From the NCBI GenBank assembly GCA_005792545.1, contig SXRM01000257.1, positions 1-62,952 of the forward strand: 62,952 bases of DNA. Direction: 5' to 3'. Numbering within the stretch: position 1 is the stretch's first letter; each line of letters starts with the position of its first letter. Origin of the DNA: Pseudomonadota bacterium. Its GTDB lineage: Bacteria > Myxococcota_A > UBA9042. This document shows, piece after piece, positions 1 to 62,952 of this stretch. The notes under the pieces are model-generated. The model saw only the letters and a program-made list of their open reading frames with translations. It ran no database searches and was not told where the DNA came from. The position numbers were made by a program, and so were the translations under genes.

Positions 1-2
1 AG

Positions 3-563
3 ACCACCCACACCCTGGCCGAGCCGTTTCTGGTGCTGGCGACGCAGAACCCTATCGAGCAGGAGGGCACTTATACCTTGCCCGAGGCGCAGGTCGACCG
101 CTTCATGCTGATGGTGCGTGTCAACTACCCGTCCAAGGCCGAAGAGCGGGCAATTCTCGACGGCGCTACCAGCGGCTACGCGCCGGAAGTGCGCGCGGTA
201 TTGGACGGCGAGCGGTTGCTGGCCGCGCGCAAGGTCGTGCAGGACATCCTCATCGACGACAAGCTCAAGCAGTACATCGTCGACATCGTGTTTGCCAGCC
301 GCGACCCCAAGGCGCACGGACTTGGCGATCTGGCCGAGTTCATTCAGTTTGGCGCCTCGCCGCGGGCGACCATCTTCTTGGTTCAGGCTGCCAAGGCCCA
401 TGCATTTCTTCGCCACCGCGCCTTCGTCATCCCCGAAGACATCAAGGCGGTGGGGCTGGACGTGCTGCGCCACCGCGTGCTGCTGACCTATCAGGCCGAA
501 GCCGTGCAGTTGACCAGCGACGACGTGGTGCAGCGCATCTTCGACCGCATTGCCGTGCCGTAG
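3..563 (+). CDS. MoxR-type AAA+ ATPase, C-terminal part (5' truncated by window edge)
   Basis: Frame open from base 3; [24 protein letters not shown] is the classic MoxR motif. Confidence 0.9.
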
Positions 564-593
564 CCCCGACCGACAGCAACGCCGCCAAAGGCC

Positions 594-1511
594 ATGTTCG
601 CGACTGCCCCTGCCAACCAGACGACCGACGCTGCGTCGCTGCTCGACGTTGCGGGACGGGTCCGCCAGATTGAGCTCATCACCCGGCGGCTGGTCAACGA
701 CACCATGGCGGGGCAGTACCACGCCGTGTTCAAGGGCCGCGGCATGTCGTTCGACTCGGTGCGCGAGTACCAGCCGGGCGACGACATCCGCACCATCGAC
801 TGGAATGTGTCGGCGCGCACGGGCGGGGTGTTCGTCAAGCAGTACGTCGAAGAGCGCGAGCTGACGGTCCTTGTCGCTGTCGATGTGTCGGCGTCGATGG
901 GCATCGGCACGGTCCAGCGCAGCAAACGCGATCTGGCGGCAGAGGTCGCGGCCGTGCTGGCCTTCTCGGCGCTATCGAACAACGACCGGGTTGGCCTGGT
1001 GCTGTTTTCAGACCGCGTGGAACACGTGGTGCCGCCCAAAAAGGGCCGCGGGCACGTGCTGCGCATGGTCAATGATCTCTTGCGCATTGCGCCGCAGGGC
1101 CGCCAGACGCGGCTGGACATGGTCTGCGACGAGCTGTCGCGGATCGTGCGCAAGCGCAGCGTGGTGTTCTTGCTCAGCGACTTCATGGACTCAGAGTTCG
1201 ATCGCAGCTTCGGTGTGTTGGCGCGTCGCCATGACGCCGTGCCGCTGGTCATCTCTGACCCTGTCGAAGAGAAGTTTCCGGATCTGGACGGTCTGGTGCC
1301 GCTGCAAGACGCCGAAACCGGCGCCGTGCAGTGGTTCGATGCGGGCGATGCCCACAGCCGGCAGGCCTATTGGCAGCGCCAGGCGGTGCTCCGCCGCAAA
1401 GCCGAGTCGCTGCTGCGCAAGCACGGCGCTGAGCCCGTGGAGGCCAAGGTCGGGCAAGACTACGTGCCGGCGCTCGTCACCTACTTCCGTCGGCGCGCGG
1501 CGAGGCAGTGA
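594..1511 (+). CDS. DUF58 / VWA-like protein
   Basis: GQYHAVFKGRGMSFDSVREYQPGDDIRTIDWNVSART and VAVDVSASM; follows moxR. Confidence 0.9.
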   Translation: MFATAPANQTTDAASLLDVAGRVRQIELITRRLVNDTMAGQYHAVFKGRGMSFDSVREYQPGDDIRTIDWNVSARTGGVFVKQYVEERELTVLVAVDVSASMGIGTVQRSKRDLAAEVAAVLAFSALSNNDRVGLVLFSDRVEHVVPPKKGRGHVLRMVNDLLRIAPQGRQTRLDMVCDELSRIVRKRSVVFLLSDFMDSEFDRSFGVLARRHDAVPLVISDPVEEKFPDLDGLVPLQDAETGAVQWFDAGDAHSRQAYWQRQAVLRRKAESLLRKHGAEPVEAKVGQDYVPALVTYFRRRAARQ

Positions 1512-3151
1512 CCATGCGCCACGTTGCAGCCACTGCTGGTTGTACGGCCGCGCTCGCTGCGGCCATTGCGTTGGGCCTTACTTCCGAGGCCCAGGCCCAA
1601 GTCGCCGCGCCGGCGCCTGCAACCGCCGTCGGGGTCGCTGGCGATGCGTCACCGACTGCGCCGCCGCCGGTGACCGTCGAGGCCAAACTCAGCAACAGCA
1701 CGCCCACCTTTGGCGACCGCATCGAGCTGCGCGTCACGTTGCGGCACGCTGCGCACGTGCGGGTGTTCTTTCCGAGCAAGCCCGACTTGCGGCCGCTGCT
1801 GGTCGACACACGCGATCCGGGTCGGACCGAGAGCCAGACGGTGGGCGATGTGGTCGTTGAGACAGCGATCGTCCCTGCGCTTGCGGTGCGCTCGGGCGCG
1901 CTCAAGCTGCCAGCTATCGAGGTGCCGTGGACGGAGACCGATGCGTCCGGCGCGCAAGGGCGCTCGGGCACAGTGACGATTCCACCGCTGCGGCTGACCG
2001 TCAAAAGCCAGTTTGCCGGCGACAACCTCGCCGAGCCGGCGCCACCGCCCGCGCCGCGGCCGCTGGTCGAAGAGAACGTGCCGCTCGAGATCGGGTTGCT
2101 GGTTGCCATCATGATGGCGGTGTCGGCGCTAGCGACCGCAGGCGCGCTGCGGTTCTATCGCGACCGGGCGGCTCGCCGGGCACCCAAGCCACCGACACCC
2201 GCCCATACCACAGCGTTGGCGCGGCTCGACGAGCTGGAGCGCTCCGATCGCCTGCAGACCGCCGAGGCTGGATCGGTTTTTGCGGAGCTGTCGGAGATCT
2301 TGCGGCAGTATCTGGGCGGGCGCTATCGATTTCTCGCCATCGACATGACCACCACCGAGCTGCTGGCCCACCTCAAGGGCGTGGCGATGCGCGGTGTGCA
2401 ACTGGACGAGATCGCCTCGTTTGCCGAACTGTCTGACCTCGTCAAGTTTGCCCATGTGCCGGCGAGTCCCGATGAGTTGCGCAAGGAAGCCCAGTTCGTG
2501 CGCAAAGTCGTCGAACGCACCCAGCAGACAGCGCTGGAGCAAGCGGAGGCCCGCCGCGCCGAAGACGAGCGGCTGGCGCGCATCAAGCGGCTGCGTTTGC
2601 AGGTGATGGCGCCGCCGGCGCTGCGGTTGCGGGCGCTGGCCATCGACGTGCTGATTGGCGCGCTGGCCATGGCGTTGCTGGCGTGGGTCGCGGTCGATAC
2701 GGCGAACCGCGCGCTCTTCGACGCTTGCTTGCTGCTGCTGCCGCTGTGGCTGGCGGTGCGCGACGTGTTGGGGCCGCAGTCGCCCGGCAAGGCCATCGTC
2801 GGTCTGCAGATCGCCGACAATCAGGACGAAACGACCACGCCGAAGCGCGACTGGCTACCCGAAATCGCCCAGGACGACATGCCCACCGCGCGCGTCGCCG
2901 ACGCCTGGCCGCGGCTACTGCGCAACCTGTCGCTGGCCATCCCGGTGGCCGGCCTGGTCGTCGAAGCCGCGACCTGCCTGCACTTGCCGGAGTCGCGCCG
3001 GCTCGGCGACCAGTGGGCTGATACCCGCGTCATCGATGCCCAGGTGCTGCGTCGCCGCGGTGCGCCGAGTTGGGCGCCGGCCGTGCTGTTGCTGGTGCTG
3101 GCAGGCGTGCTGTTGCTGATGCCGTGGGCGATGGGGGGGCGGCCGGCATGA
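1508..3151 (+). CDS. BatD/DUF4381-like membrane protein with C-terminal RDD-like domain
   Basis: GTGA overlap with DUF58 gene; signal peptide, central TM and ...FAELSEILRQYLGGRY..., then LRLRALAIDVLIGALAMALL...SPGKAIVGLQI (RDD-like). Confidence 0.75.
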   Translation: MTMRHVAATAGCTAALAAAIALGLTSEAQAQVAAPAPATAVGVAGDASPTAPPPVTVEAKLSNSTPTFGDRIELRVTLRHAAHVRVFFPSKPDLRPLLVDTRDPGRTESQTVGDVVVETAIVPALAVRSGALKLPAIEVPWTETDASGAQGRSGTVTIPPLRLTVKSQFAGDNLAEPAPPPAPRPLVEENVPLEIGLLVAIMMAVSALATAGALRFYRDRAARRAPKPPTPAHTTALARLDELERSDRLQTAEAGSVFAELSEILRQYLGGRYRFLAIDMTTTELLAHLKGVAMRGVQLDEIASFAELSDLVKFAHVPASPDELRKEAQFVRKVVERTQQTALEQAEARRAEDERLARIKRLRLQVMAPPALRLRALAIDVLIGALAMALLAWVAVDTANRALFDACLLLLPLWLAVRDVLGPQSPGKAIVGLQIADNQDETTTPKRDWLPEIAQDDMPTARVADAWPRLLRNLSLAIPVAGLVVEAATCLHLPESRRLGDQWADTRVIDAQVLRRRGAPSWAPAVLLLVLAGVLLLMPWAMGGRPA

Positions 3152-4266
3152 CGGGCAATTGGACGCTCGAGCACCCGTGGTTCCTGCTGCTGCTGGTCGT
3201 GCTGGCTGCCGCGGCGTGGTTGGCTAGTCGCCAGGGTCCGGCGGCGGTGGCGTTTTCGTCGCTGGGCGGTCTCGACCGCGTCCGACCGACCTTGCGGGTG
3301 CGCGTGCGCAAGTTGCCGGATTGGTTGCGCATCGGCGCCATCGCCGTGCTCATCGTGGCCATGGCGCGGCCGCAGATGGTCGATACCGAGGTGCTGAGCG
3401 GCGAAGGCATCGACATCATGATTGCGCTGGACATGTCGGGTTCGATGAACGCCATCGACATGAGCCAGGACGACATCGCCAACCTGCAGGCCAACGGCCA
3501 GGAGCCGCAGAACCGCTTCGAGGCAGCGCGCGAGATCCTCAAAGATTTCATACGAAAGCGAAAGTCGGACCGCGTGGGTCTGGTGGTCTTTGGCGGCGAG
3601 GCCTATCTGCGCTTTCCGCCGACGCTGGACTACGTGCGCTTGCTCAATGCCTTGGACACACTAGTGCTCGACGACGGTCGCCGCACCCAAGATCAGCCCG
3701 AGAGCTGCAAAAACAACTGCACCATCAACGGCTCGGGCACGGCGATCGGCGACGCGCTCAACCGGGCCTACCTGCGGTTGGAGAAAGCCAAAAGCAAGTC
3801 GCGCATGCTCATCCTGATTACCGACGGCAAGCAGGAAGGCGGCTCGATCGATGCCGCGACGGTGCCCAAGTACATTGCGTCGCTGCCCCAAAAGGACCGG
3901 GTTCGCATCTTTACGTTCCAGGTCGGCTCGGGCCGCGAGACCCGGCTGCCGGCCTACGATCCGCTGCGCGGTAAGCCCATGACGGATCGCCACGGTCGAC
4001 GGCTGTACCAGCGGCCGGATCGGCCGTTTCCGACCGATGCTGAGCTGTTGCGGCAGATCGCCAACCTGACCGGCGGCAGCTTTTACGACTCGTACGACGC
4101 CGAGAAATTCAGCAAGGACTTTGCGGACCTTGAGAAGACCACTTTTCAGGTCAAGGTGCGCACGCACCGCCGCGAGTTGTTCTTTGGCTGGCTGGTCGCC
4201 GGCCTGGCGCTGCTGGGAATTGAACTGCTGTTGCGGCGCACGTGGTTGCGCGCATTTCCAGCGTAG
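3148..4266 (+). CDS. VWA domain protein, BatA-like
   Basis: ATGA overlap; MIALDMSGSMNAIDMS MIDAS motif; N- and C-terminal TMs. Confidence 0.88.
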   Translation: MTGNWTLEHPWFLLLLVVLAAAAWLASRQGPAAVAFSSLGGLDRVRPTLRVRVRKLPDWLRIGAIAVLIVAMARPQMVDTEVLSGEGIDIMIALDMSGSMNAIDMSQDDIANLQANGQEPQNRFEAAREILKDFIRKRKSDRVGLVVFGGEAYLRFPPTLDYVRLLNALDTLVLDDGRRTQDQPESCKNNCTINGSGTAIGDALNRAYLRLEKAKSKSRMLILITDGKQEGGSIDAATVPKYIASLPQKDRVRIFTFQVGSGRETRLPAYDPLRGKPMTDRHGRRLYQRPDRPFPTDAELLRQIANLTGGSFYDSYDAEKFSKDFADLEKTTFQVKVRTHRRELFFGWLVAGLALLGIELLLRRTWLRAFPA

Positions 4267-4281
4267 GGGTCACCTCAAAGC

Positions 4282-7200
4282 ATGAACGCGGACACGCTCT
4301 CCCTGGCCAATCCTGAGATCGCCTGGCTGGCCCTGGCCGCGCTGGTCCTGGGCGCGTGGGCGTTGGCGCAGATTGCCGGCTGGCAGAAGCGACTGGCCAG
4401 GCTCGGCAGCGGCGGCATCGTTCGGCAGATGGTCGCCGATTTCGACCCGCGTCGTGCGGGCTTGCGGGCAGTGCTGGTCACGCTGGCGCTGCTGCTGCTG
4501 GTCGGTGCCGCCACGCGACCGCGCTACGGGCTACGCGAAACCGAGATCTCCAATGCGGGCATCGACATCGCGCTGGTCATCGACGCCAGCAAGTCGATGC
4601 TGGTCAAAGACGTGGTGCCTGACCGCTTGAAGGGCACTGGCCTCGAAGTGTCGGCGTTGATGGGCAAATTGGCCGGCGGCCGCGTCGCCCTGGTCCCGTT
4701 TGCCGGAATTCCGTTCGTGCAGTGCCCGCTGACCAGCGACCACGACGTCATCCGCAACTATCTGCAAGACTTGCGCCCCGAAGACCTGCCGGTGGGCGGC
4801 ACCAACATCGGTAGGGCGATTGCGCTGGCCACTGAAGTCCTGACCGGCGAGCGCGAGAAAGCAGAGGCAGAACTGCGCGACAACCTGATGCCGCAGTTCA
4901 AGGGCAGCAAGAACAAGGCCATCGTGCTGTTTAGCGACGGTGAAGACCACGAGGGGGCTGCGCTTGATGCTGCGCGCAAGGCTGCCGAAAAGGGCATTCG
5001 CATCTACGCGGTCGGCGTCGGTTCGTCGTTTGGCGACCCGGTGCCGGTGCTCGGGCCGGATGGCGCCGCCACAGGAATCGTCAAGGATGAGGCCGGCAAC
5101 CCGGTGTTCAGCAAGCTTAATATGGACCTGCTCGACCAGATTTCCAAGGCGACCGGCGGCCAGTCGTTCCGGTACAGCAACCAGACCGTGGCTCCGCAGC
5201 TGTTCGCGGCGCTAGACGCCTTGGAAAAGGCCGAGTTCATGGCGCAATTCAAGCAGCTTGGCGAGGATCGCTATCAGCTGCTGCTGGGGCCCGCGCTGTT
5301 GCTGCTGCTGCTAGAGCTGGTGCTGGCTCGCCGCAAAGCCGGCGCGCAGCGGCGGATTCGCCTCGCCGTGACGGTGCTGATGGCTTGCGCTGGCGTCGCG
5401 GCGCTCGGCGGCCACGCGCAGGCGGCCTGGCTGGAGCGCGAGAACCCGGACATCGCCCAGGGCCGCAAGCTCTTGGAGACCAAGAAGCACGGCGAGGCGC
5501 TCGGTGCCTTCAAGCAGGCCCAGGCAACGCGGCCGGAGAGCGCGCTCATCTGGTACGACATTGGCGTGGCGCAAGCGTGGATGGGCACCCACAACGACGC
5601 GGTGACCAGCTTGTCGCGTGCGCTGGGCGCTGTAGCCGCCCGCGATGCTGCTTTCGAGGCCGATATCCACTACGCGCTCGGCACCGCGCAGCTAGCGTGG
5701 GCCCGTGATCTGGAATCCAAGCAGCTGGCGCAGAAGTCGGCCGAACCCAAGCCTGACCCCAAGGCGGACCCGCAGGCCGAGCCCAAAGCGCCGCCGCCGC
5801 CCGCAGCGGCCAAGCCGGACGAAGACCCGCTGCCGCACTACAAGCTCGCTGTGCAGAGTCTGGAGCAAGCGCTGCTCGCCAACCCCGGTCGCGCAGACGT
5901 CAAACGCAACCTGGAGCTGGCCAGGCTCGGTGCCTACCCACCGTGCAGCAGCCGCGACAAAACCCACGAACCGAACGACACCCCCGAAGCCGCCAAAGTC
6001 GTCGCTCTGCCTGAGGGCGAACGCGAGGCCAAGCTCGAACTGCGGATGTGTCCGAACGAGCGCGACCTGTTCAAGCTTGCGGTGCAGCCCGGCGACCGCG
6101 TCTCGGCCAGTGTGGCGCTCAAGCCCGAACCGGCCAGCGCCACCGACGACGCCACTGCCCCCAATGCCAAGCCCCAGGTCAACGTGTCGGTACTGGCGGT
6201 TGATGGCGCGCGCGTGTTGGCCGGCGCAGCGCCACCTGCGTCGCCCCGCGACAAGGTCGAGTGGACGGCTACCAACGGCGTCGCAGCCGCGCTGGTCGAC
6301 ATCGCCGATACCGGCGAGGCCGAGAGTCCCTACACCCTGACGCTCAAGGTCCTGCCCGCCTGTGAGCGGCTCCGCGAGCCCAGTGAGCCGAACGACGACC
6401 CCATGCAGGCCAAGCCGTTCCCGCTGGGCAAGCCGGCAGGCGGAAGGTTGTGCCCTGGCAACCCCGACTACTACCGGGTCGACCTGGAGCCAGGCTTCGG
6501 TGTGCGCATCGCGGCCAAGGCCAAGACCGATCTCGGCACCGACGAACTGCATCTCGCGGTTGTCGACGCCCAGGATCGGGTGCTGTCGCGCGGCGCCAAA
6601 GGCCAGGAGGCCACGGTCGCGCGGCTGGCCATCGCCCGCGACCCGGCGGTGTTCGTGCGGGTGTCCGGCGGCGCGGATACCGAAGCCGACTACGAGCTGC
6701 AGGTCGAGATCCTGCCGCCCTGCCACAGCCGCGACGATGCCTACGAAGACAACGACCAGGCCATTCAGGCCAACCCGCTCGATCGCGAGATGACGCAGCA
6801 GCCACTCAAGGACCTGCAACTGTGCCCCGGCGACGATGACTGGTACGCGGTGGACCTGCAGTCTGGAGAGAGCCTGTTTGTCGATCTCGGGGCGGCCGTG
6901 CAAGACGCGCCAGACGCGGCCGAGTTGGCGGGATCGCTGACGGTAGAGGTGTGGGACGAGCGCGGCCAGCGGTGGGGCGTGGGCTACGGCGGGCCGGTTG
7001 CAGCGACGGGGTCCATTGTGCGGACGGTCGCGGTGCTGGCGCCGCCGCCGGGTCGTTATCGCGTGCGTGTCACTGGTGGCGGCGTCCATGCCCCCAACTT
7101 TCCGGCGGGCGGCTTGCCCAACCTCACCCCCGAACCCGCGGATGCAACGCCGGTTGCGGTGCAGCCCGGCTTGCCTGCGGCGCCCAATGGTGCGCCCGCT

Positions 7201-8028
7201 CAGCCGGCGCCGGTGCCCAAGCCGATTCCCCACATCGCGCTGCCACCGGGTACCCCGCCGCCGGGTGTCGACCGCGCCAGCGCGCGACTGGACTTGCCTT
7301 ACTCCCTGCAACTGCGCATCTTGCCGCCGTGTCCCGCCGGCAATGACGAGCTGGAACCCAACGACACCGCCAAGGACGCCAAGCCGGTCGAGGTCGGTGG
7401 CGAGCGGCTGCTGCGCCTGTGCAAGGGCGACCAGGACTGGTTGCAGGTGACCCAAAAGGCCGGTCAAAACTTGCAAATCAGCGCGCGCTATGATGGATCG
7501 CACGGCGCGTTGGAGCTGGTCGTGCTGGACGAGTCCGGCGTCAAAGAGCTGGCACGCGCGCAGACGGCAACCGGCGAAGACGGCCACATCGGTCAGGGCG
7601 CGCCGACCAACGACACGCCTGCGGCTCGCCAGCAGCGCACGGCCATTTCGGCGGCGACCGTTCAGGGCGCCAAAGCCGACCGCGTCCTCAAGATTCGCGT
7701 GCAAGCCGCTCCGACGGTCGAGAACTTCTACGTGCTTCGCCTGGAGGAACCGCCGCCGCCGAGTGAAAAACCGCAAGACCAGCCGCAAGACCAGCAGGAC
7801 AAAGACAAGCAAGACAAGGACAAGCAGGATAAGGGTGACCAGCAGCAACCCAAGCCAGAGCCGGACAAGAAGGACCAGCAGCCCCCGCAGACGCCCGAAC
7901 AGAAAGCCGAGCAAGAGCAACGCCGCCGCCAGATGGAACGCAACGACCACAACCCAGCCAACCTCGAGGCCCAAGACGCGCTGCGGCGGTCGCCGTTCAA
8001 GAACGCGCGGCCGGACAAGGACTGGTAA
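4282..8028 (+). CDS. VWA + TPR + four PPC-like repeats + BatC-like charged tail (BatB/BatC fusion)
   Basis: ALVIDASKSMLVKD MIDAS; TPR region; four PxC...EPNDxxxxA...LCxGDxDWxxV repeats; K/D/Q-rich tail ending RPDKDW. Confidence 0.85.
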   Translation: MNADTLSLANPEIAWLALAALVLGAWALAQIAGWQKRLARLGSGGIVRQMVADFDPRRAGLRAVLVTLALLLLVGAATRPRYGLRETEISNAGIDIALVIDASKSMLVKDVVPDRLKGTGLEVSALMGKLAGGRVALVPFAGIPFVQCPLTSDHDVIRNYLQDLRPEDLPVGGTNIGRAIALATEVLTGEREKAEAELRDNLMPQFKGSKNKAIVLFSDGEDHEGAALDAARKAAEKGIRIYAVGVGSSFGDPVPVLGPDGAATGIVKDEAGNPVFSKLNMDLLDQISKATGGQSFRYSNQTVAPQLFAALDALEKAEFMAQFKQLGEDRYQLLLGPALLLLLLELVLARRKAGAQRRIRLAVTVLMACAGVAALGGHAQAAWLERENPDIAQGRKLLETKKHGEALGAFKQAQATRPESALIWYDIGVAQAWMGTHNDAVTSLSRALGAVAARDAAFEADIHYALGTAQLAWARDLESKQLAQKSAEPKPDPKADPQAEPKAPPPPAAAKPDEDPLPHYKLAVQSLEQALLANPGRADVKRNLELARLGAYPPCSSRDKTHEPNDTPEAAKVVALPEGEREAKLELRMCPNERDLFKLAVQPGDRVSASVALKPEPASATDDATAPNAKPQVNVSVLAVDGARVLAGAAPPASPRDKVEWTATNGVAAALVDIADTGEAESPYTLTLKVLPACERLREPSEPNDDPMQAKPFPLGKPAGGRLCPGNPDYYRVDLEPGFGVRIAAKAKTDLGTDELHLAVVDAQDRVLSRGAKGQEATVARLAIARDPAVFVRVSGGADTEADYELQVEILPPCHSRDDAYEDNDQAIQANPLDREMTQQPLKDLQLCPGDDDWYAVDLQSGESLFVDLGAAVQDAPDAAELAGSLTVEVWDERGQRWGVGYGGPVAATGSIVRTVAVLAPPPGRYRVRVTGGGVHAPNFPAGGLPNLTPEPADATPVAVQPGLPAAPNGAPAQPAPVPKPIPHIALPPGTPPPGVDRASARLDLPYSLQLRILPPCPAGNDELEPNDTAKDAKPVEVGGERLLRLCKGDQDWLQVTQKAGQNLQISARYDGSHGALELVVLDESGVKELARAQTATGEDGHIGQGAPTNDTPAARQQRTAISAATVQGAKADRVLKIRVQAAPTVENFYVLRLEEPPPPSEKPQDQPQDQQDKDKQDKDKQDKGDQQQPKPEPDKKDQQPPQTPEQKAEQEQRRRQMERNDHNPANLEAQDALRRSPFKNARPDKDW

Positions 8029-8034
8029 CGTCAC

Positions 8035-10707
8035 ATGCGTGCCGACCGGTGGACGTCCTTTGGGGCGGCGCTGATCGCGCTGGCCTTGGGCTTGTGCGCG
8101 CCGGTGGTGGCGTGGGCGGCTGCGCGCGCGCAGTTGTCGATCTCGGCGCGCCGTGTTGCGCTGGATGAAGAACTGCGCGTCACGGTCAGCGCTTCGGGTG
8201 AATTCAGCCAGATGACCGAGCTGGCGTCGCCCGGCTTCGAGTTCCGCAACGCCGGCCGCCAGTCGCAGGTCAGCATCGTCAATGGCGACATCGAGCGGGT
8301 CGAGAACTTCACCTTCGTCGGTACGCCGCTGCAGGCCGGCAAGTTCACGCTGGGGCCGGTTGAGCTCTATCTAGCGGGCCAGGTGGTGGCGCGCACCGCT
8401 GCGGTCGAGGTCGAGGTTGTCAGTCAAGCCGATGCCGCCGGCCCGGCCGTTGGCGCAGACCAGGCATCGGACCTGCGGCGCTACGCGGGGCAAGCGGCTT
8501 TCGTCCGGCCGGTGCTGAGCCAAACCAGTCCAGTCGTCGGCGAGCCGGTCATCCTGACTTACGAACTGTACTGGAGCCGCAACACTGCGATAAGCGGCGT
8601 GCGCGAGACCAGCGCGCCCAAGCACGGCGGGCTGGACGCCTTCGACTTGCTCAAAGAGCGTCCCGAACCCGAGACGGTGCAGATTGCGGGCCGCGTCTAT
8701 CAGCGCACCGTCACCCATCGTGTGTTGTTGACGCCCGCGCAGCCGGGCCAGGTGCGGCTGGATGGCCCGGCGTTTCGCCTCGACATCGGCGACTTTTTCG
8801 AGTCGCGCGCGACCAAGATAGCCGCATCGCCGATTACGCTCACCGTGCGACCGGTGCCCGATGCCGGCCGACCGCCGGGGTTTGATCCCAATAGCGTTGG
8901 TAGCTTGCGCGCCAGCGCGACGCTGTCGGTGGGTGGCACCAGCGGTCAGACGCACAAGGTCAAGGTCGGTGAGCGCCTGCTGCTGCAGTACGAAGTCGTA
9001 GGCGACGGCAACCTGCTTAACCTGCGCCCACTGAGCCCGCCGACCATCGATGGGATGACCGTGGAGCCGCTGCCGACGCGCGCGACGGACGGAGTCAAGC
9101 AGTCCGAGCACGGCACATCGGGTCAGCGGGCCTGGCAGTATGTGTTGAGCTTTGGCCGGCCGGGTCGCTTTGAGCTGCCTGAGACGACGTTTGGCAGCTA
9201 TGAGCCCAAGACGGCGGTGTTTCGGGTCGACAAGCTCGGTCCCTTCACAGTCGAGGTTCAGGCCGCAGACGGTGCGGCGCCGCCGCCGGTAGTGGCCGCG
9301 CCCCAATCTGCGCAAGCGGCGGGCCCCGGCGTCCAACCCGTAGCGTCTGGCACGGACCCCGCGGCCGGCCCCCCCAAGGCAGCCGCAGCGCCGCAGCGCC
9401 ACACGCCGCGGCCGATTGCCGCCACGCTCGACTTGCTGGCTAGCCACAGTCCGCCGTGGCATGCGTCGCCCGTGGTGCCGATTGGCGCCGCTTTGCCGTG
9501 GCTGGCCATGGCCGCTCTGGCAGCACTCGATTGGGCACGGCGGCGACGGCTGCGCAGTGCACCCCAGCGGGCCGAGGCAGCGGCGTTGCAGGGCGCCGAA
9601 GCTGCGCTGGGTGCCTGCACCAACCTGCCACCCGAAGCGGCATATGGTGCACTGCGCGTGGCCGTGGGCGACTACTTGACCCTGCACGGCGTCGCCGATC
9701 CGCTCAATGCCAGTGAGTCCGTGTTCATCGACCGCTTGCGCGACCGCGGAATTGCCGAGCTGCAGGCGCGCGAATTGGCAGCGCTGCTACAGCATTGTGA
9801 CTACGCCCGCTACGCGCCGGCGGACAGCCGCCAGGACGACCTGAGCGCGACCGCCGTCAAGCTGACCCAGTCGCTCCGCGGCCTGGAAGCGCAGTGGCTC
9901 AATTCCCCAGGCTCCGGCGGCGCCGTTACGGCAATTGCAGCGGCTTTGCTTGTCGCGATGACCATCGCCGGACCGGGCCAGGCGTGGGCTGGCGACCTCG
10001 ACAGTGCCTTCGCCGATGCCAATCGCCACTACGTTGCGAGTCGGTTCGCGCAGGCGGCCAACGCCTACGAGGCACTGCTGGCGCGCGGCGTGCCGTCGGC
10101 CGCGCTGTACTACAACCTCGCCAATGCGCAATACCAGTCCGATCGCCTGGGGTATGCCGTCGCCAACTACCGTCAGGCACTGCGACTGTCGCCCAGCGAT
10201 GCCTTGCGCACCGATATCGAGGGCAGCCTGGCGTTGGCCCGTCAGGACCTGGCCGAACTTTCGCGACGCCGCCACGAGGTCCTGCACGTCTTTGACGAGA
10301 GCCCCGAAATCGACGTGGCGCTGACGCGGGGCGCACCGCGGTCGCTGCTGGCCACTGTGACGCTGCTGGCTGGCGCTGTGGCACTGGGTGCCTGGCTGTG
10401 GCGGCGGCGCAGCCGCCCGGCCGATTGGCGGCCAGGCCTCGCGCTCGGTGCTGCCGCGACCGTTCAAGCGCTCGCTGGAGGCTGGCTCGCATTTGCCGTG
10501 TACACCGATCGCTCGCTGGTCACAGCCATCGTCGTCGCCGAAGACGCGCCGTTGCAGGCCTGTCGCGGTGTCGGCGAGCCGATGGGGCTGCCCGAAGGCA
10601 TCGAAGTGCGCAAGGTTGGCGAACTGGCCGACGGGCGCCTCGAAGTGCGGCTGGCCAACGGGCGCCAGGGCTGCGTAGATCCGGCGGCCGTTCGGGTGGT
10701 CAAGTAG
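8035..10707 (+). CDS. BatD-like protein fused to TPR and SH3-like (BatE-like) C-terminus
   Basis: Oxygen-tolerance/BatD-type N-terminus, TM, TPR (YYNLANAQYQSDRLGYAVANYRQAL), C-terminal SH3b-like segment. Confidence 0.8.
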   Translation: MRADRWTSFGAALIALALGLCAPVVAWAAARAQLSISARRVALDEELRVTVSASGEFSQMTELASPGFEFRNAGRQSQVSIVNGDIERVENFTFVGTPLQAGKFTLGPVELYLAGQVVARTAAVEVEVVSQADAAGPAVGADQASDLRRYAGQAAFVRPVLSQTSPVVGEPVILTYELYWSRNTAISGVRETSAPKHGGLDAFDLLKERPEPETVQIAGRVYQRTVTHRVLLTPAQPGQVRLDGPAFRLDIGDFFESRATKIAASPITLTVRPVPDAGRPPGFDPNSVGSLRASATLSVGGTSGQTHKVKVGERLLLQYEVVGDGNLLNLRPLSPPTIDGMTVEPLPTRATDGVKQSEHGTSGQRAWQYVLSFGRPGRFELPETTFGSYEPKTAVFRVDKLGPFTVEVQAADGAAPPPVVAAPQSAQAAGPGVQPVASGTDPAAGPPKAAAAPQRHTPRPIAATLDLLASHSPPWHASPVVPIGAALPWLAMAALAALDWARRRRLRSAPQRAEAAALQGAEAALGACTNLPPEAAYGALRVAVGDYLTLHGVADPLNASESVFIDRLRDRGIAELQARELAALLQHCDYARYAPADSRQDDLSATAVKLTQSLRGLEAQWLNSPGSGGAVTAIAAALLVAMTIAGPGQAWAGDLDSAFADANRHYVASRFAQAANAYEALLARGVPSAALYYNLANAQYQSDRLGYAVANYRQALRLSPSDALRTDIEGSLALARQDLAELSRRRHEVLHVFDESPEIDVALTRGAPRSLLATVTLLAGAVALGAWLWRRRSRPADWRPGLALGAAATVQALAGGWLAFAVYTDRSLVTAIVVAEDAPLQACRGVGEPMGLPEGIEVRKVGELADGRLEVRLANGRQGCVDPAAVRVVK

Positions 10708-10726
10708 CCGGTTTCGCCCCGGATCC

Positions 10727-10880
10727 GGCGCTTTCGGCGCATCTCTGCGTTGTCACTGCGCTCCGGTGCTCAACGACCCTGAAGGTCGCTGGTCCGGGAC
10801 ATCGCGTCGCAGGCGCGAGTTCTTGGTCCGGCCCCATTGCTCTGGTGCTCGCTTCGCCTTGATCTGCATCCGAAATCGCC
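10727..10880. repeat. Intergenic region bounded by imperfect 11-bp inverted repeats (GGCGCTTTCGG / CCGAAATCGCC)
   Basis: 10 of 11 bp complementary; internal CGACC-ctgaa-GGTCG hairpin; lies between convergent genes. Confidence 0.45.
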
Positions 10881-10893
10881 GGCCCGACCGAAG

Positions 10894-11925
10894 TCAATGC
10901 CGCATTGGTGGATTCGCCAGGCCCGCCCAGAATCCGGCAAGTTGCGGCCACAGTCCCTTGGCGGCCGGCGAGCTGGTCATGCCGCCGACGTGGCTGCCGT
11001 CGAAGTGGACGCGGCGCCTGTCGCTGCCACCCGCGAGGTCCAGCAGCGGCGCACAGCAATCACTTGGCGCGATGGCATCGACCGAAAACGTAACCACCAG
11101 CAACGGGCAACGGATGCTGCCCAAGTCGACGCGCTGGCCGCTGACCAGTAGTTGACCCTGACGCAACAAGTCGCGCTGGTACAGGTCGCGCACGTAGGTC
11201 CGATAGAACTCGCCGGGTATCGCCACGTTGTCGTTGGCCCAGGTCTCCAGCGCCAGCCAACCGTCCAGAAACTTGTCGTTCCAGGCGCGGTCCACCAGGT
11301 TGACGGCCTTGGATAGCCCGAGCGTCGGCCGCAGCATCTGGAAGCTGAACTGCAAGAGCGTGGCCGGCAGCAAGCCAAAGCCGTCAACTAGCGCGTCGAT
11401 GTCGAAGCCGGGCGCGGTCAGCCACCGCCGCATCACGCCGGCCTCGCCAAACGCAATCGGCGCAGCCACACAGCACAGCGACGCCACCTGGTCGGGGTGT
11501 AGCGCGGTGTGAATTGCTGTCAGCGTCCCACCCAGACAGTAGCCGAGCACGTGCACCCGCGGCTGGCCCGAGAGCTCGCAGGCCTTGCGCAGCGCACGGC
11601 CGATGGCGCGGTCGGCGATGTCGTCAAAGGTCAGGTGGCGATCCTCCGCATCGGGCCTGCCCCAGTCGACGCAGAACACATCAAAGCCCTGGCCAACCAG
11701 GTACTCCGCAAAGCTCTTTCCCGGGGTCAAGTCCAGCACGTAATGGCGGTTGATGAGCGACGGCACCAAAAGCACCGGCGTGTGGATTGCGAGGCCTTGG
11801 CCGCGCGGGTCGTACCGCAGCAGCCGCCACTTGTTTTCGGTGTGGACCACCGCGTGCGGCGTCGCGCCGACCGGCGGCACCTTACGGCGGTGCAAGGTCG
11901 CGAGGTTCTTGAGCCGGGTCAACAT
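10894..11925 (-). CDS. phaC: Poly(3-hydroxyalkanoate) synthase, class III PhaC-like
   Basis: GYCLGGT lipase-like box, VCVDWG-type FCVDWG, LVPSLINRHYVLDL. Confidence 0.88.
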   Translation of the reverse strand: MLTRLKNLATLHRRKVPPVGATPHAVVHTENKWRLLRYDPRGQGLAIHTPVLLVPSLINRHYVLDLTPGKSFAEYLVGQGFDVFCVDWGRPDAEDRHLTFDDIADRAIGRALRKACELSGQPRVHVLGYCLGGTLTAIHTALHPDQVASLCCVAAPIAFGEAGVMRRWLTAPGFDIDALVDGFGLLPATLLQFSFQMLRPTLGLSKAVNLVDRAWNDKFLDGWLALETWANDNVAIPGEFYRTYVRDLYQRDLLRQGQLLVSGQRVDLGSIRCPLLVVTFSVDAIAPSDCCAPLLDLAGGSDRRRVHFDGSHVGGMTSSPAAKGLWPQLAGFWAGLANPPMRH

Positions 11926-11955
11926 CGGCGCTCCGGTCGGGACTTTGGGGGGCCG

Positions 11956-13641
11956 CTACGCATACAGCGCTTCAAACTCGGCGCGGAACTCATCGCACAC
12001 CCGCTTGCGCTTGACCTTGAGCGTCGGCGTCAGCTGGCCACCCTCGACGGTCAGCGGCCGCGGCATTACCGCGACCTTGCGCAGGGTCTCGTGGCGCGGC
12101 AGCGCGGCGTTGACGGCATCGACTTTGGCTTGCAAGCGCCGAGCGACCTCTGCATCGCGATCGGCCGGCGCAATGTCGGCCAGCAGCACCGGAACCAGCA
12201 GCGCATTGGGCCACAGCCCGACCACCAAATAGGGCTTGCTGTCGCCGTACACAACCGCCTGCGCCACCAGCGGCTCGTCGGCAAACTGCTGCTCGATATT
12301 GGCTGGCGGCACGTTCTTGCCGCCGGCGGTCACCAGGATGTCCTTCTTGCGGTCGATGATCTGAAGGTAGCCATCGTCGGTCCAGCGGCCGACATCGCCG
12401 GTCTGCAACCAGCCGTCGGCCGTGAAGATCTGCGCCGTAGCGGCCGGGTCTTTGTGGTAACCGGCGAAGATGTTGGGGCCGCGCGCCAGAATCTCGCCAT
12501 CCTCGGCCAGCCGCACTTCGACGCTTGGTAGCGGCTTGCCAACGGAATCAAAGCGGTAGGCATCCGGTCGGTTGAGCGTCAGCGTCGGCGCGGCTTCGGT
12601 GAGGCCATAGCCTTCGAGAATCAGTAACCCCGCGTCAGCAAAGAAGGTCTTGACCTCGCGCTTGAGCCCCGCGCCGCCCGACAGGCAAAACCGCAGGCGC
12701 CCGCCGGTGATGTCGCGCAACGTCGCCGCCGGATTGGGGCTGTTGGCACTGAACTGCGCGAGCTTTTCCCAAATGAGCGGCACCGACATCAGCACCTGCG
12801 GGCGCACCTCGGGCAGGCGAGCGAGCACTTCGGTGGGTTCGCACAAGTAGCTGACAAAGCCAAGCGTATTGCCCAGACACGCCTCGCCAAAGCCGAAGAT
12901 GTGACTCATCGGCAGCCACAGCAGGTCGGTGTCGCCGACCTCGACCAATGGCGCGTTGCACAGAAGCCAGTCGCGACCGTTGCTGCCGACGTTGCGGTGT
13001 GTCAGCGGCACGCCCTTGGGATTGCCCGACGTGCCGCTGGTGTAGAGCATGACGCCCACGTCGTCCAGCTCGATGGCGGCCAGGGTCGCTTCAAACCTGC
13101 CTGGGTGCGAGCTGTCCCACGCAGCACCCCCGTTGCGCAGTTGCTCCAGGCTCAGCACCCACGACGCCATCGCGTCGCCCGCAGACTGAGCCTTGGCCGC
13201 CAGCTCCGAGTCGAAGACGACAACGTGGCGCACCGACGCCGCCAGCGGCGACCACGCCGCTTGCACTTTGGCGAGCAGCGCTGGCGTATCCACGAACACC
13301 ATCACCGCATCGGCGTGGTTGGCGACATAGGCGAACTGTTCTGCCGTGTTGCTGGCGTAGACCGGTACCATAACCGCCCGTGCGGCGCCAAGACCCAGCG
13401 CTGCTTCCATCCAAGCTACGCGGTTGGGTGCAAACACCACGCCGCGCTCGCCCGGCTGGACTCCGAGCGCCAGCAGACCGCACGCTACCTCGCGCACTGC
13501 GCGGCAATGGTCGCGCCACGTCACGGGCAGCCAGTGCCCGTCGCGCTGCACCAGGTAGCGCGGCCGGTCCTGGCGTTCCGCAGCGCTATCGAAAAGCACC
13601 CGAGCGGCAGGCTTAAGATCAAGAAACGGCGTTGGATCCAT
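11956..13641 (-). CDS. Long-chain acyl-CoA synthetase / AMP-binding protein
   Basis: MLYTSGTSGNPKGVPLTHRN, EGYGLTEAAP, LQTGDVGRWTDDGYLQIIDRKKDI. Confidence 0.92.
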   Translation of the reverse strand: MDPTPFLDLKPAARVLFDSAAERQDRPRYLVQRDGHWLPVTWRDHCRAVREVACGLLALGVQPGERGVVFAPNRVAWMEAALGLGAARAVMVPVYASNTAEQFAYVANHADAVMVFVDTPALLAKVQAAWSPLAASVRHVVVFDSELAAKAQSAGDAMASWVLSLEQLRNGGAAWDSSHPGRFEATLAAIELDDVGVMLYTSGTSGNPKGVPLTHRNVGSNGRDWLLCNAPLVEVGDTDLLWLPMSHIFGFGEACLGNTLGFVSYLCEPTEVLARLPEVRPQVLMSVPLIWEKLAQFSANSPNPAATLRDITGGRLRFCLSGGAGLKREVKTFFADAGLLILEGYGLTEAAPTLTLNRPDAYRFDSVGKPLPSVEVRLAEDGEILARGPNIFAGYHKDPAATAQIFTADGWLQTGDVGRWTDDGYLQIIDRKKDILVTAGGKNVPPANIEQQFADEPLVAQAVVYGDSKPYLVVGLWPNALLVPVLLADIAPADRDAEVARRLQAKVDAVNAALPRHETLRKVAVMPRPLTVEGGQLTPTLKVKRKRVCDEFRAEFEALYA

Positions 13642-13698
13642 GGCTGTCCTCGACTAGGGGCACGTCAAAGAATAACTCAGTCGACCTCGGCAGATGGC

Positions 13699-13741
13699 GG
13701 AGCGGCGAGTCGGCTTGCAAAGACGAGAGCTCGCGACCCAC
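13699..13741 (+). repeat. Dispersed intergenic repeat, copy 1 (43-nt core)
   Basis: GGAGCGGCGAGTCGGCTTGCAAAGACGAGAGCTCGCGACCCAC; followed by hairpin AAATC-gaata-GATTT (13768-13782). Confidence 0.85.
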
Positions 13742-13782
13742 TGCGCTGGCAAATGGGCGCCCGTAGGAAATCGAATAGATTT

Positions 13783-14109
13783 TTACGAGCCCTGAACCGC
13801 GCTGTTCTGCGGTGCCTTGGCTGCGCGCGCCTCGGCATCGGCCAGCTTCTCTTCCAGGTCCAAGATCTTGCTGTTCAACTGGTTGATGGCGTGTAGCGTC
13901 CGCTCCTGGTCGCGGCGGGTCGGCAGACCCATGCCCGCCCACAGTTGCGCCAAGCCCTGGTCGCGCTTGGCCTTGGCGCGCATGGCCATCGCCAGCGCCG
14001 CACCGCCGGGCCCCAGCACCAGCGGACTCTGCATCCAGGTCTCGATGAGCGACGCGGTCGCATTTTCCCAAGCGTCGAATCCTTGCTTCCACGTGTTCCA
14101 CGGGTTCAT
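13783..14109 (-). CDS. Small PhaE-like / phasin-like coiled-coil protein
   Basis: MNPWNTWKQGFDAWENATASLIETWMQSPLV...LNSKILDLEEKLADAEARAA; position next to phaC. Confidence 0.5.
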   Translation of the reverse strand: MNPWNTWKQGFDAWENATASLIETWMQSPLVLGPGGAALAMAMRAKAKRDQGLAQLWAGMGLPTRRDQERTLHAINQLNSKILDLEEKLADAEARAAKAPQNSAVQGS

Positions 14110-14312
14110 GGTCGGTCTCCTTGTCGGTTTGGGCCTAGAGGGTCTATTCAAAAGAACGCCTACTTTGACTCACGATGCATCCCGGCATGCTTTGTTGCTC
14201 CTAACTCGCTCCCCGCGGCGTGCCGCAAGCACGCCTCAGTCGCTCGCTGCGTCGCGCCGCGCCTGCCGGGCGCCTCGTGACCCTCGTTTCGGCATATTTT
14301 GACTACCCCCTC

Positions 14313-15176
14313 TTACAGGGCCAGCCGCCGGATCTCGGCGGCCAGCGAAAAATCGGGGTCGGTCTGCTTGGCTTCCGGCACGGCGCGCGCAACTTCGCCC
14401 AAGCACTCGAAAAAGAACTGGGTCTGCACCCGCTCGATCGGCTTGCCGGCGATGGCCGTCGTCTGCACCTTGGTGCGGACCCGGATCGCCTGATCAACCG
14501 AGATGTCCGGCAGTTGCATGACGCCGGCGGCGTCGGCCGCAAAAGTGTACACATCGGTGGCGGCATACGGCAGCCCGTACAGCTTGGCTTTGGACAGCAC
14601 GCCCTTGGCAGTCCAGCTGTCCTTGACCTGCAGCGGCAGCTTGAGCACCTGGACAGCATCCGCATACACGAGCAAGGTCTGGCCGGCTGCGGGCGCCACG
14701 TCGCGCGAAGCCATGCCGAGCAACCAGACGCCGGCCGCGTCGTGGCGATAGACGGCGTCGAGCGTGCCGTCGGCGTCAAACGGCACTGCGAACAGCACAG
14801 CCGCCGTCGCACCGGGGCCAAAATGTGCGGCGTACCACTGGGCGTCGAGTGGCACTGCCGCGACTTGCAGCGTCTGCTCTGCCGCAGCGGACCAGCCCCA
14901 GTCCCATACCCGCACGCCGGACGCGGCGACCGTGCCGGCCTGATCCACGCTGCGGTTGCTGGCTACCCGGTAGCGGGCGACCACGCCGAGCGCCGGCTTG
15001 ACCTCGTGGGCGTCGAGGCGACCGTCGAGGTTGGGCACACAGCCCAGGCCGGCGTTCCAATGCGTCGAAGGCAGGTAGGTCTGCTCTGCGGGATAGGTGG
15101 CGTTGTCGACGCAGGCGCCGCCGGTCAGTAGCGCCGCGCAAACCACCGTTGCCGCGGTCAGGTTTGGCTTTTGCAT
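14313..15176 (-). CDS. Lipoprotein, paralog of the 17674-18783 gene
   Basis: Lipobox ALLTGGAC; shared CxPNxDG, LLGMAS, ECLGEV, PDFSLAAEIRRLAL pattern. Confidence 0.75.
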   Translation of the reverse strand: MQKPNLTAATVVCAALLTGGACVDNATYPAEQTYLPSTHWNAGLGCVPNLDGRLDAHEVKPALGVVARYRVASNRSVDQAGTVAASGVRVWDWGWSAAAEQTLQVAAVPLDAQWYAAHFGPGATAAVLFAVPFDADGTLDAVYRHDAAGVWLLGMASRDVAPAAGQTLLVYADAVQVLKLPLQVKDSWTAKGVLSKAKLYGLPYAATDVYTFAADAAGVMQLPDISVDQAIRVRTKVQTTAIAGKPIERVQTQFFFECLGEVARAVPEAKQTDPDFSLAAEIRRLAL

Positions 15177-16759
15177 CAGAACTCCCACCGCACCAAGAGG
15201 CGCGCGAGCTGTGCCGGCTGCGCGCGCAGGCCGCCTTGCGGATTGTCCAGACCGTCTTGCGGCAACAACAACGCGTACTGCAGCTGGGCGACCAGACCGT
15301 CCATGGTCGCGTACGTCAGCGTCGGATCGAGCTCCAGTCCGAGCGCGCGCTGACCGCCAGGCGCGCTCGCCGCCGCCAAGGCCCACGACTGAATCGCCGC
15401 CAGTTCCAAACGCAAGCTCCCGGCGCCCAATTCCGGCATGGTCCACCTCACATGGGGCCGCAGGTAGGTCGCGTCGACCACCGCGCCATACAGTTCGCGA
15501 AACAAAATCCGGTCCACGCGAAAATCACCGTGCATCCGAAACTCGGCGAGGCGGGTGTCGCGCGGCGGGTCGATTTGCGCGCCATGCAGGCTGCCGGCCG
15601 CGGCAAAGCCATCCGCCGGATTCTGGCTCGCCACGCCGGGGGCCGCATCGCCGCTGGCAAGGCCACCATCCAAGCCCGCCGACAGCCCCGACTCGCCGCC
15701 AAACCGCGACCGCAAACCCGCCGCGAATTGCGCTACGGCAATCGGCTGCCTGACGTGTACGCCGGGCAACAGCGAAGCCTCCTCGAAGCCGCCGCGCACC
15801 AGCACACCTTCCGCTTCAATCTCGCCCCACGCACCGCTGGCGCGAAGCCAGGCGTCGCCGGCATAGACCCTAAGCCCGCGGCGGACCCAGTCTGCGCGAC
15901 CCAACTGGATGGCCTGTCCCGCCCAGCTGACCGGCACATCACGGTCCTGCCACCGCGTCGACACATAGGCACCGTACTCGACCGTGGTCTTGTCGGCGCG
16001 CTGGCGGCGCTCTCTGGTCAGGTCGCTGCGCAGGTTTAGCACCGCCACGGTCGCCGAGCGCACGTCGTCGCTGGGGTCCAGGTCCACCACCCGGTTGCCG
16101 TCCGGGCGCGCGGTCAGCGGGCCCGTCGCCGACCAGTCGTAAGCCAGCGCCCAGATGTGGCCCGCCAACGGAGTGACGAAGGCCACGCGGTCGCTGGCGT
16201 CGCCGCGATCGGTGTCCAGGCCGTCGCCGCCGTGACTGACCATGCCGGTGCCCCAGTGCGCGTTCATGCGGCCGATCGCGAGCGCGCCAAAGGGCAGGGC
16301 GGCCACGGCGTAGGCGCGGCGCACGGTCGCCAGGTTGGTCGGGCTGCTCTGTCCCGTCGCCCCGACCGGCGGCGCATTGGGCGCGCTGCCCAGCGCAAGG
16401 TTGTCCAGCCAGTCCAGGCGAATGGCCACGAGCCCCCCGCCCCTGGCGGTGCGCAAGCTGAAGTCCGTGCGCAGCCGCATATCGGCGTGGGTCAGGGCTT
16501 GCGCCGCCGGCGTGCTGGGCGGCACCGGAAACAGCGGCCGGCCTTGCGGATCGAGGCCGCGATCCAGGTCGAGGTTGTGCAGCAACTCGCCGCGGCTGCG
16601 AAAGTGGGCGCGCCAGTCAAAAGATTTGTGCGGTGCACCATCCAATTCGGCGGCCAGGTCCGCGAAGCCCGCTTGCGGCAGCGCCACCGGTTCAGCGGCG
16701 TAGGTCTGGGTGCCAACGCCAGCGCCAAGGCTCACCAGTGCGGCAATCGCGGCCCTCAT
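15176..16759 (-). CDS. Outer-membrane beta-barrel (porin-like; TIGR04551-like)
   Basis: Signal peptide, alternating beta pattern, WGTGMVSHGGDGLDTDRGDASDRVAFVTPL; terminal aromatic WEF; ATGA overlaps on both sides. Confidence 0.65.
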   Translation of the reverse strand: MRAAIAALVSLGAGVGTQTYAAEPVALPQAGFADLAAELDGAPHKSFDWRAHFRSRGELLHNLDLDRGLDPQGRPLFPVPPSTPAAQALTHADMRLRTDFSLRTARGGGLVAIRLDWLDNLALGSAPNAPPVGATGQSSPTNLATVRRAYAVAALPFGALAIGRMNAHWGTGMVSHGGDGLDTDRGDASDRVAFVTPLAGHIWALAYDWSATGPLTARPDGNRVVDLDPSDDVRSATVAVLNLRSDLTRERRQRADKTTVEYGAYVSTRWQDRDVPVSWAGQAIQLGRADWVRRGLRVYAGDAWLRASGAWGEIEAEGVLVRGGFEEASLLPGVHVRQPIAVAQFAAGLRSRFGGESGLSAGLDGGLASGDAAPGVASQNPADGFAAAGSLHGAQIDPPRDTRLAEFRMHGDFRVDRILFRELYGAVVDATYLRPHVRWTMPELGAGSLRLELAAIQSWALAAASAPGGQRALGLELDPTLTYATMDGLVAQLQYALLLPQDGLDNPQGGLRAQPAQLARLLVRWEF

Positions 16760-17670
16760 GGCACCGCCTCGCCGCGCAGAAACGCCGACAGCGCCGCATA
16801 CGAGGCCTCGGCCGCCTCAATCATCGGAAAGTGGCCGCAGCGCGGATACACGCGCAGCCTGGCATCCGGCAGCGTCGCCGCGAGGCGCTCGCCAAATTCC
16901 AGCCAGCTGACCGCATCTTGCTGACCCCACAGTAGCAGCGTCGGCTGCTTGACCTGGGCCCAGCGCACTTGCAGCTCGGCAAATCGCTGCCCGCGCGCCG
17001 CCGCCAGCGCCGCGGCAACCGTCCCCGGTCGCTCCAGCGCTCGCTCGACCTCGTCGACAAATTCTTCGCGCACGACCTTGGGGTTGTAGAAGGCGCGCAC
17101 CAGCCGTTCGTCGGCGCGCTCCTTGTAGAACAGTCCGAAAAGCGCCTCGCCCACGCCCTGTACCCGCGACCACCGAAAAAACGCCGGCAGCTGGTCCTCA
17201 AACACCCAGGCGTCGTAGAGCGCCACTCGTTGCACCCGATCCGGCGCCTCCAGCGCGACCGCCAGCGCGACAGAACTGCCCCAGGAGTGGCCGACGATGC
17301 TGAACCGGTCCACGCCGCGGGCGTCGAGCAGCGCCAGCACCAACCGGGCTTGCGCCACGGGCGAATAGTCGCCTTGGGGGCGGTCGGTCCAACCAAAGCC
17401 CTTCAAGTCCAGCGAGACGACGCGGTGGGTCTTGATCAGGCGCGGCGTCACGGTCGCCCAGGTCTCCAGCGCGGAAGCGAAGCCGTGCAGCAGCACCACG
17501 GTCTGCGCCGCTTGCGGTCCCTCGTCGCGGTAGCGGATGCGCAGCGGCTGGCCGTCTTGAGTGACACTGGCAAACGTCGCATCGCGGGGCTCGCCGGGCA
17601 TCGGGCCCTGGTGCCACGACAGGCAACCAGCGCACAGCAACGCCAACATCGGCAGCGCGCGCCCAACCAT
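16756..17670 (-). CDS. Lipoprotein alpha/beta hydrolase
   Basis: Lipobox ALLCAGC; VVLLHGFASALETW; nucleophile elbow GHSWGSS; C-terminal GHFPMIE. Confidence 0.88.
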   Translation of the reverse strand: MVGRALPMLALLCAGCLSWHQGPMPGEPRDATFASVTQDGQPLRIRYRDEGPQAAQTVVLLHGFASALETWATVTPRLIKTHRVVSLDLKGFGWTDRPQGDYSPVAQARLVLALLDARGVDRFSIVGHSWGSSVALAVALEAPDRVQRVALYDAWVFEDQLPAFFRWSRVQGVGEALFGLFYKERADERLVRAFYNPKVVREEFVDEVERALERPGTVAAALAAARGQRFAELQVRWAQVKQPTLLLWGQQDAVSWLEFGERLAATLPDARLRVYPRCGHFPMIEAAEASYAALSAFLRGEAVP

Positions 17671-17673
17671 CGA

Positions 17674-18783
17674 CTACGGTCCCACCCGCCGCGCTTCGGC
17701 GGCCTGCGTGAACTCAGGCTGGCTCTCGTTGGCTTTGCTATCGACTTTGCCGACCACACCGTAGCACTCGGCGACAAACGCGTAGCTGCGATAGACCGTC
17801 GTCAACAGGCCGACTTTCTTCTCGACGCGGCCGCGCACGGCGATGACCGGAAACGCGCCAAGCGGCGCCAAAAGGTGACCTTGGCCCATGGCCGTCAGCT
17901 CTACTGTCTCGCTCCAGGCCACGACGACGCCGTCCAGCAAGCCCGACACCGTGGTCTTGGTCGCCCAGGCGGAGGTCGCCGTCAACGGAAACTGCAGCAT
18001 CGGCACCGGCGGGTCATAGGTCACGCGGGTGGCAAACAGACCGTCTTGGGCAGAGGCAACGCCCAGCAAGTCCAGCGAAGTGGCGCTCAACCGGAAAACG
18101 CCGAGCAGCGGGCTGGCTTTTGTCAGCTGCACGGCATAGGTCGCATCGGGATAGTGTTTTGAAAACCACTGCTTGCCCGGATCCAGTGTGGTGACCGTGA
18201 GCTTGGCGTCACCCGCGAGCGTCACCAGGTCCCAGGTTGGCTTGCCCTCGACGGTCTTGGGCTTAAGGTCCACCGTCACGTTTTCGGCGACCTGAAAGGG
18301 CACGCTTAAGCCCGCTGCAAGCGGCATCTCGGACACAACGATCTGGCCATCGTGGTTCGGCTTGCACGGGCCAGGGGTCGGATCGGCATCGAACGCGGGC
18401 GAGACGTCTGCGACCGCCAGGTCCGCCGCGCCGTCGGATTTCGCATCCTGTGTAGCGCTTGCGCCGTCCGTCGCGAGGCTGCCATCGTTCGTCGCGTCAG
18501 GGTTGGCGGCGCCCGTCGTGTCACCTGTGCCATCTGGGGCAGCCGTGCCGTCACTGCGCCGCGCCAGGCCGTCCCCGCCAAACAGGGCACCGGCGTCGGT
18601 CGTAGTCGCGTCCGTGCTCACCGGCGCACACAGCCCCGAGGCGAGGCAGACACCGGAAGCGCACTGTGCGCCGCTTTGGCAGTCCGCTGCCGCAGTCTCG
18701 GTGCACGCCGCCATCGCGATGCCAAGCCACGCCGCGACCGGCGCGCGCCAGTGGGCATCTCCATGCGTGGGTCGAGTTGGCAT
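17674..18783 (-). CDS. Lipoprotein with short Cys motif and acidic tether; paralog of 14313-15176
   Basis: Lipobox IAMAAC, CQSGAQCASGVCLASGLC, then CKPNHDG...LLGVAS...ECYGVVG...PEFTQAAEARRVGP. Confidence 0.75.
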   Translation of the reverse strand: MPTRPTHGDAHWRAPVAAWLGIAMAACTETAAADCQSGAQCASGVCLASGLCAPVSTDATTTDAGALFGGDGLARRSDGTAAPDGTGDTTGAANPDATNDGSLATDGASATQDAKSDGAADLAVADVSPAFDADPTPGPCKPNHDGQIVVSEMPLAAGLSVPFQVAENVTVDLKPKTVEGKPTWDLVTLAGDAKLTVTTLDPGKQWFSKHYPDATYAVQLTKASPLLGVFRLSATSLDLLGVASAQDGLFATRVTYDPPVPMLQFPLTATSAWATKTTVSGLLDGVVVAWSETVELTAMGQGHLLAPLGAFPVIAVRGRVEKKVGLLTTVYRSYAFVAECYGVVGKVDSKANESQPEFTQAAEARRVGP

Positions 18784-18914
18784 CGCGGGGTCCGGGGCCG
18801 GCGGTCGCGGCGGGCGGGGATTTTGCCGCACTGCACAAAAGATGTCAAGTGTGGGACTGCGATGGTGCATGGACGGCCGGCGGGATGGTGGTCACATCTT
18901 TGTCGCAGAGACTG

Positions 18915-19040
18915 CCGGCGGCTGAAGCCGCGGCCTAAGGCTGCAAAGCCTTGCCTCCGCAAGGCTAGGCAATCACGTGTGAAAGCTCGGCCCGGCGCAG
19001 GCCGGGCTTCGTACAGCTAGCCTGCGGCTTTAGCCGCCGG
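18915..19040. repeat. Multi-hairpin intergenic element (five stem-loops bounded by inverted repeats)
   Basis: Stems at 18919-18932, 18937-18952, 18947-18966, 18990-19007, 19024-19037; ends CCGGCGGCTGAAGCCGCGG / CTGCGGCTTTAGCCGCCGG are inverted copies. Confidence 0.8.
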
Positions 19041-19170
19041 GTTCACCCGTGGCGCCTGGCTTGGCCTTCGCGGCTCACATCGCTCGACACCCGCGCCCGC
19101 GTGCGCTAGGCTGCGGGTGTTTCTGCTGCACCTGCGGAAACGCGGCGCGCCGCCGCACCTGGAGCCTGCG

Positions 19171-19893
19171 ATGGTCTTGAAGAAATACGCCAACCGTCGG
19201 CTCTACGATACCAGTACCAGCAAGTACGTCACGCTCGACGAAGTGACCGAGCGCATTCGCGCGGGCGAGGACATCCTGGTCGTCGACGCGGCCACCGGTG
19301 CCGATTTGACGCAGGCCACGCTGACCCAACTCATCTTAGAGAACCGCGGCGCGGCCAAGCTGCTGCCGGTGCCGCTGCTGACCCAGTTGGTGCGGTTGGG
19401 CGACGATGGTCTCGCCGAGTTCTTCAGCCGCTGGGTGCAGTGGGCGTTGGAGTCGTACCTGCATGGCAAGCAAAGCATGACCTGGATCCAGCACCTCGCG
19501 CCGCTGTTGCAGGCAGGGCAGGGGCTGCCGCCCAATCCGCTTGGTCAATTCGTGCCGTCCCAATGGCAACCGCAATGGCCGCCGCAAGTGCCGCCGCAGT
19601 GGCAGGGGCAGTGGCCGCTCGGCGCCCTGGCTTCGTTCTTCGACCAACGGGCGCCGCAGCCTCCACAAAACGCCGGCGCCGCGCCCAAACCAGCCGCGCC
19701 CACCAATCCAGGTCCGCCGCCGCCGCCGCCGAATGCGCAACCGCAGTCTGCGCCTGGGGCCAGCGCTGCCGCGGACGAGCTGCAGCGCCTGCGTCAGCAA
19801 CTCGAAGAGCTGCGCAACAGTCTGGGCGGCCGCAAACGTGGACCGAAGAAGAAGGCGCCCGAGCCGGATGACGTGGGCGGCGAAGGCGGATAG
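19171..19893 (+). CDS. phaR: PHB/PHA accumulation regulator PhaR-like DNA-binding protein
   Basis: MVLKKYANRRLYDTSTSKYVTLDEVTERIRAGEDILVVDAATGADLTQATLTQLILE; Pro/Gln-rich C-terminus. Confidence 0.88.
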   Translation: MVLKKYANRRLYDTSTSKYVTLDEVTERIRAGEDILVVDAATGADLTQATLTQLILENRGAAKLLPVPLLTQLVRLGDDGLAEFFSRWVQWALESYLHGKQSMTWIQHLAPLLQAGQGLPPNPLGQFVPSQWQPQWPPQVPPQWQGQWPLGALASFFDQRAPQPPQNAGAAPKPAAPTNPGPPPPPPNAQPQSAPGASAAADELQRLRQQLEELRNSLGGRKRGPKKKAPEPDDVGGEGG

Positions 19894-19995
19894 GCCGGGT
19901 CGTCGCGGTCTTGTGTGCGGTGCACAATCGTGGTGTCTGCTTGAAGTTCGGCGCCTTGCGACGGGGTCGTTGCACCCCGGGACCGATATTCGCCG

Positions 19996-20023
19996 TTGAC
20001 ACACCGACGGCACTCCGTATCCT
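19996..20023 (+). promoter_or_regulatory. Candidate sigma70-type promoter TTGACA-N16-TATCCT
   Basis: Perfect -35 box, 4/6 -10 box, upstream of the 20160 gene. Confidence 0.35.
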
Positions 20024-20027
20024 CCCG

Positions 20028-20047
20028 CGCCCCAGGAGCTTGGGGCG
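20028..20047. terminator. Perfect 7-bp hairpin CGCCCCA-ggagct-TGGGGCG (terminator or 5'-leader hairpin)
   Basis: Inverted repeat read directly; function uncertain, no T-run. Confidence 0.35.
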
Positions 20048-20159
20048 GGCACGGATTTGGCGCAACGGCGCCGAAAACGCCAACGTCTTTAACATATTAA
20101 GCGCTATCGCGTCCACCAGATTGGGATAGGACCGGGCGCGGCGACAGAAAGAGACCATC

Positions 20160-22229
20160 ATGAAAGGGACACTGTATTCGGCGCTTGCGGCGTGCACGAT
20201 CATCAGCCTGCCAGCCTGCGTGGGCGGCGGCAGCGGCGGCGGCGCATCGGTCATCGCCGGTGGCGAACCGGACGCGGCGTGCACCACTGCAGGCGCCAAC
20301 GGCTGCACCGCCAAGAACGGCGTGTACCTGCGCGTCGTCTGCGACGGCGCCAGCATGAAGTGGCAGCTCGTGGAGACTTGCGCGGCCGGCGCGACCTGTA
20401 ATGCCGTGCCCAATTCCAACCCGATGCTGACGCAGTGCAGCGCCGGGCGGACCGCGGGTAGTGACGCGACCGCTGGCGGTGATGTGACCACCGCTAGTGA
20501 CACGCCGACAGGTGGTGATGCCACGACGGCCAGCGACACGGCTACCGGTGGGGACATCTCAACTGCTGGCGACACGGCGACCGGCGGCGACACCGCCACC
20601 GCTGGCGACACCGTGACCACCGGCGACACCGTCACCGCGGACGTACCCAAGCCCGTCTGCGGCGACGGCAAGTGCGAGGCCGGCGAATTCAACTCGACCT
20701 GCCCGGCCGACTGCAAAGCGGCGTGCCAACCGGCGTGCGACGGCAAGCAATGCGGTGCGAACGGCTGCGGCGGCGTCTGCGGCGTGTGCGGCGAGACCAA
20801 GGCCTGCACCGACGCCGGCAAGTGCGTTGCGGTGGCGACCACCTGCGGCGACGGTGAGTGCGAGCCCGGCGAGAACCCGACCAACTGCGCCAAGGACTGC
20901 AAGCCGACCTGCACGGCCAACTGCGCCGGCAAACCCTGCGGCGACATCGACGGTTGCGGCGGCTTGTGCAGCGGGCCCTGCCCCGGCGGCGGCACCTGCA
21001 CCGCCGACAAGAACTGCCAGGGCGGCTCTCTGTGTGGCAACGGCACCTGCGACCCCGGCGAAACCAACGCCAACTGCGCCACGGACTGCAAGCCCGACTG
21101 CACGCCGGCCTGCGGCGGCAAGTCCTGCGGCCCCAACGGCTGCGGCGGTAGCTGTGGCCTGTGCGGTACCGGTAAGGCGTGTACCGACGAGGGACAGTGC
21201 GTGGCGCTCGGCCCGGTGTGCGGAAACGGCATGTGCGAGGCTGGGGAGTCGAACGCCAGCTGTCCCGCCGACTGCAAGCCCACCGGCCCCGTGTGCGGCA
21301 ACGGCATGTGCGAGACCGGCGAGACCAACGCCAACTGTCCGGCGGACTGCAAGCCCACTGGCCCCGTGTGCGGCAACGGCACCTGCGAAGCCGGCGAGAC
21401 CAGCGCATCGTGCGCGGCCGACTGCAAAACCACCGGCGGTTCGTGCGTCGGCAAGTGCGGCGGCCAGAGCAACGGCTGCTACTGCGACGACCTGTGCAGC
21501 AACAACAACGACTGCTGCGCCGACTACCAGACCATTTGCAAGGGCTCGACCTGCACGCCCAAATGTGTAGCCAATGCGGTTTGCGGTGCCCCGGATGGCT
21601 GTGGCGGCAAGTGCAGCGGCACGTGCACAGCTGGCCTGGTGTGTAACGCCAGCAAGGTCTGCGCGCCCAATAGCGCCAAGTGCGGCAACGGCATCTGCGA
21701 GACCGGCGAATCGACGACCAGCTGCCCGAGCGACTGCAAGACCGCCGGTGGCAGCTGCAGCGGCATGTGCGGCAAGCAGTCGGGCTCGTGCTACTGCGAC
21801 ACCGGCTGCAAGCAGAGCAACGACTGCTGCGCCGACTACGACAAGTTCTGCGGCAGCACCACCACCACCTGCCCGAACGGCAAGTGCGAGCCCGGCGAGA
21901 CTGAAGCCAGCTGCCCGGCCGACTGCAAGACCTGTGCAGGCAACTGGACGCTCGGCTCGACCTTCTTCAAGTCGGGCGACACTGCGCAGACCGGCGTCGC
22001 GTGCAGCCCCGACGGCGCGCCCAAAAACTGCCCGGACGGCTACTGGATCACGTTTCTGGACACCAAGGAATGCATTTGCCTGCTGTCGTGCGCGGCCATC
22101 GGCGTCACGGTCGGTCAGCCCTGCACCAAAGACGGCGCCTGGACCTGCCAGAACATCAAGGCCACCAACGCCAGCGGCAACAGCGGCAAGATGTGCGTGC
22201 CGGTCAAATGGGGCATGTGCACGCAGTAG
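20160..22229 (+). CDS. Cys-rich lipoprotein with CGNGxCExGE repeats and two somatomedin-B-like domains
   Basis: Lipobox SLPAC; repeats CGNGMCEAGESNASCPADC; CVGKCGGQSNGCYCDDLCSNNNDCCADYQTIC and CSGMCGKQSGSCYCDTGCKQSNDCCADYDKFC. Confidence 0.85.
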   Translation: MKGTLYSALAACTIISLPACVGGGSGGGASVIAGGEPDAACTTAGANGCTAKNGVYLRVVCDGASMKWQLVETCAAGATCNAVPNSNPMLTQCSAGRTAGSDATAGGDVTTASDTPTGGDATTASDTATGGDISTAGDTATGGDTATAGDTVTTGDTVTADVPKPVCGDGKCEAGEFNSTCPADCKAACQPACDGKQCGANGCGGVCGVCGETKACTDAGKCVAVATTCGDGECEPGENPTNCAKDCKPTCTANCAGKPCGDIDGCGGLCSGPCPGGGTCTADKNCQGGSLCGNGTCDPGETNANCATDCKPDCTPACGGKSCGPNGCGGSCGLCGTGKACTDEGQCVALGPVCGNGMCEAGESNASCPADCKPTGPVCGNGMCETGETNANCPADCKPTGPVCGNGTCEAGETSASCAADCKTTGGSCVGKCGGQSNGCYCDDLCSNNNDCCADYQTICKGSTCTPKCVANAVCGAPDGCGGKCSGTCTAGLVCNASKVCAPNSAKCGNGICETGESTTSCPSDCKTAGGSCSGMCGKQSGSCYCDTGCKQSNDCCADYDKFCGSTTTTCPNGKCEPGETEASCPADCKTCAGNWTLGSTFFKSGDTAQTGVACSPDGAPKNCPDGYWITFLDTKECICLLSCAAIGVTVGQPCTKDGAWTCQNIKATNASGNSGKMCVPVKWGMCTQ

Positions 22230-22415
22230 CCACTGTGAGCGCGGGCGCGGCCGGACCACGGACTGGGTTCCAGCCGCGGCGCGCGTAGCGTGGCGATTTG
22301 CAGACAGGCAGCGGCCCTGCGCGTCGACAGCCTGGTAGCGGCCTTCCCGGTTGCCGCGGCAAGCCGCATACTATCGCCCCCGCCGCGGCTCGACTGCCCG
22401 GCCCACGGTCCCACG

Positions 22416-24578
22416 ATGAACAAACCAGTCTCGATAACGGCAGCCAGGGCGCTTGCCCTGCTGTTGGCAGTCGGTTGCAGCGATCCAGGCACTTCAGGGT
22501 CGAACAGCGGCGCGGGCGCCAACAACGGCACCCAGTTTGGCGACGCGGTCCTCTTGCCCGATGGCGCCAAGGCCGATGCCGGATCGAGCGACAGCAAGAC
22601 TGTGGGCACCAGCGACATCGACCTCGACGCGACGGCAGACGCCACCGGGCCCACCGGCACCAAGTGCGACACTGAGGGCATCACCTCGTGCTTTAACGCC
22701 AAGGTCATCAAGGCTTGCGTGAACGGCGAGTGGGTGTACGCAGAGACTTGTCCTGACGGCACCGAGTGCACCAACGGCAAGTGCGGAACGCCAACGAATT
22801 GCACGCCTGGCCAGTCCGACGGCTGTGATGGCGCCAACTACGTCAAGCTGTGCTCGGACACCGGCAAGGCCTGGATTACCAAGAAGTGCCCAGGCAAGCA
22901 GATGTGCATCGCCGGCGCGTGCAAAGACGTGGTGTGCACGCCCGAAATCGGCACCTGCCTCGATCAGCAAAAGGTGCAGGTTTGCAAGCAAGACGGCAGC
23001 GGCTTTGAAGAGCCCGTGGCCTGCAAGCCCGGTTCGTTCTGTTTTGGCGGCAAGTGCGTCAGCCTGTGCGAGACCAACCTCAAGATCAGCAACAACGTCG
23101 GCTGCGAGTACTGGGCGGCCGACCTGGACTCGTGCCACGACACATTTTCGGCCGCGCTCAACAAGGACAAGCTGACGCCCGACTTCATTCCACACAGCCT
23201 GATCATCAGCAATCCCGGACAGTTCGATGCCGAGGTCACCATCAATATCGCGGCGTCTTGCGGTACCGCGCTGTGTGAGCCCGTCACGACCTGCGGCGGC
23301 AAGAACACCGAGTGCAAGAACCCGTCGGGTGTCTACGCGCTCAAGCTCAGCGACTTCGTGGTGCCGGCCGGTAAGACCAAGGAATTCAAGATGCCGGTGA
23401 TGAACGTCGACGGCTCGGGCATCTTCCGCAAGGCCATCCAAGTCAAAAGCACCCAGCCGATCGTGGCGTTCCAGTTCAACCCGTTTGACGCCGAGGGAGC
23501 GTTCAGCAACGACGCGTCGCTGCTTTTGCCGATGAACACGCTCGGCAAGACCTACTACGCGGTCGCCCTGTCGTCGCGGCCGAACATCGACATTGGCTTG
23601 AAAATGCCGTCGCAGAGCGGCTACGTGACGGTCATCGCGGCATCGGCGGGTGACACGACCGTGACGGTGACGCCGACCGACAAAGTGCTGGCGGCGCCCA
23701 AGTACGGCGTGCCCCAAGACGGCACCACGCCAGCGTCGCTCGACAAGGGCAAGCCCTATACCTTCAAGCTCAAGCAGTTCGATGTGCTGAACCTGGAGCA
23801 CCTGGCCGAATTCAACTTCAAGGGCATCAGCGACCTCACCGGCACCAAGATCGTCGCCGACAAGCCGGTCGCGGTGTTCTGCGGCCACGAAGAGGCGGTC
23901 ATCGGCAACGATGGACCTTCGCAGAATGCGCCCGTTGATCCCAACGACCCCAATGCCAAGGACAGCTGCTGCGCCGAGCACATCGAAGAGCAGATGATCC
24001 CGCTAGAAGCCTGGGGCACCGAGGCCATGTGCGCCAAGACCAAGTCGCGCGGCGGCGAGAAGGACCTGTGGTACGTGGTGGCCGGCGAGGACAATGTGCA
24101 GTTGACGACCACGCCCAAGACCGACCTCGACGGCAAAACGCTCGGCAAGGCCGGCGACCGCCTGATCCTGCAGAGCGACCTCAGCTTCATGCTCAAGGCG
24201 ACCGGCAAGGTGCAAGTCGTGCAGTTCATTGTCAGTCGCGGACAGACGGCGTCGTTTACCGGCGACCCGACCATGATGGTCATCCCGCCCAAGCAGCAAT
24301 ACCGCGAGGAGTACCTCATCCAGACCGCCGACGGCTACGGCACCAACTGGGTGTCGGTCATTCGGCCCAAGGGGATGGTGGTCGAACTCGACGGCGCGGC
24401 GCTCGCTGATGCCACGTTTGCGGCATTTGGCGACAACACCTGGGAACTGGGCTACTTCGAGGTCAAGAAGGGCACGCACATCTTCAAGTCCAAAGATGGC
24501 GGCGGCTTTGGGCTGATGGCCTATGGCTACGGCAACGCGACGGCCTATGGCTATCCGGGCGGAATGAACCTCAAGTAG
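22416..24578 (+). CDS. IgGFc-binding-protein-like lipoprotein
   Basis: Lipobox LLLAVGC; VKSTQPIVAFQFNPF...NDASLLLPMNTLGKTYYAVA...ADKPVAVFCGHEEA...CCAEHIEEQMIPLEAWGTE. Confidence 0.82.
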   Translation: MNKPVSITAARALALLLAVGCSDPGTSGSNSGAGANNGTQFGDAVLLPDGAKADAGSSDSKTVGTSDIDLDATADATGPTGTKCDTEGITSCFNAKVIKACVNGEWVYAETCPDGTECTNGKCGTPTNCTPGQSDGCDGANYVKLCSDTGKAWITKKCPGKQMCIAGACKDVVCTPEIGTCLDQQKVQVCKQDGSGFEEPVACKPGSFCFGGKCVSLCETNLKISNNVGCEYWAADLDSCHDTFSAALNKDKLTPDFIPHSLIISNPGQFDAEVTINIAASCGTALCEPVTTCGGKNTECKNPSGVYALKLSDFVVPAGKTKEFKMPVMNVDGSGIFRKAIQVKSTQPIVAFQFNPFDAEGAFSNDASLLLPMNTLGKTYYAVALSSRPNIDIGLKMPSQSGYVTVIAASAGDTTVTVTPTDKVLAAPKYGVPQDGTTPASLDKGKPYTFKLKQFDVLNLEHLAEFNFKGISDLTGTKIVADKPVAVFCGHEEAVIGNDGPSQNAPVDPNDPNAKDSCCAEHIEEQMIPLEAWGTEAMCAKTKSRGGEKDLWYVVAGEDNVQLTTTPKTDLDGKTLGKAGDRLILQSDLSFMLKATGKVQVVQFIVSRGQTASFTGDPTMMVIPPKQQYREEYLIQTADGYGTNWVSVIRPKGMVVELDGAALADATFAAFGDNTWELGYFEVKKGTHIFKSKDGGGFGLMAYGYGNATAYGYPGGMNLK

Positions 24579-24586
24579 CTCACCGG

Positions 24587-25396
24587 CTAGAACCCCGCTA
24601 CCAGCGCCACTTTGCCAGTGCCATCAAAGCCGCGGACGCCCACTGGCGGGCGGGTGTCGTAGCCCAGCGCCCAGTTGACCCGCAGCGCCGTAGCCTTGCT
24701 GACGGTCACCACCAGCGCGACATCGACCAGACCCCGCAAGTCCGACCAGTCGCTCCAACGCGGCTGCGCGTAGAGCGTCAGCAGCACGGACGCGGTGCCG
24801 CTCGCCTCGGCCGCGGCCACTAGGTAGCTCGACAGCCGCTGTTCGTTGACCAGCCCGGGCAGGTCGCCGACCTTGGGCTTGAGCAGTTCTTCCCACTGCG
24901 CCATATGCGCTAGCCCGAGCGCCACGTGAACGCCCGGCACGGCATCGACGTCCAAGCGCACGCCGCCACCGGCCACGACGCGGGTTTTGAGCCGCCGCCA
25001 GCGGTCGTACTCATGCTGGCCGAACGCCTCGACGCTCCAGCCTGGGGCCACCTCTCGACGCAGCCGCAGGTGCTCGAAGAGCTTGGCCTGGAAGGGCTCG
25101 TCCGCATACGTGCCGCCGGTGCCCTTGATGCCGTAGGCGCCTGACACTGTACCGAGCGCGAGGCCGTGGTCGGTCTTGAGGAACAGTGAGCCGCTGCCCA
25201 CGCCCGTCAGCAGCTGCGAATTGCCCGCCAACCAGTCGCCGCCGAGCGCCACCTGCCCCGACAGACCAGGCTGCACGGGTTTGCCTGCGAGCTGCTGCAC
25301 GTTGACGATTTGGGCGTGGCAGACAGAGGCCAAAAGCAGGCCCAGACCGAGCAGAACACAGAGGGTGGCTTTGTTCAGACGCATGATTTTGCTCAT
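24587..25396 (-). CDS. DUF481-like outer-membrane protein
   Basis: Signal peptide; beta-strand pattern; FEHLRLRREVAPGWSVEAFGQHEYDRWRRLKTRVVAGGGVR. Confidence 0.7.
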   Translation of the reverse strand: MSKIMRLNKATLCVLLGLGLLLASVCHAQIVNVQQLAGKPVQPGLSGQVALGGDWLAGNSQLLTGVGSGSLFLKTDHGLALGTVSGAYGIKGTGGTYADEPFQAKLFEHLRLRREVAPGWSVEAFGQHEYDRWRRLKTRVVAGGGVRLDVDAVPGVHVALGLAHMAQWEELLKPKVGDLPGLVNEQRLSSYLVAAAEASGTASVLLTLYAQPRWSDWSDLRGLVDVALVVTVSKATALRVNWALGYDTRPPVGVRGFDGTGKVALVAGF

Positions 25397-25633
25397 GGTT
25401 TTCGCCGCGCCGCGATCGCCAGGGCCGGCATGATGACCCAGCCAAGCTGCCGCGGTCCACGCCCTGTTCGGCGTTTTGGCAAATCAAAGTAATTTCATGA
25501 GTCTGAACAAAGGGTGGGTCTGTTCGACCCCACGGCGGTCGACCGCGGTCACGGGTATTGTCGCCAGCCCCCGTCGCAGCGTGGTAGGCTTGCCGCGCGC
25601 CCGCGGCGGGCGCCTGCGGTTTGGCGACAGCAC

Positions 25634-26545
25634 ATGCCACGGCGGTGGGGCGCAGCAACGCTGGTGGCAGGGATGCTGGGCTGGGCCGACCTGGGCGCCG
25701 CCGACGTGGTGGCCGCACCCGAACAGAGGGATACCTTGACTGAACTCGAGCCCACGCCGATGGTCAAACCCGCACCGAGCAACGCGTGTGACGTGCGCGT
25801 CGCCGCGGGCGGCAATGCCCTAGCCGATGCGCTGGCGAAGGCGACCACCGGTGCGCGGCTGTGCCTTGCGGCGGGCGACCATCAAGGCGGCCTCGCGCTG
25901 GACAAGTCCGTCACGCTGATCGGCGACAAGGGCGCGGCCATCGTCGGTACGGGTCGCGGCAGCGTGTTGCGTATCGAAGACGACGGCCACGCGATTCGCC
26001 TCGAAGGCCTGACGCTGCGCGGTGGCGTCGCGGATGCCGGCGGCGGGTTGGCCATCCACGGCCGCGGTAAAGTCGCCATCGACAACTGCACGTTCGCGGG
26101 CAACAAGGCTGGCATGGCCGGCGGCGGCGGCTTGTACGCGCGCGGCGGCCTGCTCGTGGTCGAAAACACCACTTTCGAAAGCAACTCGGGACGCCAGGGC
26201 GGCGCGGTGTTTCTCGATCAGGCGCTCAAGGCTGAGTTCAAACGCTGCACGTTTGCGCACAACCGCGGCGACCTTGGCGGCGCCTTGCGGGCCAGCGAAG
26301 GCATCGAGGTCGCGCTCAAGGCCTGTACGTTCACCGACAACGTCGGCGGCGATGGCGCGGCGGTCAAGGTCAGCGGCACCAAAAGCCGCAAGCCGACGGT
26401 CCACTTCGACCATTGCCAGATCGCTGACGGCGCGCTGGTCAACGGACCTGAGATCCCGGGCAACGTCAGCGCGCGCGGGTGCACCGCGCCCGCATCCTGG
26501 AAGGCCGCCGGAGTCGAAGACCGCGGCAGCAACACCTTCAAATAG
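25634..26545 (+). CDS. Secreted right-handed beta-helix / polymorphic OMP-like repeat protein
   Basis: GNKAGMAGGGGLYARGGLLVVENTTFESNSGRQGGAVFLDQ... Confidence 0.78.
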   Translation: MPRRWGAATLVAGMLGWADLGAADVVAAPEQRDTLTELEPTPMVKPAPSNACDVRVAAGGNALADALAKATTGARLCLAAGDHQGGLALDKSVTLIGDKGAAIVGTGRGSVLRIEDDGHAIRLEGLTLRGGVADAGGGLAIHGRGKVAIDNCTFAGNKAGMAGGGGLYARGGLLVVENTTFESNSGRQGGAVFLDQALKAEFKRCTFAHNRGDLGGALRASEGIEVALKACTFTDNVGGDGAAVKVSGTKSRKPTVHFDHCQIADGALVNGPEIPGNVSARGCTAPASWKAAGVEDRGSNTFK

Positions 26546-26574
26546 TCTCCCCAGCCCCCTTCGCGGAGGACGCC

Positions 26575-27552
26575 ATGCCGGCAGTCGCGCAAAAAAAGAA
26601 GAAAGACAAGAAGAAGAACCAGAACCAGCGGCCGCAGCAGCCGCAGCCCGGTCAGCAGCAGGCGCCAGTCAAGCCCAAGCCCGAGGCGCCCAAGCCCAAC
26701 CGCGACATCGCCGACCCAGGTGTGGTCAAGGACCAGACCACCAAGGCCGACGACCCGTATGCCTACAAGAAAAACGACCGCGGCGCGCAGCTGTACGGTC
26801 CCGACGGCATCAAGGCCGGCGACGTACGGCAAGGAGCAATTGCCGATTGCTACCTCGCGGCGTCGATGAGTTCGGTCGCCGGCGCCAAGCCCGACGCGGT
26901 ACGGCAGTCAATCAAGGACAACAAGGACGGCACCTACACGGTGCGCTTCTTTGAACTGGATTGGCAAGGCAAGAAGACCTCGCACTTTGAGACCGTGGAT
27001 GCCGACCTCGCCCACAATGGCGACGCACCGGCCTACGCGCGCTCGACCGAAGTGGTGGACGGCAAGCAGTGGATGGAGTTGTGGCCGTCGATCATCGAGA
27101 AAGCCTACGCCGCGTGGAAGGGCTCCTACGACGCCATCGGCCACGGCGGTGTGTCGGGTGATGTGATGACGGCGCTGACCGGCGAGCCAAGCCGCCAGCA
27201 GAGCACCCAGGGCGCCGGCGACAACGATCCGCTGTGGACCAAGATGAAAGCGGCGAGCGACCAGAAGAAGCCGATGACCGCCGGCTCTGGCGACAAAGAT
27301 GATCCCAAGTACAAAGACCCCAAGGCTGGCGTCTACGGCTGGCACGCCTACACGATCATGGGCGTCGAAGAGGTCAAAGAGGGCGACAAGACCAAGCGGC
27401 AGGTCATCTTGCGCAACCCGTGGGGCAAGCGCCGTCGCGATTCCGACGCCGCAGCGGTGGGCGACACCGAAAACGGCACCGCCGGCGGTGTGTTCAAGCT
27501 CGACTGGGCCGAATTCCGCAACCTCTACGACAATGTAACCATCAATGGCTAA
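26575..27552 (+). CDS. Calpain-family (C2) cysteine peptidase-like protein
   Basis: QGAIADCYLAASMSSVA (Cys box), YGWHAYTIMGVEEV (His box), VILRNPWGKRRRDSD (Asn box); Lys/Pro/Gln-rich N-terminus. Confidence 0.85.
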   Translation: MPAVAQKKKKDKKKNQNQRPQQPQPGQQQAPVKPKPEAPKPNRDIADPGVVKDQTTKADDPYAYKKNDRGAQLYGPDGIKAGDVRQGAIADCYLAASMSSVAGAKPDAVRQSIKDNKDGTYTVRFFELDWQGKKTSHFETVDADLAHNGDAPAYARSTEVVDGKQWMELWPSIIEKAYAAWKGSYDAIGHGGVSGDVMTALTGEPSRQQSTQGAGDNDPLWTKMKAASDQKKPMTAGSGDKDDPKYKDPKAGVYGWHAYTIMGVEEVKEGDKTKRQVILRNPWGKRRRDSDAAAVGDTENGTAGGVFKLDWAEFRNLYDNVTING

Positions 27553-28414
27553 GGAGTCTGTCCAATATTACTCGATCGCTGTGGATACACGGGAGCGGCG
27601 AGTCGGCTTGCAAAGACGCGAGCTTGCGACCCACCCAGCCAGCAAACGGGCACGGAAAAGAACGAGTAGTTCTTGGCGGGGCCCTAAGCGTCTCTTGTTC
27701 GTAGCGGCCGTCGTCGCCGCGTGTGGAACCAGTACGACGCCTGCTCCTGCGACTGCCGACGCCGACGCGACCGCAGCCGTCGACGCCGGAGCGGACGTAG
27801 CCGCCAGCGACGTTGTTGCAGCGGACGCAGCGGTCGGGGCCGAAACCTGGCAGCCGACTGCCGACGTGGCGGCCGCTACACGCAACCCCGCGTGCGGCGC
27901 GTTCGACGACACCAAGCGCGGCCAGAAGCAGGGTTGGGGCGGCTACACCATCGGCAAGCAAGTGTTCACCTGTAACGTTTGCCGCGGCGGCGATCCGCTG
28001 TTGCAGGGCAAGTGGCGCCAGATTGACTTCAAGACCGAAGACCCGGCCACGCCGATGGGCGACGATAAAGAGCTGCTGACGGTCGACGGCAATGTCTGGC
28101 ACGACCGCATCGGCGGTAAGGACACCGACGGCAAGGTCAAAGAGCAGACGGTCGACGGCTGGTACTTTTGCAGCGACGCCGCCGAGTGGCCGAGCAAGGA
28201 CCAGTTCTGGGTGGTCGAGCAGGCGACGCCGTCGGGGCTGTTCGGCAATGCGAAAGGCAACGTGCTGCGGTTGCTGGCGCTGACCAACGGCAAGGACCTG
28301 ATGGCGCTGACCATCTATGACAGCGTGACCAGCACCAAGACCAAGACCTACAACTATTGCCGCGTTGGCAGCACCATCAAGGGCCATCCGTGCAACGATC
28401 CGTTCGCCCCCTGA
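27545..28414 (+). CDS. Lipoprotein of unknown function (start uncertain)
   Basis: FVAAVVAACGTS lipobox, acidic A/D tether, conserved-looking C-terminal domain; ORF start overlaps calpain stop and reads through repeat copy 2. Confidence 0.6.
   Translation: MAKESVQYYSIAVDTRERRVGLQRRELATHPASKRARKRTSSSWRGPKRLLFVAAVVAACGTSTTPAPATADADATAAVDAGADVAASDVVAADAAVGAETWQPTADVAAATRNPACGAFDDTKRGQKQGWGGYTIGKQVFTCNVCRGGDPLLQGKWRQIDFKTEDPATPMGDDKELLTVDGNVWHDRIGGKDTDGKVKEQTVDGWYFCSDAAEWPSKDQFWVVEQATPSGLFGNAKGNVLRLLALTNGKDLMALTIYDSVTSTKTKTYNYCRVGSTIKGHPCNDPFAP
27592..27634 (+). repeat. Dispersed intergenic repeat, copy 2 (43-nt core)
   Basis: GGAGCGGCGAGTCGGCTTGCAAAGACGCGAGCTTGCGACCCAC; followed by hairpin AAGAAC-gagta-GTTCTT (27658-27674). 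Confidence 0.85.
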
Positions 28415-28451
28415 TTGTGGCCCCCACCGTTCGCGCTTGCACCAAGACCCG

Positions 28452-29852
28452 ATGAAGTGGATTGCATCAGCGCAGCTTGCGCTGACCGCTTGCGTTGTCG
28501 CTGCTGGCTGCGCCGTGCAGTTCGCGGCCCCGACGCCCGACTTGCCCGACCGCAAGCCCGTGCTGCCGGCGCCGATGCTGAGCCACCTCGCTGCCGTGGC
28601 GCGGATTCCCCACGCCACCCTTGGCCGGTTGGCTGAGGATCACCTGGAAAAAGGCCAGAGCGGCACGGAGTCGATGGGCGTCCTGAACGCCAACTGGCAG
28701 GTGGCGCGCGATGGGCCGGTGTCCGTGCGTGGCGACGAGCGCGGCCGATTGTGCTTCGTCACCCACTTTCGCGGCAAGGCCGAAGCCACGGCGCTCGGCC
28801 AGCGGCTGGACAAAGAGCTGCGCGGCCAGATGAATGCGTGCGCGCGCCCAGAGCTCGACGCTGGCGCTACTTTGCGGATGCGCGATCCCGACGTGCGCGT
28901 GCTGCTCGACCGTTCGGCGGTGGGTGGGCCCGTTGCCTTCGTGCTAGATGCGGTCCTGGCCAAGCTGCAAGCCGTCGCGGGCGACAAGGCCCTGGTGCGC
29001 CTGCGCGAACTGGCGATACCGACGCTGGACGCGCTGGGCCCAGTGCAGGCGATGTTGCAAGCGCCCATCGGGCTGCCCGACAAGGCCTGCATCAAACTGC
29101 GGCCGCAGTCGGTTCGGGTGACGCAGCCGATGATTGACCCCACGGCACTGCGGATGGGCGCGAGCGTGGCCGCGTTGCCGACCGGCGAACAGCCCTGTCT
29201 GCAAGGGGCGGACCCTTCGGCCTTTGCGGGCAAGTTGCCGTTCGCGGTCGTCGATCACCTGGAGACGCCCAAGACGTTCCTGCTCTTGCCGATGGCGATG
29301 TCGCTCGACGCGCTGCAAAAGCCAATGGCCGACGAGATGGCGCGCATCGGCGTGATGAAGACCGACCAGGGCTGGGTCAAAGTCACGGGCATGCGCCTGA
29401 GCACAGCGCGCGGGGCGTTGCTGGTGCACGCGGCCATTGTGGGCGAGATCCAGGACTCGTTCCTGTTCGTGCCGATCCGCCGACCGGTCCAAGGCGAGGT
29501 GCTGGTGTGGGGCAACCCCGAGGTCGACAAGGACGGCGTCAAACTCGCCAACCTGAACCTGGAATTACACACCGATGACCGTCTCGTCGCGATGGGCGCA
29601 GCGCTCAAGCACTCGCAGTTGGTTGAAGTGGTGGCCAAACACGCGCGCATCCCGCGGGCGCGCATCGACGAGATGGCCAAGAAAGCGCTCGACGCCTTTA
29701 GCCAGGGCATCGTGGTCGGGCGCGAGCGGGTGCCGGCGGCGGCGCAGATCGAGCAACTCAATATCGAATCGGTGACAGCGGCCGGCCAGCGCATTGAAGT
29801 CCTGGTGCGGTTCGTCGGTCAGGTCGTTGTCGGCGACACTGCGCGCAATTAG
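28452..29852 (+). CDS. Secreted/lipoprotein of unknown function
   Basis: Signal sequence ALTACVVAAGC; long codon-consistent ORF. Confidence 0.65.
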   Translation: MKWIASAQLALTACVVAAGCAVQFAAPTPDLPDRKPVLPAPMLSHLAAVARIPHATLGRLAEDHLEKGQSGTESMGVLNANWQVARDGPVSVRGDERGRLCFVTHFRGKAEATALGQRLDKELRGQMNACARPELDAGATLRMRDPDVRVLLDRSAVGGPVAFVLDAVLAKLQAVAGDKALVRLRELAIPTLDALGPVQAMLQAPIGLPDKACIKLRPQSVRVTQPMIDPTALRMGASVAALPTGEQPCLQGADPSAFAGKLPFAVVDHLETPKTFLLLPMAMSLDALQKPMADEMARIGVMKTDQGWVKVTGMRLSTARGALLVHAAIVGEIQDSFLFVPIRRPVQGEVLVWGNPEVDKDGVKLANLNLELHTDDRLVAMGAALKHSQLVEVVAKHARIPRARIDEMAKKALDAFSQGIVVGRERVPAAAQIEQLNIESVTAAGQRIEVLVRFVGQVVVGDTARN

Positions 29853-29879
29853 CATCGCGTGCCCCGTGTTCGCGCTGGC

Positions 29880-31208
29880 ATGGAGATGCCTATGGCTGCG
29901 GCCGCCCTCGACCTGACGCTACGCGACCTGACCGAGCCAGTCGGTGACACCTCGGCGGCGCGCAAGGTGCTGGGCCTGTTTCTCGCAAAGACGGCGCGGG
30001 TCTTTCGCAGCGTGCCTGTGGCGGCCGTTGCGCCGCACAACCGGGCGCTCTACCAGCGAACCCTTGGCGAATTGACGGCCGCCGATGCGGCGCGGTCGGG
30101 CGCGGCGCTCGCGCTGTTCCGCTTGCCGACGGTGTCTGCGTTCGCGCATTGCATGGCTGGTCAGTTGCACGCCGGCGGCGATGGCCTGGCGCTCAATCGA
30201 TGGTTGCGGGCGCTGTGCGAGCAGGTGCTGCTCGAGCTCGCCATCGCCGGTCGGCTGACCGCGCCGCTCGACGTGGGGCCGTCGCCAGCGGGCGACGAGC
30301 GGTTGCTGTGCTCGCCTGTGGCCAACCTCGCGGTGCGGCCAGCGGTTGGAGCAACGGTAGGCTACGCGAATGGTCGCGTCACAGTACAGGCGGGCGATCG
30401 CGTCGTTCGCGTCCTCCTCGCAAGTCCTCAAGCGTGCGACAGCGAAGCTGCCCAGGTGACCCGGCCGTACCACGAGATCGTGCCCGGCTTTTGGGTTACC
30501 GACACCGACAACAACCCGCTGGCGATGTTCGAGGCCCACCCCGACAAGCAGGGCAACCGGCCCGACTGGGGTAGCAAGGATCCCAGCGAGTGGGTCCTGG
30601 CGCTGCGCCTGGCGCTGGCGTTGGTTGACGCGCATTTGCCGCTCTTGGGCGAGGAGATGCGTTTGATCGCCCGCGTCGTCGTCGCTGTCGGCTGGGACCC
30701 GGAGCGGCACCTGTCGGCGAGCTACAAAGAGGTCATCGGCACCCTGTACATGACGCTGCACCCGCAGCCGATGACCATGGCCGAGGCGCTGGTTCACGAA
30801 TATCAGCACAATAAGCTCAACGCTGCGTTTCACCTCGATCCGCTTTTGCACAACGCCTGGTCGCCGCTGTACGCCTCGCCGGTGAGGCCGGACCCGCGGC
30901 CGTTGCACGGCGTGATTCTGGCCGTCCATGCCTTTCAGCCGGTGGCGCGCCTGTACGAAGCGATGGCGCTGGCGGGACACGCGCTGGCGGCCAACGCGGC
31001 GTGGCTGTCGCGCTTTGCCCGCATCGTGCAACTGGATCGCGCGGGTGCGGCGACGGTACTGGCCCACGCCCAGCCGACCGCGGTAGGCAAGCCGTTCTTT
31101 GACGAGATGCGGCGCCTCGACGACCATCTGGCGAAGCTGGAGGCGGCGCGCTGGGGCACGGCGGCGGTCGCTGGCGCGCACCTCGACGAACTAGCTGGTC
31201 ATGACTGA
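29880..31208 (+). CDS. HEXXH motif protein (TIGR04267 / mod_HExxH-like); a GTG start at 29859 is also possible
   Basis: MTMAEALVHEYQHNKLNAAFHLDPLLHN. Confidence 0.7.
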   Translation: MEMPMAAAALDLTLRDLTEPVGDTSAARKVLGLFLAKTARVFRSVPVAAVAPHNRALYQRTLGELTAADAARSGAALALFRLPTVSAFAHCMAGQLHAGGDGLALNRWLRALCEQVLLELAIAGRLTAPLDVGPSPAGDERLLCSPVANLAVRPAVGATVGYANGRVTVQAGDRVVRVLLASPQACDSEAAQVTRPYHEIVPGFWVTDTDNNPLAMFEAHPDKQGNRPDWGSKDPSEWVLALRLALALVDAHLPLLGEEMRLIARVVVAVGWDPERHLSASYKEVIGTLYMTLHPQPMTMAEALVHEYQHNKLNAAFHLDPLLHNAWSPLYASPVRPDPRPLHGVILAVHAFQPVARLYEAMALAGHALAANAAWLSRFARIVQLDRAGAATVLAHAQPTAVGKPFFDEMRRLDDHLAKLEAARWGTAAVAGAHLDELAGHD

Positions 31209-31307
31209 TCGCCGGTGTCCGCGCGCACCACGATTTTTGACCGCACCGGCAAGCGGGCCTAGCCTGTGCGGCCGGTCCCCGCCTTGCGGGCGCCGCGGTC
31301 GTCGACC

Positions 31308-33167
31308 ATGCACGCCCTCGCTCAGCTTGCCCTCGCCTTCGCCCTGGCCATTGTAGCCAGCGCGTGCTTGTCGCCCACCAAGCAAGAATTTGTGCCGCCC
31401 GTGCAGTCGGCGGACGCCGCAGTCGATGGTAGCGGTGCGGTCGATGCAGCAACCGGCGCCAGCGAAACGGTAGCCGAGGAAGTTGCCTCAACCGGCGACG
31501 TCGCCGCGGATGCGCCCGCTGACGCGGTGGACGCGGCTGCACCCTGCACGAGCGACGAGGCATGTGCCGCAGTCGTCACCGCCCCGGCCTGCCAGTACGT
31601 GCGGTGCCTGCCGACCGCAGGTGGCCCAGCCGCCTGCCAGTTGCTGCCCGAAAAAGACGGCAAGACTTGCGGCGACGCCGAGTGCCTGGTCCAGAGCGGT
31701 GCGCCGATCCTGCAAGCCCGACAATGCCAGGCCGGCGCGTGTACCACAGCCGCGGTCACCACCCCTTGCGCGGACGGCGACCCCTGCACCACCGACGGCT
31801 GCACGGCCGCCAGCGGCTGCACCCACTCGTTCGTCGACTGCGCGGATGACAACGCTTGCACCAAAGACGCCTGCGACGCCCAGGCCGGCTGCACCCACGT
31901 CGCGGCCGACGCCAGCCCCTGCGACGACGGCAACCAGTGCACGCTCAACGACGCCTGCAACGGCGAACAGTGCCAGGGCGGCGCCACCAAAGACTGCGCC
32001 CAGACCAGCCCGTGCCAGTACGCCAGCTGCGTGGCGTCAAGCGGCCTGTGCGTGGCCGCGCCACTGGCCGACGGCCAGCCGTGCGACGACGGCAACCCGT
32101 GCACGCCCAAAGACGGTTGCAAGGCCGGTAACTGCGCCGGCACCGGTAACGCCTGCGACGACGGCAACGCCTGCACCATCGACGGGTGCGCCAACGGCGG
32201 GTGCCAGCACTCGCCGTCGTCCGGGCCCTGCGACCTCGACGCCTCGCTGTGCACGGCCGACCTGTGCGCTGGCGAGACCTGCTCGCCGGGCAAGGTCCTG
32301 ACCTGCGACGACGGCAACCCCTGCACCGTCGACGGCTGCGCCAAAGCGACCGGGTGCAGCCACGTACCTGCGGCCTTCGCCAGCCCCTGTGGCACTGCCA
32401 AGTGGTGCGGCAAGGATGCCCAAAAGAGTCAGTGCGTCGCGGCGCCGACCGTAGCCGGTATGACCCTGGTTGCCGGCGCCACCTACACCCAAGGCTGCAA
32501 CGCCGCCGTCGATCCGTGGTGCAATCCCAACGAGAAGCCGGCGCATCCGGTCGCCATTGCCAGCTACTACATCGACACCAACGAGGTCACCGTCGCGCAG
32601 TACCAGGCCTGCGTGACCGGCGGCGCTTGCGTGGCGCCCGGCACTGGAACGGGGGCGACGTGGGGCCAGACCGGTAAGTCGCAGCACCCGGTCAACTTTG
32701 TCTCGTGGGCTCAGGCGAACACCTACTGCCTGTGGGCCGGCGGCGGCCGCCTTTGCAGCGAAGCCGAGTGGGAATTCGCCGCGCGAGGCAGCGACGGTCG
32801 GCGCTTTCCGTGGGGCAACACGCCGGCTACGGGCTGCGATCTGGCCAACTGGGGCGGGTCCTGCGGCGGTCTGCAGCCAGTCGGACAGCTGCCCAAGGGC
32901 AAAAGCCCATTTGGCCTGTACGACATGGCCGGCAACATCCGCGAGTGGACCGCCGACTGGTACGCCGGCGGCTACTACGCCGAGCTCGCGGCGGCTGGCA
33001 CGCTGACCACCGCGCCCGCTGGCCCCAAGACCGGCAGTGAACGCTCGGTGCGCGGCGGCTACTTCCAAGACAACATGCCCGAACTGCGCACGTCCGCGCG
33101 CGCATTTGCGCAGCCGGCGACCAGCGCGTTTTCGCTCGGGATTCGCTGCTGTCGATCGCCCAAGTAG
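31308..33167 (+). CDS. Lipoprotein: CDDGNxCT repeats fused to FGE-sulfatase (SUMF1-like) domain
   Basis: CDDGNPCTVDGCAKATGC repeats; YYIDTNEVTVAQYQAC...PVNFVSWAQANTYCLWAGGGRLCSEAEWEFAARG...GLYDMAGNIREWTADWY...RGGYF. Confidence 0.87.
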   Translation: MHALAQLALAFALAIVASACLSPTKQEFVPPVQSADAAVDGSGAVDAATGASETVAEEVASTGDVAADAPADAVDAAAPCTSDEACAAVVTAPACQYVRCLPTAGGPAACQLLPEKDGKTCGDAECLVQSGAPILQARQCQAGACTTAAVTTPCADGDPCTTDGCTAASGCTHSFVDCADDNACTKDACDAQAGCTHVAADASPCDDGNQCTLNDACNGEQCQGGATKDCAQTSPCQYASCVASSGLCVAAPLADGQPCDDGNPCTPKDGCKAGNCAGTGNACDDGNACTIDGCANGGCQHSPSSGPCDLDASLCTADLCAGETCSPGKVLTCDDGNPCTVDGCAKATGCSHVPAAFASPCGTAKWCGKDAQKSQCVAAPTVAGMTLVAGATYTQGCNAAVDPWCNPNEKPAHPVAIASYYIDTNEVTVAQYQACVTGGACVAPGTGTGATWGQTGKSQHPVNFVSWAQANTYCLWAGGGRLCSEAEWEFAARGSDGRRFPWGNTPATGCDLANWGGSCGGLQPVGQLPKGKSPFGLYDMAGNIREWTADWYAGGYYAELAAAGTLTTAPAGPKTGSERSVRGGYFQDNMPELRTSARAFAQPATSAFSLGIRCCRSPK

Positions 33168-33172
33168 CTGCC

Positions 33173-33889
33173 ATGGTCCAGACCGCCGACCCTTCACACT
33201 ACGACGGTCATGATCTCGAGGCGCTGGCCGACATGCCGCGCTACAACGCGTGGATTGACAGCAAGTTTGCGCCCTGGCTGCACGGAAGCGTCCTGGAGGT
33301 CGGCGCGGGCATTGGCAACTTCTCAGCGACCTGGCTGCCGCGGGCGACCCAAGCGGTGCTGGTCGAGCCGGCCGCCAACCTGGCGCCGCGCCTGACCGAA
33401 CGCTTTGCCAACGACCGACGCGTGCGCGTCGCCAACACCTTGCTGGCCGATCTGCCCGCCGATCTGCACCAAGCGTTCGACGTTGCGGTGATGGTCAACG
33501 TGCTGGAGCACATCGCCGACGACGTCGGTGTGTTGCGCGACCTGCATGGTCTGTTGCGCACGGGCGGTGCCGTGTGCGTGTTCGTGCCGGCGCTGCCGGC
33601 GCTGTTCGGGTCGCTCGACGAAGTCTTTGACCACGTGCGGCGCTATCGCAAAGCTGAGCTTGCCAACCGACTGCGCGAAGCGGGCTTTGACGTGGCGCGG
33701 ATCGGCTACATGGACAGCCTGGGCGCGATCCCGTGGTTTGTCGCCGGCAGGGTGCTGCGGCAGCGCAAGCTCGATGGGCGCGCTACGGTGGTCTACGACC
33801 GCGCCGTGGTGCCCATGTTGCGGGCGGTAGAAGCTCTAGTAGCCCCGCCGTTGGGCAAAAGCCTGTGGGTGGTCGGCACCAAGGGCTAG
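33173..33889 (+). CDS. Class I SAM-dependent methyltransferase
   Basis: LEVGAGIGNFS, VMVNVLEHIADD. Confidence 0.88.
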   Translation: MVQTADPSHYDGHDLEALADMPRYNAWIDSKFAPWLHGSVLEVGAGIGNFSATWLPRATQAVLVEPAANLAPRLTERFANDRRVRVANTLLADLPADLHQAFDVAVMVNVLEHIADDVGVLRDLHGLLRTGGAVCVFVPALPALFGSLDEVFDHVRRYRKAELANRLREAGFDVARIGYMDSLGAIPWFVAGRVLRQRKLDGRATVVYDRAVVPMLRAVEALVAPPLGKSLWVVGTKG

Positions 33890-33914
33890 CGGCCGCGGTG
33901 GCGCCGGTCGGCCT

Positions 33915-34202
33915 CTACCACTCGCCAATCCCTCCCAGGTTGTACGACTTGGCAAAACCCATGCCGCGCAGCACCTTGGCCGCCAGATCGCTGCGCATGC
34001 CCGACTTGCAGTAGAGCACGATGGTGTCGCCGGGCTGCGCATGCTGGTCAATCGCTTGCGCAATGACCTGGACGGGGATGTTGACCGCGCCCGGCACGGC
34101 GCCGGTGGCGAATTCGGCTTCTGTGCGCACGTCGAAGAGCCTGGCGCCAGCGGCAACCATTTCGTGGGCGCGGGTGCGCGTGATCTTGATGTCGTCGGTC
34201 AT
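33915..34202 (-). CDS. Rhodanese-like domain protein
   Basis: LFDVRTEAEFATGAVPGAVNIP; active-site loop YCKSGMRS. Confidence 0.9.
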   Translation of the reverse strand: MTDDIKITRTRAHEMVAAGARLFDVRTEAEFATGAVPGAVNIPVQVIAQAIDQHAQPGDTIVLYCKSGMRSDLAAKVLRGMGFAKSYNLGGIGEW

Positions 34203-34297
34203 GGCGGTCCTGTAAGCGCCCTAGGCGCGAGGCGCCAATGTAGGGCGGGTGCCGTCTGCGCGAAAGGTCCGACCTGCAATTCCATGCGCGCGCCAGT

Positions 34298-35116
34298 TCA
34301 CGGCTGCAAATCAAACCGGAACTCTTGCTCAGCCCGCACCGCCACCGGCAGGCCCGCCTTGGCGGCCGGCCGAAAGCGCCAACGGCCAAGCGCCGTGCGC
34401 ACCGGTGCGGCAAAGCGCGGATCACCTTCCGTCACGCGAATCTGCGCGTCGGCGACGCCGCCCTGGGCGGTAATGACGAAACGCGCCAACACCACCGCGG
34501 TTTCGCTGGCCGCCCGCGCCCAGTCTGGATACTGCGGAGAAGGCTGCTCGAGCGCCTCAGGTTGCGTGTCGACGGCGTCTGCGCTGTATACGGCGTCCAG
34601 CGGCAGCGGCGTGCCCGCCGGCCCCGAGGTCTGCGGCAACGGCGCGATCGGCGCTCCGATGCCGCCAAGGCTGGCCGGCGGTGCCGTTTGCACCGCAACT
34701 CGACCGGGGCCCTCGGTAGGCGCTGACACCGGCGAATGCGTTGGTGCGGTACCCAGCGACGGCCTGACCGGCTTCGCCACAGGCGTGCGCAGCCGCGGCG
34801 GGTCCGTTGCGGGCAGAGGCGGCGGCGCGACCGGTTGAGGTGCTGGCGCGGGCGTAGTGGTGGGTGGCGAAGGCGCTGCCGGCAGCATTGGCGGCACGAC
34901 CACACCCACGTACACCGGCACCGGCGGCAAGACGAGCGGTCGCGGCCGCAGCCGCAGCACCAATACGCCAGCGACCGCAGCCAGGGCAAGTGAAACGCAC
35001 AGTCCGACCGCGAAGTTGCGATCGACAAAGCGGCCCGGGTGCACGACTTGGGGAGTCAAACTGTGGGGCGGCTCAGGGCTTGTCACACCCGACGGCGTCG
35101 AGCCACGGTCAAGCAC
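34298..35116 (-). CDS. TonB-family energy transducer-like protein
   Basis: N-terminal TM, Pro-rich spacer, C-terminal TonB domain (YPDWARA...VLARFVITAQGGVADAQI...WRFRPA). Confidence 0.75.
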   Translation of the reverse strand: MLDRGSTPSGVTSPEPPHSLTPQVVHPGRFVDRNFAVGLCVSLALAAVAGVLVLRLRPRPLVLPPVPVYVGVVVPPMLPAAPSPPTTTPAPAPQPVAPPPLPATDPPRLRTPVAKPVRPSLGTAPTHSPVSAPTEGPGRVAVQTAPPASLGGIGAPIAPLPQTSGPAGTPLPLDAVYSADAVDTQPEALEQPSPQYPDWARAASETAVVLARFVITAQGGVADAQIRVTEGDPRFAAPVRTALGRWRFRPAAKAGLPVAVRAEQEFRFDLQP

Positions 35117-36798
35117 GCAGCCAGCACCAACAGCCAGGGCGCGAGTAGGCCGCGCGCTGCCGGGCTGGCCGCACAGAATCCGGCACCGTTGCTGCCGCCG
35201 CCAACCGAGCCCGCTGTGGTGTCGCTGCCACTGCTGTCAAACGGCAGGCCTTGTCCGTCCTCGCGACCACCGCGCGCGTCCCTGTTCGTCGCCGCAGCCA
35301 ATCCGTCGTTGCCCGCGTCGGCGCCCTGCTTGCAATCGCCGCCGTGGCGGCACGTGCCGCTGTCACAGCTGTCTGCCGTGCAGGCGTCGCCGTCGTCGCA
35401 GTTCTTGGCCGCGCCGGCGAGGCACAGGCCCTGGGCGCAATAGTCGTCGACGGTGCAGTCGTCGCCGTCGTCGCATTTGCCAGTCAGGCCGGCGTTGACG
35501 CAGGCGCCACCCAGGCAGCTGTCTGATGTGCAAGGGTTTTCGTCGTTGCAGAGCTTGGCCGCACCGCCCGCGCAGTTACCGCCAGAGCAAGTCTCGCCAA
35601 TCGTGCACGCATTGCCGTCGTCGCAGGTGCCCGTTTTCTGCGCGTGCTTGCAGCCGCCGCCGCTGCAGCTGTCGGCCGTGCAGGGGTTGTTGTCGTTGCA
35701 AGCGACCGGTCCGCCCGCTCCGCACTTGCCGCCCTGACAGTGGTCACCGCCCGTGCACGCGTTGCCGTCGTCGCACGGCGCGGCATTGTTGGCATAACTG
35801 CACGCTCCGCCCGCACAGCCATCGTCGGTGCACGGGTTGCCGTCGTCGCAGTTGACCGCGGCGCTGCCTTTACAGGTGCCGCCCTGGCACTTGTCGCTGC
35901 CGGTGCATGGGTTGCCGTCGTCGCAGCCGTTGCCGTTGGCGGCGTGGGTGCAGTTGCCAGCAGTGCAGCCATCGCTGGTGCAGGGGTTATTGTCGTTGCA
36001 GTCCTTGACGATGCTGCCGCCGACGCAGGCGCCGTTCTGGCACTTTTCGCCGGCGGTACAGGCGTCGCCGTCCCAACACACGGCGCCGGTGTTGGGCGTG
36101 TGCGTGCATTGGCCGTTGCTGCAGCCGTCGTTGGTGCACGCCTGGCCGTCGTCGCAGCTGGCAGGGCAGGCAGGCGGCTGCACGCCGCCATTGACGCAAG
36201 CGGCGACCTTGGCGATGTAACTATCCCACGGCCAATACTTGCCCGGATCGGTGTGGGTCTGGTTGGGCAGCTCGACGTGGCCTTTGATCGCGGCCTTGGT
36301 GGGCTGCAGCTGGTATTTCTTGACGAGGTAGCAGGTCAGCTGCGCCGTGGCGTCGAGCATCTGCGGCGTGACGTAGTTGGCGTCGCTGACGTAGCCCTCG
36401 TGCTCGATGCCGATGGTGTAGCCATTTTCGCTGCCGACGTGCCAGGCAATGTCCTTTTCTTTGACCATCTGCGTGATGGCGCCGGTCTTGCTGACGACAT
36501 AGTGGGCGCTGACCTGGGCATTCGGGTTCTTGAACCAGGAAATACAGCCGGCATAACTACCCTGCACCGTATGCACCACCACGGTCTTGATGCTGCCGAT
36601 GCCGCGGTTGGCCACCTTGAAGTTGACCGAAGCTTGCCAATCGGCCGGCGCATACTCGGCGCCGTTGAGCGCTCCTTCGACGTACGCGAAGTCGTTGGGC
36701 GTCCCGCTCGGCGCCTCGACCCACGGCGCCCCCGGCGTATCGACGCACGCGACCAGCGCGAGGCAGACGGTCAGGACGGCGATGCGGACGATGCTCAT
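35083..36798 (-). CDS. N-acetylmuramoyl-L-alanine amidase (amidase_2/PGRP) with CDDGNxCT repeats and MYXO-CTERM-like tail
   Basis: VVHTVQGSYAGCISWF...IAWHVGSENGYTIGIEHEGY...GHVELPNQTHTDPGKYW; Cys repeats; C + TM + RRRR tail. Confidence 0.87.
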   Translation of the reverse strand: MSIVRIAVLTVCLALVACVDTPGAPWVEAPSGTPNDFAYVEGALNGAEYAPADWQASVNFKVANRGIGSIKTVVVHTVQGSYAGCISWFKNPNAQVSAHYVVSKTGAITQMVKEKDIAWHVGSENGYTIGIEHEGYVSDANYVTPQMLDATAQLTCYLVKKYQLQPTKAAIKGHVELPNQTHTDPGKYWPWDSYIAKVAACVNGGVQPPACPASCDDGQACTNDGCSNGQCTHTPNTGAVCWDGDACTAGEKCQNGACVGGSIVKDCNDNNPCTSDGCTAGNCTHAANGNGCDDGNPCTGSDKCQGGTCKGSAAVNCDDGNPCTDDGCAGGACSYANNAAPCDDGNACTGGDHCQGGKCGAGGPVACNDNNPCTADSCSGGGCKHAQKTGTCDDGNACTIGETCSGGNCAGGAAKLCNDENPCTSDSCLGGACVNAGLTGKCDDGDDCTVDDYCAQGLCLAGAAKNCDDGDACTADSCDSGTCRHGGDCKQGADAGNDGLAAATNRDARGGREDGQGLPFDSSGSDTTAGSVGGGSNGAGFCAASPAARGLLAPWLLVLAACLTVARRRRV

Positions 36799-36816
36799 GG
36801 CGACCTCCGCGTGGCT

Positions 36817-38994
36817 TCACGCGCCGCGCCGACGCAGCGCAACCAGCATACCCAAGGCCAGCACCATCCACCAGCCGTGTCCGGTGCGCCCGCCTGGCAC
36901 TGCCGAACAGGACGAGTCGGCGGCAGGCGGCGTGTAGAACGGACTCGCCGTATCCGGGTTCGCCTCGCCTGCCGCGCCACCCGTGCGCTGGACACCAGCG
37001 CCGTCCTTGCCAGGGCTGGTTCCGTTGTCGGCGCCAGGCTTGCCAGCGTCCTTGCTGCTGGTCGCAGTGGTTTCCGGGCTGGAACTTGCGGTATCGGCAG
37101 AGCGACCAGCGCTGGTTTCCGTGCCGCGACCTGCGCCGGCGTCTTCGGCTGCGCCATTGCCCGGCTCAGCAGCCGTGTCGGCCGTCGCATCGGGTCCACC
37201 GCTTGCGCCCGCATCGCCGCTGATCGCCTGGCATGCCCCGGCCTTGCAGATGTTGCCGACGCCGCAGGTCTTGATCTTTTTGGCGAGAGTGCCGCATTCG
37301 TCGGTCTGGTACAGGTCGTTGCCCTTGCAGGTGGTGCCGACCGGGCTGCCGCCTTCGTGGGTGCACGCGCCGTCTTTGCAAGCGTCGGCCGTGCACGGCT
37401 TGAAGTCGTCGCACGGTAGCGGATTGCCCGCGCACGCCAGATTGACGCAACTGTCGTTGTCGGTGCAGGCGTTGCCGTCGTCGCAGGCGCCGGCCAATGG
37501 TCCAAACACGCATGCGCCAGCGGCACAGGCGTCGCTGGTACACGGGTTGGCGTCGTTGCACAGCTTGGGCGTGCCCTTGCAGGCGCCCGTCGCACAGCTA
37601 TCGCCGCTCGTGCACGGATCGCCGTCGTTGCAGCCGGCCTGGCTGGGCACGTGCAGGCAAGCGCCAGCCTTGCAGCCGTCGGTGGTGCACGGGTTGCCGT
37701 CGTCGCACTGGACCAGCGTTCCCGCTTTGCACGCACCGGCTGCGCACTTGTCGCCCGTACTGCAAGCGCTGCCATCGTCGCAGGGCGCTGCGTTGGGCGC
37801 GTTGCTGCACGCCCCGGTCTTGGGGTTGCAGCTGTCGTCCGTGCACGGGTTGTTGTCGCCGCAGTTCTTGGCCTGACCTGTCGCGCACTTGCCAGCGCTG
37901 CACACGCCGCCACCCGTGCACGCGTTGCCGCTGCCGCAAGGCTTGCTGTTGGCGACCGACTTGCAGGCGCCCGTGACCGGCGTGCAGCCGTCGTCGGTGC
38001 AAGGGTTACCGTCGTCGCAGGTCTTGGCTACGCCGGCGCACTTGCCGCCGCCACACTTGTCGCCGCTCGTGCAGGCGTTGCCGTCGTTGCACAGCGTGGT
38101 GCTGTTGGTGTGGGTGCAGTTGCCGGTCTTGGCGTCGCAGCCGTCGCTGGTGCAGACATTCTTGTCGTCGCAGTTCTTGCTGGTGCCGCCCAAGCACTTG
38201 CCACCGGTGCACTTCTCGCCGGCGGTGCAGGCGTTGCCGTCCCAGCACACCGCCGTCGTGTTGGTGTGCGTACACTTGTTGGCGACGCACGCGTCCGCAG
38301 TGCAGGGGTTCAGGTCGTCGCAGCCAGCGGGGCAGCCCGTGGGAGGCGGCGGCGGGTTGCCGTTGACGCACGCCGCGACCATGCCGATGTACTTGTCCCA
38401 CGGCCAGTACTTGCCAGGGTCGGTATGGGTCTGGTTGGGCAACTCCACGTGGCCCTTGATGTTCGCTTTGGTGGGCGCGAGCTTCCACTTCTTGATGAGG
38501 TAGCACGACAACTTGGCGCTGGCATCGAGCAACTGCGGCGTGACCCAGTTGGCATCGCTGACAAAGCCTTCGTGCTCGATGCCGATGGTGTGGCCATTCT
38601 CGCTGCCGACGTGCCAGGCGATGTCTTCTTCTTTGACCAGCTGCACGACTTCGCCCTTCTTGGACACGCAGTAGTGCGCCGACACCTTGGCTTTGGGGTT
38701 CTGCATCCAACTGACGGCGCCGGCAAACGAACCCTGAGTGGTGTGCACGACGATAATCTTAACCTGACCGGGCTTACGCGAGGCGTTCACATAGTTGGCG
38801 GTCGGCTTCCAAATCGCCGGACCGTACTCCGCCGCGCCGACGCCAGCGCCGAGCGTGCCGTACTCGTCGAGCGCCAGTTCGTTCGGCAGGCCCTCTTCCG
38901 GCTCTGGCAGACATGCATTCGCCGCCACCATGATCGCGACCAACAGCCCGCAGCGACCTGCGAACCGACCCAAATTCGCCGTGTTGCCTCGCAT
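36817..38994 (-). CDS. Paralogous amidase_2/PGRP with CDDGNxCT repeats and MYXO-CTERM-like tail
   Basis: VVHTTQGSFAGAVSWM...IAWHVGSENGHTIGIEHEGF...GHVELPNQTHTDPGKYW; start ATG at 38994. Confidence 0.87.
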   Translation of the reverse strand: MRGNTANLGRFAGRCGLLVAIMVAANACLPEPEEGLPNELALDEYGTLGAGVGAAEYGPAIWKPTANYVNASRKPGQVKIIVVHTTQGSFAGAVSWMQNPKAKVSAHYCVSKKGEVVQLVKEEDIAWHVGSENGHTIGIEHEGFVSDANWVTPQLLDASAKLSCYLIKKWKLAPTKANIKGHVELPNQTHTDPGKYWPWDKYIGMVAACVNGNPPPPPTGCPAGCDDLNPCTADACVANKCTHTNTTAVCWDGNACTAGEKCTGGKCLGGTSKNCDDKNVCTSDGCDAKTGNCTHTNSTTLCNDGNACTSGDKCGGGKCAGVAKTCDDGNPCTDDGCTPVTGACKSVANSKPCGSGNACTGGGVCSAGKCATGQAKNCGDNNPCTDDSCNPKTGACSNAPNAAPCDDGSACSTGDKCAAGACKAGTLVQCDDGNPCTTDGCKAGACLHVPSQAGCNDGDPCTSGDSCATGACKGTPKLCNDANPCTSDACAAGACVFGPLAGACDDGNACTDNDSCVNLACAGNPLPCDDFKPCTADACKDGACTHEGGSPVGTTCKGNDLYQTDECGTLAKKIKTCGVGNICKAGACQAISGDAGASGGPDATADTAAEPGNGAAEDAGAGRGTETSAGRSADTASSSPETTATSSKDAGKPGADNGTSPGKDGAGVQRTGGAAGEANPDTASPFYTPPAADSSCSAVPGGRTGHGWWMVLALGMLVALRRRGA

Positions 38995-39166
38995 GTGCCC
39001 CCCCTTTCGCCCCGACCCAACCGGCCCGACTGCCGTTTGGGTCGCAAGAGGATAACAGGCGCTGCAGCGATGCCATCCGAGCCATGCGTGCCCGGCGCCG
39101 ACGTGGGGTGCTTGCACCCCATCTAGTCAAGCCGCTAACTTTCAACAGGAAACTTCAGGACCGCTG

Positions 39167-39197
39167 CGGATCGGGCCGGAGTACACCCGCCGATCCG
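39167..39197. other. 8-bp perfect hairpin CGGATCGG...CCGATCCG
   Basis: Direct inverted repeat in intergenic region. Confidence 0.4.
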
Positions 39198-39290
39198 GTT
39201 CGCATGGGGCGCGCTGGCCCCGGATTTACGCTGCCATCGATTCGGCCTACACTGCGCGGCTAGCCGCAACGCAACTGTTTTGGCTCACAG

Positions 39291-40446
39291 GTGCCCGATG
39301 TTCGACCACTCTTGACCCCTTGCCGCGCTGGTCGCTGGCGCGCTAGCCCTGGCCTCGTGCAATGCCGAAGACGTCAGCGCCAAGGCAGAGGCTGCCGCCG
39401 CCGAGGCCAAGGCAGCCGCCAAGCAGAAAGCCGACGCCTTCGCGACCAAGATCGTCAACGACGCGCTCGACGACCTGGCTTGCTCCGGCAAGATCTCGCC
39501 CACCCTGGCCGACCGCCTCAAGACCAAAATCAGCGAAAAGGGTGGCGTCACCGTCAGCGACCTCATCAGCGCGCCCGAAATGCTGAGCGACGTCTACGCG
39601 CGCACCACCGGTTCGCTGGCTGGCCTGCTGACCACGCTATCGGCGGTGCACGAGCTCCTCGCGGTGCCCGCAGTCAAAGACGTGGTGGCGGGCGGCTGGG
39701 ACGCCGGCGCTTGTGGCCCGGTCGTGCAACTGCCTTGCGTGTCAGGCAAAGGCGAAGCGACCGTGACCTGCACCAACGCCAAGCCGACTGGCATCGCGGT
39801 GGCGTTGACTGGTTGCAAGCTCAAAGGCGGACCCTACACCGGCGCCGTCACGCTAGCCGCTGTGCCGACGGACACTGGCGCTGCCGAGGTCGGGTTCGCG
39901 GCGCTCAAGATCGGCGACACCTTGCAGCTGGACGGCAAGCTGCGCCTCAAGGTCAACGTCGGCAAGGATGCGCTCATCGATCTGCGGTCGCTGTCCGCAT
40001 TGACCATGGCGACCAATCAGGCCGCGGCAACCAAGGCCAAATGTGGCACCAAGACCGTGCTCAAGGTCGCACACCTTGCAGCCGACACCACGCAGCTGGT
40101 TGCCGAGTTTGACGGTGAGCGTCAGAACCCCGACGCGACCTACTTGTTCAAGACCGTGGGCAAGCACCTGTACTGGCCGTTCACGCCCGCATGCGCGTGT
40201 CCCGGTGCTGGCGCTGGCGTGGCGGTGACGTTTCCAGCGCCTTACGGCAAGAACGCGGGGCCGACTCTGCAAGTTGAGTTTGGTGCCCCAACCGAAGCCG
40301 ACGCCTGCGCCAGCGCCAAGGCGACGCTGCTGAACTGGCCCGCTTGCAGCAAGCTCGACAACCCGACCGCAGACTGCGGCAAAGCGGCGGGCGAAAAGCT
40401 GGCGACGCAGGTGTTCTCGGCACTGTGCGGAAAGGGCGTGCAGTAG
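39291..40446 (+). pseudogene. Lipoprotein gene whose start and signal region are interrupted (frameshift or nonsense)
   Basis: Frame of ORF 39580-40446 continues upstream as PLAALVAGALALASCNAEDVSAK (lipobox) but meets TGA at 39313-39315; deleting one C from the CCCC run restores MPDVRPLLTLAALVAGALALASC from GTG 39291. Confidence 0.6.
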
Positions 40447-40451
40447 CTCGT

Positions 40452-40904
40452 TCAGTATCCGAGCAGGGTATCGTCGTTGCGCAGGCCGCTCCACTTGCCG
40501 GCGTCGGTGCACGATAGGTCATTGCCAAACGTGCCCGAGAACTTGCCGCCATCGGCCTGCATGACGAACTGGCCCTGACCCTTGTCACTGCCTTTTTGCA
40601 CCGACCACTTGAAGTCGAGGCGATTGCCTTTCGGCGTGCCGATGAGGATGCCGGTGCGCTCCATTCCGCCGTCAGAATAGGCAAACGAGCCAAGGATCTT
40701 GGCGCCGTCTTGCACCAGATCCAACGTGCCGCGCGACGTGCGCCAGGTACCGGCCCAGCCGTGGGCAGGCGCGGCGTCGCTCGGCGCGACTTCGGGGACA
40801 TCGATCGACGCCGGTGCCTGGGTCTGCGCACCGCCACAAGCGCCCAGCGCGCTCACAACCACCACGACCGCAACCCCGCCCGCGACCCACCGCACCATCG
40901 TCAC
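40452..40904 (-). CDS. Small lipoprotein
   Basis: Lipobox VSALGAC; ...GTWRTSRGTLDLVQDGAKILGSF... beta-rich. Confidence 0.7.
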   Translation of the reverse strand: MTMVRWVAGGVAVVVVVSALGACGGAQTQAPASIDVPEVAPSDAAPAHGWAGTWRTSRGTLDLVQDGAKILGSFAYSDGGMERTGILIGTPKGNRLDFKWSVQKGSDKGQGQFVMQADGGKFSGTFGNDLSCTDAGKWSGLRNDDTLLGY

Positions 40905-40996
40905 CCCCCGCGCGGAGCGCTGCGCCGCCCCCGGGGCAGTACCGTAGTGGCATCCCTGGATGCGTGCAAGGGCTTGGGCGGCTTTGGCCTACGGCA

Positions 40997-43333
40997 TCAA
41001 GGCTGCTCGCCGGCACCGTCGTCCGAGTCAGCTTCCGGCGCCGGTTCGGGCAGACTCGGCGTGTGTTCCGCGTCACCCGGCGCAGGCTCGGTGGCACTGT
41101 CGTCGACCGGGGCGGTTTCGGCCTTCTTCTTGCGCTCGCGTCTTGGCTCCGGCAGCGGCGGTGCTTTGGGCGGGTGGCGCGCGAACCACGCGTCGGCGAT
41201 CTGTTTGGCGATGGGCGCGGCGTTGTGGCCGCCCGATCCGCCGTGCTCGACCAGCACGGCCACCACGATGTCCGGCGAGCGGTACGGTGCCCAGCCGACA
41301 AACCACGCGTGGTCGTTCTGCAACCACGCCGACAGGCGTGCCAGCGCTGCGGGATCCTCGCGCAGTCGTTCTGCCACATCTTTGCGGACCCGCTGCGGCG
41401 CCTGCGCGGTGCCGGTCTTACCGGCCATGTTGGCCAGCGCGGGTTGGCTGCCAAAAGCCGTGCCCCCGGGCTCGTTGACCACGGCGTACAGCATCTCTTG
41501 CAGCAGCGGCAGCGTTGTCTTGCGCAATTCGAGACGCCGCGGCGGGTCGCGGTTCGGCGCCACCAGCTTGCCCTGCGCATCCTCAAAGCCGGCCACCACC
41601 GTCGTGCGCGGCAGCCAGCCGCCGTTGGCGATGGCGGCGTACACCCGCGCCAGCTGCAGCGGCGAAGTCAGTACGTCTTTTTGGCCAACTGCGGTCGACA
41701 AGGCGAAGCCGGGGTAGTACCCGCCGGGCACGTGCTGCTTGTACCACTGAAGCGACGGCACCCGCCCTATCGTCTCGCGCAATTCGATGCCGGTCGGCTC
41801 GCCAAAGCCAAGCCTGCGCGCCCACGCCTCCAAACGGTCGATGCCGAGCTCTTCGCCGACGCGATAGAAGTACACGTCGCAACTGGCGCGGACAGCATCG
41901 TGCAAGTCGACCTCGCCGTGGCCGCGGCGGTTGTGGCAGTGAAAGCGGCGCCCGCCAAAGTCGTAGTGACCGTGGCATGTCTGCTCGGTTTTGGCCGTGA
42001 CGATGCCCTCTTCCAGGCCGGCGATGGCCGCGACAACTTTGTAAGTCGAGGCCGGCGGATAGCCGTGGATCGCCTTGTTGATGAGCGGCGCGTACGCGCT
42101 GATGTCGGCGAGCGGACGCGACTGCGGGGCGCGCTTGCCCGCCAGCGCGTTGGGGTCGAAGCTTGGCTTGGCGTACATCGCCAGCACGTGACCTGTCGTT
42201 GGCTCGATGACCACGGCGGCGCCGGCAAACACGTCTTTGAGCGCGACCTTGACGGCGCGCTGCAGCTCCAGGTCCAGCGTCAGCCGAACGTTGAGGCCCG
42301 CCGTGACCGGGCGCGGTCGCAGCGCCGCCACCAACTCGTCGAGGTCGGTCGCGGGCCCCTCGCCCTCGTTGCGCCGCACCAGCACCTGCTCGCCATCCAG
42401 GCCGCGCAATGCGCCGTCTAGCGCCGCCTCCAGCCCCGAACGACCCACGCGATCAGTCAAGCCGAACCGCGGAGGCGCAAACGGCAGGACCGGCGCCACG
42501 TCTTTGGGGTTGACGTAGCCGACATAGCCGATGACGTGGCTCGCCAGGTACCGAAACGGATACTCGCGCTGGATGTCGGCCACCACCCGCACTTCGGGCA
42601 GTCGATGGCCATTGGCGCGCAACACCGCAACCTCGTCGTTGTAGCTGCGGCGGCACAGCGGGCACTGCAAAATGTGGGTCTGCTTGCGCATGGCCTGGCC
42701 GTCGTACGGGCACTGGTCCGCGTCGGCAAAGTCGCGATCGCATGCGTGGCAGTGCCAGGCCTTACCGGCCGCCACCAAACGGCGCTGATCGAAAGGGCAG
42801 GTCTTGCGCGCCGGCACTGGCTCGAAGCCGCGCCCACAAGCGCTGCAGTGCCGATGCGGACGCTCGCCGACCAGCTCCAGGGGACTCGAGTCGTAGGGAC
42901 AGTGCGAGCTCACCAGGTCGCGGCGCACCAGCAGCGGCTTGCGCTTGCGCGGGTCCACGGGTCGATGCAGCTCGGTGTGCAGTTCTGCACGCTCGGTATC
43001 GCTCAGGTCGAGCAGGTACGACAGCGTATCGACGATGGTCGCGATGCGCTCTGGCTTGACGCGGTGAGTCAGGATTTCGACGCTGTGTGACTCGATGTTG
43101 CGCGCGACCACGGTGCCATCGGCGGCTTTGATCAAACCGCGCGGCGCCTGCGCGCGCACCTTGGACACGCGCTCGATGACGGCGTACTTCTCGTAGCGGT
43201 CGCCGCGGACTACCTGCACGATCACCAGCCGCGCGGCCAGGGCCAGCAGGCAAACTGCCCCCAGCGCCAGCGCCACCCGGTTGCGGGACCGAAAGCGCGT
43301 GGGCTCGTGCGAGTGGCCGATAGCGACGGACAT
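40997..43333 (-). CDS. mrdA: Penicillin-binding protein 2-type transpeptidase with Cys-rich insert
   Basis: SxxK STYK, SCD, KTG (MAGKTGTAQAP); RLVIVQVVRGDRYEKYA N-terminus; insert at ~42640-42905. Confidence 0.88.
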   Translation of the reverse strand: MSVAIGHSHEPTRFRSRNRVALALGAVCLLALAARLVIVQVVRGDRYEKYAVIERVSKVRAQAPRGLIKAADGTVVARNIESHSVEILTHRVKPERIATIVDTLSYLLDLSDTERAELHTELHRPVDPRKRKPLLVRRDLVSSHCPYDSSPLELVGERPHRHCSACGRGFEPVPARKTCPFDQRRLVAAGKAWHCHACDRDFADADQCPYDGQAMRKQTHILQCPLCRRSYNDEVAVLRANGHRLPEVRVVADIQREYPFRYLASHVIGYVGYVNPKDVAPVLPFAPPRFGLTDRVGRSGLEAALDGALRGLDGEQVLVRRNEGEGPATDLDELVAALRPRPVTAGLNVRLTLDLELQRAVKVALKDVFAGAAVVIEPTTGHVLAMYAKPSFDPNALAGKRAPQSRPLADISAYAPLINKAIHGYPPASTYKVVAAIAGLEEGIVTAKTEQTCHGHYDFGGRRFHCHNRRGHGEVDLHDAVRASCDVYFYRVGEELGIDRLEAWARRLGFGEPTGIELRETIGRVPSLQWYKQHVPGGYYPGFALSTAVGQKDVLTSPLQLARVYAAIANGGWLPRTTVVAGFEDAQGKLVAPNRDPPRRLELRKTTLPLLQEMLYAVVNEPGGTAFGSQPALANMAGKTGTAQAPQRVRKDVAERLREDPAALARLSAWLQNDHAWFVGWAPYRSPDIVVAVLVEHGGSGGHNAAPIAKQIADAWFARHPPKAPPLPEPRRERKKKAETAPVDDSATEPAPGDAEHTPSLPEPAPEADSDDGAGEQP
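42640..42905 (-). other. Triple zinc-ribbon-like insert within PBP2
   Basis: CPYDSSPLELVGERPHRHCSACGRGFE / CPFDQRRLVAAGKAWHCHACDRDF / CPYDGQAMRKQTHILQCPLCRRSY. Confidence 0.85.
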
Positions 43334-43616
43334 GGACACGCGGCGCCGCAATGGCGGCGGGCGAGGACTGTACACCGGGTCGCGATGCAGGCGAAGCGCT
43401 GGCCGCGCTCGCGGCCGGTGGAACACAGACGAGTCAAAGGCTTGCGCGAGCCGCCCTGCGCTCCGATGCGGCCGCCACCGCCCTTGACGCGCGGCCCCGG
43501 CATGTGGACGATCAACATCCCTGGCGTGTCCACTGGCCTTCTGCCGGTGCTCGCGACCCGCGCCTTACCACCACGGACAAAATGCCCGCGCCGCTGCCCG
43601 GGCTGAGGACATCCCG

Positions 43617-45725
43617 ATGACCACTCGATTTGAGCGTGCCCAGCGTTGGGCACTGGGCCTGGCCACAGCGACACTGTTCGCCGCCGCGCCCGTCCAAGCC
43701 GCGGTGCCCGCGACCGCAACGTTGGAAGGCGTGCTGACTTCGGCTGGCGGGGGTCCCGCGGCGGACGGCAACTACACGTTGACTTTGGCGGTCTACGCCC
43801 AGCAGACCGGTGGCACCGCGGTGTGGACGGAGACGGCGGCAGTGGCAGCCAAGGGTGGCCAGTTCGGCTGGCAGCTCGGCAGCAAGACGCCGCTTTCCGC
43901 AACGGCACTCAACCTGTCTGCCGCGTGGCTCGGCGTCACCATCGGCTCCGACCCTGAGCTCGCACGCCAACCACTGGGTTCTGCGCTCTACGCCCAGCGT
44001 GCGGCCGTCGCAGACAGCGTAGACTGCTCCGGGTGCATCAAAGCAGGGGCATTGGACGGGGCGGTGCTGCAGCCGTACGCCAAGGCCGCCGACCTCGGCA
44101 ACTACGCCAAAGCATCGGATTTAAGCGGCTACGCCAAGGCGAGCGACCTTGGCGGCTTTGCCAAGACCTCGGACCTCGACGCCTACGCAAAAGTGGCTTC
44201 GCTCGCCGCGGTCGCTGCCAGCGGCAGCTTCAACGACCTTAAGGACAAGCCGGCGCTGGCGGATGTCGCCAAGACCGGCAACTACGGAGACTTGCTCAAC
44301 AAGCCCGTCACGGCCAAAATCGGATCCAGCTGTGGCAGCGGTTTGGTTCTCAACGGCTTCAAGGCCGACGGATCGCTGGACTGTGGCCCACTGCAGGTGC
44401 CAGCCGACGCCATCGACGAGATCTCCAATGGCTTGATTTGGAATCAGTTTATCGACTCGGCGCCAGGCGGCACCGGCATCAAGATTCCCGATGGCTTGGG
44501 CGCTGGCGTCTCGGACAGCATTGCATTCCCCGACATCGGCCTTGCGCAGGCCATCTGGGTCGAGGTCGACGTTTTCAACTCCGACCTGTCGCACATCACA
44601 GTCGAGTTGTTCGGACCCGGCATGAGCGCGCCTTATATCCTGTACAGCAAAAGCAAGACCGGCCAGAAGCTCAAAGCCGCGTTCAACAAGGACACGGCCA
44701 TCGTCCAAGGCGACATGAACAAGGACTGGATCGGCAAGAACATCAAGGGCACCTGGTCGATTACCGTCAAGGACCCCGTGGACAACCAACTGGGCCCAAC
44801 GGTCGACGGTGACTTCTCTTGGTCGCTACATATCCAGACGCTGTCCAATAAGAAGGTCCAGATCAAGGGCAACCTGTTGGTCGATGGCAGCGTCAAGGTC
44901 GGCGCCGACAGCGCGGACTGCACGGCGCTCAACGCCGGCGCAATTCGCTGGACTGGCACCGTGTTCCAAGGCTGCAACGGCAAGGTGTGGACCGGGTTGC
45001 AGGGCGCCGACGGCAGTTCGCCCGGCTCAGCGGCGTTGACCTGCAAGACGTTGCACAAAGAGTTTCCCAACTTGGGCGACGGCACCTACTGGCTCGACCC
45101 CAACGGCGGCAGCGCGGGCGACGCCTTTCAGGCCCCATGTAACATGACGCGCGACGGCGGCGGTTGGACCATGGGCGTCAAGATGTGGTACCAGAACGGG
45201 ATGAACGGCACGACGGGCGCGGTCGGCAGCATCGGCGACGCGCTGCAACTCAAAGGCAACCCGTGGAAGTTGTCAGACACCCAGATCAAGGAGATCATTG
45301 GCACCGACAACAACTTTGACGTCATGTTCGACCAGGCGAACTACAACACCAGCTACTCATCTGGCAACTACGAGTACGCGGTGTTGTACAACTACACGGC
45401 CACTTGGACCTGGGCAAAAGTCGTGCCGGCTTCCAGCACCACGACCAGCGTCAAATCGTATCGCATCAGCGATCAGGCGGTTGCCTGGACCGGGAATTTC
45501 CAGTGCGGCGACGTCGGCGGCTGGGGCATCAACTGTTACAACATCACCGCTGGCAGCAACCCGCAAGGCGGCGCCGGTTGCAACATCAACATGGGCACAG
45601 CCAGCAACGGCGGTTGGCACCATCTCTACATGGCCGAATCCAACACAGACACGTACATCTACTTGTGCAACGGCCCACAGCACAGCTCCGGCCACAACAT
45701 CAACCACCGCTACTGGTTCAGGTAG
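43617..45725 (+). CDS. Secreted protein with YAKASDL repeats, proprotein-convertase P-domain and fibrinogen-like C-terminal domain
   Basis: P-domain: IKIPDGLGAGVSDSIAFPDIGLAQ...ITVELFGPG...GTWSITVKDPVDNQLGPTVDGDFSWSLHI; FReD-like: CKTLHKEFPNLGDGTYWLDPNGG...APCNMTRDGGGWTMGVKMW. Confidence 0.78.
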   Translation: MTTRFERAQRWALGLATATLFAAAPVQAAVPATATLEGVLTSAGGGPAADGNYTLTLAVYAQQTGGTAVWTETAAVAAKGGQFGWQLGSKTPLSATALNLSAAWLGVTIGSDPELARQPLGSALYAQRAAVADSVDCSGCIKAGALDGAVLQPYAKAADLGNYAKASDLSGYAKASDLGGFAKTSDLDAYAKVASLAAVAASGSFNDLKDKPALADVAKTGNYGDLLNKPVTAKIGSSCGSGLVLNGFKADGSLDCGPLQVPADAIDEISNGLIWNQFIDSAPGGTGIKIPDGLGAGVSDSIAFPDIGLAQAIWVEVDVFNSDLSHITVELFGPGMSAPYILYSKSKTGQKLKAAFNKDTAIVQGDMNKDWIGKNIKGTWSITVKDPVDNQLGPTVDGDFSWSLHIQTLSNKKVQIKGNLLVDGSVKVGADSADCTALNAGAIRWTGTVFQGCNGKVWTGLQGADGSSPGSAALTCKTLHKEFPNLGDGTYWLDPNGGSAGDAFQAPCNMTRDGGGWTMGVKMWYQNGMNGTTGAVGSIGDALQLKGNPWKLSDTQIKEIIGTDNNFDVMFDQANYNTSYSSGNYEYAVLYNYTATWTWAKVVPASSTTTSVKSYRISDQAVAWTGNFQCGDVGGWGINCYNITAGSNPQGGAGCNINMGTASNGGWHHLYMAESNTDTYIYLCNGPQHSSGHNINHRYWFR

Positions 45726-45742
45726 CCAGGCAGACGGCGCTG

Positions 45743-45775
45743 GCGCCATCCGCAGGCAGCGAGCGGGTGGCGCCT
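45743..45775. terminator. Bidirectional terminator-like hairpin between convergent genes
   Basis: GGCGCCATCCGC-aggcagcga-GCGGGTGGCGCC; 12-bp stem with one G-U. Confidence 0.6.
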
Positions 45776-45795
45776 GGAGCGCGGTCGTTTCAGAT

Positions 45796-46662
45796 TCAGT
45801 TCTTGCGCAAGTGCAGCGGTAGCTCGGACCGCGAGATCGGCCGGCTCGGTCCGTCGGGCCCCCTGCCATAGCCGGTTGCGATTTCTTGGATGCGTTGGGA
45901 GCAGAACTGCGTCAGTTCGGCGCGCTGGTCCGGCGGCAACGGCGCAAACCGCGCTTGCACGCCGGCATACGTGCCGTCTTCGCCGGTCACCATTCGCTCG
46001 GCCAGGGCGTGCAAGATGAACTCTTCGTCGGTCTGCGGGTGGATGAGCACAATGTGCAAGCGCCGACCGACTTCGCAGCGGTGCTTTGGGCGCAAGAAAA
46101 TCGAACCGCCAGCAGCGCAGCGGTCCGCGAAGGCGGTCAGGCGGTCAACGCTCGCGGGTGCCACCTCGACGACGACTGGCCGCAGCTCAATCGTGCCGCG
46201 GGTGCTCAACATCGGCGCCTCGACGATTTCGCCCGCCTCGCGCATTTTCTTCAACATTTCACGGACATGTGGCGGTGGCAATTGGTCGCGCAAGTTCTGG
46301 CTGCTCTCACTGAAGCCTGCGCTGATGCGCTTGGCGCGCAGCGTCAAGACGAAAGCATCCCAAGTCGCCTGCATTTCCGCTGCGATGCCATAGAACTCCA
46401 GGCCCAGGCCGGTGCCGGTCGGCGACTGCAACTGGCTGCTGATAACGCGGCGGACGACCGCAAACGACTGCAGCATGGTTCCGCTCGGCAGCTCGACCTT
46501 GATTTGAATGACCTGGTTTTCCTTGAATGCCGGCGAGGCCATGCGCACGAACAGGCCCTTGCGCGAGACGTCGCCGGTCACAAAGTCCCGCCAGAGCCCG
46601 GCGGCAAACAGGCCGACCTTGAGCGCAACCGGGTGGCGCGTGAAGTTGCGGCTGCTGTGCAT
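45796..46662 (-). CDS. PilZ-domain protein
   Basis: FTRHPVALKVGLF...VTGDVSRKGLFVRMASP...GTGLGLEFYG. Confidence 0.75.
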   Translation of the reverse strand: MHSSRNFTRHPVALKVGLFAAGLWRDFVTGDVSRKGLFVRMASPAFKENQVIQIKVELPSGTMLQSFAVVRRVISSQLQSPTGTGLGLEFYGIAAEMQATWDAFVLTLRAKRISAGFSESSQNLRDQLPPPHVREMLKKMREAGEIVEAPMLSTRGTIELRPVVVEVAPASVDRLTAFADRCAAGGSIFLRPKHRCEVGRRLHIVLIHPQTDEEFILHALAERMVTGEDGTYAGVQARFAPLPPDQRAELTQFCSQRIQEIATGYGRGPDGPSRPISRSELPLHLRKN

Positions 46663-46956
46663 GGCGACCCTTTGTTGCTGCGCCTGTGCGCATTGGCCGT
46701 TTCGCGGCGGTTGGGGCTAGCCTTGCGCTCTGCGAAGGAGTAGCCCGCCAGCATCAGCTGCACGACGCTGCGCCGCCGCTGGCCGTGCAAGTCTAAGCGT
46801 CCCAACCGGCCATGCAATCCGCGGCACATGTCTGTCGCGGATATAACCGCTTCCGCATTGTGTTCGACAGACACCTTTTCAGGCCACACACTGTGGCTGC
46901 CGCTCGCCAACAGGCATCTGTCCACCATGCTAACAATTGTCAGGCGGCTGCTGCTG

Positions 46957-46980
46957 GCGCGCACACAATGCGCGCGTTTT
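46957..46980 (+). terminator. Candidate intrinsic terminator GCGCGC-acacaat-GCGCGC-GTTTT
   Basis: 6-bp GC stem followed by TTTT on + strand; no + strand gene upstream. Confidence 0.35.
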
Positions 46981-46989
46981 CCCAGGCAA

Positions 46990-47907
46990 CTACGGAAACT
47001 TCATGGATTTAATCCAGGCGTCGATCTGAACCCATGAGTCGCGTTTGTAAAGAATGTCGTGGCCCCACGTCGATTCAATGCGCACCGTCATGTTGGCACG
47101 CAGCGGCAGCTTTTGCAGGGACGCCCGCACCAGCGATGCCGGCACCGCGGAGTCATGATCGCCGTGCAGTAGCAACAGCGGACCCTGGTATTTGTTCCAA
47201 GCCTCGAACACCGGCAGATCCAGCAGTTGCGCAAAAAACTTGGGCGAGCGCACCTTGTCGGGCTCGTCCACGGCCTTGTTCAGGCGCGTGCGGGCCATCC
47301 ACGCCTCAGCTTCGCTCCGACAGGCGTCGGTCTTGCACAGCGCGCGCATCACGTCGTCCAGGGCATCGAGACCCCCCGACAGGTTGACGACGGCCGCGAT
47401 CTGCCCGGGGTTGGCATTGGCGTGCAGCACGGCCAACGCCGCCCCCGCCGAATGACCGACCAGCACGACCGGTCGTTTGCCAAACGCTGCGCGCACGCTC
47501 TGCACGATGGCCGCCAGCTCGCGCAGGCGATGGCTGAAGTCCAGGCGGCCAAACGCCGGCGTATCGCACAAGCGGTTGACGACAGTGACCGGCCGCACAA
47601 GCGTGAAATTGCCCGCGAACTTCTGCACGAACGACCGCCACGCGCGCGGGTCATGGGCTTGACAGGCCCCGCCATCGCCTTCGATGACGATGGCAACAGG
47701 CGCCGTCGCAATGTCGCCGATGTCTGGCGTCGCGGCCACCCACTGCAGTTGGTGACCCGCGAACGTGTAAGCGCCGTCGCTGACCTTGAAGTTGTGCAAC
47801 ACCACCGGAGGTCCGGCACAGCCGCCAACCAAGGCAGCCCACGCCAGCATACCCGCAGCCAGCGCGGCCGCCGCGGCGAATCGGCAATGGGCGGGCAAGC
47901 GGAACAT
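46990..47907 (-). CDS. Lipoprotein alpha/beta hydrolase
   Basis: Lipobox AALVGGC; GHSAGAALAVLHA; HGDHDSAVPASLV; GHDILYK. Confidence 0.82.
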   Translation of the reverse strand: MFRLPAHCRFAAAAALAAGMLAWAALVGGCAGPPVVLHNFKVSDGAYTFAGHQLQWVAATPDIGDIATAPVAIVIEGDGGACQAHDPRAWRSFVQKFAGNFTLVRPVTVVNRLCDTPAFGRLDFSHRLRELAAIVQSVRAAFGKRPVVLVGHSAGAALAVLHANANPGQIAAVVNLSGGLDALDDVMRALCKTDACRSEAEAWMARTRLNKAVDEPDKVRSPKFFAQLLDLPVFEAWNKYQGPLLLLHGDHDSAVPASLVRASLQKLPLRANMTVRIESTWGHDILYKRDSWVQIDAWIKSMKFP

Positions 47908-48067
47908 CGCGCTCCCAAAAGAGGCACCGCGGCATGGCAGCGGCGATGCGTGACTTTGCGGCAGCGCGACGTCGGGGTCAAGCACTGCGCCAGGCCGACC
48001 GCAGCTGCCGCCGGGCTTTGTCGTGGCCCAGGCCACCGGCACCACAGGCTGCGGGGCGTGGTCCACG

Positions 48068-51000
48068 TCAGAGCGGTTCAGTGCCCGGAATGGGCACGAC
48101 CTGGCCCTTGCTCTTGTTGACGGTGCCGTCTCCGAACTCGCCGTACCAGTTTAGGCCCCAACAACCGAGCGAGCCATCTGTGCGGACGGCGCAGCAGTGC
48201 TCGCGGCCACAGGCCAGGCGCGCCACCGAATGCACCGAGTGCACCGTTGCAGGCCGCAGGGTCTGCGGAAAGCCAAATGCCGGCTGCGACTCGCCATAAT
48301 TGTTGCTGCCCCAACACGACACGATGCCCTTGGTTTGCACCGCACAAACGTTGGTAAACCCACCCGACAACAGAGCGACTTTGTCGATGACCGGCACTTG
48401 GGGCGCCGCCGCGGCGGTATTGTACGTCAAAGGAAAGTAGTAGCCGGGCAGGCCGTATCCCGCATTGCCCGTCCAGCCATGCACGGCGCCTGCCGTGGTC
48501 AGGGCGAAAGTGGTGTGCAAATGGCTGGCCATGGCTGCTGTCGGGCCGGAGGTTGCGACCAACTGCGGGGTTGCGAGCGGGTTGTTGGTTGGCTTGTTGC
48601 CTAACAGGCCATTATCCATGCCCCAGCAGTACAGTGCGTTGGTTTTCGTTCGCGCGCAGGTGTGTGTTTCCGCCGCAACCATGCTGACGATGTCTCCCAG
48701 CCCCACCACCGCTACCGCATTGGCCTGGTAGGTTGGGGCTAGCGCTTGCACCTGGCCTGAGCCCAGCTGGCCCTTGTCGTTGCGGCCCCAGCAGTGCGCG
48801 CCATTGGACGGCCCCCATGCGCAAGCGTGATCGATGCCGACGGCTACGCCGGTCTTTGCTGCCACTCCAACCACTTCTACGGGCTTGTTTTGACTGGACC
48901 CGATCGGCACGGCTGCGCCCAAAGCCCCCGACATGTTGCTGCCCCAACAGTAGACCTTGCCGTCGGCCCGGACCGCACAGGCCTGGCTGTCGTTGGCCGC
49001 AATCGAAACTGCCTTGTCTCCGAGGCCGGTCACGGGCTTGAATGTGTTGTAATCGTTGCCTAGTGTCAGGCTGCCGCCGAGCTGACCGGACGAATTGCTG
49101 CCCGCGCACCACACGCTGGCGTCGGTCCTGATCACGCAACTGAAGCCCCAGCCGACGGCGACGTCCGTGGCGAACGGCGTCTTGCACTGACCCGCGGCGC
49201 ACACCTTGCCATTGCCGCCCATGCACGGCGTGCCGTCCTCGACGGCCGGGTGGCTGCACGCCCCGGACTTAACGTTGCACAAGTCCTGGGTGCAGTCGTC
49301 GCCGTCGGCGCAGGCTTCGAACAAGCTGCAGAGCGCCCCTTTGCTTGTCGCTGCCGACGGAGCAACCAGTATCGGGACGGCGCTTTGCACGCCCGGGCCA
49401 CTCTGGCCGGTGCCGAGTTCGCCAAAACTGCCGGCGCCCCAGCAGCGCACCTGACCGACCTTGTCGACTGCGCAGGTGTGATCGCCGCCCGCCGCTAGCC
49501 GCACGGTGTCGAACAGGTCAGCTACGGTGACTACGCCGCTGGCGTTGGCTTCGCCCTGGCCTAGCTGGCCGCTGGCGGCCGCGCCCCAGCACTTGACGGT
49601 TCCAAGCTCGCTGACACCGCACGCGTGCTGCCCGCCCGCTGCCAACGGGTTCAGCAAACCGGCTCCGCCCACCACAACGGGGAAGCCCTCCACGACCGCA
49701 GACGGGCTGCCGGTCACCTGGCCTTTGGCGTTGTCGCCCCAGCAACGCGGCTGGCCATCGGGACCTGTCGCACATGCGAAGGCATGACCGGCAGTTACCC
49801 ACTTCCAGGGCGATATCGCCTGCGCTGCTGGCTGCGGCAAGTGATTCTGCGCGTACTGACCCGTCAGCTGCTTGAGGTCGTTGTTGCCCCAGAAATAGGC
49901 AAAACCGCTGTCATTGCTCGCCAGCGAGAACTGGCCGCCGAGCGCCATTCTGCCGACTTTGGCGGTCGTCGGCTTGACGGCCAGCGCCAATGTTGGCTGG
50001 CACACCGGCGTGGAACTGGCCGCGCCGTTGCCGACCTCACCTAGGCTGTTGCTGCCCCAGCAGCGCACCTCTGTCGTGGCCTTGTCCATGGCGCACACAT
50101 GGGTCTTGCCCACCGCGACCACGCTGACATTGGACAATCCGGCGACCGTGATCGCTTTGGCCTGGTCGCCCGGTTGGCCGCCCAACTGGCACTTGTCGCC
50201 GCCGCCCCAGCACTGCACGGTGCCGGCCTTTTGCACGATGCAGGTGGTCGCGCCGCCCGCCGCGATCTGCACGGCATCTTTGGCGCCCACGACCAGATTG
50301 GGGCTGGCCAGGATGCCGCCAAAGGCGCCGGCGCCAATCTGGCCGTTGAGGTTGCGGCCCCAACACATGACCTGCCCGTCCGGGCGCAAGGCGCAGCTGT
50401 GCTCCAGGCCTGCGGCGACGTCGCTTGCCCACTTGCAAACCCCCTGGTGGCAAGCGTTGCCGCCGGTACAGGGCGACCCATCTTGGTCCGCCTTGTGCGT
50501 GCAAGCGCCGTTGGCATCGCAGCCGTCTTGGGTGCACGGGTTGCCGTCGTCGCAGTCGATCGTCTTGCATAGCGTGCCGCCGACCACCTTGCTGGTCGGT
50601 ACCACGGTTGCCCAGCCACGCGCGTAGTCATAGTCCCAGCCGCCGTCGTCCAAGCCGCCAAAACGGCCATTGCCCCAGCAGTGTATCTGGCCAACCGCAT
50701 CGCGCGCGCAGCTGAAGTCGTCGCCAACTGCCACTGACACGCACGGCGGCAGGTCCACGACTTGCCGCGGCGACAACTGCGTGCCGGTGCCGCCGTCACC
50801 CAGCTGTGCGTTGTCGTTATTGCCCCAGCACCACACGCTGCCGTCTTTGCGCACGGCGCAGGTGCTGCGGTATGCGGCGTCGAGGTGCCGCAGGTTGTCC
50901 AGGCCCGCAACGTTCTCCGGTTGCATCACGACGCCTTTGTCTGGACAGGGTTTGCCCGTGCCGTGTTGGCCGAATGAGCAACTGCCCCAGCAGCGCGCGG

Positions 51001-54000
51001 TGCCGTCCTGGAGCAGGGCGCAGCTGTGCTTTTCGCCGCTTGCGACCGCAATCGCCGGACCGACCGGGATCGTCTGCGGCGTCGCGTAGTGGTCGGGGGT
51101 GGTCTGGCCAGTTGCCATCTGCCCAAAGGTATTCCAGCCGGCGCACTTGACCACGCCGTCGACCAGCGCGCACAGGTGCCAGCCGCCGATGGCCACCGCG
51201 CTTGGCTTGCCGAATCCGGTCGGAACGGCAGGCGAAACGTACAGGGGCTTGGTGCTGCCCGTCCCGAACAATCCATAGGTGTTGAACCCTGAGCACCACA
51301 ACTCGCCGTTAGCCAGGCGGGCGCAGGCGTTGGACCAGCCCGCCGCGGCCTCGACCGCGTTGGCGATGCCTTTCATGGGCTTGGCAATCGCGATGACGCC
51401 CACTGCGGTCCCCAGGCCCAGGGTGTCGTAGTCGGTGTTCAGGCCCCAGCAGTACACCTGGCCGCCGGTGGTGGTGGCGCAGGCGCTCTTGTTGCCTGCG
51501 CTGACCTGCGCGGCGCCGGTCAGGCCCTGGACCAGGCCCGGCACTTTGTTGATGACCGGGTACCCACCGGCCGTACCGCTGGTGTCATTGCCCATTTGAC
51601 CGTGCTCGCCGTGGCCCCAGCACCACACTGTGCGATCGGCGCGCACGGCGCAGGCAAATTGGGTGCCTACGTCCAACTGCGTGGCCCACACGCACAGCCC
51701 GGCCGAGCAAAAGCGGTCCGTGGCACACGGCGTCGCGTCGGGCAAACTTGGGTTGGCGCAGCCCTTGGTCAGGTCGCATTTTTGATCCGTGCACGGGTCG
51801 CCGTCGTCGCACAGGGCATCGCTGGCCTTGAATTGGCAGCCCTTGACCGCGTCACAGCTGTCCACCGTACAAGCGACCTTGTCGTCGCAAACAATGGCGC
51901 TGCCGCCCTGACACTGTCCGTTGCTGCATGCGGTGCCGGTCAGGCACTGATTGGCATGGGTACAAGGCTTGCTGTTGTTGGCGGCGATGCAGCCGTTGTT
52001 GGGATCGCAGCTGTCGTCGGTGCAGGGATTGCCGTCGTCGCACGATGTCGCGACCCCTTTGCAGCCGCCATCGGTCGTGCAGCCGTCGCCGTTGGTGCAG
52101 GCATTGCCGTCGTCGCACTGGCCGGACTTGGCGGCGAACGTGCAGCCGATCTTGGCGTCGCAGCCGTCGTCCGTGCACAAGTTGTTGTCAAAACAGGTCT
52201 TGGGCTGGCCCTTGCATGCGCCGCTGCCGTCACAGGCGTCGCTTTGGGTGCATGCGTCGCTATCGTCGCAGCCGGTGCCCGCTTGGGTGCTGCCGATGAC
52301 CTTGCAGCCGGCCTTGGCATCGCAACCGTCGAGCGTGCACGGTTTGCCGTCGTCGCAGGACTTCGGTGCGCCCTTGCACGCACCCGTCTTGCAGCTGTCG
52401 GCGATCGTGCACGGATTGCTGTCGTCGCAGGCCTTGTCAAGGCCGGTGTGCGTGCAATTGCCGGTCTTGGCTGCGCACGCGTCCACCGTGCACGGTTCGC
52501 CGTCGTCGCAGTCGACCGGCTTGCCGCCGCAGCCGCTTTGCTTGCAGGTGTCGCTTTGGGTGCACAGGTTGCCGTCCGAGCACGGCTGGCCGTCGGCGAC
52601 GCTGGCGTTGACACAGCCGGTCAAGGCATTGCAGCTGTCGGTCGTGCACGGCTTGCCGTCATCGCAGGTCAGCTTGCTACCGGCACACATACCCGCGCCG
52701 CACACATCTGGCTGCGAGCAGAGGTCGCCGTCGTCGCACGCCGCCGTGCCCGCCACCGGCAAGTTCAAGCAGCCCTTGGTCGCGTCGCAGGTGTCCGCCG
52801 TGCAGCTGTTGGCGTCGTCGCAACTGGCGAGCTTGTGGCTACAGACACCGTTTTTGGCAAGGCAGGCGTCGGCGGTGCAGGGGTCGCCATCGTCGCAGTC
52901 CAGCGGCAGGCCGCTACACAAGCCGAGTTTGCAATGGTCCATCGGCGTGCACAGATTGCCGTCATCGCACGTGACGCCAGCTGCGACCGGCGTCGGCACG
53001 CATTTGCCCGATAGCGAAACGCACTGGTTCTTGAGGCACGCGCTGTCGTTCGCAGCGCTGCACTTGACCACGGTCGCGCTGGCCACTTCGCAGACGTACG
53101 GCGCCTGGGCCTTGTTGCAGTAGAGGGTACCATTGCACTTGGAAGCGTCGTCCTTGCCGTCGCAGTGCGGGTCGAGGTCGCAGGCGCAGATGTTCTTGCC
53201 CACGCTGCAGGCGCCAGCCACGCAGGTATCGTTGAGCGTGCACGGGTTGTCATCGCCGTTGCACCACTTGCCCTCGTACACCGCCGTCGGCTGACACTTG
53301 CCGTTTGCGGGGTTGCACAGGTTGCGCGTGCAAGGCAAACCGCCGTCGTCTGCACAGGTGACGACGGTGGCCAGGTTGACGACGCAGACGTTGTTCTTGG
53401 TGTCGCACGCCAACGTCCCGTTGCACGGATTGGAGTCGTCCTTCGGCGCGCAATCGGCCAATTGCTGGCACTGGCACACGTTGGCGCCCTGCTGGCACTT
53501 GCCGCCCAGGCAGCTGTCGTACGGCGTGCACGGGTTGCCATCGGCGTCGCAGGATCCGCCGCCATTGACCGGCGTCATCGCACACTTGCCGGTCGCGGCG
53601 TCGCACTGGTTCTGCAAACAGGTGTTGTCCTGCCCGAACGGGCACTGCACGATGGTCGCCGGATTGACGATGCACGCCTTGAGCACCGGGTTGCAATACA
53701 ACGTGCCGTTGCACAAGTCGCCGTCTTCGTACTTGCCGCAGTCCGCGTCACTTTGACACATGCACACGCTCTGCGAGGCCGTGCAGATACCGCTCTTGCA
53801 ATGATCGCCCTGGGTGCACTCGCTGCCGTCGGCGTCGCAGGTCGCGCCATCGGGCAGGACGACAGCGACGCACTTCCCCGTCTTGGGTGCGCACGCATGC
53901 TGGGTGCAACTGGTGTCGTCCACGCTCGGGCAGCTGACGACCGAAGCGGGATTCAACTCGCACACGTGCGGCAACTGCTTCAAGTTGCAGTACAGTAGCC

Positions 54001-62952: not shown

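Follow-up and report, generated by a model that had tools for sequence, protein, structure and literature searches.

A class-specific zinc-ribbon-like insert in the pedestal of the elongasome transpeptidase PBP2 of uncultured Myxococcota

A PBP2 gene with an interrupted pedestal

The window (the whole 62,952-nucleotide stretch of DNA that was analysed) carries on its minus strand an open frame at 40997-43426, which encodes 809 amino acids from a GTG codon; the likely true start is the ATG of Met32, at 43333. The product scores 510.5 bits against TIGR03423 (pbp2_mrdA, a curated equivalog model with a cut-off of 455) and matches the Pfam families Transpeptidase (PF00905) and PBP_dimer (PF03717). 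An N-terminal membrane helix (residues ~50-73, 43208-43279, minus), seen in the sequence and as a helix in the AlphaFold2 model, is followed by the PBP_dimer pedestal (residues 93-355, 42362-43150, minus) and by the transpeptidase domain (residues 402-744, 41195-42223, minus), in which the catalytic motifs STYK, SCD and KTG (SxxK, SxD, KTG) are all intact, as an initial annotation of this DNA had read them. Judged by homology to PBP2, everything beyond the N-terminal helix is periplasmic. The full-length AlphaFold2 model matches PBP2 crystal structures, including that of the Helicobacter pylori PBP2-MreC complex (5lp5). With known PBP2/MrdA proteins (6tii, 6g9p, 8tj3, 7zg8, 5lp5) the protein shares the membrane helix, the pedestal, the transpeptidase motifs and, in its relatives, rodA and mreC as neighbours. 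It is a genuine elongasome PBP2 (MrdA), a central enzyme of cell elongation and a drug target.

Divergent from this gene, and upstream of it, lies a plus-strand gene (43617-45725) for a 702-residue protein with a match to the fibrillar-collagen C-terminal domain (COLFI, E 6e-10). The minus-strand gene at 36817-39117 encodes an N-acetylmuramoyl-L-alanine amidase (Amidase_2) that is exported and contains an extended series of Cys-rich repeats (Dicty_CTDC).

The pedestal is broken in its head subdomain by an insert of ~90 residues (residues 175-264, 42635-42904, minus), delimited by alignment with insert-less PBP2s and by the AlphaFold2 model. The initial annotation had placed here, at 42640-42905, an ~88-residue insert of three tandem units with nine Cys between ordinary PBP2 flanks, and this description was confirmed. 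The insert holds three CP[YF]D and three CxxC motifs, in the order CPYD, CSAC, CPFD, CHAC, CPYD and CPLC (first C preceded by H), with exactly nine Cys and six His. Unit 1 comprises C176-x2-D179 and C194-x2-C197 (42836-42901), unit 2 C210-x2-D213 and C226-x2-C229 (42740-42799), and unit 3 C239-x2-D242 and C255-x2-C258 (42653-42712), all on the minus strand. When the insert was shuffled 200,000 times, three CP[FY]D motifs arose in none of the permutations, and at least one in 981.

The 29 aligned PBP2s of other myxococcal families have the strand 'RRD[IV]T' immediately followed by the helix 'RDQVA'. The empty site shows that the flanks are ordinary PBP2 and that the segment is a true insertion, and it rules out a standard region of the enzyme. 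Profile alignment places the junction just before residue ~142 of Escherichia coli PBP2 (8tj3 numbering as printed). This corresponds to about residue 141 of Acinetobacter baumannii PBP2 (converted from construct numbering), inside the head subdomain, which spans residues 78-165 in that protein (PMC9974482). Neither the aligned PBP2 chains nor the 29 homologues from outside the class described below have such an array in the head subdomain, and no such insert is described in the open papers on PBP2, its pedestal and zinc ribbons that we searched. A search of the window's genome (~78% complete) found no paralogous array elsewhere, the best other match having an E value of 0.4.

The transpeptidase domain holds a separate, already known feature, a predicted SpoVD-type zinc site formed by C484, C497, H503 and C516 (41879-41977, minus; PMC9334274 and PMC9974482). 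Taking a C/D, C/D, H, C quartet around the SxN motif as the test pattern for a zinc-binding class B PBP active site, we found the quartet as C,C,H,C in all 46 PBP2s of the class and in 28 of 29 other myxococcal PBP2s. This is the form reported in PMC9334274 for Clostridioides difficile SpoVD and PBP3; the A. baumannii form is given in PMC9974482. In the zinc-binding class B PBPs so described (C. difficile PBP2, PBP3 and SpoVD, and A. baumannii PBP2) the site lies in the transpeptidase domain; the window's PBP2 has the pedestal array in addition, and the passages of those papers that we consulted do not mention such an array.

Predicted metal sites and fold

Among 27 intact inserts, 11 of the 12 ligand columns are invariant, including all those of units 1 and 3; the twelfth, the Asp of unit 2, is Asp in 24 proteins and His in 3, a plausible ligand swap. 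Each unit thus keeps four ligands (C, D/H, C, C) in 27 of 27 arrays. The other 78 columns have a mean majority identity of 56% (ligand versus other columns, Fisher p = 1e-9). The pattern extends to the members with a single ribbon, 13 of 13 of which have CPxD or its equivalent, 13-14 residues and then CxxC, and so retain the C,D,C,C ligands of the full arrays. All 14 rows of our alignment A1 gave a weak match to Zn_ribbon_6, a double zinc ribbon model of Pfam, and many of them matched other Pfam zinc models. AlphaFold2 predictions of the insert alone (21 sequences) had a pLDDT of ~85-91 over the array, with strands and hairpins between the two knuckles of each unit, and the insert kept a pLDDT of ~85-90 in the full-length model. 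Foldseek searches with the insert alone returned mostly zinc-binding domains (PriA, YfgJ, TFS4 and ribosomal proteins), though none of these matches was significant: the best E value was 0.022, short of a threshold of 0.001.

Ligand invariance, the Pfam zinc matches, the confidently modelled beta-rich fold and the weak structural matches to zinc domains together lead us to call the array zinc-ribbon-like, and it very probably binds metal. The earlier reading of three zinc-ribbon-like units in the periplasmic pedestal is therefore supported. That each unit holds one structural metal, probably zinc, with its three Cys and its Asp or His as ligands is a prediction strongly supported by the ligand pattern. 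Like the zinc ribbons of Zn_ribbon_6, the PriA zinc region and YfgJ, each unit is predicted to have a beta hairpin that links its two knuckles (CPxx...CxxC). They differ from these in having Asp (or His) as the fourth ligand, in standing three in tandem, and in their predicted extracytoplasmic location within the head subdomain of a wall enzyme.

Cysteines of an exported protein could instead form disulfides. VKOR, which serves disulfide formation, is present in 51 of the 52 class genomes (DsbB in none), so the envelope of these bacteria probably makes disulfides; the amidase at 36817-39117 is another Cys-rich exported protein in the window. However, three Cys per unit would be an odd and awkward count for disulfides, the Asp/His of the fourth position is conserved as strictly as the Cys, and the spacing is that of zinc ribbons, so that we regard disulfides in place of metal sites as most improbable. 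Metal-protected cysteines, as predicted here, would be noteworthy in an envelope that probably makes disulfides.

A similar repeat occurs in other Myxococcota membrane proteins (L132-L146), which end in C3D (CPxD) zinc-ribbon arrays and several of which have an exported N-terminal domain. They share with the PBP2 insert a repeat string of C-x2-C and an aromatic residue, then C-P-x-D and Leu. Their arrays, however, lie C-terminal to a membrane helix and apparently face the cytoplasm; they start with CxxC, whereas the PBP2 array starts with CPxD. The PBP2 array may derive from this C3D repeat.

Distribution and evolution of the insert

Within one uncultured class of Myxococcota, 46 of the 52 genomes matched a profile of the insert region. 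The profile was also run on a sample of 379 genomes from across the phylum; the matches from outside the class that we examined there were either short stretches of PBP2 flank or zinc ribbons belonging to other proteins, and none was a PBP2 insert. Scanning 85,462 species genomes for the motif [DG]LVS[TSN]xCP[YF]D, which picks out the three-ribbon form and would overlook inserts with one ribbon or decayed ligands outside Myxococcota, yielded 21 loci, mostly labelled as uncultured Myxococcales or Deltaproteobacteria. One locus of the scan (L040, CAMDBH010000014.1), from a metagenome-assembled genome labelled Klebsiella pneumoniae, duplicates the insert-bearing PBP2 of another locus (L009), and the label is likely that of a mislabelled bin. 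The site is empty in the PBP2s examined from outside the class, and the insert-bearing protein is a real, unusual and class-specific variant of a known enzyme.

The 46 scorable PBP2s of the class comprise 28 with three ribbons (27 of them fully visible), 13 with one ribbon, four with three units but decayed ligands, and one without an insert. In a tree built without the insert columns (a quick search in which several inner forks are open), the class forms one side of a branch with a support of 100 against the outgroup, and the one-ribbon members form a single clade with a support of 99. The most economical explanation is one gain at the base of the class, and the insert probably arose once. 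The single ribbon corresponds to the first knuckle of unit 1 and the last knuckle of unit 3. The ligand-decayed members sit in three places on the tree; all four proteins are hit in every unit, which fits sequential and nested pairing of the knuckles equally well, and they keep the ~90-residue insert. Their active-site quartet is intact, which indicates that the two sites are independent and rules out a general loss of zinc sites in these lineages.

These losses bear on the view that the array is a metal or redox switch, in which loss of zinc or oxidation of Cys would unfold the insert and turn cell-wall synthesis down. Nine Cys in an exported protein and the presence of VKOR in the class are in its favour, and the authors of PMC9334274 speculate on redox sensing at the active-site zinc of other PBPs. 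However, sensing could hardly be a constant role when the ligands of every unit were lost in three places of the tree while the insert stayed and the active-site quartet remained intact. A metal or redox sensor, proposed in the initial annotation, is accordingly weakened as the main role, and we consider it quite unlikely. Ligand loss with retention of the insert argues instead for a structural or docking element over an obligatory sensor.

Where pairwise dN/dS of the insert could be computed (eight close pairs), it was 0.016-0.148, similar to that of the head, linker and transpeptidase regions. The insert is under strong purifying selection, like the rest of PBP2, and these values rule out a neutral insertion. 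They also speak against a structural ornament that stiffens the head subdomain without any partner, since selection nearly equals that on the catalytic domain in strength and the insert is retained in most families of the class. Such an ornament would agree with the varying number of ribbons, the decay of ligands and the one loss. It would also agree with the class-wide invariants: beyond the ligands, only five positions (P, L, G, L, L) are invariant in the 27 inserts, all of them structural-looking, so that no class-wide contact surface is evident. On balance we find the ornament rather unlikely.

A proposed role in the elongasome

We propose that the insert forms an arm that serves as a docking surface for a periplasmic partner in the elongasome and helps to set the balance of RodA-PBP2, with zinc in a structural role, a reading to which we give an even chance. 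The metals would hold together a small and rigid arm, rich in beta strands, that extends outward from the head subdomain. This arm would dock MreC, the outer loop of RodA or a lineage-specific regulator, and docking would help to set the balance between the resting and active states of the RodA-PBP2 synthase. In H. pylori PBP2 the head subdomain and the swung-open anchor form the dock for MreC (PMC9974482, section 5), and MreC has been proposed to act on the pedestal so as to open RodA-PBP2 and activate it (PMC10257715). For a rigid, metal-pinned arm at the site of the MreC dock, an added docking surface would be the easiest explanation. The zinc would be neither catalytic nor obligatorily sensory: the repeated loss of ligands with retention of the insert suggests a structural aid rather than a signal. 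Counting against the docking reading, no class-wide contact surface is evident, the structural matches of the insert are weak, and the 13 one-ribbon members and the one without an insert indicate that the full array is inessential to elongation across the class.

In a further-reaching version, which we think rather unlikely, the arm would be a class-specific, zinc-assembled periplasmic device through which a partner or the availability of zinc gates RodA-PBP2, a regulatory input to the elongasome without counterpart in model bacteria. The ribbons might alternatively bind a substrate (peptidoglycan, lipid II or an outer-envelope polymer) near the synthase. Their inferred place in the periplasm, next to RodA and the transpeptidase domain, would suit this, as would the four to twelve His in the inserts of most members. 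However, the insert has no Pfam likeness to peptidoglycan-binding domains and no conserved binding groove was identified, making a substrate module very unlikely. The insert would also be an unusual example of tandem zinc ribbons that function outside the cytoplasm, in a group of organisms whose envelope probably makes disulfides. The class-wide insertion in the MreC-docking subdomain, with its states of zero, one and three ribbons and its ligand losses, amounts to a natural experiment on the control of the pedestal.

Two of the candidate partners, MreC and RodA, are encoded in the class. Family searches detected mreC in 46 of the 52 genomes and a rodA-like gene in every one; among the loci retrieved, rodA is a neighbour of this PBP2 in 43 and mreC in 29. 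In two genomes whose PBP2 has lost most of the insert ligands (L027 and L029), the outer loop of RodA that follows 'YQK.RV..W', near the conserved YQK/QA motif, is ~20 residues longer. This possible co-change of the RodA loop and the PBP2 ligands is a weak lead, representing one evolutionary event without statistical weight. In the window's own genome mrdA, mreC and rodA lie on separate contigs (C200, C373 and C191); most relatives keep them together.
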